DNA of 64,000 nt from a virus. The stretch covers positions 1 through 64,000 of IMG/VR virus record IMGVR_UViG_3300034117_001294, one strand, 5' to 3'. Positions 1-64,000 of the stretch are shown in pieces. The notes under the pieces are model-generated. The model made no database searches. It was given only the letters and a program-made list of their open reading frames with translations, and was not told the DNA's origin. Position 1 is the first letter of the stretch. The number at the start of each line of letters is the position of its first letter. The position numbers and the translations under genes are program-made.

Positions 1-1
1 T

Positions 2-379
2 GTAGGTGATGCTAATCTAGCATATGGACTAGGTGTTGATGCTGACCGTACCATGCGATTTGGTAATGCCGACGGATCAAGTCCATGGAGTATACAAAAT
101 CCAGGCAACAATGCTGATTGGGCATATCTAACAGCAACTAACTATTACTTAAACGGTACTGTTATTCCAGGAGCAGGGAATTTAGTCACAGGTTGGAATA
201 TACTAGGAGCCGCCAGAACCAATCAATCATGGGGATCTACTCCTTATGTATGGGGGAAAGGTTACATCAGTAGAGGATTCAAAGGCAAACTTGCTGTTAT
301 CCTACTTTACAATAGAGTGCTAACTGAAGCAGAACAACTACAGAACTATGCGGCTCTACGGGCAAGGTTCGGACTATGA
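2..379 (+). CDS. Tail/adhesin protein, C-terminal fragment (LamG-like)
   Basis: The reading frame is open through the left edge, so only the last 125 or so residues are visible. The end, FKGKLAVILLYNRVLTEAEQ, resembles the closing strand of LamG/concanavalin-A-like jelly-roll domains, which bind carbohydrate in phage tail proteins. It lies 17 nt upstream of a Hint-domain tail protein and is followed by three more fibre genes, so a role in receptor binding at the tail is likely. The fold assignment rests on a short motif and is moderate; the start lies outside the window. Confidence 0.6.
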   Translation, partial: VGDANLAYGLGVDADRTMRFGNADGSSPWSIQNPGNNADWAYLTATNYYLNGTVIPGAGNLVTGWNILGAARTNQSWGSTPYVWGKGYISRGFKGKLAVILLYNRVLTEAEQLQNYAALRARFGL

Positions 380-382
380 TAG

Positions 383-390
383 GGTAAATA
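383..390 (+). promoter_or_regulatory. T4-type late promoter octamer
   Basis: GGTAAATA ends 6 nt before the ATG at 397 and no Shine-Dalgarno sequence lies between. With T4 late-promoter geometry, transcription would start at or next to the start codon, predicting a leaderless mRNA. Confidence 0.45.
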
Positions 391-396
391 CACATT

Positions 397-1539
397 ATGA
401 CAGCAATAACATTTCCAACAACTGCCACAGTGGGCCAAAGTTATGTGGCTACCAACGCGGTAACCTATGTATGGACCGGCAATCGTTGGTCTTCTAGTCA
501 GGCAATCACTAACAATCAAGCAAAATACTATGTAGAAGGTGGCGATTCATCTTTTTCATATAACGAAAACCTTGATGGTTTGTTAGACGGTGGCTTTTCC
601 GACGGTGGAATGGGAGTTTTGTTAACTATAGTATCATCTTTCTTAACCATAGGCGGCTACGGTAATAACGACGGAACTGTTACATACAATATTGACAGCA
701 CTGGGGCAACGGCAGCAGGCATTATTATTAATGGAATAACTGTAAATCATACACAGACAATTACCGGAACTTTTGCCCAAGGCAACAACACAGTAAGTTG
801 GAGTGGCTACGATATAGATAATCCACTATGGGGACAGATGGCATCTGTCACAGCCTATGTTGTGGACAGCAATGGCTATACATTCTACGCACTAGTTGAA
901 GACCTGTGGGATATTCCATATGGTCCATGTCTAATAGCAGGCACAATGATGTCCTTGGCCAACGGCACACAAAAGAAAATTGAAGACATTACCTATGATG
1001 ATGTATTAACAGTATGGAACTTTGATCTCGGTGAACTATCAGAAGCACGACCACTATGGGTCAAGCGTAAGCAAACATCATCAGCATATACTTTATTAAA
1101 GTTCAGCGACGGTACAGAATTACGTACTGTTGGACATCACATATTCAACAAACAAGCAGGCCAGTTTACCAAGATTATCACAGATGACACACCAGTGGGC
1201 ACAGTCACAGTCAACGAGCAAGGTCAAGAGATTACCATAGTCAGCAAAGAACTGGTAAAAGATGTTGTGGACTATTACAACATTTGGACACAGTATCACT
1301 TGAATGCCTATGCCAACGGAGTATTAACTGGTAACAGATACTGTAACATCTACCCTGTGGTAGATATGAAGTATGTAAAGGATGATAGAGCACTGCGTTC
1401 TGTAGAAGAATTTGCGGGCATTGACAGCAAGTATATCTCGGGTATGAGATTACAAGAACAGGTATTCGATCTAGCGTTTATACAAACAATGGTAGATAGA
1501 ATAGAAACATTAGACAGCCATGCTGTCACAACAGCATAA
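397..1539 (+). CDS. Tail fibre-like protein with C-terminal Hint domain
   Basis: A 380-residue protein. Residues 1-35 form a short module (MTAITFPTTATVGQSYVA..TYVWTGNRW) that recurs at the start of the fibre protein at 5065. The middle, about residues 85-165, is beta-rich with Ig-like character. From Cys178 (GPCLIAGTMMSLANG) a Hint (hedgehog/intein) domain follows: nucleophile Cys, a GT turn, then a block-B-like TVGHHIF near residue 248. Hint domains of this kind autocatalytically cleave or crosslink at the cysteine. No intein-type C-terminal Asn-Ser/Thr/Cys splice junction is seen, so cleavage without splicing is more plausible. The start is 6 nt after a late-promoter octamer. Confidence 0.75.
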   Translation: MTAITFPTTATVGQSYVATNAVTYVWTGNRWSSSQAITNNQAKYYVEGGDSSFSYNENLDGLLDGGFSDGGMGVLLTIVSSFLTIGGYGNNDGTVTYNIDSTGATAAGIIINGITVNHTQTITGTFAQGNNTVSWSGYDIDNPLWGQMASVTAYVVDSNGYTFYALVEDLWDIPYGPCLIAGTMMSLANGTQKKIEDITYDDVLTVWNFDLGELSEARPLWVKRKQTSSAYTLLKFSDGTELRTVGHHIFNKQAGQFTKIITDDTPVGTVTVNEQGQEITIVSKELVKDVVDYYNIWTQYHLNAYANGVLTGNRYCNIYPVVDMKYVKDDRALRSVEEFAGIDSKYISGMRLQEQVFDLAFIQTMVDRIETLDSHAVTTA

Positions 1540-1552
1540 TCGGAGCAGATAA

Positions 1553-3949
1553 ATGACAACAAGAATCAAACTACGTAGAGATACAGCCGCTAATTGGACT
1601 ACTAACGATCCAGTATTGGCCTTGGGTGAAGCAGGCTATGACACTACCAATAATGAACTGAGAGTAGGTGACGGTACTACGGTATGGAGCGGATTAGAAT
1701 CTATTGGCGGCACTGGTGATAAAATAACAGCAGAGAAAACTTATTCAGACAATTACAATGACGGTAGTGAACACACTTTCGCCTATACCACTGGATCTAT
1801 TGCTGTACAGATGGGGAATGATAACGGACTGTATCTCAATGATCTGTTGTCAAGATGGGTGGAGTATTTTGATGGCAATCTTGCCTTTCCCTATAATTAC
1901 AGCAACATCAACCTAGTGATAAATCCCGGCACTGATGATCTCGCATCAACAGTGACCAATGTAATCTCTAGTGGTAATCCACCATTGTACACCATAACAC
2001 TGGGCACAGCACACCCAGAGCCTATAACAATAGATGACATTGATTTTAATTACACCTACGTTAACACCATTGGGTTGGACATAGTTAACGGTGATGGTGA
2101 AAGTAACAGTTACTTTGGCATGGCTACCGGTGACGATGATATAACTATTCGTTCAGGAAGAGATATTACGTTAGACGCCGCAGACGATGTTTACATATCA
2201 GGAGGCAATGAATTTCAGTTAACACTTGTAAACCAAGATGACATGAGTGCCAGTAGCGGAATTGATATTCGCACAGAGACCACATCAACTGACTACACAT
2301 GGACATTTAGGTTTGATGGCAGTCTAGAACTACCGGAAGGCTTGACTCTGCCAACTAAAAATAACAAGGGCTATGATGTCACTACCAACCTTAACGCACC
2401 AACACTACAGTTAAGCAACGACAGTCAAAACCAAGTTATCGTCACAGGACCAACAGCTACAGAAAACAACACCAATGCTCAACGTATTGTGATCCAAGGC
2501 CAGCGTGGCTACGGCTCAACCAGCACCACAGGTGAAGGCGGCGATGTTTATATCTGGGGAGGAGTTGGCGGTGAAACCAACAGTAACAGTAATGGATGGG
2601 GCCAAGGTGGCGGCAGTGGTGGTGATATTAAACTACGCGGTGGCGAAGGCCTTAACGACACAGGTGGTTATGTTAGGATTGAAGGTGGCAATGTTGCTCA
2701 CTTTAACACTTCTACCACAGGCAATCCTGGATTTGTGGAAATCACCGGCGGTGATGTAGTCATTGAGAATGCCGCAGGCAGTAGTTATGGTGGCGATGTT
2801 AGAATCACAGGCGGTCGTGCTTACACAGCAACCACACAGTCTGGAGTTGTACAGGTAATCACAGGCGGCTACGCCAATGGTGATGTTCTTGGTGCCAATA
2901 CTTGGACGTTTGCTAACGATGGTACTCTAACAGTACCGGGCGATATCCTTGACAGTGAAGGCGTTAGTGTATATATCGACACAGCGGATAGTCAATGGAT
3001 TGTCGACCCAACTAATACGGGCACATACACCGCTGATGGCAGTTTACACAAACCTTTCAAAACTATCGCGTCGGCATTGGCCTATATTGAAGCAAGGATT
3101 GCTGATACTAGTTTAGTAATTGACATAAACGGTTCTATCGTTGATAACCCACAGTTTATTTTCCTAATGAGTTCTATCACAGAGGATGTGGCGTTGACTC
3201 GTGGAAATATTTTTATCCGTAGCGAAACTCCCGATGCTGGCCATGTACCTATTTGGATTGAGGGACATGTTACTATTACTCCGGCAAACACCGGCACAAA
3301 CGCTATAAACGTTAATAGATTTGGCCTATTTAATATTGCCGTACGTACAACCAGTTCGAATCACGGTATCGAGTTAACTGGATCTAATCCAGCAAAACTT
3401 TACCTAGACGATGTATACTGTTATCAAAACGATGCCACCAAGAGTTGTGTTTATGCGGATAACACTGGCACAGGTAGCAGAGTGGAAATGAATGATTGTC
3501 ACATGGCTAGAGCCGGTGGCTCTGTATATCTAATAGATATCCAACGTGGATTTTGTATTATAAACAATCTCGAAACTAACGGTACGGGACAAGTACTTAA
3601 CCAAGCAAACGATTCATTAGGAACTATGCTGAGAAGTTCATTGGATGCCAACACTGGCTCCGTTATTACCCTAAGTGGTTCAGTACAATGGGGTATGGGT
3701 GAAGTTATTCTTAACAACACTGGAGCAGGGGCCGATACTCACGGTGTTACTATGAGTGACTCGGCAACCATGCAGTTTGGTGTGTGTACATTTAACATAC
3801 CAGTTGGAGATGGTTCAAATCGTGCTATCAACGGTACTGGTACAAACACGGTACTGTATGCTGATCCAATATTCCAATATGGTTCAACTAACAAGATATC
3901 AACTGAGATTACATTAGTTCCGTTGACTAAAACGTTTACAGCGGTATAA
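1553..3949 (+). CDS. Long tail fibre protein with beta-helix repeats
   Basis: A 798-residue protein. The N-terminus (TRIKLRRDTAANW..LALGEAGYDTTNNELRVGDGTTVW, read in parts) matches the virion-attachment module found at the start of many fibre proteins (Mtd N-terminal-like). Residues about 310-430 contain repeated GGD-x-x-I-x-GG units, typical of a right-handed beta-helix or glycine-rich solenoid. From about residue 480 a pectin-lyase-like helix begins (TYTADGSLHKPFKTIASALAYI). It probably forms a trimeric fibre that binds cell-surface glycan. It is 13 nt downstream of the Hint protein, presumably in the same late transcript. The specific receptor is not inferable. Confidence 0.8.
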   Translation: MTTRIKLRRDTAANWTTNDPVLALGEAGYDTTNNELRVGDGTTVWSGLESIGGTGDKITAEKTYSDNYNDGSEHTFAYTTGSIAVQMGNDNGLYLNDLLSRWVEYFDGNLAFPYNYSNINLVINPGTDDLASTVTNVISSGNPPLYTITLGTAHPEPITIDDIDFNYTYVNTIGLDIVNGDGESNSYFGMATGDDDITIRSGRDITLDAADDVYISGGNEFQLTLVNQDDMSASSGIDIRTETTSTDYTWTFRFDGSLELPEGLTLPTKNNKGYDVTTNLNAPTLQLSNDSQNQVIVTGPTATENNTNAQRIVIQGQRGYGSTSTTGEGGDVYIWGGVGGETNSNSNGWGQGGGSGGDIKLRGGEGLNDTGGYVRIEGGNVAHFNTSTTGNPGFVEITGGDVVIENAAGSSYGGDVRITGGRAYTATTQSGVVQVITGGYANGDVLGANTWTFANDGTLTVPGDILDSEGVSVYIDTADSQWIVDPTNTGTYTADGSLHKPFKTIASALAYIEARIADTSLVIDINGSIVDNPQFIFLMSSITEDVALTRGNIFIRSETPDAGHVPIWIEGHVTITPANTGTNAINVNRFGLFNIAVRTTSSNHGIELTGSNPAKLYLDDVYCYQNDATKSCVYADNTGTGSRVEMNDCHMARAGGSVYLIDIQRGFCIINNLETNGTGQVLNQANDSLGTMLRSSLDANTGSVITLSGSVQWGMGEVILNNTGAGADTHGVTMSDSATMQFGVCTFNIPVGDGSNRAINGTGTNTVLYADPIFQYGSTNKISTEITLVPLTKTFTAV

Positions 3950-3951
3950 GT

Positions 3952-4542
3952 TTAACGTATACCCTGCTCACGCAGTTTCACACAAGTATCGCACTTTCCA
4001 CAAGGTGCGATATTTTTTTCACTATACACTGGACGCCGGCACGACCAAAACATGTTACGCAAACCTTCTGGTAACATATCATATATCTCACGCTTGGTCA
4101 TTTCAAGCACAGGATATATTTTCTCCACAGGAGTAAATGCCGCAAGTATAGCATTGGCCCGTTTGCGACGGTCTTCTAATGCGTGGTTATGATCATTGGC
4201 CTGCATACCCATGGCGACTCGTACAATGCGGGGATTAACACTGCAAATATAGCCAGCAAAGAAGTTGATGCTGTCTGTGTCATACATGAACTGCCCATTG
4301 TAGGGCTGTGAACCTATTTCGCTTTCACTGTAGATAAAACTGTGGCCCATGCTTTCTAATTCTTTAAGCACACGATCAACAACTACGGCTTCGGCACGAT
4401 CTCTGTGTTCTACATTGTGATGGTGTATGTGATGTATGTGTAGCACATAGTCTTTATACTCAGGATCTGTGAGTAACTTATATATCATACCCAGGCTGTC
4501 TAGGCCACCTGAATACATGGCTAGGATTATCGGTTGTTCCAT
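3952..4542 (-). CDS. QueC-like PP-loop ATPase (7-cyano-7-deazaguanine synthase-like)
   Basis: A 196-residue protein with a PP-loop near the N-terminus (YSGGLDS, residues about 11-17), which binds ATP in N-type pyrophosphatases, and a C-terminal cysteine cluster (FWSCRR...CGKCDTC) like the zinc site of QueC. QueC converts 7-carboxy-7-deazaguanine to preQ0. Phages use related enzymes to make deazaguanine-modified DNA or queuosine precursors, but no QueD, QueE, FolE or DpdA partner is in this window. It overlaps the upstream methyltransferase-like gene by 16 nt, so the two form an operon on the minus strand between fibre genes. A different PP-loop amidating activity is possible. Confidence 0.7.
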   Translation of the reverse strand: MEQPIILAMYSGGLDSLGMIYKLLTDPEYKDYVLHIHHIHHHNVEHRDRAEAVVVDRVLKELESMGHSFIYSESEIGSQPYNGQFMYDTDSINFFAGYICSVNPRIVRVAMGMQANDHNHALEDRRKRANAILAAFTPVEKIYPVLEMTKREIYDMLPEGLRNMFWSCRRPVYSEKNIAPCGKCDTCVKLREQGIR

Positions 4543-4982
4543 ATGTAAAATGTATAAACTTTGTTGATGGGGTGTTCTTGTGGAACAGGTGTTAGTTCGT
4601 GTGCTCTAGGGAAATATTGAGCATACTTCGTGGGCCAGTTGGGATTAAGAAAACTACGAGCGATAAAACGATCACAATTTGGTAAAACTTTTGATATCAA
4701 TTGGGCACAAGTTTCTTTATCAAATATAGTTAACCCGCCATCTATGATGACAGTATCCCAATGCTGATCTAGCGTAAACCAATCTCTGGACTGGATTTTA
4801 GGGTCATCATATACTGGATTTACATCCCACGCTTCTGTACACAACGGCAATAGTAACTTAGTGCTACCCAACAGTAATACACGGCCCGTACAATAGTTAG
4901 AAAATACAGAATAATCGTCTTGATTTGGTGCCGCCGGCCACGTTAATCCAGTCCAATATTCTTTATCTGCGTGTATATTCAT
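4527..4982 (-). CDS. Small methyltransferase-like protein
   Basis: A 151-residue protein. GRVLLLGSTKLLLPLC..AWDVNP resembles a Rossmann motif I followed by an acidic residue after strand 2, and WDTVIIDGGL resembles motif IV, so a SAM-dependent methyltransferase-like fold is plausible. The glycine-rich loop is degenerate (LLGSTKLL), so catalysis is uncertain. It is the first gene of the minus-strand pair with the QueC-like gene; a joint role in base or small-molecule modification is inference. The start follows a late-promoter octamer by 5 nt, without a Shine-Dalgarno sequence. Confidence 0.5.
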   Translation of the reverse strand: MNIHADKEYWTGLTWPAAPNQDDYSVFSNYCTGRVLLLGSTKLLLPLCTEAWDVNPVYDDPKIQSRDWFTLDQHWDTVIIDGGLTIFDKETCAQLISKVLPNCDRFIARSFLNPNWPTKYAQYFPRAHELTPVPQEHPINKVYTFYIWNNR

Positions 4983-4987
4983 GTGAA

Positions 4988-4995
4988 TATTTAAC
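4988..4995 (-). promoter_or_regulatory. Late promoter octamer (minus strand)
   Basis: On the minus strand this reads GTTAAATA and ends 5 nt before the ATG of the methyltransferase-like gene (start 4982). A leaderless transcript is predicted. Confidence 0.4.
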
Positions 4996-5034
4996 AGCCC
5001 ACAGCCGATTGAGAAATAATTCTGTTTGAGTTAA

Positions 5035-5042
5035 GGTAAATA
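5035..5042 (+). promoter_or_regulatory. Late promoter octamer
   Basis: GGTAAATA lies 22 nt upstream of the fibre gene at 5065. This leader is long enough for a ribosome site (CAGGATAT). Confidence 0.4.
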
Positions 5043-5064
5043 TAGCTAAACAGGATATTTCACT

Positions 5065-6246
5065 ATGGCTTTAAGTTTTCCACCAGATCCAGAACCGGGC
5101 GACACTTATGTAGCACCTAACGGCTACACCTACACCTGGGACGGCACCAAATGGTACGTCAGCAGCAGCGGCACGAGTGCCGGCGGCACAAGCCCTATTA
5201 CCATTAAAGACGAAGGAGTAGCAGTCAACACACAGACTACTACCATTAACTTTATCGGTGCTGCTATCACAGCAACTACTACTGGTAGCCAAGTTAACAT
5301 CACTGTTTCTGCACAAGAATTAACCACTGCTACAACTAGTACATTGGGCGGAGTTAAGATTGGTTCAGGAATTAATATTACCAGTAGCGGAACTATCAGT
5401 GTTCGTGAAGGACTACAATATTGGACAGAAAGTAAAACTGTAGTAGACAGCAGTCAAACAGCAGTGGTCAGCCTAATTGTAACCGGTACACAGACCAACA
5501 TTGATGCAGTGCTAAAAGCACAGGGATTAGGTGCTGTTGCCAACGATGATGCAGGAAATAAGCGTGGTGAATACGCAGTTGACTGGCAACGAATTAGAAG
5601 TACTACAGATCAAGTAGCCAGTGGTAACTACTCTGTTATCGCGGGTGGCAGCTTTAATCAGGCCACGGGATTACACAGTGTAGTTACTGGAGGTAATAAT
5701 AACACTGCTGATGCAGACTATGCATTGGTATTAGGTGGTGTTAACGGTAATGCTAGAGGCATCAAAGGTGCTGTGATTGTTCCGCATTATGCCACAGGTG
5801 GACAGAGCAATTCAAGTGGCAAAATTCAAACAGGGCATTACCTACTAGGTGGTGATACTGTACTCAGTGCTAGTCCTGTGGATTTGACCACAGACAGTTC
5901 GGGTAACATAGATGCAACTAATCAGATTACTTTAGTTGACAATTCGGCAATTTACTTTTCAGGCACAGTTATTGCAAAAGAACTGTATCCTACAGCAAAT
6001 CCAGAAATTGTAGTTTGGGACCTAAAAGGCACAGTGTATAGAAATACAGGTAACAGCACTACTAACTTACTGTCAATTGTGAACCCAACAATTATTAGTG
6101 GCAATACTTCAACTACTTGGCAACTCAGTGTGTCCACTGAAAACAATATTGGATGCCTACTGGTACAGGTACAAGGCCCTAGCGATAAACAAATTCGTTG
6201 GGTAGCTAAGATAGAAACTATTGAAGTAGCCGACTCAGGGATGTAA
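5065..6246 (+). CDS. Tail fibre/adhesin protein with YadA-like head repeats
   Basis: A 393-residue protein. It begins with the same short module as the Hint protein (FPPDPEPGDTYVAPNGYTYTW..GTKW). A segment around residues 185-235 (VIAGGSFNQATG..VVTGGNNNTADADYALVLGG) has the alternating pattern of YadA-like trimeric adhesin heads. The C-terminal 100 residues are beta-rich and unassigned. It is expected to be a trimeric fibre component binding the host surface. It follows the minus-strand pair and starts a plus-strand run through 10285. Confidence 0.7.
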   Translation: MALSFPPDPEPGDTYVAPNGYTYTWDGTKWYVSSSGTSAGGTSPITIKDEGVAVNTQTTTINFIGAAITATTTGSQVNITVSAQELTTATTSTLGGVKIGSGINITSSGTISVREGLQYWTESKTVVDSSQTAVVSLIVTGTQTNIDAVLKAQGLGAVANDDAGNKRGEYAVDWQRIRSTTDQVASGNYSVIAGGSFNQATGLHSVVTGGNNNTADADYALVLGGVNGNARGIKGAVIVPHYATGGQSNSSGKIQTGHYLLGGDTVLSASPVDLTTDSSGNIDATNQITLVDNSAIYFSGTVIAKELYPTANPEIVVWDLKGTVYRNTGNSTTNLLSIVNPTIISGNTSTTWQLSVSTENNIGCLLVQVQGPSDKQIRWVAKIETIEVADSGM

Positions 6247-6254
6247 ATAACGTT

Positions 6255-6626
6255 ATGGAATTCTTAAAATCTCTAACTAAAAAACCTGTTAAGGAAAGTA
6301 TCAGCTATGAAGATGCTCTGCTAGCACGTTTGGAAAAAGAAGCTGATCGTGCAGCCAACATAGACAAAATTGACACTGTGACTTTAGATGTTCCTTTGTT
6401 AATCCGTGTGTTTGAACTAGTGCGAGAAGATGTAAAAACAGATATGGATCTACATAATCTTGTTGAACGTATGCTCAGTATCAAAGACAAAGGTGTGTTG
6501 ACCATGGACGATTATGAAACTATCAGTTCAGCACAGGCCAGTGCAGATACTGGACAGCAGCCCAAACCTACAGATGAAAATATAGATGTTAGCATGATTC
6601 GTATGCTAGCAGGACTAAAGAAATAA
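6255..6626 (+). CDS. Conserved phage protein, unknown function
   Basis: A 123-residue acidic, helix-rich soluble protein without signal peptide or membrane segment. Its C-terminus (MIRMLAGLKK) is basic and may be a short binding tail. It sits 8 nt after a fibre gene and before two small putative virion proteins, so an assembly or chaperone role is possible. I recognise no catalytic motif. Confidence 0.6.
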   Translation: MEFLKSLTKKPVKESISYEDALLARLEKEADRAANIDKIDTVTLDVPLLIRVFELVREDVKTDMDLHNLVERMLSIKDKGVLTMDDYETISSAQASADTGQQPKPTDENIDVSMIRMLAGLKK

Positions 6627-6669
6627 ATACCAAGTCTAAGAACAATACAGGTCTTAGCAAAAGGAAAAT

Positions 6670-6978
6670 ATGTTATCAAAACCAACCGGAAACACAGGGT
6701 TATATCCCCTAACAACAAGCACAGGAACTGTTAATGTTGCTACATTATTATCAGGACCAGAATACACATCGGCTAAATTGCCAGCAACTAAAGTACGTGT
6801 AGCAGTAACACAACCAGCAGTAATTAATTTTGGAACTAATGTAGCTGATAACAACAGCGATATTCTAGTACCAGCAGGACACGTAGAACATTTCGCTATG
6901 CAGGCAACTACTACAGTAACTTATGTTCTGTTATCTGGAGCTAGTGCAGGTTATATTTCAATTACTCCAGTCGCATAA
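6670..6978 (+). CDS. Small beta-rich putative virion protein
   Basis: A 102-residue protein rich in Thr, Val and Ala with alternating hydrophobic pattern throughout, as in small beta-sandwich decoration or tip proteins. It has no signal peptide. An AATAAATA late octamer at 6622-6629 lies about 40 nt upstream and AAAGGAAA precedes the ATG, consistent with strong late expression. A decoration role is inference from composition and context. Confidence 0.55.
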   Translation: MLSKPTGNTGLYPLTTSTGTVNVATLLSGPEYTSAKLPATKVRVAVTQPAVINFGTNVADNNSDILVPAGHVEHFAMQATTTVTYVLLSGASAGYISITPVA

Positions 6979-6989
6979 GGAACAACAAC

Positions 6990-7292
6990 ATGAAAGCAAG
7001 TGAAATTTTAAGAGGTCTAGCTGATCTTATTGACAAGGCCAGTGCTACAAGTACTGATCAAACTAGTTCCCAAATCATGCCTATTCAAGAGCCAACTACT
7101 GCTGGGCAAACACCTACAATGGTTCCTCCACTACAGGCCAAATTAGAAATTCTAAAGAAAAGTGTGGGACTAGATAATCATTACGATAATGAGTGCGGTG
7201 AGCCAGACGAAGTAGAGCAACTAAAGAAACACGCAGGTATCAACATTGTAGCACAGCAAGAAGCTGGTGAAGACAACGATTTCTTAGGATAA
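6990..7292 (+). CDS. Small phage protein with CTS-like N-terminus
   Basis: A 100-residue protein. The start MKASEILRGLADLIDKA is a short amphipathic helix resembling the capsid-targeting N-termini of T4 internal proteins. The middle is proline/threonine-rich and disordered, and the acidic C-terminal half ends EDNDFLG. It lies between two tail-type genes with short spacers. No enzymatic motif was seen; packaging into the head is a hypothesis. Confidence 0.55.
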   Translation: MKASEILRGLADLIDKASATSTDQTSSQIMPIQEPTTAGQTPTMVPPLQAKLEILKKSVGLDNHYDNECGEPDEVEQLKKHAGINIVAQQEAGEDNDFLG

Positions 7293-7296
7293 GCAG

Positions 7297-8847
7297 ATGG
7301 CTATCTATGATTTCTTCCTAAGCCGCAACAATGGTCCCACAGTTGCCAACTATGTTGGTCATGCTGGCAAATTGTTCTATGACTCTTCTGAACGAGTATT
7401 GAGAATTAGCGATGGCACTACTACTGGCGGTGAAGTGCTTAATGGGCTAATCACTGTTAACACAGTTGAACCTACTAATAACTTTCAAGGACAAGTTTGG
7501 CTTAATCCGCAAACATTTGAACTAAGCATTTATCACAGCGGCAACTTTATCCCTACAATTGACACAGCTACATCAACTAAAATAGGTGGTGTTAAACTAG
7601 GGCCAGGCGTTACTACTAACGAAAGCGGCCAGATTATTATTGACAGCACTGGATTAGATTTCTCGTTTGGCGACCTTGCTTCTACAATAGAAACTTACAC
7701 TGATAATAATGATTACGCTGTTCTACAAACAATCAATCTTAATGAAGATTTAATTCTAGCTTCAAATGGCACAGGCGGCATACACGTTGTTGGTGAGTTT
7801 AGAGTCCACGCAACTAACGGAGCACTTCTAGAAACATTAGAAAGTATTCCAGCGTTTGAAATCAAAGCAGACGGACAGGTTAAGATGTTGGTGCCAACGA
7901 TTGACAGCCAAGAAGGTGCTGTGAGTATTGTAGGTAGTTCAACTGGCGAATTTATCTCGCCTGTTAACACAGGTATTATGCTACATGTCACAGGACAGTA
8001 TGCTGTACCAGGTATCCCATCAAGAATATATAATGACGCACAGGGATCATTTGCGGCATTTGTCGCTCGCCGATACAACGGCACAGTGGCAAGTCCCACA
8101 GCAGTATTGGCCAATGAAGAGATCATGCGTCTCAGCGGCACAGCACACAACGGCACGTCAATTCCAGCCGCAGCCAATCAGCGTATTATCTATGTGGCCC
8201 GAGGCAATCAAACAACCAGCAACCAAGGTGGTGCTATAGAGTTTTGGGCTACGCCTATAAACACTACTACCATTGCTAAAGTGGCTAGTGTAGACAGCAC
8301 AGGTATCGCACTTGAATCTGGCAAGGTGTTGACAGGCAATGTTACTGGCAATGTCACAGGCAATGTTACAGGTGATGTCACTGGTAACGCTGGATCAGTA
8401 GCAGCCGCTAACATCACAGGTACAACACTAGCCGCAACCGTGGTCACAAGCAGTTTGACTAGTGTGGGCACATTGGGTAGCCTCTCAGTCACAAACCTAG
8501 TCACTGCTAAAAACTATAGTGGGCAGGTTCGCAACCTTGGAACTATCACTGCCGGTGCTGGTACGGAGATTACCATAGACTTTGCCACTGACCATATGGT
8601 TCGCTTTAACTATACCACTGAACCAGTACAGGTAGCATTTACCAACTATTCAGCAGGCAAGACAGTGACTTTGATTGCTGTTAATACCAATGCGGCCAAT
8701 CGTCAACTTGAAATAGGTATCGCAGCCGCAAACGCACAAGGAGTATCAACATTAGATGTTGATGGTAACGAAACTGCTATCGTGACTTACTACTGTACAG
8801 GTGCCACTGTTAACGATGTATTTGCCAGCACGGTATATACTATATAA
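7297..8847 (+). CDS. Tail fibre protein with GNVTGNVT repeats
   Basis: A 516-residue protein. The N-terminus (GKLFYDSSERVLRISDGTT) is the attachment module also seen at 1553 and 19080. Residues about 345-370 consist of GNVTG-type repeats, a shaft motif found in trimeric phage fibres, followed by ITGTTLAATVVTSSLTSVGTLGSL, also shaft-like. The C-terminal 120 residues would form the tip. It ends 13 nt before the secreted nuclease gene. This is the third distinct fibre gene in the cluster, suggesting a composite or variable receptor-binding apparatus. Confidence 0.75.
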   Translation: MAIYDFFLSRNNGPTVANYVGHAGKLFYDSSERVLRISDGTTTGGEVLNGLITVNTVEPTNNFQGQVWLNPQTFELSIYHSGNFIPTIDTATSTKIGGVKLGPGVTTNESGQIIIDSTGLDFSFGDLASTIETYTDNNDYAVLQTINLNEDLILASNGTGGIHVVGEFRVHATNGALLETLESIPAFEIKADGQVKMLVPTIDSQEGAVSIVGSSTGEFISPVNTGIMLHVTGQYAVPGIPSRIYNDAQGSFAAFVARRYNGTVASPTAVLANEEIMRLSGTAHNGTSIPAAANQRIIYVARGNQTTSNQGGAIEFWATPINTTTIAKVASVDSTGIALESGKVLTGNVTGNVTGNVTGDVTGNAGSVAAANITGTTLAATVVTSSLTSVGTLGSLSVTNLVTAKNYSGQVRNLGTITAGAGTEITIDFATDHMVRFNYTTEPVQVAFTNYSAGKTVTLIAVNTNAANRQLEIGIAAANAQGVSTLDVDGNETAIVTYYCTGATVNDVFASTVYTI

Positions 8848-8860
8848 GATAAGTAACATT

Positions 8861-9313
8861 ATGAAAAAACTATTATTAACCCTATTATTAGCAGCCGCAG
8901 CAGTACCTGCTCTGGCACAAAAAACACCACAAGGTGTTACCTATGACGCACAGATTCTGCGTATTACTGATGGCGACACAGTTGTTATTGCAGCACCGTT
9001 CCTACCTAAACCACTAAAACCCGAGTTGGCTATTCGTGTGTTTGGTGTAGACACTCCAGAGAAAGGCTTCCGTGCTCAATGTCCTCAAGAAGCACAGCGT
9101 GGAGAAGCAGCCTCTGCATTTACCAAAAATGCCATTGCACAGGCGGCAGCACAAGGCGGCAAGTTCCAAGTTACTATGTATGGTTGGGACAAGTTTGGCG
9201 GTCGTGTGCTAGGAGACATTCTAGTCAACGGACAGAGCCTACGTGCTGCTCTGATCGCCAACGGTTTCGCCCGTGAGTACTACGGCGAAGCTAAACAAAG
9301 CTGGTGCCAGTAA
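8861..9313 (+). CDS. Secreted thermonuclease-like (SNase) protein
   Basis: A 150-residue protein. The ATG at 8861 was chosen because it gives a clean signal peptide (KKLLLTLLLAAAAVPALA, cut near AQK). The rest matches the staphylococcal-nuclease fold: ITDGDTVVI, IRVFGVDTPE and ALIANGFAREYYG, with Asp and Glu of the calcium/catalytic site in the expected segments. Such enzymes cleave DNA and RNA. Export suggests action in the periplasm, perhaps on competing phage DNA or on nucleic acid for scavenging. The stop TAA overlaps the ATG of the next small gene. Confidence 0.8.
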   Translation: MKKLLLTLLLAAAAVPALAQKTPQGVTYDAQILRITDGDTVVIAAPFLPKPLKPELAIRVFGVDTPEKGFRAQCPQEAQRGEAASAFTKNAIAQAAAQGGKFQVTMYGWDKFGGRVLGDILVNGQSLRAALIANGFAREYYGEAKQSWCQ

Positions 9314-9435
9314 TGAGATATTTCCTTGATTGTATGATTGAGGGACTAGCAAGATTTGGTTGTGGAATGGCTGGCCTAGCTTATCCACATGACTATGAAG
9401 AACCCACCTTAGGGCCCGTTGATCGTAACGGTTAG
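9313..9435 (+). CDS. 40-residue conserved-looking small protein
   Basis: The ATG overlaps the stop of the nuclease gene (TAATG), a coupling typical of real phage genes. The product, MRYFLDCMIEGLARFGCGMA followed by a polar tail (AYPHDYEEPTLGPVDRNG), has an amphipathic, Gly/Cys-containing helix of about 22 residues and could associate with membrane. Function unknown. Its stop codon abuts the hairpin leader of the desaturase gene. Confidence 0.55.
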   Translation: MRYFLDCMIEGLARFGCGMAGLAYPHDYEEPTLGPVDRNG

Positions 9436-9492
9436 GAGCTTGCTCCAGGCGTCCGGATGAATAAGACTGTACCCCGTCAGTGTACGCTGGAG
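9435..9492 (+). promoter_or_regulatory. Leader with mutually exclusive hairpins upstream of desaturase
   Basis: GGAG (9435-9438) can pair with CTCC (9443-9446) around a CTTG tetraloop. The same CTCC, extended to CTCCAG (9443-9448), can instead pair with CTGGAG (9487-9492), with GCGT/ACGC continuing the helix and an inner ACTG/CAGT pair. The two folds cannot coexist. The segment has no long reading frame and ends about 50 nt before the desaturase ATG. It may be an attenuator, riboswitch-like or processing element. No known riboswitch consensus was recognised. Confidence 0.45.
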
Positions 9493-9541
9493 AAAGTAAC
9501 CAGCAATAATACTTTAATTTTGATTGTGAGATAACTACACT

Positions 9542-10285
9542 ATGTTCACATTAACTAGAAACTCACTGATAGTATTCCAAATACTAGCACATCTTTCATT
9601 CTTTGTACTGCTTTATTACGGCACACTTGCACAATGGGCCATTACCGCAGGACTGTATCTTTTCTTTGCCACTATCGGTGGTACAGTAACTTATCACAGA
9701 TTACTGACTCACAGATCCTTTAAAGCACCCAAGTGGTTTGAATATTTTGGAACCGTTGTGGGATCAATTGGTGGTGGTGGTTCTAGCCTAGGTTGGGTAG
9801 CTGTGCATAGAGAACATCACAAGTTTACTGATCTCGAGAAGGATCCCCACAGTCCCTGGTTTAAAGGTTTCTTTAGAGTACAATTTTTAAGTATGTTTGA
9901 AGTACCTAATATTCGTTACGTACCGGACCTGTTGCGTTCTAAATTTCATATGTGGATGCATCATTACTACTGGCTAGTAAATTTAATTTATATCACAATC
10001 ATCTGCCTAATCGATCCGTTTGCAATTTTCTATGCATACTTTGTTCCTACCTTATTTGTATGGCATGCCGGCAGTTTTACCAATACAGTAAATCATTCTC
10101 TAGGATATCAAAATTTTGACACCGGTGATCGTAGCACTAATAATCTAATCACAGGATATCTAATTGCCGGAGAAGGATGGCACAATAATCATCATTCTCG
10201 TGCTAGCGATCCGCAATTTGGTAAGAAGTGGTGGGAGTTTGATCTAGGTTGGCAAGTAATTAAGCTCGTGAAAAAGGACTCCTAG
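9542..10285 (+). CDS. Membrane fatty acid desaturase (acyl-CoA/acyl-lipid type)
   Basis: A 247-residue membrane protein with the three histidine boxes of the stearoyl-CoA desaturase family: HRLLTH (about residue 58), HREHH (about 90) and HNNHH (about 219), which hold the di-iron centre. Hydrophobic segments lie near residues 8-50 and 135-180. It lacks a cytochrome b5 domain, so electrons must come from the host. It would introduce a cis double bond (delta-9 type by family) in acyl chains at the inner membrane. Other lipid genes here are acpS-like (33771) and fabF-like (61595). Its stop codon lies inside a perfect terminator palindrome. Confidence 0.9.
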   Translation: MFTLTRNSLIVFQILAHLSFFVLLYYGTLAQWAITAGLYLFFATIGGTVTYHRLLTHRSFKAPKWFEYFGTVVGSIGGGGSSLGWVAVHREHHKFTDLEKDPHSPWFKGFFRVQFLSMFEVPNIRYVPDLLRSKFHMWMHHYYWLVNLIYITIICLIDPFAIFYAYFVPTLFVWHAGSFTNTVNHSLGYQNFDTGDRSTNNLITGYLIAGEGWHNNHHSRASDPQFGKKWWEFDLGWQVIKLVKKDS

Positions 10286-10296
10286 GAGTCCTTTTT
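10271..10296. terminator. Perfect-palindrome bidirectional terminator
   Basis: A 26-nt perfect inverted repeat, AAAAAGGACTCC followed directly by its complement ending in TTTTT, contains the desaturase stop codon. It can terminate both the plus-strand desaturase transcript and minus-strand transcripts from 10610. Confidence 0.85.
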
Positions 10297-10331
10297 ACAT
10301 CTAACAGTATTTTTGGCTATGCCTTATTATA

Positions 10332-10610
10332 TTATTTTTTATTAGATGCACCAGCATTGACAAAACTATACATTTTTTCCGCTGTCTCAAGAACCTTTTC
10401 TAGTCCTGGAAACTCTGGCATACCAACTTTGGTAACGATCTGACCAGTCTTCTCGTCACGAGTAGCAGTCATTTCCCAACCTTGGAATTTAGAATGAAAT
10501 TCTTCGCTTACTAGTCCCTTTGCCATATCTAGGATATCTGTACGGATTTCGTATCCGTTTTTATTGAATTTAACTTCTGGCAATTTTGGGGTTTCAAATT
10601 TTGTTGACAT
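10332..10610 (-). CDS. Conserved T4-like phage protein, unknown function
   Basis: A 92-residue soluble protein (EIRTDILDMAKGLVSEEF ... LEKVLETAEKMYSFVN). I recognise the pattern as a short conserved protein of T4-like marine phages, without known function. The two helices at residues 22-45 and 68-85 flank a short beta segment. The minus-strand leader is about 57 nt long with AGGAGAATA upstream of the ATG and a hairpin (ACAGCAA/TTGCTGT). An AATAAATA octamer lies at 10667-10674. A strong leader suggests high late expression. Confidence 0.6.
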   Translation of the reverse strand: MSTKFETPKLPEVKFNKNGYEIRTDILDMAKGLVSEEFHSKFQGWEMTATRDEKTGQIVTKVGMPEFPGLEKVLETAEKMYSFVNAGASNKK

Positions 10611-10666
10611 ATTATTCTCCTTGTGTGTAATGTCTGTGTAAACAGCAACTAATTTTGCTGTCTAAG

Positions 10667-10674
10667 TATTTATT
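10667..10674 (-). promoter_or_regulatory. Late promoter octamer (minus strand)
   Basis: Reads AATAAATA on the minus strand, 57 nt from the ATG at 10610. The leader in between carries a 7-bp hairpin and a good Shine-Dalgarno sequence. Confidence 0.4.
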
Positions 10675-10710
10675 ATACAGTGTTACAAACTGTGTGTAAA
10701 GCTGAATGAC

Positions 10711-11286
10711 TTATTTTTTAAACTTGTTTACTCTTTCTTTAACAAGTTTAATAACCACATCACTCAGCACAACTTCATAGTGGTTGCAGTCCACCTCCAC
10801 TAGTTCCATATCTTCGTGATGTTTCTGGCTGGCAATAGTTACTACTCCATCATTGGGCTCGTGCATAAAAGGACTTTGCCCCTTGACTGTGACAATGTTA
10901 GTCCAGGGATGTTGTATCTTAATGTTTCTGGCCTGCTTCATAACCCAACTGCTGGGACCGATGTCACGCATCAGTCTGCTGAATGGTAAGAAGTACTGTG
11001 CATAGTCTGCTACTTCAGCACCACCATATGGTGTACTCAGTGTCACAGCACCTTTAACAGCACCGGGCATTGAATTAGCCAAATGTAGGCTGTAAATGCC
11101 GCCTAGACTATGTGCAACAAACACTAGGTCCTTACGGTCCTGAAGTGTTGACTGCATGTCTATTAGGTTATTTTCAAACCCATTGCGACTGTCATAGTTA
11201 ATGTCTAGGCCAGTGCCCAGTTTACTTTTAATATAGTTGAAGCTTTCGCTGGTGGCATTGGCACCGTGTATATACACTAAGTTCAT
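10711..11286 (-). CDS. Alpha/beta hydrolase (lipase/esterase-like)
   Basis: A 191-residue protein with an N-terminal LVYIHGANA oxyanion strand, a nucleophile elbow AHSLGG (Ser60), and late acidic (EPNDGVVTI) and His (VDCNHYEVV) residues that complete a Ser-Asp-His triad. It lacks a signal peptide, so it should act in the cytoplasm, or on the inner membrane or cell wall after lysis. The substrate is unknown; short hydrolases of this type resemble PGAP1/triacylglycerol lipase-like proteins. The start is 5 nt after a minus-strand late octamer, with no Shine-Dalgarno sequence. Confidence 0.8.
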   Translation of the reverse strand: MNLVYIHGANATSESFNYIKSKLGTGLDINYDSRNGFENNLIDMQSTLQDRKDLVFVAHSLGGIYSLHLANSMPGAVKGAVTLSTPYGGAEVADYAQYFLPFSRLMRDIGPSSWVMKQARNIKIQHPWTNIVTVKGQSPFMHEPNDGVVTIASQKHHEDMELVEVDCNHYEVVLSDVVIKLVKERVNKFKK

Positions 11287-11291
11287 GCCAA

Positions 11292-11299
11292 TATTTATT
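11292..11299 (-). promoter_or_regulatory. Late promoter octamer (minus strand)
   Basis: Reads AATAAATA on the minus strand and ends 5 nt before the hydrolase ATG at 11286. It overlaps the stop codon of the 39-residue gene upstream. Leaderless start predicted. Confidence 0.45.
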
Positions 11300-11417
11300 A
11301 GTTTCTATATACAGCTTTGGCTTCTTCTATACGGCCTTGACGAGCAAGAATAGATGCAGCACGGGCTTCGCCAAATGCTTCTAAAAATGACCAGATTGAG
11401 TTTAAGATTGTTTTCAT
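11298..11417 (-). CDS. 39-residue small protein (LARQGRxEEAKAxY type)
   Basis: The product MKTILNSIWSFLEAFGEARA, then a basic amphipathic helix ending EEAKAVYRN, resembles short proteins of phages and cyanobacteria that carry a LARQGR..EAK motif. The ATG overlaps the stop of the upstream 58-residue gene (ATGA). Function unknown; a short helical regulator or membrane-binding peptide is possible. Confidence 0.6.
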   Translation of the reverse strand: MKTILNSIWSFLEAFGEARAASILARQGRIEEAKAVYRN

Positions 11418-11590
11418 AGATAAGTTTCCTTTTGAGAATTGAATTGTCGGATATAGTTTTCCAACTGTGCGGCATCGGTAATGCCTTTAGTACTTAGATA
11501 AGCATCTAGACTTGATTGATAACTGCTACCTGGAAACATTTCGCTTAGACGTTCCATAATAGCTAGCATTTTTTCTGATATGTATTTCAT
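11414..11590 (-). CDS. 58-residue helical small protein
   Basis: The product begins MKYISEKMLAIMERLSEMFP and has a second helix (DAAQLENYIRQFN). It is preceded by TTTCCTGTG on the opposite strand, i.e. an ACAGGAAA ribosome site 6 nt from the ATG, and overlaps the next gene by 4 nt (ATGA). A hairpin (TACTCA/TGAGTA) and a GCTAAATA octamer (11635-11642) lie in its leader. No known domain was recognised. Confidence 0.6.
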   Translation of the reverse strand: MKYISEKMLAIMERLSEMFPGSSYQSSLDAYLSTKGITDAAQLENYIRQFNSQKETYL

Positions 11591-11716
11591 ATTTTCCTGT
11601 GTGTTAATGTGTAGTACTCATGGTTTCTACTGAGTATTTAGCTAGTATATGCTGCGACCGCACAAATTACAAGGTTTTAATATACCAATAAGTGTGCTAT
11701 ACTTGTTAACACTTAC

Positions 11717-11724
11717 GCTAAATA
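11717..11724 (+). promoter_or_regulatory. Late promoter octamer
   Basis: GCTAAATA lies 20 nt before the GTG start at 11744, with an AAAAAGGA ribosome site between them. A TATACT box at 11698-11703 lies just upstream but has no convincing -35 partner. Confidence 0.35.
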
Positions 11725-11743
11725 TTAAAAAGGATTTACCACT

Positions 11744-12040
11744 GTGAAGAGAAATACTCGTAGTCTACTAGAAGAACTAAACGATATTGCAGTTAAAAAA
11801 GACACTGAAGCAGTTATCGAAAGTCGTGCCACACATGTGATAGACAGTGCTATCAATTTGATTCAGTCTATCAAAGAAAACTTTGATCCTGAAACTGCAT
11901 ACGAACTAGAGCGTAGACTATTAAACAGTATCAAAGCAGCAGATCCTTCCAAATTTACACGCGGTATACGCAAATTACGTGACAGCAAAGAAACAGCCAA
12001 GACTCTGAAGCTGGTCGAAGGCGATGTCAAAGATGACTGA
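11744..12040 (+). CDS. Conserved small phage protein, helical
   Basis: A 98-residue, highly charged helical protein (LLEELNDIAVKKDTEAVIES ... ERRLLNSIKAADPSKF) starting at GTG, chosen for the AAAAAGGA ribosome site upstream. The pattern recalls short conserved proteins of T4-like marine phages found close to structural genes. No catalytic residues, no membrane segment. A structural or scaffolding role is possible but unproven. Confidence 0.6.
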   Translation: MKRNTRSLLEELNDIAVKKDTEAVIESRATHVIDSAINLIQSIKENFDPETAYELERRLLNSIKAADPSKFTRGIRKLRDSKETAKTLKLVEGDVKDD

Positions 12041-12074
12041 TTTTTGGGCATATCAGGCGTTTTTTTTAAATCGG

Positions 12075-12133
12075 ACTAAATAAAATTACAATGCTCCGGA
12101 GCGGGGCTTGGCATTACGATTAAGGAGATTATT
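12075..12133 (+). promoter_or_regulatory. Late promoter and GC-rich leader of putative virion protein
   Basis: ACTAAATA at 12075-12082 is followed by a GC-rich stretch containing the 10-nt palindrome GCTCCGGAGC and a GGGGC that can pair with GCTCC, bracketed by AATGC/GCATT. A strong AAGGAGA ribosome site lies 8 nt before the ATG. The folded leader plus strong SD suggests a stabilised, highly expressed late mRNA. Confidence 0.4.
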
Positions 12134-12517
12134 ATGCCTGGTATTAATAGAATTCACGGTGGAGTTACAGCAGAATTTTTGCTAAGTGCTTACCAACAAA
12201 CTTTCATCAAGATCACTGGTACTAACATTGGTACAGCTGACTCTGTAAACGGTACAACTGGTGCTATCACTGACGGTAACTTTTCTAAGTCCATCCGTGC
12301 TATCCAAACTATCGCTACAACTAGCTACATTGGTCCACGTCACAATGATGGTTTCATCATTATGGTTGACGGTGCTACTGCACAACCAACTGGCCCAGCT
12401 TATGACACAGATGCAACACCAACATTTGCTGAACGTCTAGCAGCAGTGCTAGATGCAGCTACTGGCGTAACAACTACTGTTGCTGTTCCAAGTATGTTAG
12501 CAGCTAACGTATCTTAA
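12134..12517 (+). CDS. Putative abundant virion protein
   Basis: A 127-residue beta-rich protein low in charge (Thr, Ala, Gly, Ile), without signal peptide: GNFSKSIRAIQTIATTSYIG, then FIIMVDGAT. It has its own late promoter, a folded leader, a strong Shine-Dalgarno sequence and its own terminator (12538-12564), the usual monocistronic design for an abundant structural protein such as a decoration or tube-like protein. The exact role cannot be read from the sequence. Confidence 0.55.
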   Translation: MPGINRIHGGVTAEFLLSAYQQTFIKITGTNIGTADSVNGTTGAITDGNFSKSIRAIQTIATTSYIGPRHNDGFIIMVDGATAQPTGPAYDTDATPTFAERLAAVLDAATGVTTTVAVPSMLAANVS

Positions 12518-12537
12518 TTCGTTAAGTTACACAGGAC

Positions 12538-12564
12538 AAGGGAGTTTTTACTCCCTTTTCTTTT
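12538..12564 (+). terminator. Intrinsic terminator
   Basis: AAGGGAGT and ACTCCCTT form an 8-bp stem with a T4 loop, followed by TTCTTTT. It separates the virion protein gene from the next late unit. Confidence 0.85.
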
Positions 12565-12567
12565 GAC

Positions 12568-12575
12568 TATAAATA
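12568..12575 (+). promoter_or_regulatory. Perfect T4 late promoter octamer
   Basis: TATAAATA, identical to the T4 late consensus, starts 3 nt after the terminator U-tract and lies 21 nt before the ATG at 12597. Confidence 0.6.
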
Positions 12576-12596
12576 TCTACATAAAGTAGGTACATA

Positions 12597-13019
12597 ATGC
12601 AAGTAATTGAAATAAAAACTCTAATCGATATCACAGATACAGGAGTACGCAGACCTAGTCAAGGAACACAGCAACAGCTTGATCAATTTAAAAATTGGAT
12701 CACATTAAAACAGTGTGTGGAACTACGCAGTGTGGTAGAGTATGATTATGCCCCCACTGTTGACAGTGTGGACATCAAGGGACTAGGGTTTGGCAGAGTA
12801 TATAAAGGCAAGCATTCTGTATGGACATGGAGACTACGCCCGGACCGTGACGGCATTTATGCAGATTCAACTGGACCAATTAGCAGCTTGCTTGGTGATA
12901 TTGATCAGGTTCCGATTATTCAAAAGTTAACTGAAACTATAAATATAGACAAGCCGGTTTTTGATTTAACAGATCCGGAGTTTAAAAATACAACTATCAA
13001 ATTGCTAGGTAGTGATTAA
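12597..13019 (+). CDS. Conserved T4-like phage protein, unknown function
   Basis: A 140-residue protein (IKTLIDITDTGVRRPSQGT, then LKQCVELRSVVEYDYAP, and GRVYKGKHSVWTWRLRPDRDG). The pattern of an aromatic, positively charged beta region followed by an acidic tail is familiar from conserved hypothetical proteins of T4-like marine phages. It sits between two likely late transcription units. No motif for catalysis was seen. Confidence 0.6.
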   Translation: MQVIEIKTLIDITDTGVRRPSQGTQQQLDQFKNWITLKQCVELRSVVEYDYAPTVDSVDIKGLGFGRVYKGKHSVWTWRLRPDRDGIYADSTGPISSLLGDIDQVPIIQKLTETINIDKPVFDLTDPEFKNTTIKLLGSD

Positions 13020-13045
13020 AAACAATTTAGATAGGATAAACTAAT

Positions 13046-13423
13046 ATGGGGAAAGTTATTAAGATGCCTACTCAAGCAGAACGACTGGGTATAGTCGAAA
13101 CCAAAGTAGAAAATTTAGACAGCAAGATCGATGATCTAAAATCAGATGTCAAAGAAATGCACGATTGTCTAGACAAAACACGTGACCTGCTAGCAGACAA
13201 GCTAGAAAAAATGCAAGAAGAATATCGTGCTAACAGCGGCAAGTTCTTCGATCATGCTGAAAAACTACATGCAGAAGATGTTGAATCACATGGCAAATTG
13301 TCTAATCGCATTGGCGAGCTAGAACAACTTAAAAATAAATGGATATTTATGATCTTAGGCGGTACAGCAGTACTGGGCTGGGTCACAGGACATATTGACC
13401 TAATTGCGGGCTTTCTAAAATGA
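13046..13423 (+). CDS. Coiled-coil protein with C-terminal membrane anchor (holin/XhlA-like)
   Basis: A 125-residue protein. Residues about 12-95 form a continuous charged coiled coil (VETKVENLDSKIDDLKSDVK and so on), and residues 99-122 form one transmembrane segment (KWIFMILGGTAVLGWVTGHI). This coil-plus-single-TM design is typical of XhlA-type hemolysin/holin accessory proteins and of some phage membrane anchors. A holin role is possible, but no endolysin is adjacent. The stop overlaps the next ATG (ATGA). Confidence 0.6.
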   Translation: MGKVIKMPTQAERLGIVETKVENLDSKIDDLKSDVKEMHDCLDKTRDLLADKLEKMQEEYRANSGKFFDHAEKLHAEDVESHGKLSNRIGELEQLKNKWIFMILGGTAVLGWVTGHIDLIAGFLK

Positions 13424-13986
13424 GAGCCAGAGAATTCCTACTCAGAGAAGCAGAGCCCACATTGGCAGACGCACTAAGAGCAGCCGCTGCACAACAGCAG
13501 GCAGCACAACAGCCTAAAATAGGTCAGCCTACAGATCCTAATGCTGTTAAACAAGGAGTAGGAGCACAAGCTGCACAGGGTTCTGCTAGCCCTACTCAGG
13601 TCACACCAGGCGGAACACAACCTGCTGCAAAGAAACCAATGGGTATCGGACAGTCATTTATTTCTGGACTGACCAAAGGCAAAGCTGATAGTCTAGGCGG
13701 AATGGCCGGCATGGCCAAGCAGGGTATTAAAAATATGGCTGCAAACCAGTTAGGTATGCAGAACACTGTTTCTGCAATGGGAGGTAAGCCAGTTGATGCA
13801 CCCTTACAAAAACCAGAAGACATAGGAATGGCATTAAAGCCTGGTCAAACTATTGATCTTCCTAATGTGGGCAAAATCAAAGTAACTAAAAGTGGTCCTC
13901 AGGGTATTGAATTAGATACTAGTCAAGCAGCTAGTATTGGAGTACCTAAGCTAACATTGAATCCCAAGGATCTATTGCAAAAATGA
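13420..13986 (+). CDS. Low-complexity phage protein with CTS-like N-terminus
   Basis: A 188-residue protein. The start MRAREFLLREAEPTL closely resembles the capsid-targeting sequence of T4 internal proteins (MKTYQEFIAEA), which is cleaved by the prohead protease after Glu. The following 60 residues are Ala/Gln/Pro-rich and disordered; residues about 130-185 contain a small beta module (LKPGQTIDLPNVGKIKVTKS). It overlaps both neighbours by 4 nt. An internal head protein injected with DNA is a reasonable hypothesis. Confidence 0.55.
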   Translation: MRAREFLLREAEPTLADALRAAAAQQQAAQQPKIGQPTDPNAVKQGVGAQAAQGSASPTQVTPGGTQPAAKKPMGIGQSFISGLTKGKADSLGGMAGMAKQGIKNMAANQLGMQNTVSAMGGKPVDAPLQKPEDIGMALKPGQTIDLPNVGKIKVTKSGPQGIELDTSQAASIGVPKLTLNPKDLLQK

Positions 13987-14189
13987 AAATAGTCCAATTA
14001 TTAGATGTTGCTATGCCGCTCACTAACGAAGAACACAATTTCTTCAAACATCATACAGGCAAAATTAGAATTACCGGTCTAACAGAACGTGATCAAGTCG
14101 TTGCCAGAAACCTAGTGCGTAAAGGAATTTACGAAATAAGTAACGATAATGAACACATTTTCAAAACGACAAATGAAAAAAATTCCTGA
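13983..14189 (+). CDS. Small phage protein, unknown
   Basis: A 68-residue protein with an ATGA overlap to the upstream gene. The sequence (TNEEHNFFKHHTGKIRITGL ... RNLVRKGIYEISND) suggests a small winged or three-helix module with a basic character. Nothing catalytic is visible. It is translationally coupled to the CTS-like gene and its 3' end overlaps the next gene. Confidence 0.5.
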   Translation: MKIVQLLDVAMPLTNEEHNFFKHHTGKIRITGLTERDQVVARNLVRKGIYEISNDNEHIFKTTNEKNS

Positions 14190-14634
14190 TAGAGTATTCA
14201 GCAAATTTGAAACTCTGGCCAAACGTGTACTACACGATCTCAAAGCCAAAGGACATATTATACCAATACAACAGGCTGACGGCTCTATTAAATTTGAAAA
14301 ATTTCTTGTTACTAAAAACGCAGACGGTCTGTATTCTGTATCTGGCAGTAGTATTGTTTACAGAGAAAATCTTAATCTTCCGCAATCTGCCGCACTGATC
14401 GCTAACGATCTAGCATTAGGTAGAATACAGGATACAAAGATTATAGAACTAGACAGAGATTACGGATTTAAACTGTTTGAAGAACAGCTATACCTACAGG
14501 CCAGCAAACGTAAAAAGAATACACTAGATCAGTCAATTTTTTACGAAACTCGATGCAGTATTGCAAAAACACAAAAAGATGCACTAAAAACCCGCATCTT
14601 AAGATCCTTTAAGAAATTAATTGATATCACATAA
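14149..14634 (+). CDS. Conserved basic phage protein, unknown
   Basis: A 161-residue protein with many Lys/Arg residues, helical at both ends (FETLAKRVLHDLKAKG; KDALKTRILRSFKKL) and a beta centre. The ATG at 14149 gives a 41-nt overlap with the gene upstream; the internal ATG at 14173 would reduce this to 17 nt and may be the real start, since neither has a clear ribosome site. The charge suggests nucleic-acid or head-interior association, but the function is unknown. Confidence 0.55.
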   Translation: MNTFSKRQMKKIPDRVFSKFETLAKRVLHDLKAKGHIIPIQQADGSIKFEKFLVTKNADGLYSVSGSSIVYRENLNLPQSAALIANDLALGRIQDTKIIELDRDYGFKLFEEQLYLQASKRKKNTLDQSIFYETRCSIAKTQKDALKTRILRSFKKLIDIT

Positions 14635-14637
14635 ATA
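14630..14637 (+). promoter_or_regulatory. Late promoter octamer
   Basis: CATAAATA overlaps the stop of the preceding gene and precedes the 516-residue gene by 26 nt. Confidence 0.4.
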
Positions 14638-14663
14638 ATAGATATAACTTTTTTGGAAATGCC

Positions 14664-16214
14664 ATGAAGACAACCGATTTTAATCAACACACCAGTTCTC
14701 ATAAATTGAATGAGAACCTATACAAGAAGTTTGGCGTAAAAGTCGACTTTAACAAGTATAGCAGAGAGCAGCTAGAAGATGCTCGTAACAAAATTCGCAC
14801 TGAAATTCATCAGGTAGAAGCTAGAAGCAATTTTAATGATCTTCTGACTAATGAAACTTATCAGAAGAACAAACAACTAGTGGGACTGCTAAACACTCGT
14901 ATCAAAGAAATGCTAGGCGAGAGTATCGCTGTTATGGAACGTAAGTTGTCTGAAGCTGAAAAGAAAACAAACGGCTTTGACCCATTGAAGCATGTTAAGA
15001 ATCCTACCAAAGGTGAGAAGACTGCGGCCAAAGACGTTAAGCGTGGTAGCTATGCAGATCGTGCAGCCATGTTGAAATCAGCAGAAGCTGACGGCAGATT
15101 AAAAGAAGGCGAAAAAACTGAAGGCAATGCTTTTGGTGCAGCAGTTCGTAAAGCCAAGTCAGACGGTATCCAAAAAGGTGAAAAAGTTAAAGTGGGCGGA
15201 AAAGAATACGCAGTTAAAGAAGCCGACAAACAAACAATGAGTCGTGCAGCCAAGGGTCATGAAAAATATGGCAAAGCTGGTATGCAGGCATTGGCCAAAG
15301 CAGGTAAGGACGGCAAGGACCTTGATCCTATTAGAAAAAAATACGACAAGTATGACGAGACAGTTGAAGAAGGTTTCCCTACAGTAGCCGATGCTAAAGC
15401 TCGTGCAGAAAAAGAAAAGACTACTGGCAAGTTTGACAAGAAAGAAATTAAACCAGGTGTAACACAATACACACGCAAATCTAATACATTTACCGACGGC
15501 GGCGATGACAGCGATGTAAAGAAAGCTAAAAAGACTGCAAAGGTCAAAGAAGCTACTAAGAACCTTCCAGGTAATCAAGAAAAGATTGATGCTGATCATG
15601 ACGGTAAGATCGAAAAGAGTGATTTTGCAAAACTACGTGCAGGAAAGAAAAAGATGAAAGAAAGTCAACATAGAAAAAATGTCAAGTTAGTTAACGAAAG
15701 TATTCGTAGATTAATGAACGAAGACGAAGAAGGCAAGGCCAAATCCATTACTGCCGGTACAGACATGGTCAACGACTTCACTAGCTGGATGACTCGTGTT
15801 GGGCAATATCAAACAAAGAGTATGATCGAACTAGCAGATGCTATCCGTGCTAACTTTGGTCAAGAGCAAGCTGAAACATTTAAAGGTGCAGTTGCTCCTG
15901 CATTAGAAACAGCCCTAAACACATTAACACAAGCACGTGAGCAGTTGAGCAACGCTGTTGCTGTGTTAGCAGGTGAATCAAGCCCAATGGATACAATGGG
16001 TGCTGATATGGGTGCTGATATGGGTGGAGCAGAAGCAGGCATGGATAGTATGAATGCCGGTAACGAAGAAGTTCCGATGGATGACGAATTCGGTGCAGCA
16101 GATGCAGCCGCAGGCGGTGCAGAAATGGCCGGACGTGAAATGCGTGAAAGCCGTAAATTATTTTCCGCTAAACTAAACGAAGCTCATAGCATTATCGCAA
16201 GACTATCTAAATGA
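14664..16214 (+). CDS. Large charged helical phage protein (core/scaffold-like)
   Basis: A 516-residue, very Lys/Glu/Ala-rich protein. Residues 1-110 are helical; residues about 115-345 consist of lysine-rich low-complexity segments, including an EF-hand-like loop, DADHDGKIEKSDF; residues 355-440 are helical; and a Met/Gly/Asp-rich tract (MDTMGADMGADMGGAEAG) precedes a last helix. This composition resembles phage prohead core or internal proteins. It shares an ATGA junction with the next gene. The calcium-binding loop is unusual and might be a real Ca2+ site. No enzymatic motif. Confidence 0.55.
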   Translation: MKTTDFNQHTSSHKLNENLYKKFGVKVDFNKYSREQLEDARNKIRTEIHQVEARSNFNDLLTNETYQKNKQLVGLLNTRIKEMLGESIAVMERKLSEAEKKTNGFDPLKHVKNPTKGEKTAAKDVKRGSYADRAAMLKSAEADGRLKEGEKTEGNAFGAAVRKAKSDGIQKGEKVKVGGKEYAVKEADKQTMSRAAKGHEKYGKAGMQALAKAGKDGKDLDPIRKKYDKYDETVEEGFPTVADAKARAEKEKTTGKFDKKEIKPGVTQYTRKSNTFTDGGDDSDVKKAKKTAKVKEATKNLPGNQEKIDADHDGKIEKSDFAKLRAGKKKMKESQHRKNVKLVNESIRRLMNEDEEGKAKSITAGTDMVNDFTSWMTRVGQYQTKSMIELADAIRANFGQEQAETFKGAVAPALETALNTLTQAREQLSNAVAVLAGESSPMDTMGADMGADMGGAEAGMDSMNAGNEEVPMDDEFGAADAAAGGAEMAGREMRESRKLFSAKLNEAHSIIARLSK

Positions 16215-16573
16215 GATTGTTTGAAGTCGCAGACTCGTTTCCTGCTGATCTAGAAATGGTCTTAAGGAATCAAATGGGGCGTAGTAATTCAAAGAATTCT
16301 ACGTTGAAACTTACTTGGCCTGCTCTATCAAACATGATGAAGAATATGGGCTACGGTGCTATTGATTCAAAAGGATTCCAAAAAATGTTTGACGGTAATC
16401 CTTCACTACAGGCCATTGTTCGCAACTTTGATGAAAAGGGAATTATCGTATCAACTGAAGTTGACGACCCTGATAAAGAAGCCTCTGGTGCAGCCCCTGC
16501 ACCTGGCGGCCAATCAGTTGATCAAATGGCTGGCTCGGCTGCTGACCAGTTCCTTAACAGTCCGCTTTCTTAA
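16211..16573 (+). CDS. Phage protein, possible internal/head-associated
   Basis: A 120-residue protein starting MRLFEVADSFPADLEMVLRN, another short amphipathic N-terminus comparable to the CTS-like genes. It continues with a helical domain (WPALSNMMKNMGYGAIDSKG) and ends in a disordered Ala/Pro/Gly/Gln tail. It is coupled to the core-like protein (ATGA). Its last 20 nt overlap the 3' end of the convergent minus-strand gene. Function unknown. Confidence 0.55.
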   Translation: MRLFEVADSFPADLEMVLRNQMGRSNSKNSTLKLTWPALSNMMKNMGYGAIDSKGFQKMFDGNPSLQAIVRNFDEKGIIVSTEVDDPDKEASGAAPAPGGQSVDQMAGSAADQFLNSPLS

Positions 16574-17102
16574 TCAACAAACTGTCTAACACAGTTTGAT
16601 AATCATGATTAAGCCATTGATAAGAAAAAAACTTTCTAATCTTTAATTTCGGTTTATGCACACTATGCGGCTTACTTACATTTAATAAGTAAGCCGTATT
16701 CTTTTCTGCACTAAATCTACATCGCTCTGTAAGTTGATCTAGATGGAATACATTTTCTCCTTGTTCTTTGATATTGCTGAGATGCTGTGTTTCGGCAGTT
16801 TCGTCAAAGAACACAGTTGACGAGTCGTCAGTTTGAAAATACCAATTTAGATTACAACCCACTCCTAGATCTGTGTGAGGTTGTAAATATCCTCTACCGA
16901 CTATTTCAGAATAGAAAACTCTGTTAGGCGGAATGCTGGATATAGGATTGTAATGCAGGCTTTTGAATAGCTCTATATCGTTAATTTGGTGAAGGAAAAT
17001 AATCACATCCGGGTAGCCGTATTGAAATACTAGCGGGCCTTTTAACTGCTCGTATTCAAATGGTTTAAGTTCGAAATCGAATTTTTGAAAATATTGTTGC
17101 AT
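16554..17102 (-). CDS. 2OG-Fe(II) oxygenase-like protein
   Basis: A 182-residue protein. The ATG at 17102 was chosen because a perfect late octamer ends 8 nt upstream and because a longer version would run into the opposite gene. An HxD pair (QPHTDLGVGCNLNWYF) followed about 75 residues later by KPHSVHKPKLKIRKFFSY fits the HxD...H metal site and the arginine of 2-oxoglutarate-dependent hydroxylases, a family common in T4-like marine phages. The substrate is unknown; peptidyl hydroxylation is one option. Confidence 0.6.
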   Translation of the reverse strand: MQQYFQKFDFELKPFEYEQLKGPLVFQYGYPDVIIFLHQINDIELFKSLHYNPISSIPPNRVFYSEIVGRGYLQPHTDLGVGCNLNWYFQTDDSSTVFFDETAETQHLSNIKEQGENVFHLDQLTERCRFSAEKNTAYLLNVSKPHSVHKPKLKIRKFFSYQWLNHDYQTVLDSLLIKKADC

Positions 17103-17109
17103 TGGCAAA

Positions 17110-17117
17110 TATTTATA
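17110..17117 (-). promoter_or_regulatory. Perfect T4 late promoter octamer (minus strand)
   Basis: Reads TATAAATA on the minus strand, ending 8 nt before the ATG at 17102, with no room for a Shine-Dalgarno sequence. Confidence 0.55.
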
Positions 17118-17126
17118 GTCCTTTAT

Positions 17127-17155
17127 TTGCGTTATGATAAAAACTTTAGTATAAT
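17127..17155 (+). promoter_or_regulatory. Sigma70-like promoter, leaderless geometry
   Basis: TTGCGT (17127-17132), a 17-nt spacer and TATAAT (17150-17155) are followed by the exonuclease ATG only 7 nt later at 17163. Transcription would start at the start codon. The promoter is divergent from the late octamer at 17110. Confidence 0.5.
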
Positions 17156-17162
17156 TATTACT

Positions 17163-17861
17163 ATGATTTATACTCCACCACCTTTTGTAGAACACATACA
17201 ATATAAGCCCTGCCAACAAATAAACGATCCCATAACTCGTAAAAGAGTTTATCTAACTCCGGACGGAGAAAAGACTCCTAGCGTTACTACCATCCTTGGC
17301 TCAACTAAAGACCAAACTCACTTAATCGAATGGCGTAAGCGAGTAGGTGAAGAAAACGCTGCACAGATAACTAAAGAAGCTTCTGGTGTCGGTACTGCAA
17401 TGCACAACAACCTAGAAAGATTCATAGCCGGACTGGAGCGTCAGCCGGGCAATAACCTAGTTCATGTGCAGGCTAACAAAATGGCCAATGTTATTATCGA
17501 GCAGGGTCTAAAGGATGTTAACGAAGTTTGGGCAATGGAGCAAAGCCTATACTTTCCCGGACTGTATTCGGGTACCACTGACCTTGTGGCAGTGTACAAA
17601 GGCAATCCCAGTGTGTGCGATTATAAACAGACTAACAAGCCTAAGAAAGCAGAATGGGTTGAAGACTACTTCTTACAGCTAATGGCTTACATACTGGCAC
17701 ATAACGAAGTGTACGGGACAGAAATTCGTGAAGGTCATGTGTTCATGTGCAGTAGAGATCTGCAATATCAACAGTTTGATCTAACTCCGGATAACTTTAA
17801 CAAGTATCAAGACATGTGGCTTGCTAAAGTTGAAGACTATTACTTGAATTATCACAAGTGA
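17163..17861 (+). CDS. PD-(D/E)XK exonuclease
   Basis: A 232-residue protein. TPSVTTILGSTKD and GVGTAMHNNLERF match the N-terminal helices of Cas4/RecB-like PDDEXK_1 exonucleases; the active site is SGTTDLVAVYKGNPSVCDYKQTNK, read in parts as D..., D-Y-K, with a downstream QLMAYILAH helix equivalent to QxxxY. Such enzymes process DNA ends in phage recombination and host DNA degradation. The ATG at 17163 follows a TATAAT box by 7 nt. It overlaps the next gene by 4 nt (GTGA). Confidence 0.8.
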   Translation: MIYTPPPFVEHIQYKPCQQINDPITRKRVYLTPDGEKTPSVTTILGSTKDQTHLIEWRKRVGEENAAQITKEASGVGTAMHNNLERFIAGLERQPGNNLVHVQANKMANVIIEQGLKDVNEVWAMEQSLYFPGLYSGTTDLVAVYKGNPSVCDYKQTNKPKKAEWVEDYFLQLMAYILAHNEVYGTEIREGHVFMCSRDLQYQQFDLTPDNFNKYQDMWLAKVEDYYLNYHK

Positions 17862-18583
17862 AAGCTGAAGACGTTATCTACACACCGTTAGATTTGCCCT
17901 GTTGTCCACAAATAGACTTAGACAAACTAACAGCGTGGATGGCCAAAGTTTACCCGCAGAAGAATCTACTGCAACAAACTGGAAACTATCTCATTGCAGG
18001 TATAAATGAAAAAGATGCATTTCCTTGGGAAGTAGTGTGGGCCAAAGCATTAGACTGGCAATCTAATTTTAATAAAGAGTTTCCAGAGTTAGTAAATTAC
18101 ATTGTCAACGATTGGGGAATACCCGAGAATGAAATAGTTGCAATAACTCTGTTGCCAAAACGTGCAAGTGCTATATCAAAAGACTTTTGGCATAGTGATC
18201 TTGACAAGCTAGGACTGCGATTCTATATAAGTTTTGAAAACAGAGAACAGGACAAGTTATTGTTTAAAAAAACATTGACTAGCGAATGTAAAGAAAACAA
18301 CTTATTTAGAACGTTTCAAACAGATACAGGACTTGAACACACTGTACACACTGCTCATATACTAGGTGATCGACAACCTTATTATTTGAATAATTATCTA
18401 GCAGCACACAATGTAAAAAATACTAGTTTAGATCGTCGTATTGCAGTGATTGTTGCAACTTCGTACGAAGTTAACCAACAGAGCAAATTAAAAGATCGAA
18501 TAGATAACCTAATAGTATCTAGTGCTCAAAAATATCATAAACAGGCTATCTTTTGGCACGATTGGTCCGACGCAATTTCTTGA
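17858..18583 (+). CDS. Putative 2OG-oxygenase-like protein
   Basis: A 241-residue protein beginning at GTG overlapping the preceding stop. FWHSDLDKLGLRFYISF contains an HxD pair and YYLNNYLAAHNVKNTSLDRRIAV contains the later His and Arg expected of a cupin-type 2OG-Fe(II) oxygenase. It is unrelated in sequence to the minus-strand gene at 16554 but of the same suspected class. The substrate is unknown. Its final 49 nt overlap the convergent gene on the opposite strand. Confidence 0.5.
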   Translation: MKAEDVIYTPLDLPCCPQIDLDKLTAWMAKVYPQKNLLQQTGNYLIAGINEKDAFPWEVVWAKALDWQSNFNKEFPELVNYIVNDWGIPENEIVAITLLPKRASAISKDFWHSDLDKLGLRFYISFENREQDKLLFKKTLTSECKENNLFRTFQTDTGLEHTVHTAHILGDRQPYYLNNYLAAHNVKNTSLDRRIAVIVATSYEVNQQSKLKDRIDNLIVSSAQKYHKQAIFWHDWSDAIS

Positions 18584-19011
18584 CCGTCTTGCCATAATTT
18601 TTTTACCTTGATAAAGTCTAAGTCTGTGTCCACGCAGTCACGCACTCGAAGACTATCAACCTTCCAATCCATAATATCAGAACAGGTTACTAGTTGATCA
18701 GATAGTTCTCGATATTCTTTGGTACAGATAATCTTCTCTAAGAACTCGTATATGTCACTAGAGCCTACACACACAAAACCTTCTAGAGATTGGTCGTTTT
18801 CCACAAAAAACGTCATGGGAAAGACCTCGTTTTCACTAAAATTCGTCAAAATTCTATACCTAATCTGTTGACTAATCGTTAGGTAGTTGTGCAGTAAACT
18901 TTGTTCAGCAGCAGTCAACGATAGTTCTAGAAATTTCGTGGGATTCCTGAAATAACTAGAATTCACCTTGGGACTAAACTTGATTCGGCGTATAAAGTAA
19001 AACATTATCAT
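18535..19011 (-). CDS. Unknown protein, minus-strand single gene
   Basis: A 158-residue protein (LSLTAAEQSLLHNYLTISQQ ... DWKVDSLRVRDCVDTDLDF) with no recognised domain. It may be a fold shared with other phage GNAT-like or regulatory proteins, but I cannot show this. A late octamer (AATAAATA, 19014-19021 on the minus strand) lies only 2-3 nt before the first ATG, so the second Met at 19005 may be the true, leaderless start. The stop lies inside the convergent gene (49-nt overlap). Confidence 0.5.
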   Translation of the reverse strand: MIMFYFIRRIKFSPKVNSSYFRNPTKFLELSLTAAEQSLLHNYLTISQQIRYRILTNFSENEVFPMTFFVENDQSLEGFVCVGSSDIYEFLEKIICTKEYRELSDQLVTCSDIMDWKVDSLRVRDCVDTDLDFIKVKKLWQDGQEIASDQSCQKIACL

Positions 19012-19049
19012 AGTATTTATTTTCCAGGACAGTCAAACCTAAACGACAT

Positions 19050-19057
19050 GATAAATA
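19050..19057 (+). promoter_or_regulatory. Late promoter octamer
   Basis: GATAAATA lies 22 nt upstream of the tailspike ATG at 19080, with a CTAGGAAT ribosome site between. Confidence 0.45.
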
Positions 19058-19079
19058 CCCTTATACTAGGAATGTTACC

Positions 19080-20711
19080 ATGGCTGTTATTCAGATTTCA
19101 AAAATTCAATTACGTAGAGGGCAAACTGCTGATCAAGGGATGCCACAGTTAGCCAGCGGAGAAATGGGCTGGTCAGTTGATGAGCAAAGGCTGTTTATTG
19201 GCAACGGCAGTGTTGCAGAAGGTGCTCCTGCGGTGGGCAATACTGAAGTTCTTACTGAAGAAAGAATGTTTGATCTGTTGAGCACGGGCAAGTTTACAGC
19301 AACTAACTATACCTATATCGGCCACACTATTACTGCAACTATTACGGGAGTGTTAGGTGCAAACTTTCCAGTAGTGCGTACACTACAAGAAAAACTAGAC
19401 GACTCTGTTAGTATGTTTGACTTTGGCATATCAGACAACACTGATTGCACAGCCAAGTTCCAAAAAGCAATTGATGAAATCTATTTAAGATCCTTTGACA
19501 AGACATTGCCAAAGAGTCGTGTTCCTGTTAGTGTTCCTGCTGGCACTTACTACGTAACTGGTACAGTATACTTGCCACCATATGTAACTCTAGTAGGTGC
19601 AGGTATTGATAAAACTGTGATCCGTTCAATAGGCACAGGCAACACAACTATTTTTGAAACTATTGGAGGCAACAGTACTCCAAGTGTGCGAGTTACAGGA
19701 ACAAATATTGTTTCTCCTACTAATCCGAGACAAATTAAAATTTCCGGAATGACTTTGGAACACACTGGCACCATGTTGACTACCCAGACAACACCTATGA
19801 TTGTGTTAAACTATGCAGCGGACACCACAATCTCTGATATCAAGTTCTTAGGTACATATGTGTCCGGTGCTACTGCAACCACAGTTAATTCTGCAATTGA
19901 ATTAGGATACCTTAGCAGCGACCTGACTATTGAACACTGCCATTTTGAAGATTTATCCTACCCTGTTGTTTCTAATTGGAATGTGAGTGATGTTAAGATT
20001 GTGAACAATACTTTTGATACACTATATCAAGGTATTACATTGGCCAATGCGTTAACTACTTCTAGTGGAAAGAACATTGGACCAATTCGTGTAGATATTC
20101 AAGAAAACAAGTTTATCAACATCGAACGTCAAGGCATCTTTGCAGGTGCAAATACTTCGACTAACAATCAGATCAACAGTGAGAATAATCACTTTATCAA
20201 CGTTGGTAATAATGGCAACGGTGATGCTGACCCTGCACACCCAATCATTACTTTTGCCAGCCACGGCAACAGTTCAACTAATGACAATTTTGAGCGTCTG
20301 TGGTACATGCAGACCACAGTATTGGATACTCCTCAATATGAGATTATTGAGGGTACTGCCCAGGTTAGATTAAAGTTCACAGACAGACAATCTTTACCGG
20401 AAAGTACCAGTACTCAAACTTTATTGAAGATTCCTTACAACTCCACAGTTACCAGTGTGACTATCGATTACACACTGGAAAAAGCTGGATTGGCAAGAAA
20501 AGGCACATTGAGCGTAGTAGCCAGCGATGTGGGCGTTTCTTATAAAGACTCATATGCTGTAGCGGGCAGCAGTGATGGTGATGTGGTATTCTCCGCTGCC
20601 TTTTTGGATCACGGACCGGTTGATCGCAACGATACATTGACTGTACAATATACTAATCCTGTTGCTGCTGGCACAGGTACTATAATTTTTAACGTAGCGT
20701 ATTACCGATAA
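19080..20711 (+). CDS. Tailspike with pectate-lyase-like beta-helix
   Basis: A 543-residue protein. Residues 1-60 carry the fibre N-terminal module (IQLRRGQTADQGMPQLASGE, then RLFIGNGS). The pectate-lyase superfamily domain starts near residue 115 (SMFDFGISDNTDCTAKFQKA, then PAGTYYVTGTVYLPPYVTLVG) and continues as a right-handed beta-helix to about residue 400. A beta-sandwich C-terminus follows. Such spikes bind and often depolymerise surface polysaccharide. It is separated from the fibre cluster at 0.4-8.8 kb by about 10 kb. Confidence 0.8.
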   Translation: MAVIQISKIQLRRGQTADQGMPQLASGEMGWSVDEQRLFIGNGSVAEGAPAVGNTEVLTEERMFDLLSTGKFTATNYTYIGHTITATITGVLGANFPVVRTLQEKLDDSVSMFDFGISDNTDCTAKFQKAIDEIYLRSFDKTLPKSRVPVSVPAGTYYVTGTVYLPPYVTLVGAGIDKTVIRSIGTGNTTIFETIGGNSTPSVRVTGTNIVSPTNPRQIKISGMTLEHTGTMLTTQTTPMIVLNYAADTTISDIKFLGTYVSGATATTVNSAIELGYLSSDLTIEHCHFEDLSYPVVSNWNVSDVKIVNNTFDTLYQGITLANALTTSSGKNIGPIRVDIQENKFINIERQGIFAGANTSTNNQINSENNHFINVGNNGNGDADPAHPIITFASHGNSSTNDNFERLWYMQTTVLDTPQYEIIEGTAQVRLKFTDRQSLPESTSTQTLLKIPYNSTVTSVTIDYTLEKAGLARKGTLSVVASDVGVSYKDSYAVAGSSDGDVVFSAAFLDHGPVDRNDTLTVQYTNPVAAGTGTIIFNVAYYR

Positions 20712-20714
20712 TTT

Positions 20715-21149
20715 ATGTTTAACCTATCTCCGGATGAGAGATTGAGTGCCTGGGCCGATCACAGGCATAGTCTCGACTCTTCTGAAAATCCTTTAGAAAC
20801 ACTAATCGAGTTTTGGGATCACCCTCCATATGTTCCATTCAACAGGAACGTAGATCCTTACAATCAAAGAAGCTGGCCTACACCTTGGGAAATCATTATT
20901 GAAAACAAATACGATGATTTTACCAAAGTATTAATGATAGCCTGGACATTAAAGTTAACTGCCACGTTTAAAGACAGTAAGGTAGAGATAAAAACATATA
21001 CAGATGCACACAGATCTAGACAATATAATCTAGTGTTCATCGATGATGAGTTTGTTATTAACTACACAGATAATGATATAAACAAACCTAGCGATATTCC
21101 TGAGTCATTTCAACTAGAAAATCTAATTGAAGTACAGAGGCCTAGGTAA
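20715..21149 (+). CDS. Conserved T4-like phage protein, unknown
   Basis: A 144-residue soluble protein starting 3 nt after the tailspike stop. WDHPPYVPFNRNVDPYNQRSW and PWEIIIENKYDDFTKVLMIA form a recognisable conserved pattern that I associate with hypothetical proteins of T4-like marine phages. No known enzymatic residues. A tail-related or DNA-packaging role cannot be decided. Confidence 0.6.
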   Translation: MFNLSPDERLSAWADHRHSLDSSENPLETLIEFWDHPPYVPFNRNVDPYNQRSWPTPWEIIIENKYDDFTKVLMIAWTLKLTATFKDSKVEIKTYTDAHRSRQYNLVFIDDEFVINYTDNDINKPSDIPESFQLENLIEVQRPR

Positions 21150-21217
21150 ATATCACTCTAAGTAGTAAAAAGAAAAAGCGGGCTCCCGGGCCACAAAATA
21201 AAAAGAACAGGTGGACA
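21145..21217 (+). promoter_or_regulatory. Late-type octamer and leader of nrdA
   Basis: GGTAAATA (21145-21152) overlaps the preceding stop codon. The 65-nt leader contains a GC-rich run with CCCGGG and an ACAGGTGGA ribosome site before the ATG. No sigma70-type promoter was found here, so nrdA may be read both from upstream and from this octamer. Confidence 0.3.
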
Positions 21218-23563
21218 ATGACTATTCAAGTAGTTAAACGTAGTGGACAACGAGTTCCACTAGATATTTCAAAAATACAAAGACAAGTAGCATTTAGCTG
21301 CCACGGAATAGACGGAGTTAGTCCGTCTATGATCGAGATCAAAGCACAGTTAGAATTTCATGATGGCATGACCACTAATACTATCGACGAATTGCTGTTA
21401 AAGGCAATGGTTGATCTAATTGACGAAGAAGAAAATCCCGAGATTAATAATGTTAACTATCAGTACGTAGCAGGCCGCCAACGTCTAAGTATGTTGCGTA
21501 AAGAAGTATACGGAGCATACGAGCCGCCTAAACTATTCAGCATTGTTAAGAAGAATGTTGAACTAGGCATGTACACTAGCGAACTGCTAGACTGGTACAC
21601 AGAAGACGAATGGAACATTATTGACCTATTCATCGATCATGCAAGAGACGAGCAATATACATTTGCTGCTATTGCACAGCTAGCAGAAAAGTATCTAGTA
21701 CAGAATCGTGCCACTAATACAATATACGAAACTCCGCAGGTACGTTATGCAGTTGCAGCCGCTACGGCATTTCATGCAGAGTCTAAAGATGCTAGACTAA
21801 AGTGGGTAAAAGAATACTACGAGTGTGCTCGAGACGGACACTTTACACTGGCCACTCCTGTTCTCGCCGGTCTAGGTACGACCACCAAACAATTTAGCAG
21901 TTGTGTGCTGATCAGCACTGACGATACACTGGACAGTATCTTTGCAAGCGGCGAAATGATGGCCAAATATGCTTCAAAACGAGCCGGTATCGGTCTAGAA
22001 ATTGGCAGAATCAGACCTTTAGGTGCCCCAATTCGTAACGGTGAGATCAAGCATACAGGAATGATTCCTTTCTTGAAGAAATGGTTCGCAGACCTCCGCA
22101 GTTGCAGCCAGGGTGGTATCCGTAATGCATCATGCACAGTAACATATCCTATTTGGCACGCTCAGTTCGAAGATCTTATTGTGCTAAAGAACAATCAAGG
22201 TACTGAAGAAAATCGTGTACGACAAATGGATTACTCAGTTGTGGTTAACAAGATGTTTTGGAATCGTTATAAGAATGGTGAAATGATGACATTGTTTGAT
22301 CCAGCAGAAGTTCCGGATCTTTACGAAGCATACTATCGCAACTCGGCAGAGTTTGAAACATTGTATTTGAAATACGAGCAAGACAAGACAAAGAAAAAGA
22401 AAGTTGTATCGGCAGATGCGATATTCAAAGCTGGAATACTTAAAGAGCGTACTGATACTGGTCGTATCTATCTTGTTAACATTGACAACGTTATCAACCA
22501 AGGCTCGTTTGATACAACAGTTGATCCAATTTATCAATCCAATCTATGCCAAGAGATACTTTTACCTACCCGTCCTTTCCAGAGAATTGAAGATCCAGAG
22601 GGACGAATTGCTCTTTGCACTCTTGGCAGCATCAACTGGGGAGCATTCCGTAACCCACAAGAGATGAAAAAAGCCTGTCGTGTGTTAGTACGTAGCCTAA
22701 GTAATTTGTTGAACTATCAAGACTTCTTAAGCATACAGAGCAAGCTGGCTAACACAGACTTTGAACCGTTAGGTGTTGGCATTACTAACTTGGCCTATTG
22801 GCATGCCCGTAAAGGATACAAGTACGGTGAAGCAGAAGCACTTGCAGAAGTTAAACGTTGGATGGAACACCAGGCATACTACCTTACCGAAACTAGTGTC
22901 GAGCTTGCCCAAGAACGTGGGCCATGCGGACGTAGTCAGCACACTTATTACGGTAAGGGAGTATTTCCTTGGGAACGCCGCAATCCCGGAGTTAACGAAC
23001 TAACAGATTTCACTCCTAGCCTAGATTGGGAACCATTGCGAGCACGTATGATCAAATACGGTATTCGTAATGCTACACTAATGGCAGTGGCACCAGTTGA
23101 GTCTAGTTCAGTAGTATTAAACAGTACTAATGGAATTGAGATGCCAATGGAATTAATTTCTGTTAAAGAATCTAAAGCTGGATCGTTTGTACAGGTAGTA
23201 CCAGAATATCGTCGCCTAAAGAATCGTTATCAGATGATGTGGGATCAGACCAACTGCGTTGATTATCTGAAGACAGCCGCAGTATTAGCAGCTTACATTG
23301 ATCAATCATTGAGTACTAACACATTCTATAATCCTGCACACTTTGCTAACGGTAAGGTACCTGCTACACTAATTGCCAAGAACTTGATGTTGGCATACAG
23401 GTGGGGCATTAAGACCATTTATTATAGCCTAATTAACAAGGTAGGTGCTAAGACTAACGTCACTGCAACTACACAGGTTAATGGTATAAACGGATTTGCA
23501 ATTAATGCGGCAGACAACGTGATCATTTATGATGACGCCGATTGCGAGGCATGTAAGTTATAA
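21218..23563 (+). CDS. nrdA: Ribonucleoside-diphosphate reductase, alpha subunit (class Ia)
   Basis: A 781-residue protein. An ATP-cone domain occupies residues 1-95 ([20 protein letters not shown]). Catalytic motifs follow: FSSCVLIS (redox Cys), SNLCQEI (the N-x-C-x-E site), [10 protein letters not shown] (second redox Cys) and a C-terminal CEAC pair for glutaredoxin/thioredoxin reduction. It converts ribonucleotides to deoxynucleotides with NrdB (25445). Between the two subunits sit iscA, sod, iscU and an aldolase, an unusual order. The last base of its stop codon is shared with the next ATG. Confidence 0.95.
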
Positions 23564-23892
23564 TGGATCAAGTAACAATATCAGAATCGGCTGTTATTAA
23601 AATCACAGACCTACTAGCAGAGGAGAATAATCCTAAGTTAAAACTTAGGACATTTGTCCAAGGTGGCGGATGTTCTGGATTTCAGTACGGATTTACATTT
23701 GACGAAGAACAACACGAAGACGATTTTGTTGTAGAAAAACAAGGTGTAAAAATATTGATTGATGCAATGAGTATGCAGTATCTTAGTGGTGCTGTAATTG
23801 ATTACAAAGAAGATTTGCAAGGTAGTCAATTCAGTATTCAAAATCCTAATGCACAATCAACCTGTGGTTGTGGGAGCAGTTTTTCAGTATGA
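23563..23892 (+). CDS. iscA: A-type iron-sulfur carrier (IscA/ErpA-like)
   Basis: A 109-residue protein with the three conserved cysteines of A-type carriers: GGGCSGF near residue 37 and the C-terminal CGCGSSF (about residues 103-105). IscA proteins deliver Fe-S clusters or iron to targets. The ATG directly overlaps the nrdA stop, and the sod ATG overlaps its own stop. Its pairing with iscU three genes later suggests a phage-supplied Fe-S branch, perhaps for the radical SAM protein, host ferredoxin or other cluster proteins. Confidence 0.9.
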
Positions 23893-24437
23893 CCTATAGT
23901 TTTATTAGACATGTTCTACAAGAAGGCAAACCAGAAAAGTTGGAAATTATAAATCTACCTTATGATACCAATGACCTTGAACCTGTGATCTCAGAAGACA
24001 CCATCAATTACCATTATGGCAAATTAGCAAAAATTTATGCTGAACGGTACAACAAAAATGAAGGTGATTCAGTTTTTAATGAAGCTGGTGTATTCTTACA
24101 CAACATTTTGTTTCAGCAGTATCAAGCACCAACTAACTCCAATAAACCTATTGGTAGTATCTTAGAATTTATTATCAAACATTATAAAGACTTTGACAAA
24201 TTTAAAGAATCCTTTGCTAATGAGGCAATGGCTATTCAAGGCAGTGGTTGGGTCTATCTTGCCAAAGACGGTAAAATTAAAACTATCGTCAATCACCAAA
24301 TTAAAAAAGATATTGTGTTGTTAATTGATTGGTGGGAACATGCGTGGGCATTGGACTACAAACATGACAAAAAGAAATACTTAGATAATCAGTGGAAGAT
24401 TATCAACTGGGAGAAAATAAATGGCATACTCAGATAA
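23889..24437 (+). CDS. Fe/Mn superoxide dismutase
   Basis: A 182-residue protein. The ATG at 23889 overlaps the iscA stop (ATGA) and is preferred over one 21 nt upstream. All four metal ligands of Fe/MnSOD can be placed: His in INYHYGKL, His in VFLHNILF, and Asp and His in [12 protein letters not shown]. The core is shorter and divergent from cellular SODs. It would convert superoxide to peroxide in the cytoplasm, protecting the di-iron NrdB and Fe-S proteins encoded beside it. Metal preference is not readable. It overlaps iscU by 17 nt. Confidence 0.8.
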
Positions 24438-24795
24438 AGTTGTTGATCATTACGAAAACCCACGTAATGTAGGTAAGTTTGAAATTGACGACACAGTTGG
24501 CACAGGTATGGTCGGAGCACCTGCTTGTGGAGATGTGATGAAGTTACAGATAAAGGTAGATGAAGATGGTATTATTAGAGATGCTCGTTTCAAGACATAT
24601 GGATGCGGTTCAGCAATCGCCAGTTCGTCGTTGGTTACAGAGTGGGTTAAGGGTATGCATATTGATGATGCTGTTAACCTTAAAAACTCCCAAATCGCCG
24701 AAGAACTAGCACTACCGCCTGTCAAGATACATTGCTCAATTCTAGCAGAAGATGCTATCAAAGCCGCAGTAGAAGATTATAGAAAGAAACATTAA
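24421..24795 (+). CDS. iscU: Fe-S cluster assembly scaffold (IscU-like)
   Basis: A 124-residue protein of full family length. It begins [20 protein letters not shown] and carries the three cluster-ligand cysteines of IscU: PACGD (about residue 37), YGCGSA (about 63) and IHCSIL (about 106), plus the LPPVKIHCS motif recognised by the HscA chaperone. IscU assembles [2Fe-2S]/[4Fe-4S] clusters with sulfur from IscS, which would be the host's. The single-base overlap with the aldolase gene suggests coupling. Confidence 0.95.
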   Translation: MAYSDKVVDHYENPRNVGKFEIDDTVGTGMVGAPACGDVMKLQIKVDEDGIIRDARFKTYGCGSAIASSSLVTEWVKGMHIDDAVNLKNSQIAEELALPPVKIHCSILAEDAIKAAVEDYRKKH

Positions 24796-25445
24796 TGTTA
24801 GAAACAATCTGTGACATAATGGTAGACGCTTATAAGCGTAACTGGATTACTAGCCGAGATGGTAACGTGAGTATTCGTCATCACGACCGTGATCACTTTT
24901 ACATCACACCAAGCGGTGTACGTAAACAAACACTACAACCTGACCAGTTCAAGAAGATTGGCATTGAGAAAGGATTCTGGGATCAGCCTCCTCGACTGTA
25001 TCATGCAACTAAAGAGTTAGACTATACTGAAATTAGTGCTAACCTGAAGCCTAGTGGGGAACTACCATTGCACTTTGGTTTGCAAAAAGAAATGGGACAA
25101 CACACAGGCGACGTTCGTGTAGTTGTACACGTTCACCCAACTTATTGCATTGCGGCAATGCATGCCGGTATTGATTTGAGTACTGTGAGTGCAGCCTTTC
25201 CAGAACTCAATCGTTATACCAAGGTAGCACCTAATGTAGGCGATGTGCCTCCTATTAGCCAAGAACTTGCTGACCAGTGCCATAAGATGTTACAATTAGA
25301 CGACGCTGGAAATATTGCCTACGACATCGTGGGTATAAAAGGACATGGAGTAGTAGCTATTGATACAACACCGTGGCGTGCCTATGAGCACATAGAAAGA
25401 TTAGAACATATTTGCAAGATCGTACTTGCATCAGGAAAATATTAA
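24795..25445 (+). CDS. Class II aldolase/adducin-family protein
   Basis: A 216-residue protein. NVSIRH, HFGLQKEMG, VVVHVHPTYCIAA and GHGVVA are the conserved segments of class II aldolases (fuculose-1-phosphate/rhamnulose-1-phosphate type), including the HxH zinc pair and a third His. The reaction would be a retro-aldol cleavage of a phosphorylated sugar or a related epimerisation; MtnB dehydratase is another possibility. The substrate is unknown. Why it sits between iscU and nrdB is unclear. Confidence 0.8.
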   Translation: MLETICDIMVDAYKRNWITSRDGNVSIRHHDRDHFYITPSGVRKQTLQPDQFKKIGIEKGFWDQPPRLYHATKELDYTEISANLKPSGELPLHFGLQKEMGQHTGDVRVVVHVHPTYCIAAMHAGIDLSTVSAAFPELNRYTKVAPNVGDVPPISQELADQCHKMLQLDDAGNIAYDIVGIKGHGVVAIDTTPWRAYEHIERLEHICKIVLASGKY

Positions 25446-26545
25446 TGAGCAAAGAACAATACAACTTATCAAAACAAACAAACTATCTAAAACGTACAAT
25501 GTTTTTGGATCCTGCCGGTCCGGTAACAGTACAGCGTTTCGAAGAAGTCAAATATCCTAAGATTGCTAAGTATGAAGAACTGGCACGTGGATTCTTTTGG
25601 GTACCAGAAGAAATCAGTCTTACCAAAGACAAGATAGATCACAAGGAAGCTAGTGATGCAGTCAAGCATATCTTTACCAGCAACTTGTTAAGACAAACGG
25701 CATTGGACAGTATTCAAGGTCGTGCTCCTAATCAAGTATTCCAACCCGTAATTAGCTTGCCTGAACTCGAAGCACTTGTGAGTAACTGGAGTTTCTTTGA
25801 AACTAACATTCACAGTAAGAGCTACAGTCATATTATTAGGAACGTATATGGAGTACCTAAAGAAGAGTTTAACAAGATTCACGACACGGCTGAAATTGTT
25901 GGTATGGCTGCTAACATTGGTCGTTACTATGAGGATCTACATCAGCTTAACTGTCGTAAAGAGTTGGGAGAAGTCGTTGATACAATGCTTCACAAGCGAG
26001 CCATTTGGATGGCATTACACGCAAGCTATGCATTGGAGGCTCTACGTTTCATGGTGAGCTTTGCTACCAGTCTGGCCATGGTCGAAAACAAGATCTATAT
26101 CGGCAACGGCAATATTATCAGCTTGATCCTGCAAGACGAGTTGTTACACACAGAATGGACTGCTTGGCTTATCAACAATGTAACCAAAGATGATCCAGAC
26201 TTTGTTAAACTAGAAGAAGAATGTGCAGACGAAGTATATTCACTATACGTAGAAGTTATTCGCGAAGAAAAGGAATGGGCTGAGTTCTTATTTAAGAAAG
26301 GTGTAGTTATCGGATTGAACGCCAACATATTGAAAGACTTTGTAGATTTTACAGCGTTTACTAGACTAAAAGAAATTGGAATCAAGTACCTAGGAGAGCA
26401 TCCTAAATTTAGTCCTATCCCTTGGTTTAACAAACATGTAAACATCAACAAGAAGCAGACTGCACTACAGGAAAATGAATCAACTAACTATGTCATCGGC
26501 GTGATGTCAGACACAGTTGAGTACGAAGAACTACCTGATCTTTAA
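25445..26545 (+). CDS. nrdB: Ribonucleoside-diphosphate reductase, beta subunit (class Ia)
   Basis: A 366-residue protein; the ATG at 25445 follows the aldolase stop by overlap and begins MSKEQYNL. Di-iron ligands are visible in WSFFETNIHSKSY (E-x2-H, with the Tyr four residues later as candidate radical Tyr) and QDELLHTEW (E-x2-H). The C-terminal tail (EYEELPDL) is the acidic/hydrophobic peptide that docks to NrdA. It completes the phage RNR and is closed by a strong terminator. Confidence 0.95.
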   Translation: MSKEQYNLSKQTNYLKRTMFLDPAGPVTVQRFEEVKYPKIAKYEELARGFFWVPEEISLTKDKIDHKEASDAVKHIFTSNLLRQTALDSIQGRAPNQVFQPVISLPELEALVSNWSFFETNIHSKSYSHIIRNVYGVPKEEFNKIHDTAEIVGMAANIGRYYEDLHQLNCRKELGEVVDTMLHKRAIWMALHASYALEALRFMVSFATSLAMVENKIYIGNGNIISLILQDELLHTEWTAWLINNVTKDDPDFVKLEEECADEVYSLYVEVIREEKEWAEFLFKKGVVIGLNANILKDFVDFTAFTRLKEIGIKYLGEHPKFSPIPWFNKHVNINKKQTALQENESTNYVIGVMSDTVEYEELPDL

Positions 26546-26560
26546 TTTCACCAAAACACA

Positions 26561-26587
26561 AAAAGGCCTTGCTATGAGGCCTTTTTT
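26561..26587 (+). terminator. Intrinsic terminator after nrdB
   Basis: AAAAGGCCT and AGGCCTTTT pair as a 9-bp stem around TGCTATG, with the U-tract continuing to TTTTTT. Confidence 0.9.
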
Positions 26588-26618
26588 CGTCTAAACTTAA
26601 CACAAAGGAATTATAACT

Positions 26619-26861
26619 ATGAAAGTAACCGTATGGAGTAAAACACCCTGTCCGATTTGTGATCAAGCTAAAGCTCTGTTAAAGCAGCGTGGCATTGACT
26701 ATGAAGAACGCAACATCACTGAAGGCACATGGACCAAAGAACAGCTATTAGAAGCTGTGCCCAATGCTAGAACAGTTCCACAGATTTTTATCAATGAACA
26801 ATTAGTAGGCGGATTTAATGAGCTCAGAAATCATTTCCAAAATCAAGCCAGTGGAGTATGA
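26619..26861 (+). CDS. grx: Glutaredoxin
   Basis: An 80-residue thioredoxin-fold protein with the dithiol active site CPIC (residues 9-12 region, TPCPICDQA), the cis-Pro segment TVPQIFI and the glutathione-binding GGFNE loop. It would reduce NrdA's C-terminal cysteines. It has its own AAAGGAATT ribosome site after the nrdB terminator. The 3' end overlaps the next gene's longest reading frame by 44 nt. Confidence 0.92.
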   Translation: MKVTVWSKTPCPICDQAKALLKQRGIDYEERNITEGTWTKEQLLEAVPNARTVPQIFINEQLVGGFNELRNHFQNQASGV

Positions 26862-27294
26862 GTGGAAAGAGGATGATCTAACAATGAATGTTGGATTCTC
26901 AGCACAAGAAATAGATGATCTCTTAAAAACGTCCATGTCAAGTTATACCACAGGGGCTCAAGGATCGAGTCAAAATTCTTATACTATATCTACAGGTGCT
27001 GGTGCTAACGGCTCGTGGAATTCTAGTCCCTATGTTTTTACTACTAACAATACAAACATAGGAACTATTTCAAATGCAGGACTACATGTTACTAGCGATG
27101 CGGAGTTCGATGGAGACATCAAATGGAAAGGTCGTAGTCTAGGAGACCTGCTAACTACTATTGAAAAGAGGTTAGCCATCCTAACTCCGGATCCTGCTAA
27201 GTTAGCACACTACGAGTCATTACAAAAAGCATATCAACACTACAAGACATTAGAAGCATTGTGTGAAACACCGTCAAAGAAAGAAGATAAATGA
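26818..27294 (+). CDS. Conserved phage protein, unknown
   Basis: A 158-residue protein. The first ATG (26818) overlaps glutaredoxin by 44 nt; the in-frame GTG at 26851 (starting VEYEWKEDD) or ATG at 26884 may be the actual start. Residues 40-90 are Ser/Thr/Gly/Asn-rich and beta-like, followed by VTSDAEFDGDIKWKGRSLGD, as in phage fibre-associated proteins, and a helical C-terminus. It ends with an ATGA overlap to thyX. Function unknown. Confidence 0.5.
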   Translation: MSSEIISKIKPVEYEWKEDDLTMNVGFSAQEIDDLLKTSMSSYTTGAQGSSQNSYTISTGAGANGSWNSSPYVFTTNNTNIGTISNAGLHVTSDAEFDGDIKWKGRSLGDLLTTIEKRLAILTPDPAKLAHYESLQKAYQHYKTLEALCETPSKKEDK

Positions 27295-27962
27295 AAGTTA
27301 AATTAATTTCGTCAAGCAAGCCCAGTCGCGAAATGTACGACGAAGGTCTGATGGATGCACAAGAGCTGATTGCGTTCTGTGCTCGGGTTAGTAACCCCTC
27401 TAACCAATTCAACATGGATACTGCTGACAAGCTGATCCGTTATTTGATCAAGCATAAACATTGGTCGCCACTTGAAATGGTATCAGCCTGTTTAGAAATC
27501 GAAACTACCCGTGACATTGCTCGACAGATCCTGCGTCACCGTAGTTTCAGCTTCCAGGAGTTTAGTCAACGCTATGCAGATCCAACCAAAGACCTTGACT
27601 TTGTTATCCGTGAAGCACGACTACAGGATACAAAGAATCGCCAGAACAGTGTTACCACTGATGATCATGAATTAATGGCTGAATGGAATCGCAGACAACA
27701 TCAGGTTATCAACCTTGTCAAAGAAAATTATGCATGGGCCATTGAAAACGGCATTGCTAAAGAGCAGGCCCGTGCTATTCTACCAGAAGGCAACACAGTC
27801 AGTCGCTTGTATATGAACGGCACACTACGCTCATGGATTCACTTTATTGATCTACGTAGCGGCAATGGTACCCAGCTAGAGCACATGGAAGTTGCACGTG
27901 AGTGTGCTCGAGTAATTGCTGAAATCTTTCCAATGGCTACTGAGTATGTCCAGCCCCAGTGA
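27291..27962 (+). CDS. thyX: Flavin-dependent thymidylate synthase
   Basis: A 223-residue protein with the ThyX signature RHRSFSFQEFSQRYA (consensus RHRxxSxNExSxR; Asn is replaced by Gln here) and the C-terminal substrate-binding LRSGNGTQLEHMEVARE. It methylates dUMP to dTMP using FAD, NADPH and methylene-tetrahydrofolate, acting in the same pathway as NrdAB and the dCMP deaminase at 30223. Full length for phage ThyX. Confidence 0.95.
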   Translation: MKVKLISSSKPSREMYDEGLMDAQELIAFCARVSNPSNQFNMDTADKLIRYLIKHKHWSPLEMVSACLEIETTRDIARQILRHRSFSFQEFSQRYADPTKDLDFVIREARLQDTKNRQNSVTTDDHELMAEWNRRQHQVINLVKENYAWAIENGIAKEQARAILPEGNTVSRLYMNGTLRSWIHFIDLRSGNGTQLEHMEVARECARVIAEIFPMATEYVQPQ

Positions 27963-28338
27963 TACGCTGAAAAAGTTTGCGGCTGAACACAATGTTCGAG
28001 TCATTGACTCAAATAAACGTGCCTACAAACATACTCGGGCTAATGTAAATCTATTTCATTATGAGACTGACTATAACAAGTTTCTTCAAGAGCATATAAC
28101 TTTTGAAACTGAAACTCTTTACACAGTTGAGATCAGTGAAAGTGAATTAGAACGCATTGCCGAGTTTGAAAGTCAGGTGTTCAACCATATGAAAAGTAAG
28201 GGTCATTATAATATGTTCGAAACCCTTATGGAACAAAAAGAACGTGAGCGAGCACTGCGTGATACATATCCAGCAGTTCGTAAAGCGTACGAACAATATA
28301 GTCTAATGTTAAAATTAGCTCAGTCTGGAGAACTATGA
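27946..28338 (+). CDS. Conserved phage protein, unknown
   Basis: A 130-residue protein; the ATG at 27946 overlaps thyX by 17 nt. Helical and charged (VEISESELERIAEFESQVFN ... RKAYEQYSLMLKLAQ); the C-terminus resembles that of the protein at 45065 (VRKAYDHFQLMCKLVK), suggesting a shared C-terminal helix in otherwise different proteins. No catalytic motif. It overlaps the next gene by 4 nt (ATGA). Confidence 0.6.
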   Translation: MSSPSDTLKKFAAEHNVRVIDSNKRAYKHTRANVNLFHYETDYNKFLQEHITFETETLYTVEISESELERIAEFESQVFNHMKSKGHYNMFETLMEQKERERALRDTYPAVRKAYEQYSLMLKLAQSGEL

Positions 28339-28805
28339 GTAATGTATCTAAGGGAAGAAATAGTTTTGATTCGACATCAACTGACATAACTATTGCTTTC
28401 ATTAATAGGAACATTACTCCGTATCCTACAGAAGCAGGTGGTCCTAAATTTGATCTTGTTCCAGTAACTAAACATAAAGATATTATGCTCAATAACGCTA
28501 GGCATTTTGCCCAGCAAGAGTATAACAGAATTATGGAATTAGTTACTGTGCTACAAAAGCAAGCAAACGAGATTAAACGAAGATTAGAAGTTACTGATGC
28601 TGTTCATGCAGCTGAATATCAGTTTCAACTAAGTATAGGTCAATGTTATTGGTTAGTGTGGGATACAAGAAAACAAAAAACACTGTTGGTTCATTTAGGA
28701 CCTACAGAATGGAGCACAGGAAAACCTGACGATTACGAATATGTAACTCAGGTCAAGTTTATGGGAGACCATACTTGGATAGAAATTAATCAAAAGGAAA
28801 CATAA
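28335..28805 (+). CDS. DUF2452-like protein
   Basis: A 156-residue protein that follows the DUF2452 pattern: GGPKFDLVPVTKHKDIMLN, a long helix (EYNRIMELVTVLQKQANEIK), VHAAEYQF and QCYWLVWD, ending DYEYVTQVKFMGDHTW. DUF2452 proteins are found in bacteria, eukaryotes and phages with no established function. The gene is coupled to both neighbours by start/stop overlaps. Confidence 0.7.
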   Translation: MSNVSKGRNSFDSTSTDITIAFINRNITPYPTEAGGPKFDLVPVTKHKDIMLNNARHFAQQEYNRIMELVTVLQKQANEIKRRLEVTDAVHAAEYQFQLSIGQCYWLVWDTRKQKTLLVHLGPTEWSTGKPDDYEYVTQVKFMGDHTWIEINQKET

Positions 28806-29092
28806 TGTTAATCGAAAAACCAATGTCCGAAGGGGACGTAGTCAGTATCAAGTTAATCAACGGTGATGAACTAATTGCACGTTTAGAAAAAGATGACCAG
28901 CACGGTTATACCATTAATAGACCGCTTGCACTCACAATGAGTGGCGGCGGCCTAGGTATGATTCCTTGGGTATTTCTTGGTGCAAAAGAAACAATGACTT
29001 TGAAAAAAGAACATGTGTTTATTGTGATGGCAGCTAAGAAAGAAGCAGCAGATCAGTATATGCAAGGCACCACTGGCATTGCATTGATGTAA
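28805..29092 (+). CDS. Small beta-barrel (Sm/LSm-like) phage protein
   Basis: A 95-residue protein. DVVSIKLINGDELIARLEKD followed by YTINRPLALTM and PWVFLG has the strand order of a small Sm-like or SH3-like barrel (the sequence G-D-E-L-I-A-R-L recalls Sm motif 1). It is a familiar conserved protein of T4-like marine phages. RNA binding is possible. The ATG overlaps the preceding stop. Confidence 0.55.
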   Translation: MLIEKPMSEGDVVSIKLINGDELIARLEKDDQHGYTINRPLALTMSGGGLGMIPWVFLGAKETMTLKKEHVFIVMAAKKEAADQYMQGTTGIALM

Positions 29093-29095
29093 ATA
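29088..29095 (+). promoter_or_regulatory. Late promoter octamer
   Basis: TGTAAATA overlaps the upstream stop codon and lies 18 nt before the ATG at 29114, with TAGGATAT as ribosome site. Confidence 0.35.
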
Positions 29096-29113
29096 CTAGT
29101 TTAGGATATTATT

Positions 29114-29392
29114 ATGGAGCCAACAATCGTTTCTACAAGCACGGGAAGTATATCAATCGCATATGACTACAGTCCGTACCTTGAAAGAATTGCATCATCA
29201 TTAGAAAGAATTGCAACAGCATCTACTACCACTGGCATACGTCATGTCGGCCCGTACGATTGGGTGGCCCCTACAGAAATTTATGATTGGTATAGGCAAG
29301 ATTTAAGTTCGTTGATTTCTTCAACTGCAACTATTAATACATTATTTGCAAATATTAGTACTATAACAAATAATTTGCCTAGATTTTTATAA
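29114..29392 (+). CDS. Small protein upstream of spike gene, unknown
   Basis: A 92-residue protein with short helices (YLERIASSLERIATA) and a Ser/Thr/Ile-rich C-terminus. It is 9 nt upstream of the PAAR-like/peptidase spike gene and probably co-transcribed from the octamer at 29088. A role as baseplate or spike chaperone is a guess from position only. Confidence 0.5.
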   Translation: MEPTIVSTSTGSISIAYDYSPYLERIASSLERIATASTTTGIRHVGPYDWVAPTEIYDWYRQDLSSLISSTATINTLFANISTITNNLPRFL

Positions 29393-29401
29393 GGAATTGA
29401 A

Positions 29402-30223
29402 ATGCCATACGTACAAGGTGCAAGAGTTCACGGAGTAGTACACATTGCTGATGTGTATCGTAGCCCCAATGTTTTTACAAATAATGTTGCAACAGCATTA
29501 TGGTTAGAAGCTGGAACCAGTGCTGGCTTTGTTGGTATTGCTATTAATGCACCGCCATCGTTAGATCCAGCAGAGGCTGCTGCGGCAGTTGACCTTACCA
29601 CTGCCTATACCAGCAATCCTGATAGTTTTTATAATCCAGCGGCTGCGACTGACGGTGTAAAAGCTAACTTTCCCGGTACTCCTGAAGATACTACTACGTC
29701 AACTGGTATTACAGATGTTGCTACTGCTTCAGGTATTGTTCCTTTCTTAGCAGCTACTCTAGAAGAAGCAGGTCGAGGTATGTGGAGAGAAAGTGGCCAG
29801 GCTGGCGGGACCAGTAATAAAAATATCTTAAAGATATGGACAGCACTGGGGTTCTCTGGCAGTCCCTGGAATACCGACCAAACTGCATGGTGTATGGGAT
29901 TTGTTAACTTTGCATTAAAATGCTCAGGTAAACAATATGTGCAAACAGCCAGTGCAAAAGCTATTAAGCAAAATCCAGAGAGATGGGGTGCTACACAAGT
30001 TACACCTGCAACAGCACAGCCGGGTGACATTGTACTTTGGAAGTATAGTCATGTGAACTTTATCTATACCTTGAATGGTGGCAAAGCTACATTTGTTGGT
30101 GGCAATCAAACTCCTACGTCCGGCAAGAATAATAACCCCAGTGACGGAGATGTTACCATCAGTTACGCTGGTGGATCGCCATTAACTAATAACAACATTG
30201 ACAGTATCTGGCGAGTAGCCTAA
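29402..30223 (+). CDS. PAAR-like tip protein fused to CHAP/NlpC-type peptidase
   Basis: A 273-residue protein. The N-terminus (VHGVVHIADVYRSPNVFTNN) resembles PAAR/spike-tip repeats (HG...D...SPNVFVNG). A Thr/Ser/Ala-rich linker spans about residues 60-115. The C-terminal domain carries DQTAWCMGFVNFALKCSG (nucleophile Cys) and GDIVLWKYSHVNFIYTLNGG (catalytic His), the pattern of TIGR02594/CHAP-like amidases. It could sit at the central spike and open peptidoglycan during injection; alternatively it acts in lysis. No signal peptide, which favours a virion role. Confidence 0.65.
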   Translation: MPYVQGARVHGVVHIADVYRSPNVFTNNVATALWLEAGTSAGFVGIAINAPPSLDPAEAAAAVDLTTAYTSNPDSFYNPAAATDGVKANFPGTPEDTTTSTGITDVATASGIVPFLAATLEEAGRGMWRESGQAGGTSNKNILKIWTALGFSGSPWNTDQTAWCMGFVNFALKCSGKQYVQTASAKAIKQNPERWGATQVTPATAQPGDIVLWKYSHVNFIYTLNGGKATFVGGNQTPTSGKNNNPSDGDVTISYAGGSPLTNNNIDSIWRVA

Positions 30224-30759
30224 TGAAACAAAAATTTATCGATATGTATATGGATTGGGCAGAACGCACTGCTCAACTAAGCCACGCTCGTAGACTACAA
30301 GTCGGTGCTGTGATTGTTAAAGACGATAGTGTTATCAGCTACGGCTATAACGGCATGCCTTCTGGGTGGGACAACGATTGTGAAGACAAAGACTATATGA
30401 GTCGCGATGCGGGTGGCTGGTTAGACCCTGAAGAAATTTACGAAAGATGGCCTTTTGAAGAAACAGTAGTAGTCGCAAACGACAATGAAAGTTTTGAAAC
30501 ATCTATGCGTTATCGACTTAAAACTAAACCAGAGGTCCTTCATGCTGAATCCAATGCAATTGCTAAGTTGGCCAAGTCTATCAACAGTGGTAACGGTGCT
30601 GGTATTTTCATTACTCATGCTCCGTGTATCGATTGTGCAAAACTCATATATCAAAGCGGTATCAGTAGTGTATACTATCGCAGTAGCTATCGTGATATTT
30701 CGGGGATCGAGTTTTTAGAAAAATCCGGAGTAAAAGTAGAACAGGTTGATAATAAATAA
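30223..30759 (+). CDS. dCMP deaminase
   Basis: A 178-residue zinc deaminase with HAESNAI (His ligand and catalytic Glu) and PCIDCAK (two Cys ligands), as in T4 Cd. An insert of about 50 residues between strands (residues 50-105) contains GWLDPEEIYERWPFEETV and may be the allosteric dCTP-binding region. It makes dUMP for ThyX. The ATG overlaps the preceding stop. Confidence 0.92.
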   Translation: MKQKFIDMYMDWAERTAQLSHARRLQVGAVIVKDDSVISYGYNGMPSGWDNDCEDKDYMSRDAGGWLDPEEIYERWPFEETVVVANDNESFETSMRYRLKTKPEVLHAESNAIAKLAKSINSGNGAGIFITHAPCIDCAKLIYQSGISSVYYRSSYRDISGIEFLEKSGVKVEQVDNK

Positions 30760-30802
30760 TTTGCCTGTCAAGCATCTGGACATAGTCCAGTTAGACATGT
30801 TG

Positions 30803-30843
30803 GGCGAGGACTTCTTGACAGCCTCGTCAAAATGTAGTATAAT
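30803..30843 (+). promoter_or_regulatory. Sigma70 promoter of tmRNA with -35 in hairpin loop
   Basis: TTGACA (30815-30820), a 17-nt spacer and TATAAT (30838-30843). GGCGAGG (30803-30809) pairs with CCTCGTC (30822-30828) so the -35 box lies in the loop. No U-tract follows, so this hairpin is not a terminator. Upstream, CTGGAC/GTCCAG forms another short hairpin. Confidence 0.75.
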
Positions 30844-30853
30844 TTAAGTTAAG

Positions 30854-31196
30854 ACTGTATGAAGTAGACAGAAAAGGATTCAAGACGCGGGGGCAGTGCC
30901 CGCCAGGTCCACCATAAAACACATTAGCCTGACTGAAACGGGCATCGAGTACGTGGAACGTGGAAGAAGGTTCGATTCCTTCATACTCAATTTCAGTAGT
31001 GTGTTTTATAATGGGCCTGACACAGGATCGATTGGGTCACAAGTATTGAAATGGACAGTCCGGCAATGTAGAAGCCGTTAGGATTGGGGTGACCCGGTCG
31101 CAGAAGCAAAACAAAGTAACCGCAAACGACTCACAGTTCGCATTAGCTGCCTAAACTCAGCTTAGGGTAGTTATACCTCGTAACAGAAAATAACAG
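30854..31196 (+). ncRNA. ssrA: Permuted two-piece tmRNA (ssrA)
   Basis: The gene order is permuted. First comes the acceptor piece, ending in a T-arm (GCGGG/CCCGC, 30887-30903), CAGGTCC and ACCA (to 30914). Then comes a spacer flanked by AAAACAC/GTGTTTT, and then the coding piece from GGGCCTG (31013), which pairs over all 7 positions with CAGGTCC as the acceptor stem. GTATTGAA (31041 region) and TTCAAGAC (30879 region) form P2 with one mismatch. The tag frame at 31122-31154 encodes ANDSQFALAA and a stop. It rescues stalled ribosomes and marks nascent proteins for ClpXP. The spacer must be removed by processing. The exact 5' end is unknown. Confidence 0.9.
31122..31154 (+). other. tmRNA tag reading frame (ANDSQFALAA)
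   Basis: Ten codons from GCA to GCC followed by TAA, preceded by the AAAACAAAGTAACC segment that sets the resume codon. The tag ends in ALAA, the ClpX recognition signal; internal residues NDSQF fit the SspB-binding region of beta/gamma-type tags. Confidence 0.9.
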
Positions 31197-31222
31197 AAAG
31201 CACCTTCGGGTGCTTTTCTTTT
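31197..31222 (+). terminator. Intrinsic terminator of tmRNA
   Basis: AAAGCACC and GGTGCTTT form an 8-bp stem closed by a TTCG tetraloop, followed by TCTTTT. Confidence 0.9.
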
Positions 31223-31223
31223 G

Positions 31224-31231
31224 ACTAAATA
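31224..31231 (+). promoter_or_regulatory. Late promoter octamer
   Basis: ACTAAATA directly follows the tmRNA terminator and precedes the 52-residue gene by 20 nt. Confidence 0.4.
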
Positions 31232-31251
31232 TTTGTCAGGAGGACACAACC

Positions 31252-31410
31252 ATGAAACAGAGAAAGCTAGTAGCTAAACTGTACAGGGCTTGCGTCGACC
31301 ACGATGCCGAGAAACAATACGAACTTCGTTTAAAAGAGTTCGCCAAAATCTTGAAACACAAGGCCGAAGGCAAACCGTTTACACACAAATGGACTTTGGT
31401 AAGGATTTAA
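31252..31410 (+). CDS. 52-residue basic small protein
   Basis: A short reading frame (MKQRKLVAKLYRACVDHDAE, then KQYELRLKEFAKILKHKAEG and a WTLVRI end) with a strong CAGGAGGAC ribosome site 5 nt upstream and a late octamer before that. It is lysine-rich and helical. No family was recognised. The strong translation signals make it a likely real gene. Confidence 0.65.
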   Translation: MKQRKLVAKLYRACVDHDAEKQYELRLKEFAKILKHKAEGKPFTHKWTLVRI

Positions 31411-31449
31411 GATTGTAATACAACTGTAATCTTTTAAACATAATACTAC

Positions 31450-31457
31450 GATAAATA
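31450..31457 (+). promoter_or_regulatory. Late promoter octamer
   Basis: GATAAATA ends 5 nt before the phosphoesterase ATG at 31463, with no Shine-Dalgarno sequence between. Leaderless start predicted. Confidence 0.5.
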
Positions 31458-31462
31458 TTGCT

Positions 31463-32347
31463 ATGCAAAAAACTTATCGTAGTATTTTTGTGAGTGATGT
31501 CCATTTAGGTACAAAAGACTGTAAGGCGGAACAGCTCAATAATTTTCTCAAGCATAATAGTTGTGATACACTATATCTTGTAGGCGATATCATCGACGCT
31601 TGGAAAATACAACAAAACAAATGGCGTTGGAAACAGAGCCACACTAATGTGGTACGCAGAGTACTAGGACACGCCAAGCGTGGCACCCGTGTTGTATTCA
31701 TAGCAGGCAATCACGATGAATTCTTAAGACCAATGATACCCTATGGTTTCAACTTTGGTCTAGTAGAAATACACAATCAAATAGAACATATAGGTGCAGA
31801 CGGCAAACACTATCTAGTCACTCATGGAGATCTGTTTGACGGCATTACCCGTCTTGCACCATGGATAGCATTCCTGGGAGACAAAGCCTATGACGTTGTT
31901 CTTACACTCAACAATAAGTTTAATTGGATTCGTCGCCGTATGGGTTTTGGGTACTTTAGCCTTAGCCAGTATCTTAAGTACAAGGTTAAAAAAGCAGTAG
32001 ACTTCGTGTTCAAATTTGAAGAGAACTTGGCCAACTATTGCAAGAAGCGTGGCTTCGACGGAGTTATCTGCGGACACATACATCACGCAGAGATAAAAGA
32101 AATCAACGGTGTCACATACATGAATGACGGTGATTGGGTCGAGTCATGCACAGCACTTGTAGAACATTGGGACGGACGTTGGGAAATAGTTACTTGGACC
32201 AAGGAGAAAGATGATGTGGATAATGTTATTGTTAGCGATACATTCAAAAAATCCAAACGACATCCCGGGAAGAATAACATTAATGTTTCCGGATCAGACA
32301 TCGTGCGAATCGATCCTGAAGACAATGTCGTATCAACTAAAGTTTGA
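31463..32347 (+). CDS. Calcineurin-like metallophosphoesterase (LpxH-like)
   Basis: A 294-residue protein with the full metallophosphoesterase motif series: SDVHLGT, GDIIDAW, GNHDEF, THGDLFD and CGHIHHAE. The motif SDVHLG..GD...W is close to UDP-2,3-diacylglucosamine pyrophosphatase and its LpxH2-like relatives, which act in lipid A synthesis on the cytoplasmic side of the inner membrane. About 50 C-terminal residues extend beyond the core. The glycosyltransferase gene follows 21 nt later. A role in LPS remodelling is inference; other UDP-sugar or phospholipid substrates are possible. Confidence 0.82.
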   Translation: MQKTYRSIFVSDVHLGTKDCKAEQLNNFLKHNSCDTLYLVGDIIDAWKIQQNKWRWKQSHTNVVRRVLGHAKRGTRVVFIAGNHDEFLRPMIPYGFNFGLVEIHNQIEHIGADGKHYLVTHGDLFDGITRLAPWIAFLGDKAYDVVLTLNNKFNWIRRRMGFGYFSLSQYLKYKVKKAVDFVFKFEENLANYCKKRGFDGVICGHIHHAEIKEINGVTYMNDGDWVESCTALVEHWDGRWEIVTWTKEKDDVDNVIVSDTFKKSKRHPGKNNINVSGSDIVRIDPEDNVVSTKV

Positions 32348-32368
32348 AAATTTTAAGGTAGTAGGCGA

Positions 32369-33091
32369 ATGCAAGAAACAATGAAATTCAGTGATAAAAT
32401 TACTATTGTAATTCCTTGTAAGAATGAGGAAAATTACATTCCGTATCTATTAACGCACTTACGTAATCAAATGATAGGTAGTACCAGAATCATTATTGCA
32501 GATTGTTCAACGGACAACACTCGTGAAGTTATTCAAGTATCCAAGGGAAATCTCAATGTTGAAGTTATTGAAGGCGGCCCTGTTTCTACTGCCAAGAACA
32601 ACGGAGCACGGCTAGTTACTACTCCATATATTTTATTCATTGATGCTGATGTACGTTTCTTTAAGGATACGGTTATCCGGGATGCTGTTGCTGAAATAGA
32701 GTCAAAGAACTTAGATCTTATCGGACTAAACCTCAAATGCTATGATCAAGACATTCGAGCAAAGATCGGATTTACACTTTTTAACGTTATAAACAATATT
32801 CTAAAATATTTCTCACCGTTTGCTATTGGTGCATTTATGCTAACTCGTAGAGATCGTTTTGAAGAACTAGGTGGGTTTCCTGAAAAAACAGTAACATCTG
32901 AGGACTATTTTTTATCTAGGCAGTATAGCCCTAAAAAATTCAAAATATTAAATCATTATTTTGGACAAGATAGTCGAAGGTTTAAGAAGATGGGATATTT
33001 TGGAATGGGATGGTATCTCATTAAAAACTTTATCAATCGTAATAATCAAGAATATTGGGACCGGTTAGATTCGTCAAAGTACTGGAACTAA
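32369..33091 (+). CDS. Family 2 glycosyltransferase
   Basis: A 240-residue GT-A protein: ITIVIPCKNEENYIPYLLTH (nucleotide-binding start), IIADCSTDNT, the DxD-type FIDADVRF, and a C-terminal ED motif (VTSEDYFLSRQY). Hydrophobic segments near residues 128-150 (GFTLFNVINNILKYFSPFAI) may associate it with the membrane. It could add sugar to LPS, lipid carriers or virion proteins. Adjacent to the LpxH-like gene. Closed by a terminator. Confidence 0.85.
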   Translation: MQETMKFSDKITIVIPCKNEENYIPYLLTHLRNQMIGSTRIIIADCSTDNTREVIQVSKGNLNVEVIEGGPVSTAKNNGARLVTTPYILFIDADVRFFKDTVIRDAVAEIESKNLDLIGLNLKCYDQDIRAKIGFTLFNVINNILKYFSPFAIGAFMLTRRDRFEELGGFPEKTVTSEDYFLSRQYSPKKFKILNHYFGQDSRRFKKMGYFGMGWYLIKNFINRNNQEYWDRLDSSKYWN

Positions 33092-33103
33092 TAAGATACT
33101 CGC

Positions 33104-33166
33104 CTGCTGACGGCGTACAATGTGATAAGTAGTCAGCAGTAAACCCGCTTTGGCGGGTTTTCTTTT
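33104..33166 (+). terminator. 3' hairpin plus intrinsic terminator
   Basis: CTGCTGAC (33104-33111) pairs with GTCAGCAG (33132-33139) across a 20-nt loop; it is followed at once by AAACCCGC/GCGGGTTT (33141-33160) with a TTTG loop and TTCTTTT. The first hairpin may protect the mRNA 3' end. Confidence 0.85.
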
Positions 33167-33189
33167 GGCAACATTAGACTCAGATTTAG

Positions 33190-33219
33190 TTGACATCGGT
33201 GCTAATACTGATATATAAT
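33190..33219 (+). promoter_or_regulatory. Sigma70 promoter of outer-membrane protein gene
   Basis: TTGACA (33190-33195), an 18-nt spacer and TATAAT (33214-33219), 42 nt upstream of the ATG, with AAAGGAAA as ribosome site. Confidence 0.8.
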
Positions 33220-33261
33220 AGTAGATGATGAATTAATCATCTATTTTAAAGGAAATTAAAA

Positions 33262-33711
33262 ATGAAGAAAATCGCAATCGCATCTCTAATCGCAATGGCA
33301 GCAATGTCTGCATCCGCATTAGAAGTTGGTGTAACAGCCGCACGTGAGTACACAGGTACAAACACAGACGGTATGGGTATTACACTAGGTCAGAAGTTTG
33401 GCAAAGTTGGTGTCACTGCTGGATTTGAGCGTTTCACTAAGGAAGTCAACGACCAAGATCGATTGAGCCTAACAGCTGGTTACGATGTTGCAAAATTTGG
33501 TCCTGTAACAGTTACTCCAAAAGTCGGGGTTGCTCATCTCAGAAACTCTGCCGCAGTTGACGGCTATGCTCTAACACTCGGTGTTGGTGCAAGTGTTCCG
33601 TTAAACAAAACTGTTGACCTCACAGTTGATGCTCGTCGCCAATACGGTCAAGACCGTGTTAACGCATTTGACGGTAACACAGTTACCGCCGGACTAAAAG
33701 TTAAGTTCTGA
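33262..33711 (+). CDS. Small outer-membrane beta-barrel protein
   Basis: A 149-residue protein. The Sec signal peptide (KKIAIASLIAMAAMSASA, cut near residue 19) is followed by alternating amphipathic strands (MGITLGQKF, VGVTAGFERF, LSLTAGYDV, VTVTPKVGVA, YALTLGVGA, VDLTVDARRQY) and a C-terminal Phe (LKVKF), the BAM assembly signal. Probably an 8-stranded barrel such as OmpA/OmpX/Lom types. It has its own sigma70 promoter and terminator, so it can be expressed early and strongly. It may alter surface properties or block superinfection. Confidence 0.8.
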   Translation: MKKIAIASLIAMAAMSASALEVGVTAAREYTGTNTDGMGITLGQKFGKVGVTAGFERFTKEVNDQDRLSLTAGYDVAKFGPVTVTPKVGVAHLRNSAAVDGYALTLGVGASVPLNKTVDLTVDARRQYGQDRVNAFDGNTVTAGLKVKF

Positions 33712-33728
33712 TCTTAACTTTAGTAACC

Positions 33729-33765
33729 AAAAGGCTACTCTGGTAGCCTTTTTTTATGTTATAAT
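33729..33765 (+). terminator. Terminator followed immediately by a -10 box
   Basis: AAAAGGCTAC and GTAGCCTTTT (10 bp, TCTG loop) with a T7 tract end the OMP unit. TATAAT at 33760-33765 follows directly and the next ATG is 5 nt later. The -35 (TACTCT) is poor, so this may be a weak or activator-dependent promoter. Confidence 0.75.
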
Positions 33766-33770
33766 ATTTT

Positions 33771-34076
33771 ATGATTGGTATAGATATTACAAGAATATCT
33801 AGGTTTGAAAAAATGTCAAACTTAGAACAGTTTATCAAACGATTCAATGTGGACGGTACTACTGCTCTAGCGGCCGCAAAGACCTGGGCTTGTCTTGAAG
33901 CAGTTTACAAAGCAGAAGGCGGCAATGTTAACAGTGAGCAAATCAGAGTGCTGTTTCCAAAAAATTCTGCACCCAAGATTGTGGATGTTGATAACACCTT
34001 AAAGTATAACTACACAATGACACTTAGCCATGAAGACGATCTAGTGGTAGCAGTAGCATTCGGAACAAAGGAATAA
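33771..34076 (+). CDS. acpS: Minimal holo-ACP synthase-like (4'-phosphopantetheinyl transferase)
   Basis: A 101-residue protein. MIGIDITRISRFEK matches the AcpS start (GxDxxxIxRxE/F), WACLEAVYKAEGG corresponds to the WxxKEAxxKAxG helix with Lys replaced by Leu, and MTLSHEDDLVVAVAFG to the SISHxxxxAxAxA strand. It is about 20 residues shorter than cellular AcpS. It would attach phosphopantetheine from CoA to acyl carrier protein. The K-to-L change at a conserved position could weaken activity. Linked in theme to the fabF-like gene and desaturase. Confidence 0.7.
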   Translation: MIGIDITRISRFEKMSNLEQFIKRFNVDGTTALAAAKTWACLEAVYKAEGGNVNSEQIRVLFPKNSAPKIVDVDNTLKYNYTMTLSHEDDLVVAVAFGTKE

Positions 34077-34077
34077 T

Positions 34078-34323
34078 ATGGGTCACGGTGGTAAGGGCGA
34101 TAGACAACGCCCTACAGATTTAAAAGCATTTAGCACAAACTATGATGCAATTTTTAGGAAGAAAGATATGCAGGTAAGAGTTAAAGAAGATGAAAGTAAA
34201 ATTGGGCAATGCGGTTGTGGTCGTAGTCCAACAGGTAAGTGCATTGGGTGGCATGGACTGAATGAAGAACAATTAAAAGCTGCACAAGAAAAATATGCAG
34301 CCGAAGGAAAAACAAATGGCTAA
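34078..34323 (+). CDS. Small CxC...C...H protein (CDGSH-like)
   Basis: An 81-residue protein. The N-terminus (MGHGGKGDRQRPTDLKAFST) is a basic phage-type segment. Residues about 43-60 contain CGCGRSPTGKCIGWHGL, which matches the CDGSH iron-sulfur motif (CxCxxS...C-x-G-x-H), except that the spacing between Ser and the third Cys is one residue shorter and Asp is Ile. It may bind a [2Fe-2S] cluster or zinc. It starts 1 nt after acpS. Confidence 0.55.
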   Translation: MGHGGKGDRQRPTDLKAFSTNYDAIFRKKDMQVRVKEDESKIGQCGCGRSPTGKCIGWHGLNEEQLKAAQEKYAAEGKTNG

Positions 34324-34477
34324 AATTCAAGAAACTATTTTTGTTATTAAACTAAGTCAATTGGTTAGAGATCGAGGTGGCGACGGCAATACATTTGCTG
34401 ACTTGCCTGCAACAATAGAACAGGTCATTCAAGAGCTAGTGCCCGGCGATGTTGTTGTTGAAGTAGAACAAGCATAA
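34316..34477 (+). CDS. 53-residue conserved-looking protein
   Basis: The ATG at 34316 overlaps the previous stop (ATGGCTAA). The product starts MAKIQETIFVIKLSQLVRDR and ends VVVEVEQA. Possibly a small alpha/beta dimer. Its last 49 nt overlap the 3' end of the convergent minus-strand gene. Function unknown. Confidence 0.55.
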   Translation: MAKIQETIFVIKLSQLVRDRGGDGNTFADLPATIEQVIQELVPGDVVVEVEQA

Positions 34478-35151
34478 TTAGGTACAGTATATTTTGTTAG
34501 TGTTTCTTCGGAAACACTAAAATTATGTTTGTAATGTGCTATCCTAAATTTTTGTTTAACGCTGAGATGCACTATTGCAACCGGATATAATCTGTCAACC
34601 AGTGGATGTCCTAATAGATATTTTTCTATAGATGCTACTAGACAGTCAGTGGGATGTACTATTTTATGTAGTAGCCAATAAGTTCTGTTTTCTTCACCGG
34701 AGTTAGTTTCGTGTGAATTAATGAGGCGGCATAAAGGAAGATAAGCAGTTATCTTAACACTCATAAAAATATCAAATACATTTAAACTTTCTCCAATCAT
34801 CACACCCAATGTTAATAATGCAACTGCACCAGTGTTCCTACTTTCGGGTATAGAATTATCAGTTGGCAGCGTTCCGGCTAGCATTAGAAATCCAAACTGA
34901 CTAGAGTTCGGAAACGAATAGATAGAAAATGAAATTAAAACATTAGTAGATAAATCTTCAACAGCCAAGACACGGTATTCTGAATTTTTATCTAACAACA
35001 TGTCTATAAGTATCCTTTCGAAATCCTCGTCAGATTTGATATTTTTAAGAGAACCTTGTATATGTGATTTGGATCGATAGATAGATAAAATACTTTCGCA
35101 GTCCAAAAGAGAACATTGAAAAGCTCGAAAGTTACCATATACTAGTTCCAT
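34429..35151 (-). CDS. Unknown protein, possibly GNAT-like
   Basis: A 240-residue protein. RVLAVEDLSTNVLISFSIYS and SRNTGAVALLTLGVMIGESL have a weak resemblance to the central strands of GNAT acetyltransferases, but the acetyl-CoA loop (Q/RxxGxG/A) is not clear. The C-terminal STSTTTSPGTSS is low-complexity and is encoded entirely opposite the plus-strand gene, as expected if this end was acquired by stop-codon loss. A late octamer (GTAAATA on the minus strand, 35157-35163) lies 5 nt upstream. Confidence 0.45.
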   Translation of the reverse strand: MELVYGNFRAFQCSLLDCESILSIYRSKSHIQGSLKNIKSDEDFERILIDMLLDKNSEYRVLAVEDLSTNVLISFSIYSFPNSSQFGFLMLAGTLPTDNSIPESRNTGAVALLTLGVMIGESLNVFDIFMSVKITAYLPLCRLINSHETNSGEENRTYWLLHKIVHPTDCLVASIEKYLLGHPLVDRLYPVAIVHLSVKQKFRIAHYKHNFSVSEETLTKYTVPNYACSTSTTTSPGTSS

Positions 35152-35156
35152 AATAA

Positions 35157-35163
35157 TATTTAC
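35157..35163 (-). promoter_or_regulatory. Late promoter heptamer (minus strand)
   Basis: Reads GTAAATA on the minus strand, 5 nt before the ATG at 35151; no ribosome site between. Confidence 0.4.
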
Positions 35164-35182
35164 TGTTTGGTAAAATCAATGG

Positions 35183-35212
35183 TTGCACTATTGGTTATAC
35201 CGAGTGTATACT
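35183..35212 (+). promoter_or_regulatory. Sigma70-like promoter
   Basis: TTGCAC (35183-35188), an 18-nt spacer and TATACT (35207-35212), 20 nt upstream of the ATG at 35233, with a strong TAGGAGG ribosome site. Confidence 0.65.
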
Positions 35213-35232
35213 ATGTCTATAGGAGGTTCATA

Positions 35233-35562
35233 ATGAACGCTGAATACACACTTACACAATTGAAACTATGGTGCATTAACCAATCTAAAGATGAACAGAT
35301 TTGGTTTAATAAAGATACTACATATCAATGGACTAGGGGCAAAGACACTGCTACTGGATTGATTAATGGTGTAGTACGAAAGTTAGCAGGCATTGATCCT
35401 GCTGGCAAACAAATTTGGGTAGTAGCAGGATCTCTCAAAATTGCACCTAACGGTCAAGTACTGAGATTTACTGGCATTCCTAGCAAGGTCCAAAAGTCAT
35501 TTGAACCACACGCATCGAACACTGCTAATCCTATTGACTTTCCCCAAACTGAGTTAGCATAA
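35233..35562 (+). CDS. Conserved phage protein, unknown
   Basis: A 109-residue protein; the ATG at 35233 is chosen because TAGGAGG lies 6 nt upstream. LTQLKLWCINQSKDEQIWFN and IWVVAGSLKIAPNGQVLRFT suggest a small alpha/beta domain. It heads a run of three genes driven by the promoter at 35183. No recognised family. Confidence 0.55.
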   Translation: MNAEYTLTQLKLWCINQSKDEQIWFNKDTTYQWTRGKDTATGLINGVVRKLAGIDPAGKQIWVVAGSLKIAPNGQVLRFTGIPSKVQKSFEPHASNTANPIDFPQTELA

Positions 35563-35954
35563 TGTCAATGCATCTACATCACCCTAGCCTTAGTCTCAAT
35601 GGCAAGAAGAAGGGCAAAGTTAAATTTCGTAATGCAGACGAGGCTCGTAAAGCACGTGACCTCGACGAGTCTTGGAAAGAACTTCAAAAGAAATGGGCAG
35701 TAGAAGCCGAGGACAAAAAACGTAAGCGGGCACTGTCAGCTGAACCGTTGTCCTACAAATTATCTGCACCACCGGGCAGAGAAAACACATCACGAGCCCC
35801 TAGTCGGGGTGACGGAATGGGCAGTGCAACTCTTGCACCTCCTAAAGTATATACAGGCACAAAAGTCAAGGGCATTGCAACAATGCACAAGTCTAATGCT
35901 GTTCCGGTTTTCTCAGATGAGGAAGCAGTTGCAATTTCTAACATGAGGAGATAA
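35562..35954 (+). CDS. Basic, partly disordered phage protein
   Basis: A 130-residue protein. The first 70 residues are a Lys/Arg/Glu-rich helix (FRNADEARKARDLDESWKEL), followed by a Pro/Ser/Thr/Gly-rich linker (APPGRENTSRAPSRGDGMGS) and a short conserved-looking C-terminus (MHKSNAVPVFSDEEAVAISN). The pattern is familiar among marine phage hypothetical proteins. It starts by sharing one base with the previous stop. Function unknown. Confidence 0.55.
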   Translation: MSMHLHHPSLSLNGKKKGKVKFRNADEARKARDLDESWKELQKKWAVEAEDKKRKRALSAEPLSYKLSAPPGRENTSRAPSRGDGMGSATLAPPKVYTGTKVKGIATMHKSNAVPVFSDEEAVAISNMRR

Positions 35955-35955
35955 T

Positions 35956-36549
35956 ATGACATTTTTTGAAAAATACGGCATGCCTAGATCTAGCGAAGAA
36001 TTACGTGAAGAATATCTACTACAGAAAGAACAAGCAAGGATTAATCCCGCGGCAGAAAACGTTGATCATTACTCAGATCTAGGTTTTAAAAAAGTATGCT
36101 CAGTTAGAAGTACTCGAGTGGGCAATTACTGGGAATATACTCATATTGATGAATCAGTAATGTATGACTCACATAGAAGTTGGGTATACGTTATTACTCA
36201 ACATGGTCGTATTGTCAAGATAGGAGAAACAGGTAATCCGTTAGGAATAAAAATGTCAGATGGACAACCTAAGCTAGGCACACAGTGCCGTCTCGGTCGA
36301 TATAGGAAAGGCGGCGGCACCGATGAGGATATTCGAGATATCCTAAGGATAGAAACACAAAATAAATTTCACATTCATGCTATTGAAATATATGCTATGA
36401 AATGTCCTGAGATTGATTTTCCTATTAAGATCTGTAATGAAGAAAAAATTATCAAATCTCAAATTCACAAAGAATTAGAAAAGGCTTTGTTAGACTATTT
36501 TAAAGCTAATATAGGTAAGTATCCTGATTGTAATGCAGGACGCTGTTAA
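35956..36549 (+). CDS. GIY-YIG/T5orf172-like putative nuclease
   Basis: A 197-residue protein. WVYVITQHGRIVKIGETGNP corresponds to the GIY-YIG/T5orf172 opening (VYV...G.xKIGxT), RLGRYRKGGGTDEDIRDILR provides a conserved Arg-containing helix and RIETQNKFHIHAIEIYAM the acidic strand. The family contains DNA-cleaving and endonuclease-like proteins. It may be a free-standing homing-type nuclease or a host-DNA nuclease. No intron or split gene was seen beside it. Confidence 0.6.
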   Translation: MTFFEKYGMPRSSEELREEYLLQKEQARINPAAENVDHYSDLGFKKVCSVRSTRVGNYWEYTHIDESVMYDSHRSWVYVITQHGRIVKIGETGNPLGIKMSDGQPKLGTQCRLGRYRKGGGTDEDIRDILRIETQNKFHIHAIEIYAMKCPEIDFPIKICNEEKIIKSQIHKELEKALLDYFKANIGKYPDCNAGRC

Positions 36550-36555
36550 TAAATA
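36548..36555 (+). promoter_or_regulatory. Late promoter octamer
   Basis: AATAAATA overlaps the upstream stop and ends 6 nt before the ATG at 36562; no Shine-Dalgarno sequence. Leaderless start predicted. Confidence 0.45.
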
Positions 36556-36561
36556 TCTCTT

Positions 36562-37950
36562 ATGAAACCAACATTAAATGAAAAATTTCTCGCCTACCTA
36601 GCATTACTAAGCGGTATAACTCTTTCGATTGTAGCAGAGTACTACAGTATTCTCGGCCTGACTGCAATTTTCTCAGCCGCAGTTATCCCTGTTGTTATAA
36701 TGGGTATTGCTTTAGGCATAGGAAAAGTCACTGCTACATTATGGCTAAAACAAAATTGGAACATTGCACCCTGGAGTATTCGAACTTACTTGCTGGCTGC
36801 AATCGCAGTATTGATGCTGATCACATCAATGGGTATTTTTGGATTCTTATCTAAAGCACACTCAGATCAAAGCCTAGTATCGGGTGATGTACAAAGCAAG
36901 ATTGCTATCTATGACGAAAAGATTAAAACAGCCAAGGACAATATAGATGCGAACCGTAAGGCTCTTAAACAGATGGATGAGGCTGTGGACCAAGTCATGG
37001 CAAGAAGCAGTTCAGAAACGGGTGCCGACAAAGCTGTTGGGATTAGACGCTCACAACAAAAAGAACGTGCCCGCCTTCAGTCTGAGATCCAAGCCGAACA
37101 GAAAACTGTTGCCGCTATTAGCCAAGAACGTGCTCCAATCGCGGCAGAGGTACGAAAGGTTGAAGCCGAAGTAGGGCCAATCAAATACATTGCGGCATTT
37201 GTCTATGGCGAAACAGATGAAACAATTTTAGAAAAAGCAGTTACCTGGGTAATTGTTATTTTAATCATAGTGTTTGATCCGCTGGCTGTTATTTTATTAT
37301 TATCCAGCCAAATTAGCTTTCAAAAATTCCGTGAATATGAAGAAGGTGATTTCTTATTACACAATACAGTTCCTGCGTTTGTTGCAGATGTCAGTGAACC
37401 GCCTACTAAAGAAAAAATCAAGGACGACCTGTTTCCGACATTTGAAGAAATTACGGAGGGTGACAGCCCACCAGGACCGGTTGTTGACATAGTCTCCCCA
37501 GAATCCACTGTCACAACATCTATACTAGAACAACATCCTTATCTTAATAATGGCTTTACACATTTTGAAGGCTTAGAGCCTATGGTGTATACACCCGAGC
37601 CAGTGGTTGAAAAGCCAAAAGAATATGTTGTAGAGGCTGCATTAATTGATGCACTAGAAGGCACAGTTAATCGACTGCAACAAGAAAACGACGACTTAAA
37701 AAATCAGTTAGAAGACTTGCAAAAGGCAGACTTTGAAGCTAAACTATCTAATGCACAGAAAACTGAAATACAAAGTTTGTATAGCAAAATACATCAATTA
37801 GAAACTAAGCTAACAGGATCTAGTGAATATGTGCAGAACGAAGAACAATCTAAAAGTGGATTGTGGAGAGCTATTAATTCGAAGATCAGTGAAGAAGAAT
37901 ACATAGACAAAATACGTAAGCAGAATGATAACACTGATAACGCCGCCTGA
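36562..37950 (+). CDS. Membrane coiled-coil protein (DUF4407-like)
   Basis: A 462-residue protein. Three transmembrane segments occur at about residues 13-32, 34-56 and 74-96. A periplasmic or cytoplasmic coiled coil (about 110-200) precedes a fourth TM at about 221-245 (VTWVIVILIIVFDPLAVILL). A long cytoplasmic tail with another coiled coil (about 365-425) follows. This layout matches DUF4407-type proteins found in bacteria and T4-like marine phages. It could remodel the inner membrane or anchor a complex; function unknown. Confidence 0.65.
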   Translation: MKPTLNEKFLAYLALLSGITLSIVAEYYSILGLTAIFSAAVIPVVIMGIALGIGKVTATLWLKQNWNIAPWSIRTYLLAAIAVLMLITSMGIFGFLSKAHSDQSLVSGDVQSKIAIYDEKIKTAKDNIDANRKALKQMDEAVDQVMARSSSETGADKAVGIRRSQQKERARLQSEIQAEQKTVAAISQERAPIAAEVRKVEAEVGPIKYIAAFVYGETDETILEKAVTWVIVILIIVFDPLAVILLLSSQISFQKFREYEEGDFLLHNTVPAFVADVSEPPTKEKIKDDLFPTFEEITEGDSPPGPVVDIVSPESTVTTSILEQHPYLNNGFTHFEGLEPMVYTPEPVVEKPKEYVVEAALIDALEGTVNRLQQENDDLKNQLEDLQKADFEAKLSNAQKTEIQSLYSKIHQLETKLTGSSEYVQNEEQSKSGLWRAINSKISEEEYIDKIRKQNDNTDNAA

Positions 37951-38305
37951 TATATTTGAAAACGAGAACGACAGTATTCTCTTTATGAATATATCAGACC
38001 AAGAGCAAGAAGATGCAAGCAAATGGTTCTCGGATCACTTGTTAGAGAAACCTATCAACCTATATTACTATCAAGGCGAGACTGATATAGGTTGGTTGTT
38101 TCATGCAATTTCAAAATCCAAAGCAGTGTACATCAACTGTAACAATGACAGCGATGTTACTAAATGGATAACTAGTTACGTACTCGGCAAGCCGCATGTT
38201 TTTTATTCGGCTGCTGATGAGAATTTCAAAGCGTTGATGAGTTATATTAACCAACAACTCGTTAACAATATTACTAAATTTCTAGAGGTTAATTTTGGCA
38301 AATAA
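37925..38305 (+). CDS. Conserved T4-like phage protein, unknown
   Basis: A 126-residue soluble protein (FMNISDQEQEDASKWFSDHL, GWLFHAISKSKAVYINCNND) overlapping the membrane protein gene by 26 nt and clpX by 11 nt. The alternating beta/alpha pattern suggests a small Rossmann-like fold (nucleoside-modification or Toprim-like domains look similar). I recognise the pattern as a conserved marine phage protein without known function. Confidence 0.55.
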   Translation: MITLITPPDIFENENDSILFMNISDQEQEDASKWFSDHLLEKPINLYYYQGETDIGWLFHAISKSKAVYINCNNDSDVTKWITSYVLGKPHVFYSAADENFKALMSYINQQLVNNITKFLEVNFGK

Positions 38306-39533
38306 AGATCACACTCCCAGTTGCAGTTTCTGCGGTAAGAGTAAAGAAGAAGTTGAAAAACTAATTGTTGGCGGTGACAACATTGCAATTTGTAATGAAT
38401 GCGTTGACCTGTGTCTTGACATTCTCAAAGACGACAAGGTTAAAAAATTCCCTACAGATTCTGCTCAGTTGCTTAATCCAGTTCGAGTTAAAGAATATCT
38501 CGATGAATACGTGATCGGACAAGCTGATGCTAAAATGGCACTGGCGGTAGCAGTATGTCAGCACTTCAAACGTATTGCTAAAAATAATCGTAACATTGAA
38601 ATTGACAAGACTAATGTGCTGATGATGGGTCCAACTGGCTGCGGCAAAACCATGCTGGTTAAAAAACTAGCCGAGTACTTAGATGTACCATTTGCAATCT
38701 GTGATGCTACTGGACTTACTGAAGCAGGATACGTTGGAGACGATGTCGAAAGTGTTCTTGTACGTCTAGTTGGCAATGCTGATGGTGATATCAAGAAAGC
38801 AGAGCACGGCATTATATATATTGATGAAATTGACAAGATTAGCCGCAAAGGTGAAAGTGCCAGTATCACTCGTGACGTATCAGGCGAAGGCGTCCAACAA
38901 GGGCTGTTGAAAATGATTGAAGGCAGTGTGGTTAGACTGCCAGCAGGTGAAAAACGCAAACATCCACGCGGTGAGATGAACGAAATTGATACTCAAAATA
39001 TTCTGTTCATTTGCGGCGGTGCATTTGTGGGACTGGATAAAATTGTAGCACGTAGAACCACTACTAGCTCAGTAGGTTTTGGCAGCAAACTAAAAGGCAA
39101 AGATGAAAAGAAAGATCTTTTCAAAGAAGTTACTACTAAAGACCTAATCAGCTTTGGATTAATCCCAGAATTTGTAGGTCGTTTTGGTACAGCTACATCA
39201 GTTGATGAGCTAACAACTGAACAATTAGTGCAAATCCTTAAAGAGCCAAAAAACAGTCTATTACAACAATATCAGTATATCTTTGAACTAGACGGAGTTG
39301 AACTTCAAATTGAAGATAGTGCATTAGGTGCAATCGCCGAACAGGCAAAGTTAATGGAGACTAACGCACGTGGTCTCAAGAATATTTTGGAAAAAATACT
39401 TTTACGTTATCAATTCGAAGCCATGGATCTTGTAGCCCGTGGTTTAACCAAAATTGTGATAAGTAAAGAAACAGTCGAAGGAAAGCCGGCTGTGCTAATT
39501 TTTGACAAAAAAGAAAATGAAAAGAAACAATAA
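38295..39533 (+). CDS. clpX: ATP-dependent protease unfoldase ClpX
   Basis: A full-length ClpX of 412 residues, starting at TTG overlapping the previous gene. It has the N-terminal zinc-binding domain (Cys10, Cys13, Cys33, Cys36), Walker A GPTGCGKT, pore loop GYVGDD, Walker [11 protein letters not shown] and sensor regions RGLKNILE. The ClpP-docking loop is retained as VGFG (IGF in E. coli). It should unfold tagged substrates and feed host ClpP. In this window it sits with tmRNA and ClpS, which supply substrates. It differs from host copies only by reading; no truncation seen. Confidence 0.97.
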
Positions 39534-39747
39534 TAAAGGTCTTAGTGTTGAAGTTAAGGATGACAATGTTAACGTTGCCCTTAGAAAATTCAAAAAGAAA
39601 GTAGAAGACTCTGGAAAACTAATTGATGTAGTTAAACGTCAACACTTTGAAAAACCCACCACTGAGAAGAAACGTAAAAAAGGAGCCGCTCGAGCTCGCT
39701 GGCTTAAAAAGCTCAGAGATGAAAGTCTTCCTAAAAAAATGTATTGA
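39517..39747 (+). CDS. rpsU: 30S ribosomal protein bS21
   Basis: A 76-residue protein. LSVEVKDDNVNVALRKFKKK and EKPTTEKKRKKGAARARWLK match bS21 (small, very basic, containing the conserved YEKPTxxRxR segment as FEKPTTEKKRKK). The ATG at 39517 lies inside the end of clpX; a TTG at 39502 is an alternative. Phage bS21 can join host ribosomes and alter initiation. It is encoded right next to clpX and before a leaderless-type promoter. Confidence 0.92.
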   Translation: MKRNNNKGLSVEVKDDNVNVALRKFKKKVEDSGKLIDVVKRQHFEKPTTEKKRKKGAARARWLKKLRDESLPKKMY

Positions 39748-39772
39748 CACCTTCGTTATTATCTGCTACAAT
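39744..39772 (+). promoter_or_regulatory. Near-consensus sigma70 promoter with leaderless geometry
   Basis: TTGACA (39744-39749), a 17-nt spacer and TACAAT (39767-39772). The ATG of the next gene is at 39779, i.e. where transcription should begin, so the mRNA has little or no leader. Confidence 0.8.
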
Positions 39773-39778
39773 ATATAC

Positions 39779-40015
39779 ATGAGCAAAAAACTTGAAATCA
39801 AATTTGCCCCTGGATGTTTTGATAACTTCTCAGGATCCCAAGATGAGCTCGACGAGCTGATGGCCGAAATCCAAAAAATGGCAGAAACCGGAGAGCTTTT
39901 CGAACAATCGAAACCTTTAGATATTGATGAACTGATTGACGAGGATCCAGAATTTGCAGAAGCACTTCTGCGTCAGATCAACGATGTTCCGTCAGAACCA
40001 AGAAAGTTACAATAA
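39779..40015 (+). CDS. Small acidic phage protein, unknown
   Basis: A 78-residue strongly acidic helical protein (DELDELMAEIQKMAETGELF ... DELIDEDPEFAEALLRQI). The start at 39779 is 6 nt after a -10 box. Acidic small early proteins of phages often inhibit or mimic nucleic-acid-binding host proteins, but there is no direct evidence here. The next gene starts directly after its stop. Confidence 0.6.
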   Translation: MSKKLEIKFAPGCFDNFSGSQDELDELMAEIQKMAETGELFEQSKPLDIDELIDEDPEFAEALLRQINDVPSEPRKLQ

Positions 40016-40546
40016 ATGCCAAAACACCTAATGGTCGATATGGAGACCATGGCGGTCTCACCTAATGCAGTTGTCTTAAGTCTAGGTGCTGTACACTTTA
40101 ATCCACACGGCAATGGTTACGGTGATAAACTTTACTTTAAGATTAACTTAGATGATCAAGATGCATTGGGCAGAGAAATTGATCCTAACACCTTAGATTG
40201 GTGGTCTAAACAAGATCCAGTTATTATGGAAGAAGCGTTTAGTCCAGATAATCGAATTAGTCTAGTAGATGCAATGGACCAGTTTCATAAATTTGCTTGG
40301 GGCTGCGATGCATTTTGGTCACACGGTGCAACCTTTGACTTGGTTATTATTGAAAACTTGTATCGTTCATTGAACAAACCGTTGCCTTGGAACTTTTGGC
40401 AATTACGTGATACTCGTACACTGTTTGATCTAGGTGTAGACCCGGACATGCCTAAAGGCAGCAAGCACGATGCATTGCAAGATGCTATTCGTCAATCAGT
40501 GGGTGTGCAAAACTGCTATGCTAAACTAAAAATTCGTCCAAAATGA
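40016..40546 (+). CDS. 3'-5' exonuclease, DEDD type (Rv2179c-like)
   Basis: A 176-residue protein: MVDMETMAV (DxE motif), SHGATFDLVIIEN (middle Asp) and KHDALQDAIRQS (HxxxxD) form the DEDDh active site of DnaQ-fold exonucleases; the overall length and LDWWSKQDP segment are typical of the Rv2179c/RNase T-like family known in T4 as DexA-like. It may degrade host or viral nucleic acid from 3' ends. The ATGA overlap links it to the next gene. Confidence 0.88.
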   Translation: MPKHLMVDMETMAVSPNAVVLSLGAVHFNPHGNGYGDKLYFKINLDDQDALGREIDPNTLDWWSKQDPVIMEEAFSPDNRISLVDAMDQFHKFAWGCDAFWSHGATFDLVIIENLYRSLNKPLPWNFWQLRDTRTLFDLGVDPDMPKGSKHDALQDAIRQSVGVQNCYAKLKIRPK

Positions 40547-41316
40547 ACTGCAATATTGATCGCCTGCGGGCACGTATCTTCCATGGCTTAAAAAGTCTGC
40601 TCAGTGACGGTGACACATTGCCTCCTCGATTCCTTGAAGTAGCAATTTGTGAGAGCTTTGGATTAGAACACGTAGGCGACGGTAACTTTTATGCTGACGG
40701 CGTTAAAGACAAGATGCAGGCTAGTATCAAAACTCGCATGATGAATCCTCACTTGTTAAAGCGTAAACAAGGACGAGACTTTCAAACAGACCCTGCTATG
40801 TTTCTTGGTCCTAAACAAAACAAAAAACATAAAAAGTTTTGGGCAGGATTGGAAATTGTACAGCGTCGACAAGCATTGCCGTTTAAAGATGCTACAGCGG
40901 CAGCAGTTAAAATTGGAACTGCAACTCTCGAAGCTTTTCAAACTAACATTAAAGAAAGTTTTGAAAAGTTTGATACTGATAAGAGTTATGAGATTGTAGG
41001 TGTACACGGGTATTCAATTGAAGGCGATTACATTGTCAGCCTTTACTGGCACGAATATGCTCCTATTGATCCAGCTACTATCAAGTGGACTAAAGAAGGT
41101 TACGGAGTAACTGGCTATGCAAAAGTAGGTGATCAAAGCATGGTGGTCTGTGAGCGTATTAACGGCAATGCCAAACGCGAAGCTACTTGTTATAAAGAAT
41201 ACAAAAATTTAACCAAGCTGCCTAACAGTATTCACATCAAAGTTCCATTGCCAACTCCGTGGTCTTTTAACGAGGCAGAAATTCTTAAAGAATTAAACAG
41301 TGTCAGTAATTGTTAA
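40543..41316 (+). CDS. Conserved phage protein, unknown
   Basis: A 257-residue protein. FHGLKSLLSDGDTLPPRFLE, then FYADGVKDKMQASIKTRM, and IVSLYWHEYAPID are the clearest stretches. A central D...E-x-K-like arrangement is not convincing enough to call a nuclease. It is coupled to the exonuclease gene upstream and overlaps the LRW-type small gene downstream by 17 nt. Possibly DNA-related by context. Confidence 0.5.
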   Translation: MNCNIDRLRARIFHGLKSLLSDGDTLPPRFLEVAICESFGLEHVGDGNFYADGVKDKMQASIKTRMMNPHLLKRKQGRDFQTDPAMFLGPKQNKKHKKFWAGLEIVQRRQALPFKDATAAAVKIGTATLEAFQTNIKESFEKFDTDKSYEIVGVHGYSIEGDYIVSLYWHEYAPIDPATIKWTKEGYGVTGYAKVGDQSMVVCERINGNAKREATCYKEYKNLTKLPNSIHIKVPLPTPWSFNEAEILKELNSVSNC

Positions 41317-41530
41317 AATTCATTGGTCTCGTGAATTTGAAAACGAGAAGATGTGGAACGAAGTATGTATATGGGCAATTGAGTACTTTGGTTTGCCCGG
41401 AGATCGATTTGAAACCCGGGCAAACGTCAATTACATGGAATTCATTTTTAAGAGCCGTAAAGATGCACTCCTTATGTCTCTTAGGTGGAACGCAGAGTTA
41501 CTTGAACCAGCCGACTTTGAGACCGTTTGA
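41300..41530 (+). CDS. LRW-family small protein (isolated member)
   Basis: A 76-residue protein starting at GTG: it has VKIHWSREF, a helix W..VCIWAIEYFGL and the pattern FIFKSRKDALLMSLRW, like the five tandem proteins at 46.3-47.5 kb, but with 14 extra residues after LRW. Its 3' end overlaps the convergent DUF454 gene by 33 nt. Function unknown; shares the family's layout of a helix, an aromatic strand and a closing D-x-x-M/L-F/S-x-LRW. Confidence 0.6.
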   Translation: MSVIVKIHWSREFENEKMWNEVCIWAIEYFGLPGDRFETRANVNYMEFIFKSRKDALLMSLRWNAELLEPADFETV

Positions 41531-41917
41531 TATACGGTGTTGCCATTCTTCAACGCTGCCTGGATAACGCCAAGCCCACACAGCACACAGCATCATAAAC
41601 AATCCTGTGCCTGCTACCGCTTTCCAATTATAGGTAGTAAACCAAATAATTAGTAAGCTACAATCCATAGTAATGAACATGGCCCATTTGGCCTTAGTGG
41701 GGAACACACGCTTCTCGCCCCAGTTGCTCAAGAACGGTCCAAATAACTTGTGATTCATAATCCAGTTGTGCATACGTTCGCTTCCTCTAGCAAAACAGAA
41801 TGCGGCAATCACTGTGGGAGTCGACCACGGGATACCCGGAGTTACGATTCCGATGTAGGCAATGCCTAGGAATATAAATCCCAGTGTTACCCAAAATGCT
41901 TTTTTAATTTTATTCAT
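41498..41917 (-). CDS. DUF454 (YbaN-like) inner-membrane protein
   Basis: A 139-residue protein with about four transmembrane segments and the DUF454 signature: GIAYIGIVTPGIPWSTPTVI, AAFCFARGSERMHNWI, and FGPFLSNW. E. coli YbaN belongs to this family, whose function is unknown. The start overlaps the end of the ALA synthase gene by 4 nt, so the two form one minus-strand operon. Linkage suggests a role in tetrapyrrole or substrate handling at the membrane, which is only inference. Confidence 0.8.
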   Translation of the reverse strand: MNKIKKAFWVTLGFIFLGIAYIGIVTPGIPWSTPTVIAAFCFARGSERMHNWIMNHKLFGPFLSNWGEKRVFPTKAKWAMFITMDCSLLIIWFTTYNWKAVAGTGLFMMLCAVWAWRYPGSVEEWQHRISNGLKVGWFK

Positions 41918-43107
41918 AATATTTCCTTTAAACTTCGTGTTAGATAATCAATGTCTGCTTCTGTGTGATTAGGAGTTGGAGTTGCACGAAGTCGTTCTGC
42001 ACCCCAAGGTACCGTTGGATAGTTGATGGGCTGAAGATATATAGCACGTTCTTCTAATAGCCAGTCACTGATATGTTTGCATTTTCTAGCATCGCGAATC
42101 ATAATAGGAACAATGTGCGTATCACCTGGCATCACGTCGATATCGTTTGACAATAAATGTTCTTTAGTTTGTTGTGCTACATTAAAAATTCGTGTTCTAA
42201 GTTCAGGATGATCTGCAACGTACTTAACACTGGCCAATGCCCCGGCACATAGTACCGGGCTCATGGATGTGCTAAAGATAAAGCCTTGTGCATAACTGCG
42301 TACCATATCAATTAAGTCACGCCCGGCGGCAATATAGCCTCCTTGAACTCCGTAGGCTTTGGCCAGTGTTCCTTGAAACACGTCAACACCTTCTACGCAT
42401 CTCTGCTCTTCGGCAACTCCGGCACCGCGACTGCCATATAGTCCTACAGCATGTACTTCGTCAACATAAACCATTGCACCGTATAATCGAGCAATATCAC
42501 AAACATCACTAATCAGTCCTTTATCTCCGTCCATAGAATATACACCTTCCATTGTAATGATAGGTTGTGCGTCAATAGACATAGTCTGTAGTATTTCTTT
42601 TAAGTGTGCAAGATCATTGTGTCGCCAAACTGTAACAGGTGCTTGACTGCTTTTCATTCCTACAATCATACTGTTATGATTATTACTATCACTAATGTAA
42701 TGTGCTCCGGGTATCATGCGACCCATAACACTCAATGCAGCTTGATTGGCCACATATCCGCTAGTGAACAATAACGCACTGGTCTTGTCATGCAGCTTGG
42801 CTAACTCCCATTCAAGTGCTACATGATAATGTGTAGTTCCTGAAATGTTTCGTGTGCCTCCCGAACCTGCACCTGCTGTATCTAATGCTGTGTGCATTGC
42901 GTCCAATACTACTTTGTGCTGGCCCATGCCCAAGTAGTCATTTGAGCACCAGTTGGTTATGTGTTTGATATTGTATTTGCCATAGTAAACCGCTTTCGGA
43001 AATTCTCCTCGTTCACGAAGGATATCAGTGAATACTCGATAATTTCCTTCAGTCTTGAGTTTTTCCAAACTCTGTCCTATAGCGTCTTGTGTTTTTGGCT
43101 TTATCAT
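41914..43107 (-). CDS. hemA: 5-aminolevulinate synthase (Shemin pathway)
   Basis: A 397-residue PLP enzyme. ALAS-specific segments are present: CSNDYLGMGQH, GSGGTRNISGTTHYH (RNISGT distinguishes ALAS from AONS and KBL), DEVHAVGLYGSRGAGVAE, and the PLP lysine in FQGTLAKAYGVQGGYIA. It condenses glycine and succinyl-CoA to 5-aminolevulinate, the committed tetrapyrrole precursor. Viral alaS genes have been reported in aquatic phages. Here it is followed by DUF454 and lies 20 kb from the heme oxygenase/bilin reductase pair, on the opposite strand. A late octamer is 8 nt upstream. Confidence 0.93.
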   Translation of the reverse strand: MIKPKTQDAIGQSLEKLKTEGNYRVFTDILRERGEFPKAVYYGKYNIKHITNWCSNDYLGMGQHKVVLDAMHTALDTAGAGSGGTRNISGTTHYHVALEWELAKLHDKTSALLFTSGYVANQAALSVMGRMIPGAHYISDSNNHNSMIVGMKSSQAPVTVWRHNDLAHLKEILQTMSIDAQPIITMEGVYSMDGDKGLISDVCDIARLYGAMVYVDEVHAVGLYGSRGAGVAEEQRCVEGVDVFQGTLAKAYGVQGGYIAAGRDLIDMVRSYAQGFIFSTSMSPVLCAGALASVKYVADHPELRTRIFNVAQQTKEHLLSNDIDVMPGDTHIVPIMIRDARKCKHISDWLLEERAIYLQPINYPTVPWGAERLRATPTPNHTEADIDYLTRSLKEIL

Positions 43108-43115
43108 AATGTTAG

Positions 43116-43123
43116 TATTTAAC
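43116..43123 (-). promoter_or_regulatory. Late promoter octamer for ALA synthase (minus strand)
   Basis: Reads GTTAAATA on the minus strand, 8 nt before the ATG at 43107, with no Shine-Dalgarno sequence. Confidence 0.4.
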
Positions 43124-43125
43124 CA

Positions 43126-43133
43126 TATAAATA
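43126..43133 (+). promoter_or_regulatory. Perfect T4 late promoter octamer
   Basis: TATAAATA, 15 nt upstream of the radical SAM ATG at 43149, with AAAAGGTAAG as ribosome site. Divergent from the ALA synthase octamer 3 bp away. Confidence 0.6.
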
Positions 43134-43148
43134 TTCAAAAGGTAAGCA

Positions 43149-44177
43149 ATGGCTAAAACAACTGAAATTGAATTTGACGGTAAAGACATAGTGCTGTTAG
43201 ACGACGATTTAAACTACACTACGCATACAGTAGAATCTGTATTAAGTAAAGATCTGTCATTTTGGAAGGGCTGGCATTGTGCAATTGGCCTTCGATCGCT
43301 CTATATTGATTATGAAGGAAATGTAGTACGAGGAACCTGCAGGGAAGGTGGGGTAGTTGCTAACGTATACAAGAAATCCATTCCGTTAGACATTGCAATA
43401 GGTAATAAATGGACAGTTTGCGGAAAGCAGATATGTTCTTGCGGTGCAGATATGGCTGTGCCTAAGGTAAAGCATCAAGAAAGCATACTGAGATTTTTTG
43501 ATTCTAATAAAATTAGAGAATTCGATCTTAACTACAAATTGCCCAAAGTAGACGCAGAAGTTGTATATTCAACCAACTACAATTATAAAACCATAACATG
43601 GGCCATAGGCCGTAGATGTAACTTTGACTGCTGGTATTGTCCAGAAAGCGATCACAATAACTTTGAAGCACACAAAGATTACGACACTTTGATGTCTGCT
43701 TACAATATATTATCAACTCAATGGATCAAAGGTGAACCTACTAAGTTCAGTATGCTAGGCGGAGAACTGACTGTATATAAAGACTATCTGCCATTTGTTA
43801 AAACCTTAAGAAAAGACGGTCATGGATCTATCACTACAACAAACGGTAGTAGAGATGCTGCCTATTATGCAGAGCTGGCACAGGTTAGCGATCTATGCTT
43901 TAGTTTACATTTGAATTACTTAAAAACTTTAGGGATTGAAAAGTTTGTAAAAAGTATAGATGCTGCTATTCGAAATAAGGCTGAGAATTTTATTCGAATC
44001 CGCTTAATGGTAGACCCGGGTAATTTGGAATATGCTAAAGAAGTACACGAAATACTATTAGAAAAGTTTAATGGTCGTTGCCTAATCGCTATCAAACCTG
44101 TCCATGACACACAAGGTAAATTATTTCCATACGAGCCAAAAGAGATCATTTGGATACAAAACCCTATTGACAAATAG
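43149..44177 (+). CDS. Radical SAM protein
   Basis: A 342-residue protein. The radical SAM cluster motif is CNFDCWYC (CxxxCxxC, about residues 155-162), followed by FSMLGGELTVY (GGE SAM-binding motif) and further TIM-barrel strands (ITTTNGS; FIRIRLMVDP). The N-terminal 140 residues contain four additional cysteines (residues about 61, 98, 103 and 105, as in GKQICSCGAD) that may hold another cluster. The substrate is unknown. It is divergent from ALA synthase; a role in tetrapyrrole chemistry is possible but unproven. Confidence 0.85.
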   Translation: MAKTTEIEFDGKDIVLLDDDLNYTTHTVESVLSKDLSFWKGWHCAIGLRSLYIDYEGNVVRGTCREGGVVANVYKKSIPLDIAIGNKWTVCGKQICSCGADMAVPKVKHQESILRFFDSNKIREFDLNYKLPKVDAEVVYSTNYNYKTITWAIGRRCNFDCWYCPESDHNNFEAHKDYDTLMSAYNILSTQWIKGEPTKFSMLGGELTVYKDYLPFVKTLRKDGHGSITTTNGSRDAAYYAELAQVSDLCFSLHLNYLKTLGIEKFVKSIDAAIRNKAENFIRIRLMVDPGNLEYAKEVHEILLEKFNGRCLIAIKPVHDTQGKLFPYEPKEIIWIQNPIDK

Positions 44178-44195
44178 CATTCTTAATGCTATACT
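44167..44195 (+). promoter_or_regulatory. Sigma70 promoter with hairpin in spacer
   Basis: TTGACA (44167-44172), a 17-nt spacer and TATACT (44190-44195). ATAGCATT (44174-44181) and AATGCTAT (44185-44192) form an 8-bp inverted repeat covering the spacer and part of the -10 box. The -35 box lies within the last codons of the radical SAM gene. Confidence 0.75.
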
Positions 44196-44219
44196 TGTTT
44201 ATCAACATAGGAGAATTCC

Positions 44220-44780
44220 GTGAACAGTGAAATTATGCAACGTTGGATGGAAATGGTTCAGTTTCGAATCACTGAAGGCAGTGATTACGGTTGGCAGTGT
44301 TTTGGTTATAATGCCTATACACTATCATCATGGGATGGCGATCAAGCTGGCACTAGTTTTAATATTACCTTTGACACAAAGGATCAAACAGTTTTTATGA
44401 TAGAAGCTCACGACTTCTCAAATGATCGTGCCTATCGTTGGATTGATCCTACTCATCAATCTCAGTTTACGCAAGAAGTTTCAAATCGCGGCATAACTGA
44501 TGAGGCTTGGGAAGATGTTCAATATGTAGATCTCGAAGTAGTTGACGACTGGTTTGAAAAAGCCACTGCTATATATAACGGAGAGCCGTATGATCAACGA
44601 GTCCAGATGCCAGTTGACTTTAGTGACGAAGAGTTGTTAAAGTATATGAAGCTGGCACACGAACGTGATATGACTTTCAACCAGTTTGTAGAAGAAGCTC
44701 TGCGAGCTGCCATTGAAGATTACAATCGTGACCCGGAGGGTACGAAGCAACGGGCAAAGGATTTTGTACGTGGCAAATGA
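44220..44780 (+). CDS. Conserved phage protein with RHH-like C-terminus
   Basis: A 186-residue protein starting at GTG, with TAGGAGA upstream. Residues 1-130 are a mixed domain (GWQCFGYNAYTLSSWDGDQA; VFMIEAHDFSNDRAYRW). Residues about 135-170 (FSDEELLKYMKLAHERDMTF, then NQFVEEALRAAIE) resemble a ribbon-helix-helix dimerisation motif. It may bind DNA. It is the first gene after a strong promoter and conserved among T4-like marine phages by my reading. Confidence 0.6.
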   Translation: MNSEIMQRWMEMVQFRITEGSDYGWQCFGYNAYTLSSWDGDQAGTSFNITFDTKDQTVFMIEAHDFSNDRAYRWIDPTHQSQFTQEVSNRGITDEAWEDVQYVDLEVVDDWFEKATAIYNGEPYDQRVQMPVDFSDEELLKYMKLAHERDMTFNQFVEEALRAAIEDYNRDPEGTKQRAKDFVRGK

Positions 44781-45087
44781 ACTGGCAAAATATCTAAACA
44801 GTCGCCGACGACATAAGGACGAGTCTGCTATTAAAAAACAGACCAAGATTGCTAAACAGCACAGAGTAAGCGAATACAATCCTGGTGAAGTTAAGCAACC
44901 ACATCGTTTCAATAAACGGCATGCAATGGACTGTGGTAACCCAGAATGCTTTATGTGCGGTAATCCACGCAAAACGCACAAAGACAAATTAACTACACAA
45001 GAAAAGCGTCTATTCCAAGATGTGGAAAAGACTTCCGATCGACACAGTAACGGATTGCCTCCAGATGACAAAGAAGATATACTATGA
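44770..45087 (+). CDS. Basic protein with Cys-x4-Cys-x2-Cys motif
   Basis: A 105-residue protein. The GTG at 44770 is chosen because AAAGGA lies 8 nt upstream and the overlap with the previous gene is then only 11 nt. It is Lys/Arg-rich with CGNPECFMCGNPRKTHKDKL, a compact cysteine motif likely to bind zinc; similar CGNPRK motifs occur in other phage proteins. A nucleic-acid-binding role is probable but unspecified. Confidence 0.6.
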   Translation: MANELAKYLNSRRRHKDESAIKKQTKIAKQHRVSEYNPGEVKQPHRFNKRHAMDCGNPECFMCGNPRKTHKDKLTTQEKRLFQDVEKTSDRHSNGLPPDDKEDIL

Positions 45088-45529
45088 GAAAGTTGGCCGC
45101 CGGTATATTCCAGTAGCCGAATATGATAACATGTTGCTAGACAGTTTCCCGAAAGGTGACCACCTAGTTATGTGTTACCCTGGTGGATCTAGCCGCAGAT
45201 TCAACATCGATCCACACTATGCACCTATGATTGCGGCTGGCCGTGTTGCTGAAGATGCTATCAGTAAAGCAGTGGTCAAAGCCAGCGAGATGCGTCCCCA
45301 CCGTACACCCATTACTGAGAAGCAACGTAAGGCTTGGGAATCTCTGGCCAAAGCATTTGACAATGATCGCTACTACATTGAAATCCCTAGTGCAAGAGAA
45401 ATTGCCGAAGCGGGAGTTAAAGCAATGATTGATGAAGCCGACAAACTAATGGAGCACGAAAGTGTACGCAAAGCCTACGATCATTTCCAACTAATGTGTA
45501 AATTGGTTAAAGAAAACGAACGTGAATGA
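45065..45529 (+). CDS. Conserved T4-like phage protein, unknown
   Basis: A 154-residue protein with the familiar pattern of a conserved T4-like phage protein: YYEKVGRRYIPVAEYDN, LVMCYPGGSSRRFNIDP, PMIAAGRVAEDAISKA, PSAREIAEAGVKAM and VRKAYDHFQLMCKLVK. The ATG at 45065 overlaps the previous gene by 23 nt. Possibly a regulator, as it is widely kept next to early genes; no catalytic motif. Confidence 0.65.
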   Translation: MTKKIYYEKVGRRYIPVAEYDNMLLDSFPKGDHLVMCYPGGSSRRFNIDPHYAPMIAAGRVAEDAISKAVVKASEMRPHRTPITEKQRKAWESLAKAFDNDRYYIEIPSAREIAEAGVKAMIDEADKLMEHESVRKAYDHFQLMCKLVKENERE

Positions 45530-46302
45530 CTCGCTTTTTATTATTGATGCTAGTTTGCGGATCTGTTTGGGCTAAACCGTTACCTCAAAGTGTGTTGCTG
45601 TACAACGATACTACCGGACACCACCTAATTCAATCTAATGCAGACACTGTTCGTCCTATTGCCAGTATTACTAAACTAATGACTGCTATGGTTACGTTAG
45701 ATTATGACAAAGACCTTACCCGCACATTAAAATCTGCAGGCAAAGTCGGAGGAATACTGCCTCGAGGTACGTGGACACGAGGAGAGGTGATGCACGCCAT
45801 GTTGATTCGCAGTGACAACGATGCTGCCGAAACATTAGCAGCAGATTACCCCGGAGGTCGCAGTGCCTTTTTGGCAGCTATGAACGCTAAGGCTATATTA
45901 CTCAATATGCCTAACGCTAATTTTGGAGATCCGAGTGGACTCGATTCTAAGAATGTTACAACATTGCTCGGAGTTAAACGCTTACTGTTGGCAAGTTCAG
46001 AGTATCCTATTATCCGAGAAATTAGTGTAAAGAAACAGGCATTGTTTGATCATCGATTTAAAAAGAAAATACGTAAGATCGAATTACCAAATACCAACAA
46101 AGAATTATTATTTGAGTTTGACAATATTGTTGTGACTAAAACAGGACTAACTAATCCTGCAGGTTGGTGTTTAGGTATGGTTGTAGAACAGGGTGGACAA
46201 AAATATGTCATAGTAATTTTAGGTGCTAGAAATAAATTAGAGCGACTTAAAATTGCCAAAGAAATCATGTACAATAACATAACAGATACGGATTTGCGAT
46301 GA
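45526..46302 (+). CDS. D-alanyl-D-alanine carboxypeptidase/endopeptidase
   Basis: A 258-residue protein with signal peptide (TRFLLLMLVCGSVWA) and the three penicillin-binding motifs: SITK (residues about 43-46), SDN (about 95-97) and KTG (about 205-207). It belongs to the PBP5/PBP7 (peptidase S11) family and would trim or cut peptidoglycan peptides in the periplasm. The C-terminal domain 2 of PBP5 is missing, resembling the shorter PBP7-like endopeptidases. It overlaps the first LRW gene by 4 nt. It may remodel the wall for lysis or growth. Confidence 0.88.
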   Translation: MTRFLLLMLVCGSVWAKPLPQSVLLYNDTTGHHLIQSNADTVRPIASITKLMTAMVTLDYDKDLTRTLKSAGKVGGILPRGTWTRGEVMHAMLIRSDNDAAETLAADYPGGRSAFLAAMNAKAILLNMPNANFGDPSGLDSKNVTTLLGVKRLLLASSEYPIIREISVKKQALFDHRFKKKIRKIELPNTNKELLFEFDNIVVTKTGLTNPAGWCLGMVVEQGGQKYVIVILGARNKLERLKIAKEIMYNNITDTDLR

Positions 46303-46487
46303 TATTAGTTGATCACGAGTATCATGTTGTTGAGTTACACACATTTAAGATACCACCTGCAGAAATGTTTGAGTGGCTACAACTTAAATTCGGTCCGGGT
46401 GACGGTTACCGTTGGATGTACAAGCATCCTAAAATTTATTTTGCAGATCCAAAAGATCACATGATGTTTTTGTTGAGGTGGTCATGA
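46299..46487 (+). CDS. LRW-family small protein 1
   Basis: A 62-residue protein ending KDHMMFLLRWS. It has the family layout: short strand, a helix with F/W-x-W (MFEWLQLKFGPG), a GYRW strand and the closing IYFADPKDHMMFLLRW. It is the first of five tandem paralogues; the start overlaps the peptidase stop (ATGA). Its last codons TTGAGGTGGTCATGA include GAGGTGG, a Shine-Dalgarno match for gene 2. Function unknown. Confidence 0.75.
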   Translation: MILVDHEYHVVELHTFKIPPAEMFEWLQLKFGPGDGYRWMYKHPKIYFADPKDHMMFLLRWS

Positions 46488-46705
46488 ATCGTACTCACTT
46501 GGATTATGAAGTATTTCTAGACTCCGGACTACACAATAAGGCAGGACGATGGTGTGCCCAACAGTTCGGACAGCGTTGGGAAGTAATAGGTTTTCAATCC
46601 GGGCGTTGGTCAATGTTTTGGGGCGGAAGAGATAGCCCGGGCAAGTATAGATTTTGTTTTGCCCATGAGCAAGACAAGCTGATGTTTATGTTGAGGTGGT
46701 CATGA
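46484..46705 (+). CDS. LRW-family small protein 2
   Basis: A 73-residue protein starting at the ATG overlapping the stop of gene 1. GRWCAQQFGQRWEVIGFQSG provides the helix and the RW strand, and FCFAHEQDKLMFMLRWS the closing motif. The last 15 nt are identical to those of gene 1 and again contain GAGGTGG before the next ATGA. Confidence 0.75.
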   Translation: MNRTHLDYEVFLDSGLHNKAGRWCAQQFGQRWEVIGFQSGRWSMFWGGRDSPGKYRFCFAHEQDKLMFMLRWS

Positions 46706-47019
46706 ATATTGAACAAAGTGTAATTAACGAAGCAGCTCGCCAAATGGCTAAAGCTATTGACGATGAGTTACTAATGACCACAATGGGGTGGCACAAACTA
46801 GAACTAAGCGAAGGTACTGTTTACGGTTCTCGATATCTAACTGTACATCCTAACAACGGCTGGCACTGGAATGAAATGATGGATTGGACAGTAAAGACAT
46901 TTGGACCCACAGCACACGACGGAGTCTGGACACCTAACATGCGTTGGTATGCTAACAATGCTAAATTTTGGTTCCGAAATGAAAAGGATCGTACAATGTT
47001 TATTCTGAGGTGGGCATAA
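46702..47019 (+). CDS. LRW-family small protein 3
   Basis: A 105-residue protein, with an N-terminal extension of about 40 residues (AARQMAKAIDDELLMTTMGW). The conserved part is WNEMMDWTVKTFGP, then TPNMRWYANNAKFWFRNEKD and RTMFILRWA. Junction to gene 4: GAGGTGGGC then TAATG overlap. Function unknown. Confidence 0.75.
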   Translation: MNIEQSVINEAARQMAKAIDDELLMTTMGWHKLELSEGTVYGSRYLTVHPNNGWHWNEMMDWTVKTFGPTAHDGVWTPNMRWYANNAKFWFRNEKDRTMFILRWA

Positions 47020-47291
47020 TGGCCAGTATTAATACTATTATTGGCAGTGCTGAAACAGAGCCCGAAATCCAGCCAATGCAAACTGGCAAGGCCAAAGGTT
47101 GGATTGGTGAGTATCATTGGGTTAGTCTTCCTGTTACTGATCAAAACAAATACGAAAACACAACTGAGTTAGCCACTGAATGGTGTCGAGATCAGTTTGG
47201 TAAGAGTGGTGCTCGTTGGTTTGAAAAAGAACGTAAATTCTATTTCAAAAGTGAGAAGGACATGACTATGTTTATTCTGAGGTGGTCGTGA
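47019..47291 (+). CDS. LRW-family small protein 4
   Basis: A 90-residue protein. TELATEWCRDQFGKSGARWF and KFYFKSEKDMTMFILRWS carry the family pattern. A Glu/Gln/Pro-rich N-terminus (GSAETEPEIQPMQTGK) is specific to this copy. It ends in GAGGTGGTC with a GTGA overlap to gene 5. Confidence 0.75.
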   Translation: MASINTIIGSAETEPEIQPMQTGKAKGWIGEYHWVSLPVTDQNKYENTTELATEWCRDQFGKSGARWFEKERKFYFKSEKDMTMFILRWS

Positions 47292-47521
47292 GTGATACAG
47301 CAAGCTGGATTACATTTGGTAAAGAACGGTATTGGCAACATCCAGACATGGAACAATGGTGCCACGAACATGTAGGAACCGGTGGTTGGTCCTATCAGAC
47401 TCCTGAAACTTGGGAAGGCATGAATGGTAAGATTTGGGTCATGCATAGTATGTTTGGTAATACTACATTTGCCTTCAAGGATGCTAAACATTTAACAATG
47501 TTTTTATTAAGGTGGTTATAA
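47288..47521 (+). CDS. LRW-family small protein 5
   Basis: A 77-residue protein starting at GTG (47288) overlapping the previous stop. DMEQWCHEHVGTGGWSYQTP and TFAFKDAKHLTMFLLRWL show the family pattern; the last residue is Leu rather than Ser/Ala. Its end, AAGGTGGTTATAATG, again supplies a ribosome site and TAATG overlap for a 22-residue reading frame. Confidence 0.75.
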   Translation: MSDTASWITFGKERYWQHPDMEQWCHEHVGTGGWSYQTPETWEGMNGKIWVMHSMFGNTTFAFKDAKHLTMFLLRWL

Positions 47522-47589
47522 TGGAGTTGACAAAATTAAAAAAATTTGTTAAAGTATTAGATAAACATACAGAAAGAATTTTATCATGA
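47521..47589 (+). CDS. 22-residue micro-protein (possible)
   Basis: A reading frame from the ATG overlapping gene 5's stop to a TGA overlapping the next ATG; product MELTKLKKFVKVLDKHTERI plus LS. It is basic and helical. Perfect coupling at both ends and the AAGGTGG site support translation, but the length makes it uncertain. It may only bridge translation to the membrane protein. Confidence 0.4.
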   Translation: MELTKLKKFVKVLDKHTERILS

Positions 47590-47804
47590 CTATGGATCAA
47601 GCAGCGACCTGGTTAGCAGGCAGTATTTTAACAATGTTAGGTTTTATTGTAGTAATTGGTGCAGTATTGGTAATCAACAATCTACTGCATAAGTATTGGA
47701 AACCAGTGCAATTCTTTAAATGGGCAGAACATCCTTCTACTCGTTTTATGACGGAAGAAGAAACTACAAAGATTGCACCAGTAATAGACCAACAGAATAA
47801 ATGA
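47586..47804 (+). CDS. Small single-pass membrane protein
   Basis: A 72-residue protein with one transmembrane segment (ATWLAGSILTMLGFIVVIGA, to about residue 30) and a cytoplasmic polar tail. It lies between the LRW array and a lipoprotein gene. Such proteins serve as holin-like, spanin-like or regulatory components; the size fits a small holin accessory, but there is no direct evidence. Confidence 0.6.
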   Translation: MTMDQAATWLAGSILTMLGFIVVIGAVLVINNLLHKYWKPVQFFKWAEHPSTRFMTEEETTKIAPVIDQQNK

Positions 47805-47810
47805 TAAATA
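47803..47810 (+). promoter_or_regulatory. Late promoter octamer
   Basis: GATAAATA overlaps the upstream stop codon region and ends 4 nt before the ATG at 47815. Leaderless start predicted. Confidence 0.45.
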
Positions 47811-47814
47811 CTTG

Positions 47815-48063
47815 ATGCAGATTTCCGAATTGCTTTTTGAACTAGACTTTCAGGGTAGCCCCTGCACTAAAGATTGTAGTGGGCACAGTGCTGGATATGC
47901 ATGGTCCATGAAACACGCTAACAAAAATTGCGATTCAAAAAACGCCAGCTTTAACAATGGCTGCAACATTGCAAAAAAGCAGATTGCCAGCAAGAATATT
48001 AAAAAGCCAGTGGTGTCACAAACTACAAAACCTAGTGATCAGCCTGCAGAGGAGCCAGTATGA
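47815..48063 (+). CDS. Conserved phage protein with CTKDCSGHxAGYxW motif
   Basis: An 82-residue protein starting at the ATG at 47815 (a TTG one codon earlier is also open). ISELLFELDFQGSPCTKDCS and GHSAGYAWSMKHANKNCDSK form a conserved cysteine/histidine motif I know from phage hypothetical proteins; a metal site is likely. The N-terminus resembles CTS-like starts in other genes here. The C-terminus is low-complexity. It overlaps the lipoprotein gene by 4 nt (ATGA). Confidence 0.65.
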   Translation: MQISELLFELDFQGSPCTKDCSGHSAGYAWSMKHANKNCDSKNASFNNGCNIAKKQIASKNIKKPVVSQTTKPSDQPAEEPV

Positions 48064-48275
48064 AATTTGCAGTAATTCTTGCATTGATGCTAACAGGATG
48101 TGCTTCAAATCTAGATTTAGAAAAAAGCATCAGCAGAGATCGAACAATGGGCGATATGGCAAAAACTGCATTGATCAACGAAATGCTTAATAGTCCGGAT
48201 CCAGCAGTAAGACTAGAAGGATCAAGAATAGCCAAAGAGTTCATTGTTCCAAAAAAACGTCTATTTGATTTCTAA
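48060..48275 (+). CDS. Small lipoprotein
   Basis: A 71-residue protein with a lipoprotein signal (MKFAVILALMLTGCASNLDL, lipobox LTGC, Cys at residue 14). The mature part is a short charged helix (MGDMAKTALINEMLNS) and a C-terminal KKRLFDF. Candidates are an outer spanin or immunity lipoprotein. No inner-spanin partner with overlapping frame was found. Confidence 0.75.
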   Translation: MKFAVILALMLTGCASNLDLEKSISRDRTMGDMAKTALINEMLNSPDPAVRLEGSRIAKEFIVPKKRLFDF

Positions 48276-48292
48276 ATTGGTAAAATAATCAC

Positions 48293-48321
48293 TTTACAAC
48301 AGGAAAGAAAACCTGTATAAT
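48293..48321 (+). promoter_or_regulatory. Sigma70 promoter of NAD gene region with spacer hairpin
   Basis: TTTACA (48293-48298), a 17-nt spacer and TATAAT (48316-48321). ACAGG/CCTGT (48299-48303 and 48312-48316) forms a short inverted repeat across the spacer. The ATG at 48378 lies 56 nt downstream, with AAAGGAT as ribosome site. Confidence 0.75.
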
Positions 48322-48377
48322 AAATACATACAGCAAAGAGATAGACTCGTTGCGTACATTATTCAAAGGATTTTTGA

Positions 48378-49400
48378 ATGTCAAAAAAATATGATACCCT
48401 TGTCCTCATCGGACGTTTTCAACCGCTTCACTCAGCTCACTTAGAGATTATCAAGCGAGCCACAGCACTAACTGATCAACTTGTGATCATCTGCGGTAGT
48501 GCTAAACAACCCCGAACTTATAAAAACCCATTTACATTCGATGAACGTGCTCGAATGATCAAGTCAGCAACTGCTGGACTTGCTATGCAGATCTATGTTG
48601 AGCCAAATATTGACACTATCTATAACGATCAGGCATGGGCTGTTCGTGTCCAAGGTATTGTTTCTAAATACCGTGTACTAGGTGGTGCCGGAGTGGGCAT
48701 TATCGGTCATAAAAAAGATGACAGCTCATTCTACTTGGATATGTTCCCACAGTGGGGCTATGAAGATGTTGAATTAGTAGAATTCCTCAGTGCTGTAAAC
48801 ATTCGCGATCTCTACTTCAAGCGTGATGTCAATATGAAGTTCATTAAAGGTGTAGTGCCAGAGTCTACTTTAGACTTTTTGGAGCAGTTCCGCACCACAG
48901 ATCAATACGAACAGATCATCCGCGAACGTGAGTTCATCATAGAACACAATAAACAATATGCTGGATTGAAGTATCCTCCGATCTTCTCAACTGCTGATGC
49001 TGTGGTTATCTGCTCAGGACATGTATTAATGATTCGTCGTCGTGCTGAACCCGGTAAAGGATTGTGGGCATTGCCAGGCGGCTATGTTAACGCCAATACG
49101 GATAAAAGCGTAGAGGATGCAGCCATTCGTGAACTGCGTGAAGAAACACTAATTAAAGTTCCTGCTCCGGTGTTGCGTGGTAGTATTAAACGTAGTAAGG
49201 TCTTTGATGCAGTTGACCGTAGTCCGCGAGGTCGTATTATCACTCACGCATTCCACATTGAACTGCCTGACGGCGAGCTGCCAAAGGTAAAAGGCGGCGA
49301 TGATGCTGAAAAAGCACGTTGGGTTCCTATTGCCGAAGTTCGCAGTGAAGAATGTTTCGAAGACCACTACGAAATCATACAACACTTCTTGGGAGCATAA
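48378..49400 (+). CDS. nadM: Bifunctional NMN adenylyltransferase/Nudix hydrolase
   Basis: A 340-residue two-domain protein. Residues 1-180 are a nucleotidyltransferase (LIGRFQPLHSAHLEIIKRA, with the HxxH start, and a C-terminal YFKRDVN region). Residues 200-340 are a Nudix domain (GGYVNANTDKSVEDAAIREL, then REETLIKVP). This arrangement is the NadM-Nudix family that makes NAD+ from NMN and ATP and may hydrolyse ADP-ribose. With NadV (50590) it forms a two-step nicotinamide-to-NAD+ pathway. Confidence 0.93.
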   Translation: MSKKYDTLVLIGRFQPLHSAHLEIIKRATALTDQLVIICGSAKQPRTYKNPFTFDERARMIKSATAGLAMQIYVEPNIDTIYNDQAWAVRVQGIVSKYRVLGGAGVGIIGHKKDDSSFYLDMFPQWGYEDVELVEFLSAVNIRDLYFKRDVNMKFIKGVVPESTLDFLEQFRTTDQYEQIIREREFIIEHNKQYAGLKYPPIFSTADAVVICSGHVLMIRRRAEPGKGLWALPGGYVNANTDKSVEDAAIRELREETLIKVPAPVLRGSIKRSKVFDAVDRSPRGRIITHAFHIELPDGELPKVKGGDDAEKARWVPIAEVRSEECFEDHYEIIQHFLGA

Positions 49401-49401
49401 T

Positions 49402-49578
49402 ATGAACGAACGAATTAAAGAACTTGCCGAACAGTGCCACCATCGGTATAGTGAACATAACATTGATTTGGAAAAGTTCGCCGAGTTGATTGTTCGGGAA
49501 TGTGCTAATGTTGCCGCTGATCATGATGCCTTGGACATTTACGAAGAGATTAGAGAACATTTTGGAGTTGAAGAATGA
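49402..49578 (+). CDS. MNERI-family small protein, copy 1
   Basis: A 58-residue helical protein: MNERIKELAEQCHHRYSEHN, then EKFAELIVRECANV and HFGVEE at the end. It is paralogous to the protein at 49808, with an identical scaffold. It starts 1 nt after nadM. Short MNERI...KFAELIVREC proteins are common in environmental phages with no known role. Confidence 0.7.
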   Translation: MNERIKELAEQCHHRYSEHNIDLEKFAELIVRECANVAADHDALDIYEEIREHFGVEE

Positions 49579-49811
49579 ATGGTACACCGGCAGACAAAAG
49601 CCCGGGCATAACGGGCTTTATTGAAATCTTTGAGGGCAGGCTTAACAAAATGAAGCTACACCTTAAAGAAGAATTGAGCAAGGCCAAACACGATAGAGAC
49701 CGTAAGTGGATTAAACATCAGCTGGCCGATGCTCGTAAACTCAACAAGACACTGAAAGAAATGCGTAATGCTTCAGCAAAGAAGTGTCCGCATTGTGGAG
49801 AGAAACTATGA
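49575..49811 (+). CDS. Small helical protein with C-terminal CPHCGEKL
   Basis: A 78-residue protein located between the two MNERI paralogues with ATGA overlaps at both ends. A long basic helix (LNKMKLHLKEELSKAKHDRD) ends in CPHCGEKL, half of a zinc ribbon, suggesting dimeric zinc coordination. Function unknown. Confidence 0.6.
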   Translation: MNGTPADKSPGITGFIEIFEGRLNKMKLHLKEELSKAKHDRDRKWIKHQLADARKLNKTLKEMRNASAKKCPHCGEKL

Positions 49812-50041
49812 ACGAACGAATTAGAGAACTTGCTGAACAGGCTGGAGTGGGCTTTATGTTTGATCCTGATGCAGTTGTATTAGCTTTTAAGATGGAAAAG
49901 TTCGCTGAACTGATTGTGAGAGAATGTATTAAAAAATGTAAGGACCATCCATCCATAATTTTTAAGAATGAATGGGATGCTGATGTTGTGGCTCCGGACA
50001 TTGTCAGCAGATTAGAATCACATTTCGGAGTTGAAGAATGA
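49808..50041 (+). CDS. MNERI-family small protein, copy 2
   Basis: A 77-residue protein: MNERIRELAEQAGVGFMFDP, EKFAELIVRECIKK, with a longer middle than copy 1, ending SHFGVEE. The ATG at 49808 overlaps the previous stop. The copies share the N-terminal helix and the C-terminal FGVEE. It overlaps the macro-domain gene by 4 nt. Confidence 0.7.
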   Translation: MNERIRELAEQAGVGFMFDPDAVVLAFKMEKFAELIVRECIKKCKDHPSIIFKNEWDADVVAPDIVSRLESHFGVEE

Positions 50042-50511
50042 CATTAAAACATACTAAAGGTAATCTACTCGACCTAGCAGAAGCAGGTGAGTTCGATGTT
50101 GTGGTACAAGGCTGTAATTGCTTTAACACAATGGGCGGCGGCATTGCCCGAGAGATCCGTGAACGATTTCCAATGTGTGCAGAGATCGATAATCTAACTG
50201 CCAAAGGCGATCATATGAAACTAGGTAACTGGACAGAATTTGACCAAGGTACTTTTATTATCATCAATGCCTACACTCAGTACAATATGAGTCAAGGTAC
50301 TGATGTGTTTGAGTACACTGCATTTCAATTGATACTTGAGAAATTAACATTTATGTACGGTAACAAACGTATTGGATTGCCTTACATTGGATGCGGACTT
50401 GCCGGTGGCGACCAGGAAACTATTTTGGATATGATCGAACGGTTTGCCGCCCAGATTGCTAAACGAAGTGGTCAGGTTACACTCGTTGAATTTAGCCAAA
50501 GAATTAGTTGA
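50038..50511 (+). CDS. Macro-domain protein (ADP-ribose-1''-phosphatase-like)
   Basis: A 157-residue protein. VVVQGCNCFNTMGGGIAREI contains the N and GGGIA loop of macro domains, and IGLPYIGCGLAGGD the second ligand loop. Such domains bind ADP-ribose or remove phosphate or O-acetyl groups from it. Its place between nadM and nadV implies handling of NAD breakdown products; in defence settings this may also sequester ADP-ribose-type signals. Full domain length. Confidence 0.9.
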   Translation: MTLKHTKGNLLDLAEAGEFDVVVQGCNCFNTMGGGIAREIRERFPMCAEIDNLTAKGDHMKLGNWTEFDQGTFIIINAYTQYNMSQGTDVFEYTAFQLILEKLTFMYGNKRIGLPYIGCGLAGGDQETILDMIERFAAQIAKRSGQVTLVEFSQRIS

Positions 50512-50536
50512 CGCAGAAATAGGTCTGTGTTATACT
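50508..50536 (+). promoter_or_regulatory. Sigma70 promoter of nadV
   Basis: TTGACG (50508-50513), a 17-nt spacer and TATACT (50531-50536). The -35 overlaps the macro gene stop. The ATG at 50590 follows after a 53-nt leader with AAAGGAAC as ribosome site. Confidence 0.8.
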
Positions 50537-50589
50537 ATAAACAAGTCCAAGCGATAGACGCCTGGCATAACAAGTAAAGGAACTTTACA

Positions 50590-52029
50590 ATGAAACTCGC
50601 AAAAAATCTTATCCTGAACACAGACTCGTACAAAGTCTCGATGTTCAAACAATACCCAGCAGGAACCACAGGTGTATATTCATATATTGAATCACGCGGT
50701 GGGCGTTACGATAGAACTGTATTCTTCGGACTACAGGCTTTTATCAAGGAATACCTACTTGCACCCATCACACAAGCAGATATTGACATTGCTGAAGAAA
50801 TTCTTACCCTACACGGTGAACCCTTTAACAGAGAAGGATGGCAGTATATTCTTGACCAGCACCAAGGATTCTTGCCCGTTGTTATCCGAGCAGTCCCTGA
50901 AGGAACTATTGTCCCTGTCAAAAACGTACTCGCTACCATTGAGAATACCGATCCAAAATGTTATTGGTTGACCACTTGGTTGGAAACTGCTCTGCTTCGT
51001 GCAGTGTGGTACGGTACTACTGTGGCAACACAAAGCTGGAAAATTAAACAAGTCATTCTTGACTACTTGGAGCGTACAGGTGACCCTACTACTATTGATT
51101 TTAAACTGCACGACTTTGGTGCTCGCGGTGTATCTAGCCTCGAAAGTGCTGGGATCGGTTCTGCGGCTCACCTCGTTAACTTTATGGGAACGGATACCAT
51201 TACTGGTATTCTTTACGCTCGTGAGTATTATGGAGCTGGCATTGCTGGGTTTTCTATTCCTGCTGCCGAACATAGCACAATCACTTCTTGGGGTCGCGAC
51301 GGTGAAGTAGATGCTTACAGAAATATGCTTACTCAGTTCGCTCGTCCCGGTACTATCCTCGCTGTTGTTAGTGATAGTTACGATATCTACAACGCAGCCT
51401 CTAAGCTCTGGGGCGAAGAACTTCGCCAACAAGTTATCGATAGTGGTGCTACTGTTGTCATTCGCCCTGATAGCGGCGATCCTGTTGAAGTCAACCGTAA
51501 GCTAGTTGAGATCCTTGGATCCAAGTTCGGATACACTACTAACAGCAAAGGCTTCAAAGTCCTGAACAACGTCAGACTGATCCAAGGTGACGGTATTAAC
51601 GAACTTACTGTTCGCAGTATCCTCGGTGCGTTCATGGCCATGGGCTGGAGTGCCGATAACATTGCTTTTGGTATGGGCGGTGCTCTGTTACAGATTGTAG
51701 ATCGTGATACTCAACAATTTGCAATGAAGTGCTCTGCAATGAGCCGTACTGTTAGAGTTGAAGATGGTGATCTCGGATCTGGTTTTAAAACTGAATGGTT
51801 TGATGTGATCAAAGACCCAGTCACTGATCCTGGCAAGAAGTCTAAGGCAGGCCGTGTTACACTGTGGACTAACAGTGGTGGCGAGTTTGCATCAGGGGTA
51901 ACTGAACCTACTGGTTGGACTGATCGGGGAATCGGCGGGTGGACCAACGCACTGGTTCCAGTTTACTGGAACGGCAACCTGCACAAAGATTACACCTTTG
52001 AGGAAGTTCGAGCTAACGCTCGCAAATAA
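50590..52029 (+). CDS. nadV: Nicotinamide phosphoribosyltransferase
   Basis: A 479-residue protein of the NAMPT family: LNTDSYKVSMFKQYPAG (N-terminal), SYIESRGG, and HDFGARGVSSLESAGIGSAA (active-site region), ending in RPDSGDP and GMGGALLQ phosphate-binding segments. It makes NMN from nicotinamide and PRPP. With NadM it allows NAD+ rebuilding from the nicotinamide released by NAD-cleaving enzymes. Found in many large phages. Ended by the terminator/promoter element at 52035. Confidence 0.95.
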   Translation: MKLAKNLILNTDSYKVSMFKQYPAGTTGVYSYIESRGGRYDRTVFFGLQAFIKEYLLAPITQADIDIAEEILTLHGEPFNREGWQYILDQHQGFLPVVIRAVPEGTIVPVKNVLATIENTDPKCYWLTTWLETALLRAVWYGTTVATQSWKIKQVILDYLERTGDPTTIDFKLHDFGARGVSSLESAGIGSAAHLVNFMGTDTITGILYAREYYGAGIAGFSIPAAEHSTITSWGRDGEVDAYRNMLTQFARPGTILAVVSDSYDIYNAASKLWGEELRQQVIDSGATVVIRPDSGDPVEVNRKLVEILGSKFGYTTNSKGFKVLNNVRLIQGDGINELTVRSILGAFMAMGWSADNIAFGMGGALLQIVDRDTQQFAMKCSAMSRTVRVEDGDLGSGFKTEWFDVIKDPVTDPGKKSKAGRVTLWTNSGGEFASGVTEPTGWTDRGIGGWTNALVPVYWNGNLHKDYTFEEVRANARK

Positions 52030-52034
52030 AAATT

Positions 52035-52073
52035 AACAAGGGGCTTTACAACCCCTTGTTTTTATTGTATAAT
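52035..52073 (+). promoter_or_regulatory. Composite terminator-promoter (nadV / AAA gene)
   Basis: AACAAGGGG and CCCCTTGTT form a 9-bp terminator stem with a U-tract; the loop (CTTTACAA) holds the -35 box TTTACA (52045-52050). After a 17-nt spacer, TATAAT (52068-52073) follows. The upstream unit is ended and the next one started in 39 bp. Confidence 0.8.
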
Positions 52074-52107
52074 TTACACATAGCAACAAACACACTGAAA
52101 GAATGCG

Positions 52108-53199
52108 ATGTCATATTTTCTAAAGTCAGGTAATACATTCCGGGTTTCTTCAAAAGAAGCTATGGATCTTCACGATACATTACCAGCAGGTAACTACGTG
52201 GTTAAAGAGATGCCCATGGATGGTCCCCTTTACCTTGAACATATTGAATCATTTGAAATCAAAGGAAAGCGTTATGGCGACTTGGACAAGAACACTAATC
52301 GTATTCTAAATACATTCATGGATCGCTCTGCATCTACTGGTGTTATGCTGGCAGGCGAAAAAGGTTCCGGCAAATCACTGTTGGCTAAGAATTTGGCCAT
52401 CGAAGCAGCCAAGCGTTTGAGCATTCCTACTATTGTTATCAATGCACCATGGGTCGGGGACAAGTTTAATGCATTCATGCAGATGATTGAACAGCCTTGC
52501 GTAGTCTTGTTTGACGAGTTTGAAAAAGTTTATGATTCAGATGACCAAGAGAAGGCACTGACTTTGCTTGATGGTGTATTCCCAAGCAAGAAGCTGTTCA
52601 TTCTGACTTGTAACGACAAGTGGCGTATTGATCAAAACATGCGAAACCGCCCAGGCCGCCTGTACTACATGTTGGACTACAAAGGCCTTGATGCTAACTT
52701 CATTATGGAGTATTGTGCAGACAACTTGAAATCAGAGCTTCAGCATCACGCTGAAAAGCTATGTCAAATTGCCAGCTTGTTTAATCAGTTCAACTTTGAC
52801 ATGTTAAAAGCGGCTGTTGAAGAAATGAATCGATACGACGAAGAACCGCAAGATGCTCTGCGTATGTTGAACGTTAAGCCAGAATTTGACTCGGGCAACG
52901 CTTTCACTATGAAAGTTATCAAGGACGGAGAAGAAGTCAAAACATCGGACATGGAAACTTTTGAATGGAAAGGTAATCCACTTCAAGGACAGGTCAGTAT
53001 TCATGTCAAAGAGTACGAGGAAGAAAAGGACGAAGACGGCGACTTTGATTGGAATTGGAAAAGCATTAAATTTGATCCTAGCCATATTACAAAAATTGAC
53101 AGCCAATCTGGTAAGTTTGTTTTTGCCAATTCGGAAGGCGTACAGTTGGTTTTGAGCAGGATCAAAGACCGTAGCTATAACTATATGGACGCATTCTAA
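52108..53199 (+). CDS. AAA-family ATPase
   Basis: A 363-residue protein. Walker A AGEKGSGKS (about residue 81), Walker B CVVLFDEFEKV, sensor 1 ILTCNDKWR and an arginine-finger region MRNRPGRLYYM mark a AAA ATPase domain over residues 60-215. The N-terminal 50 residues and the C-terminal 120 residues (beta-rich, acidic) are not recognised. It is transcribed from its own early-type promoter and followed by the rIIA-like gene. It may remodel a protein complex; the target is unknown. Confidence 0.8.
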   Translation: MSYFLKSGNTFRVSSKEAMDLHDTLPAGNYVVKEMPMDGPLYLEHIESFEIKGKRYGDLDKNTNRILNTFMDRSASTGVMLAGEKGSGKSLLAKNLAIEAAKRLSIPTIVINAPWVGDKFNAFMQMIEQPCVVLFDEFEKVYDSDDQEKALTLLDGVFPSKKLFILTCNDKWRIDQNMRNRPGRLYYMLDYKGLDANFIMEYCADNLKSELQHHAEKLCQIASLFNQFNFDMLKAAVEEMNRYDEEPQDALRMLNVKPEFDSGNAFTMKVIKDGEEVKTSDMETFEWKGNPLQGQVSIHVKEYEEEKDEDGDFDWNWKSIKFDPSHITKIDSQSGKFVFANSEGVQLVLSRIKDRSYNYMDAF

Positions 53200-53221
53200 A
53201 TAGTTTTGGACTAAATTGGAC

Positions 53222-53260
53222 AAACCAGTTCTTGACAGGACTGGTTTTTCCTTGTATAAT
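53222..53260 (+). promoter_or_regulatory. Composite terminator-promoter (AAA gene / rIIA)
   Basis: AAACCAGT and ACTGGTTT (53222-53247) form a stem that can extend through T-G and C-G pairs so that exactly TTGACA (53232-53237) is left as the loop; a T5 tract follows. TATAAT (53255-53260) is 17 nt from the -35. Confidence 0.85.
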
Positions 53261-53298
53261 ATATACATAGACAGCAACACACTACTGAAAGGTTCCAA

Positions 53299-55476
53299 AT
53301 GATTCTTAACAATGCTCCACAACACGAAGCCATTGTTTCTAACGTGTCAGAAATTGGCGAGTTCCGTATTCGAAACAGTGCCAAAGCATTCTCTATTTTG
53401 AGTTCGGGCTTGTATGCTAACAAGGTCCGTGCTATTATCCGTGAATTGAGTTGTAATGCGGTGGACAGCCATGCAGCCGCAGGTTGCAAAGATACTCCCT
53501 TTGATGTGCATCTTCCAAATGCCTTGGAACCGCACTTTGCTATTCGCGACTACGGAACAGGACTATCACATGAACAAGTTACACAAATCTACACCACTTA
53601 CTTCGAAAGTACCAAAACAAACTCCAACGAGTTTATCGGAGCTCTTGGATTGGGATCTAAAAGCCCGTTTAGCTACACTGACAATTTTACAGTCACCGCT
53701 ATCCAAGCCGGACGCAAAGGCATTTACTCGGCCTTTATCAACGCACAAGGGGTTCCGAGTATTGCCCTGATGATGATGGAAGTTACTGACGAGCCAGCAG
53801 GTGTTGAAGTTAAGTTCTCTGTTAATGAACGTTATGACTTTGACAAGTTCCGTCAAGAGGCTCGAGTTGTCTACAAACACTTTGCTCTGCGTCCGGTTGT
53901 TTCGGGCAGTGCTGATTTCCAGTTTGTTGATGCTGAATACGAAAGCCGCGACATTGTTCCGGGTGTGCATAGTTTCAAGAACGGCAATCACAGTGCAGCC
54001 ATTATGGGCAATATTGCTTACCCTATCGAAGTGCCTAACGCTGACAGTTCTATTCCGCCCGAGTTGAAGCAGTTGTTGGGTTGCGGTTTGGAAATGCACT
54101 TTGGTATTGGCGAACTGGACTTCCAAGCCAGCCGTGAAGGATTGAGTTACATTCCATCAACTGTTGCGGCTATCAAGGCCAAACTGGAACAGGTCAATGC
54201 GGCATTAGCAGTTGTGATTGCCAAAGAAGCAGATGCTATTGAGAACCTGTGGGACCGTGCTGTGTTTCTGTACAAGAAGAAAGAGCACCGTTTGTGGACT
54301 GCGGCTGTGAGCAAGTATGCACAGGATACCAAACTGCCTACTTACGATGAACTGCAATACAACCGTTTGAAGAAGTTCAATTTTAAAGTTGAAGACCTTG
54401 CTACAAACTGGAACATTCAGATCCGTCAACTGCAACAAGTTCGTCATAACAAGACTGTGAGCAATGGTAAGAGTGTTACTGAGTATGCAGACAATCGTGC
54501 TAAAAATGCCAACGGGCATTACATCACTTGGCAAGAATGGCAGATCCCTGTAGATGACACTTGCCACTTTGTTGTCAACGACTTGAAGACCGGTGCAGGC
54601 GAACGTGCTCGTTACCACTACAAAGAAACTGGTTGCGATGTGTACAGCCGTGCTATCTGGATCTTGGAAAAGGTAGACAAGACCAAGGCAATGAATACTC
54701 AAGCATTCTTTGCCGCAATCCAAGAACCTCCTACTGCTCGCCGCTTTGCCGCAAGTACCTTGAAGCAACGTGAGCGTGAGAACATGGGACGGAACGTTAC
54801 CATCCTCAAGTTAGAACGTCGAGGAGGCGGTGGCCATCGTCGTGATGAGCAGGATATGGTTTGGCGTGCCGCTGGTGATACTAGCAAGTTTGTTAGTACA
54901 GAGACCTACTACTATGTGCCATTGAGCGGCTTCACAATGCTGAGTGCCAAAGGCTACACTAGTGGTAAGGAATTGCACGACGATGTTAAGAGCCTGTCCG
55001 GTTTGTACCACGGTGAGATCTATGGTGTTCGTAAGAGCGACATCGAAGAGATCAAGAAGAAAGCAAACTGGAAGAACTTTGAAGACTATGTTGTGGACCA
55101 GCTGAACGCCAATGACAATTCCAAACTGTTGATGAGTTTGGTTAAGAGCGGGTTGGAAAAGGCTGATGTTATCAACGGTATCCACAATAAGGATGTTTTG
55201 GCAAAAATTGATGCCAATAGTCCTTACGCAAAACTGGTCACAGTGTTTGAAAAGGTTGACAAGTTTCAAGGAAACCGCTACAATATAGATAGACTGTTCC
55301 GTAAGTTTGCTCCTAGTGCCACCCTTAGCCCAGAATCACTTGTGATCAAGTATCAGAAAGAAGTTGACGAAGTGAACAGTCGTTATCCGTTGTTAAGTAA
55401 GTTGAGCACTTACCGCGTAGAGGCAAGCGATATTGCCGAATATGTTAATTTAATCGACCAAAAGAAAGGCATTTAA
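53299..55476 (+). CDS. rIIA: rIIA-like protein (GHKL ATPase domain)
   Basis: A 725-residue protein. Residues about 45-130 show GHKL ATPase motifs: RELSCNAVDSH (N box), IRDYGTGLS (G1) and GALGLGSKSPFSY (G2), as in T4 rIIA. The rest is unassigned in detail, but the order followed by an rIIB homologue supports the name. T4 rIIA/B are membrane-associated proteins needed to overcome RexAB exclusion in lambda lysogens and influence lysis timing. Driven by a strong promoter, suggesting early expression. Confidence 0.88.
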   Translation: MILNNAPQHEAIVSNVSEIGEFRIRNSAKAFSILSSGLYANKVRAIIRELSCNAVDSHAAAGCKDTPFDVHLPNALEPHFAIRDYGTGLSHEQVTQIYTTYFESTKTNSNEFIGALGLGSKSPFSYTDNFTVTAIQAGRKGIYSAFINAQGVPSIALMMMEVTDEPAGVEVKFSVNERYDFDKFRQEARVVYKHFALRPVVSGSADFQFVDAEYESRDIVPGVHSFKNGNHSAAIMGNIAYPIEVPNADSSIPPELKQLLGCGLEMHFGIGELDFQASREGLSYIPSTVAAIKAKLEQVNAALAVVIAKEADAIENLWDRAVFLYKKKEHRLWTAAVSKYAQDTKLPTYDELQYNRLKKFNFKVEDLATNWNIQIRQLQQVRHNKTVSNGKSVTEYADNRAKNANGHYITWQEWQIPVDDTCHFVVNDLKTGAGERARYHYKETGCDVYSRAIWILEKVDKTKAMNTQAFFAAIQEPPTARRFAASTLKQRERENMGRNVTILKLERRGGGGHRRDEQDMVWRAAGDTSKFVSTETYYYVPLSGFTMLSAKGYTSGKELHDDVKSLSGLYHGEIYGVRKSDIEEIKKKANWKNFEDYVVDQLNANDNSKLLMSLVKSGLEKADVINGIHNKDVLAKIDANSPYAKLVTVFEKVDKFQGNRYNIDRLFRKFAPSATLSPESLVIKYQKEVDEVNSRYPLLSKLSTYRVEASDIAEYVNLIDQKKGI

Positions 55477-55477
55477 A

Positions 55478-56566
55478 ATGAGTTATCCATTCCTGATCCA
55501 AGGATCAAACATTGTTGTTGTAATTGGAAATAAGTCACATACTGTTTCCAAAACCCATATTACCTATCAAAAGGTACTAGATGCCATTAAGGCCAGTGAC
55601 TGGGACACAGTTAAAGACATCATCGAACCTAAAAAGGTTGTGTTGAACTACGGTGCTGGCAATGTTACTATCCAGGGTGAGACTCTGTACTGGAAGGGCG
55701 AAGTGCTTAACACTGGTCTTGCTCGACGCATGATTGAAATGTTGCAGGAAGGCTTTCCAATTGAGCCAATGGTTAACTTTATGGAGAACTTGTATGCTAA
55801 CCCTAGCAAACGAGCCGTGACCGAACTGTATGGCTTCTTGGAAAAGAACAACTTGCCAATCACTCCGGATGGCCACTTCCTTGCTTACAAGAAAGTTCGC
55901 GACACATTCATGGACGTACACAGCAACACCATGTTGAACGCACCTGGTTGTGTTGTGGAAATGGAACGTAATGCAGTTGACGACAACAAGGATCAAACCT
56001 GTTCCACTGGCCTGCACTTCTGCGGTATGAGTTACCTGAGTCACTTTGGTGGCGAGCGTACTGTGATTGTTAAGATCAACCCACGCGATGTTGTCAGCAT
56101 TCCAAGTGACTACAACGATGCCAAAGGTCGTGCTTGCCGCTATGAAGTTATTGGCGAGTTGAACGTTGATCCAGACAAGGCTTTTGATCGATCAGTTCAA
56201 AGCGGTGCTAATGGTACTGCTGGTACACGCCAACCTATCTCAGCATTGACTCCGGAAAGTGTTCCTGCAATGGCTGCTCCGGACGTGCGAGTAGGCGACA
56301 GTGCCTTCAAGAAAGGTTACAGCGATGGTTTTATGAATTTGGACTATCACAATCGTCGTGTTGGCAAGGACTACAACAACTACGACAACGGCTACAATTT
56401 GGGCTGTGAAGATCGTGATGACGGTGCTCCAGAACGTTGGCGTTATCAGGCCAAGGCACCAACTGCTCCGACAGGTTGGATGTTTGCCGACGGTAAGGTA
56501 AGTCCTCCTCCAGGAACTACCTTCACTGCTCAATCCGCACAGTGGCCCTTCCCAACTAAGGACTAA
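55478..56566 (+). CDS. rIIB: rIIB-like protein with C-terminal extension
   Basis: A 362-residue protein. Residues 1-235 follow T4 rIIB: YWKGEVLNTGLARRMIEMLQ, PMVNFMENLYANPSKRAVTE, NNLPITPDGHFLAYKKV, and CSTGLHFCG. A C-terminal addition of about 110 residues includes FKKGYSDGFMNLDYHNRRVG and a Tyr/Asn/Gly-rich stretch and looks like a repeat-based extra domain. It starts 1 nt after rIIA. Partner of rIIA in exclusion resistance by analogy. Confidence 0.88.
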   Translation: MSYPFLIQGSNIVVVIGNKSHTVSKTHITYQKVLDAIKASDWDTVKDIIEPKKVVLNYGAGNVTIQGETLYWKGEVLNTGLARRMIEMLQEGFPIEPMVNFMENLYANPSKRAVTELYGFLEKNNLPITPDGHFLAYKKVRDTFMDVHSNTMLNAPGCVVEMERNAVDDNKDQTCSTGLHFCGMSYLSHFGGERTVIVKINPRDVVSIPSDYNDAKGRACRYEVIGELNVDPDKAFDRSVQSGANGTAGTRQPISALTPESVPAMAAPDVRVGDSAFKKGYSDGFMNLDYHNRRVGKDYNNYDNGYNLGCEDRDDGAPERWRYQAKAPTAPTGWMFADGKVSPPPGTTFTAQSAQWPFPTKD

Positions 56567-56568
56567 AA

Positions 56569-56745
56569 ATGATTGGAGTAATTTTACTCTTTTTGGTCCT
56601 CGCAGTGCTGATATTTTTTGGCATTCGAGGAGTCCAAAAGATGACAGGGAGTCAGGCATTGTTCTTGACGAAAGCAGGAATGTATGCTATAATTAGTGCA
56701 ACAATAGCAATGTTGCTAATGTTTGGAATTGTAATTATTTTTTAA
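56569..56745 (+). CDS. 58-residue two-TM membrane protein
   Basis: The ATG lies 2 nt after the rIIB stop. The product has an N-terminal TM segment (MIGVILLFLVLAVLIFFGIR), a short loop (GVQKMTGSQA) and a second TM (AIISATIAMLLMFGIVIIF). It overlaps the promoter at 56665 in its own coding sequence. Small paired-TM proteins next to rII genes could affect membrane potential or holin timing; function unknown. Confidence 0.6.
   Translation: MIGVILLFLVLAVLIFFGIRGVQKMTGSQALFLTKAGMYAIISATIAMLLMFGIVIIF
56665..56693 (+). promoter_or_regulatory. Sigma70 promoter of SPFH unit
   Basis: TTGACG (56665-56670), a 17-nt spacer and TATAAT (56688-56693), located inside the 58-residue gene. It would transcribe the 28-residue peptide and the SPFH lipoprotein. 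Confidence 0.75.
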
Positions 56746-56753
56746 GGACTTAT

Positions 56754-56840
56754 ATGATTAATGATGTGTTGCTTCGGCCACTTTATTTTGTTCTTGGGTT
56801 TAGTGTTTGTTTCTTTCTTTTTACTACTGGAGTTATTTAA
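56754..56840 (+). CDS. 28-residue membrane peptide (possible)
   Basis: A reading frame from ATG to TAA with AAGGACT upstream; the product MINDVLLRPLYFVLGFSVCF plus FLFTTGVI is almost entirely one membrane segment. It ends 1 nt before the SPFH lipoprotein ATG, so its translation could couple to that gene. Short length leaves it uncertain. Confidence 0.45.
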   Translation: MINDVLLRPLYFVLGFSVCFFLFTTGVI

Positions 56841-56841
56841 A

Positions 56842-57645
56842 ATGAATCGTTTGATTAAATTGGGTTTTGTTATCGCCGCAGTTGCATTGACTTCTGCATG
56901 TACTCGAATTGAGACTGGTGAGGTCGGTGTTCGAGTTGGTTTCGACAAGCAGGTACAGGCAGGCGAACTGTTGCCAGGTAGCTTTAACCAAAGTCTAATT
57001 GGTACTATCTTGACGTTCCCTATCAAGGACGTCAATGTCACACTCAATGACATGACCCCTGTGGCCAAAGACAACTCAACAATGAAAGACTTTGATGCTG
57101 TGGTTGTGTATAACATCAACCCTGCTCAGGTAGCAGAGTTGTACTCAACGAAGAACAAGAGTTTCCATGCTGATTTCAAAGGCGACACTTATGTGATGTA
57201 TAACTATATTGTTCAAAATGCTCGTAATGCTATCTACAAGGCAGCACGTAAGTACGAAGCATTGGACATGGCAGACAATCGTGGTGAAATGGAAAACTTT
57301 ATCAAAGAAGAAGTTATTCGTAATTTGACAGAAGAAAAGTTGGATGGTTCTATCACCATTAGTCAAGTGCTGATTCGTAACGTAGTACCTGCTGACAGTG
57401 TTGTTGCCAGTGCTAATGAATTAGTCAAATCCAAGAACGAATTGAAGCAGAAGGAAATTGAAGTTAAGACCGCCGAAGCTGAATCGCGTCGTATGGCAGC
57501 ATTGGCTAATAACTCAACTAGTTCCATTGCGTTTATGCGGGCACAGGCTGAACTTAATATCTCCGAAGGTATTAAAAACGGCAAGGTACAGACTATTGTT
57601 GTTCCAAGCAATATGACTGCTCTAGGTAACATTAGCGGTCGCTGA
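56842..57645 (+). CDS. SPFH/prohibitin-domain lipoprotein
   Basis: A 267-residue protein; the ATG at 56842 gives a lipoprotein signal (MNRLIKLGFVIAAVALTSAC, Cys at residue 20). Then follow the SPFH domain (GEVGVRVGFDKQVQAGELLP; MTPVAKDNSTMKDFDAVVVY) and a helical tail (ANELVKSKNELKQKEIEVKT) typical of Band 7 oligomers. Prohibitin-like proteins of phages (T4 has none) may organise membrane patches or restrain host proteases such as FtsH. It has its own promoter and terminator. Confidence 0.88.
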   Translation: MNRLIKLGFVIAAVALTSACTRIETGEVGVRVGFDKQVQAGELLPGSFNQSLIGTILTFPIKDVNVTLNDMTPVAKDNSTMKDFDAVVVYNINPAQVAELYSTKNKSFHADFKGDTYVMYNYIVQNARNAIYKAARKYEALDMADNRGEMENFIKEEVIRNLTEEKLDGSITISQVLIRNVVPADSVVASANELVKSKNELKQKEIEVKTAEAESRRMAALANNSTSSIAFMRAQAELNISEGIKNGKVQTIVVPSNMTALGNISGR

Positions 57646-57663
57646 TTAGATAAAAAGAAGAAT

Positions 57664-57699
57664 AAGGGCCTTGACGGCCCTTTTCTTTTGTGCTACAAT
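57664..57699 (+). promoter_or_regulatory. Composite terminator-promoter (SPFH / 57733 gene)
   Basis: AAGGGCC and GGCCCTT (57664-57682) form a 7-bp stem with TTGAC as loop, followed by a T-rich tract (TTCTTTT). The loop plus next base is the -35 box TTGACG (57671-57676); TACAAT (57694-57699) follows a 17-nt spacer. Confidence 0.85.
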
Positions 57700-57732
57700 A
57701 TATTTTCATACACTGCTTGAAAGATTTATAAA

Positions 57733-58035
57733 ATGTTTGATTGGTTTAAAAATATTGGTCGTCGTGAATATCCTACTGATAGTCGAACTGACATGGAAAA
57801 GATTGGCAACGACATGAGCAAGGTTATTCCATTTCCGGAACTAAAATCAGTACCGCTTGCACCTCCTGAGGAAGAAAAGCCTGCTGTTACATATTACCGG
57901 CTGGGAATGACCAATAACAACAGAGTTAGTTTTGCAATGGGCTATAGTGAAATTACCTTGAACGCAGGCGGCATTGATAATCTAATTAAACAATTGGAAG
58001 TATTCCGCGACCAACTGCAAGAGGAAGACGAATGA
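57733..58035 (+). CDS. Conserved phage protein, unknown
   Basis: A 100-residue protein. The C-terminal half (YYRLGMTNNNRVSFAMGYSE, then GIDNLIKQLEVFRDQLQEED) is a recognisable conserved module in marine T4-like phages: a beta hairpin plus helix. The N-terminal half is polar and disordered. First gene after a strong composite promoter. Function unknown. Confidence 0.65.
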   Translation: MFDWFKNIGRREYPTDSRTDMEKIGNDMSKVIPFPELKSVPLAPPEEEKPAVTYYRLGMTNNNRVSFAMGYSEITLNAGGIDNLIKQLEVFRDQLQEEDE

Positions 58036-58340
58036 TCAGTTTAAATTTTAACATTCGAAATCCCTGGAGTAACACATTTAAGAATTTGTGGTGTACAAGT
58101 TTTGTCACTCTCTTTAAGAACAAATTTATTGAACTAGAAGTTACTAGAGATTCCACCCTAGTGTCTTTTATGTTTAATTGGACCATTAGGCAAAGTCACG
58201 CAGGCTTAGATTTAGAAGTCGGCCTGTTTGGATATAATGTACATTTTCAGTTATATGACAATCGCCACTGGAATACAGAAACAGGATGTTGGGTAATGTA
58301 TGACGAAATATCCGGAGAGTCAAATGGGCAATCAAACTGA
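58032..58340 (+). CDS. Conserved phage protein, unknown
   Basis: A 102-residue protein with the conserved phage pattern LNFNIRNPWSNTFKNLWC, TIRQSHAGLDLEVGLFGYNV and YDNRHWN. Coupled by ATGA to the preceding gene. A compact beta-rich domain; no known catalytic residues. Conserved order of these two genes in marine phages suggests a shared role. Confidence 0.65.
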   Translation: MISLNFNIRNPWSNTFKNLWCTSFVTLFKNKFIELEVTRDSTLVSFMFNWTIRQSHAGLDLEVGLFGYNVHFQLYDNRHWNTETGCWVMYDEISGESNGQSN

Positions 58341-58569
58341 TTACTTTAATAAAATTGGATATAAACACACTTATGACATCGGTGATCGTGTCATAGGTAA
58401 ATGGCATAAGATTCCATTTGTAGGAACTGTGGGTAACGACCGCTTGATTAATCATATTACTGGTCCAGAAGTAACTATACACTTAGATCTACCCTTTAAA
58501 TATCAAGACAAAATTTATAATTTTATCATTGTAAAGCATAAAGATATTAGGCGGCTTAAAGAGCTATGA
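58324..58569 (+). CDS. Small phage protein, unknown
   Basis: An 81-residue beta-rich protein (YKHTYDIGDRVIGKWHKIPF, then VTIHLDLPFKYQDKIYNFII). The ATG at 58324 overlaps the previous gene by 17 nt and gives the more compact product. DIGDRV..KW...PFVGTVGN resembles small SH3-like/KOW folds. Function unknown. Confidence 0.55.
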   Translation: MGNQTDYFNKIGYKHTYDIGDRVIGKWHKIPFVGTVGNDRLINHITGPEVTIHLDLPFKYQDKIYNFIIVKHKDIRRLKEL

Positions 58570-59261
58570 CATATGAATGGAATGATATATTAATTGTAGG
58601 GGATAGTTTTTGTGCAGACCGCACTGAGAAAAGTGACTGGCCAAATATATTTACATCTTCCCTTACAGGTCAGCTATTTCATCCTACTCTACAAGTTAGG
58701 GGTGAAGGATTCAAGGGTGCAAGCTGGTGGTCGGCTAGGAAAAAACTATTAGTAGAACTAAAACACAGACCTGTAAAAGTTTTGGTTGTTTGTCATACAG
58801 AACCTTACAGAATTCCAAACGATCGAGGACTGGGTATTAATACATTAAGTGTCGAAACTAAGAATATAACAACTCCTCCCGGTGTTGAGAAACCTTCTGA
58901 AAATTTTATCAAAGCAGCCCTTGGGTATTACGAATATATTATATCCGAAAAATATCATCTTTGGGCATACCAACAATGGTTTAATGAAATAGATAAAATT
59001 GCCGTCGACAATAACATAGAAAAAGTTATACACTTCTTTTGTTTTCGGGGAGACTATAATAATCATACTTTTGCCAGAGGAGTTACTATAGAAACTCCGT
59101 TAATCGATCTGCAACAATATTCAGCATTGTGGAAAAAGAACGATACTAGGAATCACTTTCCACCCTTACAAAATTCAGAGTTCGGTGATAAGTTAGCAGG
59201 TATAATAAAAAACTATCCCGGAGACGGTGTAAGATTAAATATCAAGTTAATAGGAAAATGA
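58566..59261 (+). CDS. SGNH-hydrolase-like phage protein
   Basis: A 231-residue protein. The start ILIVGDSFCADRTEKSDWPN contains the GDS nucleophile block and the end contains NHFPPLQNSEFGDKLAGII with a possible catalytic His, as in SGNH (GDSL) esterases. The intervening Gly and Asn blocks are weak. This type of protein is seen in T4-like marine phages next to sugar-handling genes. Substrate unknown; it may de-acylate surface glycans. Confidence 0.6.
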   Translation: MTYEWNDILIVGDSFCADRTEKSDWPNIFTSSLTGQLFHPTLQVRGEGFKGASWWSARKKLLVELKHRPVKVLVVCHTEPYRIPNDRGLGINTLSVETKNITTPPGVEKPSENFIKAALGYYEYIISEKYHLWAYQQWFNEIDKIAVDNNIEKVIHFFCFRGDYNNHTFARGVTIETPLIDLQQYSALWKKNDTRNHFPPLQNSEFGDKLAGIIKNYPGDGVRLNIKLIGK

Positions 59262-59262
59262 A

Positions 59263-59622
59263 ATGACACAACTTAAAGGACTGGTTCCAAAAGGTTGGGG
59301 CTCGGAATTTATCTGGGCCACAAACGACAAGTATTGCGGCAAGTTTATGAACTTTAACGCGGGTGCAAAGTTCAGTATGCACTTCCATAAAGACAAAGAA
59401 GAAACTTGGTATATACAAAGTGGCAAGTTTCTTGTTCGATGGATTGATACTAAGACTGCTGAATTATACGAAAAAGAATTGCGTGATGGTGCAGTATGGC
59501 ACAATACACCCTGTATGCCACATCAACTAGAGTGTATCGAAGCCGGAACTGTTATCGAAGTATCCACACCAGACAGCGTGGAAGACAACTACCGTGTAGG
59601 CAAAGGCGACAGTCAAAAATGA
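59263..59622 (+). CDS. Cupin-fold protein (sugar isomerase-like)
   Basis: A 119-residue single cupin: KGWGSEFIWATNDKYCGKFM, then FSMHFHKDKEETWYIQSGKF (HxH...E metal site) and MPHQLECIEAGTVIEVSTPD (final His). It resembles the cupin part of mannose-6-phosphate isomerases and sugar epimerases. In this position it may act on the sugar used by the next two genes. Stop overlaps the next ATG. Confidence 0.8.
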   Translation: MTQLKGLVPKGWGSEFIWATNDKYCGKFMNFNAGAKFSMHFHKDKEETWYIQSGKFLVRWIDTKTAELYEKELRDGAVWHNTPCMPHQLECIEAGTVIEVSTPDSVEDNYRVGKGDSQK

Positions 59623-60017
59623 CTCGAGTCATGGTAAATGGTACGTTTGATATTCTGCATCGCGGCCACCTCGAATTATTAAACTTTGCCAGAAGCAAAG
59701 GAGACACTCTACTAGTTGCTATTGATACTGATCGAAGAGTGAAAGAATTAAAAGGCGATGCTCGTCCCATTAACAATCAAGAAGATCGTAAATTTCATTT
59801 AGAAAATCTAAAGGCTGTTGATGGGGTAATGTTATTTGACAGCAAAGAAGAACTAATTGAGATTATGAAGGGTTGGGAGCCTGACATTTATGTAAAGGGC
59901 AGTGACTGGAAATCTAACTCTGGAACTGCACACCAATATTCAAAAGAAGTAATTTATTATGACAGAGTCGGCGAATACTCAACAACCAATATCATACAAC
60001 GTATTGCTGATCGGTGA
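59619..60017 (+). CDS. Cytidylyltransferase-family sugar nucleotidyltransferase (HldE/RfaE2-like)
   Basis: A 132-residue protein starting at the ATGA overlap (59619). VMVNGTFDILHRGHLELLNF has the HxGH nucleotide-binding motif, and GDARPINNQEDRKFHLENLK the following conserved block, as in the C-terminal domain of HldE (ADP-heptose synthase), which transfers AMP or CMP to a sugar 1-phosphate. It overlaps the kinase-type gene by 59 nt. Together they mimic split HldE. Confidence 0.85.
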   Translation: MTRVMVNGTFDILHRGHLELLNFARSKGDTLLVAIDTDRRVKELKGDARPINNQEDRKFHLENLKAVDGVMLFDSKEELIEIMKGWEPDIYVKGSDWKSNSGTAHQYSKEVIYYDRVGEYSTTNIIQRIADR

Positions 60018-60741
60018 TAGTTGTACTGATATCTATAATATAGGTACAGTAGATAGATTGAGCCCGGAGGCTCCTGTACCTGTTGTTAAAATTGTAGAAA
60101 CATTTTCACTGCCTGGTATGAGTGCAAATGTCCATAGTAATTTAGTACATCTAAATATTGAACCAGATTTTATACACAACGAAACTTCTATTACCAAAAC
60201 TAGATTCATAGATAAAAGGTCAGGTCAACATCTGCTTAGAGTTGACGATGAAGATGATGTTGTTCAATGGTCTGGCAGAACTACTGAGCCACTAGAGTCA
60301 TATGATGCTATTGTGATCTCAGATTACAATAAAGGATTCTTAACCTATGAGCACATTGAAAGAATTATAGGGTCGGTAAAATGTCCAGTGTTTATAGATA
60401 CAAAGAAACAAGACTTGTCAAGATTTAGGGCAGATCATTGCTATGTTAAAATTAACGAAACTGAATACAAAAATAGATTCAGTGTTCCAAAAAATTTAAT
60501 TGTTACATTAGGGGATCGCGGAGCACAATATAAAGATCAATTGTATCCAACTCAGTCAGTTGAAGTCATGGATGTGTGCGGTTGTGGGGATACATTTTTA
60601 GCCGCACTAACTGCTGAATATCTATACACAAAAGATATAGAAAAAGCTATAATATATGCAAACAAGGCGGCTAGTATTACTGTGCAACATCGCGGAAATT
60701 ATTCACCCACTTGTGAAGAAATCTCGAAAATCTCGGGATAA
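59959..60741 (+). CDS. PfkB-family sugar kinase (HldE/RfaE1-like)
   Basis: A 260-residue protein. YNVLLIGDSCTDIYNIGTVD, LSPEAPVPVVKI (close to RfaE1's sequence SPEAPVPVV), SLPGMSANVHSNLVHLN and the anion-hole motif VCGCGDTFLAAL (DxCGxGD) identify a heptose-7-phosphate kinase-like PfkB protein. The usual GGAxNVA is changed to PGMSANV. The N-terminal end overlaps the preceding gene by 59 nt. It probably makes a heptose-1,7-bisphosphate-type intermediate; a different sugar is possible. Confidence 0.82.
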   Translation: MTESANTQQPISYNVLLIGDSCTDIYNIGTVDRLSPEAPVPVVKIVETFSLPGMSANVHSNLVHLNIEPDFIHNETSITKTRFIDKRSGQHLLRVDDEDDVVQWSGRTTEPLESYDAIVISDYNKGFLTYEHIERIIGSVKCPVFIDTKKQDLSRFRADHCYVKINETEYKNRFSVPKNLIVTLGDRGAQYKDQLYPTQSVEVMDVCGCGDTFLAALTAEYLYTKDIEKAIIYANKAASITVQHRGNYSPTCEEISKISG

Positions 60742-60744
60742 ATA
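60737..60744 (+). promoter_or_regulatory. Late promoter octamer of hsp20
   Basis: GATAAATA overlaps the kinase stop codon and precedes the folded hsp20 leader; the ATG is 78 nt downstream. Confidence 0.4.
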
Positions 60745-60822
60745 AATTTGTAGGACGCCGTTAGGGTTCTACAAATGGGGAATAGTTCCCCACAATGTTC
60801 TTGCTTATTAAGGAGAAAAACA
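60745..60822 (+). promoter_or_regulatory. Folded hsp20 leader, possible ROSE-type RNA thermometer
   Basis: Three hairpins can form: ATTTGTAG/CTACAAAT (about 60744-60775), GGGGAA/TTCCCC with a TAG loop, and a last one where TTCTTGCTT pairs with AAGGAGAA, hiding the Shine-Dalgarno AAGGAG with a G-G opposition and one bulged T. ROSE elements in proteobacterial small heat-shock genes have a TTGCT-type strand opposite the ribosome site. The match is by eye. Confidence 0.5.
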
Positions 60823-61254
60823 ATGAACGCACTTTCACGCTTTGACACAACAGCTCTACAACATCTGAATAGAGCACTTATCGGATTCAATCGTATTTCA
60901 AACGATTTCGAAAACCGACACGTAAATTCCACAACAAACTATCCGCCTTATAATGTCATTCAACGTGACGAAAATAACTTTGAAATCGAAATCGCAGTAG
61001 CAGGTTTTGACAAAGAAGATATTACAGTTGCAGTTGACCAGGATCAATTAATCATCAAAGGTAACCGTACTAAAGATGAAGATTCGGAAAAGTACATTCA
61101 CCGCGGACTGGCTGCTCGTGATTTTGAACGGGCGTTTACGCTTGTAGATCACGTAGAAGTGGGCGATGCTGAGTTGACAAACGGCATTCTTCGTGTTAAA
61201 CTTACACGAGTAGTACCTGAAGCACTCAAGCCTCGTTTGATTGCCATCAAGTAA
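60823..61254 (+). CDS. hsp20: Small heat-shock protein, HSP20/alpha-crystallin family
   Basis: A 143-residue protein; ATG at 60823 after AAGGAGAAA. The alpha-crystallin domain covers about residues 40-130 (YNVIQRDENNFEIEIAVAGF, DKEDITVAVDQDQLIIKG, ILRVKLTRVVPEA), with a C-terminal RLIAIK like the I-x-I tail. It holds unfolded proteins in the cytoplasm. HSP20 genes are common in T4-like marine phages. Its leader may be temperature-sensitive. Ended by a terminator. Confidence 0.95.
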   Translation: MNALSRFDTTALQHLNRALIGFNRISNDFENRHVNSTTNYPPYNVIQRDENNFEIEIAVAGFDKEDITVAVDQDQLIIKGNRTKDEDSEKYIHRGLAARDFERAFTLVDHVEVGDAELTNGILRVKLTRVVPEALKPRLIAIK

Positions 61255-61258
61255 GTTC

Positions 61259-61278
61259 AGGGGCTCCGGCCCCTTTTT
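61259..61278 (+). terminator. Intrinsic terminator after hsp20
   Basis: AGGGGC and GCCCCT form a 6-bp stem with a TCCG loop, followed by TTTT. Confidence 0.85.
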
Positions 61279-61289
61279 AGAAAGTCTAT

Positions 61290-61598
61290 ATGGCAAATAC
61301 CAAAACTAAAGATATTGTTGATATTGAAGAAGATTTTGACATTGTAACACCCGGCATGTACAAAGTGATTGTACTAAATGATGATCACACCCCAATGGAT
61401 TTTGTCATTGCATTATTGATGCATGTGTTTAAGCACAACGAATCTAGTGCAAAAGAAATAACAATGCGAGTACATGAACAGGGTGCAGGTGTTGCCGGTG
61501 TTTATACTTACGAAGTTGCAGAACAAAAAGGTGTAGAAAGCACAATGCTTGCTAGACAAAATGGTTGGCCACTAGCTGTTAGAATCGAAGAAGAATGA
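61290..61598 (+). CDS. clpS: ATP-dependent Clp protease adaptor ClpS
   Basis: A 102-residue protein with the ClpS core: YKVIVLNDDHTPMDFVIALL, the MRVHEQG segment and VYTYEVAEQK. The Asn-Asp pair (NDD) and the downstream His that bind N-end-rule residues are present. ClpS delivers N-degron substrates to ClpA and inhibits ClpA action on ssrA-tagged proteins. With phage ClpX and tmRNA, it may shift host Clp protease between substrates. ATGA overlap with the fabF-like gene. Confidence 0.93.
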   Translation: MANTKTKDIVDIEEDFDIVTPGMYKVIVLNDDHTPMDFVIALLMHVFKHNESSAKEITMRVHEQGAGVAGVYTYEVAEQKGVESTMLARQNGWPLAVRIEEE

Positions 61599-62821
61599 AA
61601 CAATACGCCGTTACTGGAATAGGAATCATTAATGGGCTAGGTGCAAGTGTTCAAGAAAACTGGAAAAATCTGTTAGCAGGAGAAACTGCAATTAAACAGA
61701 TCAAATGGCCTGAAGATAATCCGACAAAATTTCCAAGAACACATAAATCTTTAATTGTCTCTTCTGGAGCACCGTGTCCGTTACCTGCGTTTGAAGAAGC
61801 AGAATTTGGAGGGCATCACCAGTATTGGGATCCGTGTGTTAAAATATCAATGCACACTGCTAGAGATGCTATCAGAGACAGCAATCTTACTAGCAAAAAT
61901 GTTTCAGTAGTGTTTAGTACCACTGGTGGAAGTTTACATAGTAGAGCATACATGATGCGACAACTAGAAGATGGCCGCGAAAGAGTTTCACCAAGGCAGG
62001 TAATACAAGCAACTGCGGATTACATTAGCGGATTGATTGCTAGGATATACGAATGCAACGGTGGTTCAACTTCGATGCACTCTGCATGTTCAACTGGACT
62101 AACTGGTATTGATTATGCTATTAAGCAACTAGAATTTAATGACGATCTCGATGCTGTCATTGTGGGAGGTGCCGACGTACCCATTGAAGGCTTCCAAGTA
62201 TACTACTTTCAAAATCTCGGTGCATTAAGTTTACAACCAGCAGAAATTGCCAGTAGACCTTTTGACAAAGATAGATCAGGATTTGTAGCAGGAGAAGCTG
62301 CTGGCACACTAATTATCGAACCGTTAGATAAAGCCAAAGCACGGGGTGCAAAGATTTACGGAATAATCAAGTCTGTGGGAATTGCCACAGCTGGTAATAA
62401 TGATACTGCCCCAGATAAAAACGGTGACGCTGCAAAGTTAGCAGTAACCAGAGCAATAAAACAAGCAGGCATACAGTTAGCCGATGTCGGATATATTAAT
62501 GCACACGCTACCGGAACTAAAGTCGGAGATGACATTGAATTTTATGCCATGCGTGAGTTGTTGCCAGGCACAACAATGACGGCAAATAAAGGACAAATTG
62601 GACACACGTTGGCTGCAAGCGGAATTGTTGAAACTATCTACACTGTGTTAGCACTACGAGATCAAATATCACCCCCTACTGTAAATTTAACTAACCCAAT
62701 TGATGTAGGAATCAATATTCCTACCAAGGCCACGGTGATTGCAACTAAGTATGCAATAAAGAACAATTTTGCATTCGGCGGCAGGGCTGCTTGTGCAGTA
62801 TTAGAACGTTACGAGGATTAA
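61595..62821 (+). CDS. fabF: Beta-ketoacyl-ACP synthase (FabF-like)
   Basis: A 408-residue thiolase-fold enzyme with the Cys-His-His triad of KAS II: SACSTG (Cys165), NAHATGT and GHTLAASG. It would elongate acyl-ACP by Claisen condensation with malonyl-ACP in the cytoplasm. No malonyl transferase, ketoreductase or ACP is in this window. Linked with a phage acpS-like gene and a desaturase elsewhere. Divergent from cellular FabF in the N-terminal half. It precedes heme oxygenase without spacer. Confidence 0.92.
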   Translation: MKQYAVTGIGIINGLGASVQENWKNLLAGETAIKQIKWPEDNPTKFPRTHKSLIVSSGAPCPLPAFEEAEFGGHHQYWDPCVKISMHTARDAIRDSNLTSKNVSVVFSTTGGSLHSRAYMMRQLEDGRERVSPRQVIQATADYISGLIARIYECNGGSTSMHSACSTGLTGIDYAIKQLEFNDDLDAVIVGGADVPIEGFQVYYFQNLGALSLQPAEIASRPFDKDRSGFVAGEAAGTLIIEPLDKAKARGAKIYGIIKSVGIATAGNNDTAPDKNGDAAKLAVTRAIKQAGIQLADVGYINAHATGTKVGDDIEFYAMRELLPGTTMTANKGQIGHTLAASGIVETIYTVLALRDQISPPTVNLTNPIDVGINIPTKATVIATKYAIKNNFAFGGRAACAVLERYED

Positions 62822-63373
62822 ATGAGTCTTAAAGAATTAACAGCAGAAAATCACGATCGTGCAGAACACACACCTTTTATGAAGGCAGTGTTTGCAAAGA
62901 CATTACCCAGAGAAATATGGACAGACTGGACTTTACAAAAGTCCTTATTTTACGGTGCAATCGAAGGTGCAGCCGGTGCTAACAGATTACTAGGCGACTT
63001 GCCCGATCTGCGTAGAGAATTTTATCTAAACATGGACTACAATGAGATGAACGGGCAAAATCCTCGTCACTCATATCGCCCATTGGTTATTGATTATTAC
63101 AACTATATATTAAGCATCAGTCAAGATCCTAATAAGGTTATGGCACATTTATATGTGTGGCATATGGGAGATATGTTCGGCGGACAAATGATTAAGAAGA
63201 TTGTTCCGGGTCCGCATCGCAATTTAGAATTTGAAGATGCTAACACATTAAAAACTAACATTCGTGCTAAGTTAGATGACAGCATGGGCGACGAAGCCAA
63301 TGTAGCTTTTGAATGGGCTATCAAAATTATGGAGTCATATAACAATGAGCTTGGTCTGGAACAGTCTAATTGA
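62822..63373 (+). CDS. ho1: Heme oxygenase
   Basis: A 183-residue HO-1-type enzyme: LTAENHDRAEHTPFMKAVFA (proximal His helix) and HMGDMFGGQMIKKIV (distal helix GDxxGG). It opens heme to biliverdin IX-alpha, CO and Fe2+ using reduced ferredoxin. Phage HO genes usually pair with bilin reductases, as here: the next gene overlaps its end by 29 nt. The iron released and the phage Isc/RNR proteins may be linked. Starts directly after the fabF-like stop. Confidence 0.93.
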   Translation: MSLKELTAENHDRAEHTPFMKAVFAKTLPREIWTDWTLQKSLFYGAIEGAAGANRLLGDLPDLRREFYLNMDYNEMNGQNPRHSYRPLVIDYYNYILSISQDPNKVMAHLYVWHMGDMFGGQMIKKIVPGPHRNLEFEDANTLKTNIRAKLDDSMGDEANVAFEWAIKIMESYNNELGLEQSN

Positions 63374-64000
63374 TATACAAACTGAGTTTGAAAGACAATT
63401 CAATCTCAGTGGTACAGAAGTACAAGAGCCGGGCTTAGAAAGATTCAGTTGGTACAACAAAGTCTGGACCAGTAGCTTATATCGCAGAGCACACATCGAT
63501 GTAGTAGATGCTAGAGAAACCAAGGGCCTATGGATGATGCATTGCTGTGTGTTTCCGCATACTCATAATCCTGCACCTATCTTTGGATTTGATGTAGTAG
63601 CTGGCAAAAACAAAGTAACAGGTGCGTTTCACGACTTTAGTCCTGCTGGTGATCCAGAGCATCCGATGCTAGATTATTTTGCAGACGAAGCACAAAAATT
63701 AGAGTGGAACAAAGTTAGACGTTTGCCCGACTGGGCAGAGCGTATCTTTACTCCTAGCATGATCAGTGCGGGAAACGTTAACGATCCAACTGAGCTTCAA
63801 CAACTGTATTTTACTGCTATTAATAACTTAAAGCATTTCATTAACACAGTAGGCGAGACAAACGGAACTGCATTAGACACTGGTCCTGCACAGGATTACT
63901 ATTGTGAAAATCAAAGACAGAATCCCCATACTCCTAAAGTAATGACTGCATTGGGTTTGAATCCAGAAGACGTTCGTGTGTTTATACAGGACTGCCTGTT
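63345..64000 (+). CDS. Ferredoxin-dependent bilin reductase, 5' part (PcyX/PebS/PcyA family)
   Basis: The first 218 residues are visible; the gene is cut by the window edge. GLWMMHCCVFPHTHNPAPIF, GFDVVAGKNKVTGAFHDFSP and LDYFADEAQKLEW follow the FDBR family; the Asp in FGFDVV is the conserved catalytic Asp. The closest known phage members are PebS and PcyX, which make phycoerythrobilin from biliverdin, and PcyA makes phycocyanobilin. Which of these it is cannot be decided here. The overlap with heme oxygenase indicates a shared pathway and coupled translation. Confidence 0.88.
   Translation, partial: MSLVWNSLIDIQTEFERQFNLSGTEVQEPGLERFSWYNKVWTSSLYRRAHIDVVDARETKGLWMMHCCVFPHTHNPAPIFGFDVVAGKNKVTGAFHDFSPAGDPEHPMLDYFADEAQKLEWNKVRRLPDWAERIFTPSMISAGNVNDPTELQQLYFTAINNLKHFINTVGETNGTALDTGPAQDYYCENQRQNPHTPKVMTALGLNPEDVRVFIQDCL

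Follow-up and report, generated by a model that had tools for sequence, protein, structure and literature searches.

How a row of small phage genes comes to share one short protein ending, and what this ending does for the gene that follows, are the questions raised by the locus described here. In the window, which is the whole stretch of DNA analysed (64,000 nucleotides, bases 1-64000 of a 228,849-base virus record), five overlapping open reading frames (ORFs) all end in M-F-x-L-R-W plus one residue (Table 1), which bears out the tandem array of five LRW proteins claimed in a preliminary description of this DNA. The same description proposed that the stop codon of each gene overlaps the next start and that a sequence resembling a Shine-Dalgarno (SD) site precedes it, and both points hold. 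The junctions after members A to E read ATGA, ATGA, TAATG, GTGA, and TAATG, all junctions in the window are -4 or -1 stop/start overlaps, and GAGGTG, a perfect 6-base complement of the anti-SD, is present at all four internal junctions, its spacing being 3 nt at the ATGA and GTGA junctions and 6 nt at the TAATG junction.

Table 1. Members of the LRW family in the window and the junctions between them (positions are those of the window)
Feature	Position	Strand	Length	Description
Member A	46299..46487	+	62 aa	ends MFLLRWS
Junction A/B	46473..46487	+		TTGAGGTGGTCATGA; LRWS codons form the GAGGTG SD, 3 nt before the ATG of B; stop/start overlap
Member B	46484..46705	+	73 aa	ends MFMLRWS
Junction B/C	46691..46705	+		TTGAGGTGGTCATGA; GAGGTG 3 nt before the start of C
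Member C	46702..47019	+	105 aa	ends MFILRWA
Junction C/D	47005..47021	+		CTGAGGTGGGCATAATG; SD 6 nt before the ATG of D
Member D	47019..47291	+	90 aa	ends MFILRWS
Junction D/E	47277..47291	+		CTGAGGTGGTCGTGA; GTG start; GAGGTG 3 nt before the start of E
Member E	47288..47521	+	77 aa	GTG start; ends MFLLRWL; last copy
Array exit	47507..47589	+		TTAAGGTGGTTATAATG; leads into a 22-codon ORF, 47521-47589
Isolated member	41300..41530	+	76 aa	LRW coded CTTAGGTGG; 13 residues after LRW

The ATG of member A overlaps the stop codon of the upstream peptidase S11 (D-Ala-D-Ala carboxypeptidase-like) gene as ATGA, and the GTG start of member E is supported by an ATG-started orthologue, MSDTASWITFGKER, in the locus L012. 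At the end of member E (TTAAGGTGG), TAAGG is located 8 nt before the ATG of the 22-codon ORF, which is not a sixth copy of the family. This short ORF has stop/start overlaps with both member E and the gene at 47586, and is possibly a coupling minigene. The additional member that had been noted outside the array exists, although the 14 residues assigned to it after LRW were a miscount; the gene next to it is on the opposite strand. A profile search of the record identified a seventh member outside the window (G000:98391-98579).

A search for arrays in other phages had been proposed together with the preliminary description, and when IMG/VR contigs were scanned, the six window proteins yielded 153 relatives and a second scan with other family members yielded 163. 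A C-terminal profile built from 216 sequences matched 1,259 ORFs in 162 loci, all of which were on the plus strand, with zero matches on the minus strand of these loci. The motif was readable in 1,211 members, which fell into 567 clusters at 60% identity; the densest locus carried 36 members in 20 kb, and one 154-kb record had 42. The proteins, of about 60-130 aa, follow the consensus W-C-x3-F-G ... F-x-F-x2-E-x-D-x-[TA]-[ML]-F-x-L-[RK]-W-[SAL], which may be summarized as F-x-F-x4-D-x-x-[ML]-F-x-L-[RK]-W-[SAL], and show strong divergence upstream of the motif, the final residues being the best conserved. None of 70 diverse members matched Pfam-A or PHROGs v4 at E<=0.01, Pfam and PHROG scans with the window array proteins gave no match, and the family profile had no match in T4, phiKZ, CBB, CcrColossus, or P-SSM2. 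This is a very large unannotated family in big, mostly uncultured phages, with dozens of copies per genome.

Regarding the codons of the motif, the Arg of the terminal LRW was coded AGG in 71% of 262 cases, as compared with 7% of 1,788 internal Arg residues of the same genes and 5.4% of 184 Arg residues before an internal Trp; the loci were picked by the LRW peptide pattern, a selection that biases residue frequencies but, provided that every codon is covered by the pattern, leaves the choice of Arg codon unaffected. This excess of AGG, the plus-strand matches with none on the minus strand, and the five reference phages without a match argue that the family is not a product of chance. Among independent clusters with a start codon within 8 nt, the terminal xRW used AGG in 277 of 346 (80%), whereas with no start following, it did so in 8 of 25 (32%; odds ratio 8.5, p=9e-7), and within 16 orthologue groups found in both contexts, the odds ratio for AGG was 6.1 (p=0.004). 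Codon selection in the motif is, thus, linked to the following start, and the protein motif and the translation signal of the next gene are the same bases, as originally proposed. The tie between AGG and a following start stands as a strong preference, but not as an invariable rule, since AGA or CGN takes the place of AGG in about 20% of coupled Arg copies and some copies have Lys instead. The accompanying expectation that the Arg codon would be free in isolated members was not borne out by the member at 41300, which has AGG with no start after it.

The codons on both sides of Arg also vary with the position of the next gene. When the ATG is 2 nt after Trp (ATGA), about 90% of xRW clusters have G as the last base of the codon preceding Arg, which gives GAGG, whereas when it is 5 nt after Trp (TAATG), about half do, a shift that is as expected if the SD moves to keep its spacing. 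The final codon is NNA (TCA, GCA, or TTA) where this is needed for the A of ATGA, and AGT, GCT, or others where no gene overlaps. Since the Arg-codon and last-codon patterns follow the downstream start, the peptide is maintained on account of the protein, and its codons on account of the gene that follows. An SD core was found at 70% of ATGA junctions after family members versus 34% after other genes, and -4 or -1 overlaps accounted for 51% of all family junctions.

The preliminary description implied that other synonymous LRW codons would be absent from homologous arrays. Such codons were found, yet copies that carry them may make the next ATG within the motif itself: an Arg or Lys codon that ends in A (CGA, AGA, or AAA) forms an ATG together with the Trp codon TGG (CGATGG). 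Among the 48 copies without another start nearby, which served as candidates for this form, the ATG opened an ORF of at least 40 aa in 33, as compared with 5 of 21 in a same-frame control; 29 of these 33 ORFs had homologues in another locus, and 19 were family members.

The AlphaFold model of member D has the order b-b-a-b-b-a (pLDDT 82.5), its C-terminal helix (residues 79-89) terminating in LRW, and that of a divergent subfamily ending in LKYS/LRYS has the order b-a-b-b-b-b-a (pLDDT 92). In both models, the C-terminal helix closes with the motif, and LRW as a last strand was, therefore, rejected; the conserved Trp/Phe pattern extends back to the first helix. In a comparison with the PDB, the best matches were YciH (E=0.15) and CutA1 (E=0.14), with none at <=1e-3, and there was no significant structural match to an eIF1/YciH (SUI1) or CutA/PII-like fold. 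A viral structure library returned 4 matches at <=1e-3, all of which were uncharacterised proteins of uncultured phages. The view that the motif is a translation signal holds for the shared bases; however, the SD alone is not the maker of the motif, which is kept, with its codons freed, where no gene follows, and which forms a helix end in the AlphaFold models.

Related phages hold the same orthologues in permuted order. The order is F11-F0-F6 in L012 and F11-F32-F0-x-F6-y in L019, with identical flanking genes, and the additional genes of L019 are inserted at start/stop junctions. Orthologue pairs at 60-90% identity had the same right neighbour in 22% of cases, whereas other genes kept theirs more often, at 35% for small and 49% for larger genes. 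This comparison is a rough one, since it is based on automatic gene calls and the other genes also lie in these regions. In 194 pairs with differing neighbours, which were chosen for low downstream identity, DNA identity was about 0.4-1.0 as far as the start codon and fell to the background, about 0.27, immediately beyond it; relocated copies thus remain homologous precisely as far as the next start. The array had been assumed to grow by duplication. The closest relative was nevertheless in another record for 813 of 866 distinct members and in the same locus for 22, with nine members having a same-locus relative at >=50% identity; tandem duplication was rejected as the source of the arrays, which rather look assembled from an old shared pool.

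Among cultured phages, the profile gave 42 matches in Sinorhizobium phage Phosso (469 kb, PV764938), which are clustered and often overlapping, and 6 in Agrobacterium phage Atu_ph07. A protein search of cultured phages with the window proteins gave a single weak match, in Phosso (E=1), which the profile confirmed as real, and searches with Phosso members and another array member revealed no further cultured relative. In 40 members from the distant Phosso lineage, the Arg position was R in 12, T in 10, A in 8, and S in 4, with AGG in 3 of 40, and the SD core was present in 4 of 16 overlaps. Coupling would, thus, not appear to require the lock, namely, the fixing of an SD in the conserved protein end, and since Phosso has about 40 members without it, the lock probably arose later than the protein family. 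The simplest reading of these sequences is that the family and the overlaps came first, the lock being characteristic of the lineages around this window; alternatively, Phosso may once have had the lock and then lost it. The approximately 40 copies in this cultured phage make the function of the proteins testable. In Phosso (L171, 1-16000), a tRNA-Arg(cct) gene, the product of which reads AGG, is located directly upstream of the family member at 2896-3189; no tRNA gene was found in the 64-kb window.

The arrays may be ordinary overlapping genes, in which the SD must sit in the upstream 3' end and a fold-conserved LRW had codons that happened to suit. Embedded SDs are common in prokaryotic overlapping gene pairs (PMC6728339; reviewed in PMC12548453), the motif is structural according to the AlphaFold models and is kept without a following gene, and AGG is likewise enriched at codon -3 of other overlapping-start genes in these loci (79% versus 20%, in a set that may include undetected relatives), which indicates that the physics is ordinary. 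This explanation leaves the family-wide lock with its start-in-motif alternative unexplained, as well as the permuted arrays of up to 36 copies, and SD core use after family members is twice that after other overlapping pairs. We consider it rather unlikely, while acknowledging that it overlaps with what we regard as the best explanation: the physics is ordinary, and the system-wide use is not.

The breaks of relocated copies exactly at the start codon and the permuted orders would also fit a shared 3' end that is primarily a DNA recombination site, either through short homology or as a site-specific target, with the SD being secondary; however, a break at the start codon would be expected of any whole-gene move, the conserved DNA is only about 13 nt long, and the loss of AGG when no start follows would not be predicted. 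Synonymous identity did not rise toward the junction, adjacent third-codon positions being no more alike than elsewhere, and a junction recombination tract was looked for and none was seen; with synonymous identity flat up to the junction, the motif appears unsupported as a recombination site, and we regard this role as highly improbable. The extreme divergence before the motif and the conservation of the last residues may instead indicate a C-terminal sorting or recognition tag, in which LRW, joined to unrelated N-terminal domains, would be recognized by one shared partner (virion, compartment, or protease). Against such a tag, which we consider improbable, the conserved pattern of Trp and Phe continues upstream as far as the first helix, the models of two divergent subfamilies each show an alpha+beta domain in which the motif is the final helix, and Phosso mostly has Thr, Ala, or Ser in place of the Arg.

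We consider it very probable that the LRW proteins constitute an undescribed small-protein superfamily that is encoded in long, translationally coupled cassette arrays and the ends of which are selected for the initiation of the next gene. A cassette extends from its own ATG through the overlap with the next ATG, and selection for next-gene initiation would act on the last four codons in large-phage lineages, including that of this window. The usual form is (T/C)TG-AGG-TGG-NNA-TGA, which combines the SD (GAGGTG) with the stop/start overlap, and the alternative form is xxA-TGG, where the next ATG arises from the motif itself. The array would be transcribed as one polycistronic mRNA and translated as a relay, the ribosome that ends one copy being positioned at the next start and held there by GAGGTG, or starting within the motif, so that members would be connected by SD-assisted termination-reinitiation coupling. 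Since each cassette carries the initiation signal of its successor, cassettes may be gained, lost, and reordered without a separate regulatory sequence, and this portability may be the reason why the arrays persist. The many diverse, exchangeable small genes suggest that the proteins are accessory host-interaction or counter-defence factors. A broader reading, which we put forward tentatively, is that the arrays draw on a pool shared by large phages as an integron-like assortment of small effectors, in which the connector is translational and not recombinational; if this is true, cassettes may be inserted, removed, and permuted anywhere in the row with expression maintained.

Integron gene cassette arrays likewise line up small, diverse genes that share a junction and can be reordered; the shared junction of LRW arrays (about 13 nt) differs in that it belongs to the protein. 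In known termination-reinitiation coupling (PMC6728339; PMC12548453), as in the LRW arrays, genes overlap by -4 (ATGA) or -1 (TAATG) and the SD lies within the 3' end of the upstream gene; such coupling works best at spacings of -4 to +3 (PMC12548453). Termination-reinitiation has been described for single gene pairs, whereas the unusual part of the present system is that one family fixes the SD by the conserved last residues of its proteins, in two alternative forms and across hundreds of neighbours; unlike in the described pairs, the start-in-motif form is a feature of the LRW family. The PeSLs, mobile regulatory cassettes of the T4 type (Arbiol 2010; Comeau 2014; both cited in PMC4503421), are similar in having a repeated regulatory sequence at gene boundaries and modular shuffling of small genes, and such shuffling of flanking genes is also found in LRW arrays. 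PeSLs are described as promoter-terminator motifs between genes, whereas the LRW element is coding, translational, and inside genes, and at 45000-48400, no PeSL-type combination of promoter and terminator stem-loop was detected in excess of shuffles (promoter-like sites, 13 versus 9.2, sd 2.8; terminator-like sites, 3 versus 2.4). According to the review PMC7824862, Bacillus phage G carries about 35 zinc-ribbon copies as a lineage-specific expansion in a jumbo phage, which is similar to the LRW family in the dozens of small-protein copies in one very large phage; the LRW family differs in its alpha+beta fold, coupled arrays, and lock, and no mention of it was found in the passages of that review that the search retrieved.

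In agreement with the preliminary description, which knew of no such arrangement, no description of the family or the arrangement was found in a literature search from the coverage of which most subscription journals and preprints were absent. The LRW family, its lock, and the permuted arrays appear to be new, whereas embedded SDs and coupling are already known in general; the combination of coupled overlapping genes with jumbo-phage gene expansion was not met in the literature searched. The hundreds of independent junctions represent a naturally replicated test of how selection for initiation shapes protein sequence, and suggest a way for phages to express a reorderable set of small genes with no control sequences between them.

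Another family of small genes, unrelated to the first (MNERI...FAELIVREC...HFGVEE), is present at 49396-49578 and 49808-50041 in the window and at 5318-6038 in L025. Its C-terminus FGVEE is coded GGAGTTGAAGAATGA, and these codons, thus, also encode an SD (GGAG) for the overlapping next gene; the Gly was GGA in 29 of 29 copies, 27 of which had a start within 20 nt, versus 22% for internal Gly. The window copies had no PHROG match. A conserved protein ending in SGEL is encoded at 27916-28338 in the window and at 4240-4626 in L006 and relatives, and SGEL is coded AGTGGAGAATTATGA in the relatives, with GGAG shortly before an overlapping start. Neighbouring genes related to NAD salvage, at 48378-49400 and 50590-52029 in the window, encode a cytidylyltransferase-Nudix fusion and a nicotinamide phosphoribosyltransferase. 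The window also contains a set of host-like phage genes (38295-39533, 41914-43107, 61595-62821, 62822-63373, 9542-10285, and 60775-61254) for a ClpX-like ATPase, a class I/II aminotransferase-fold enzyme that looks like 5-aminolevulinate synthase, a ketoacyl synthase, a heme oxygenase, a fatty acid desaturase, and Hsp20.
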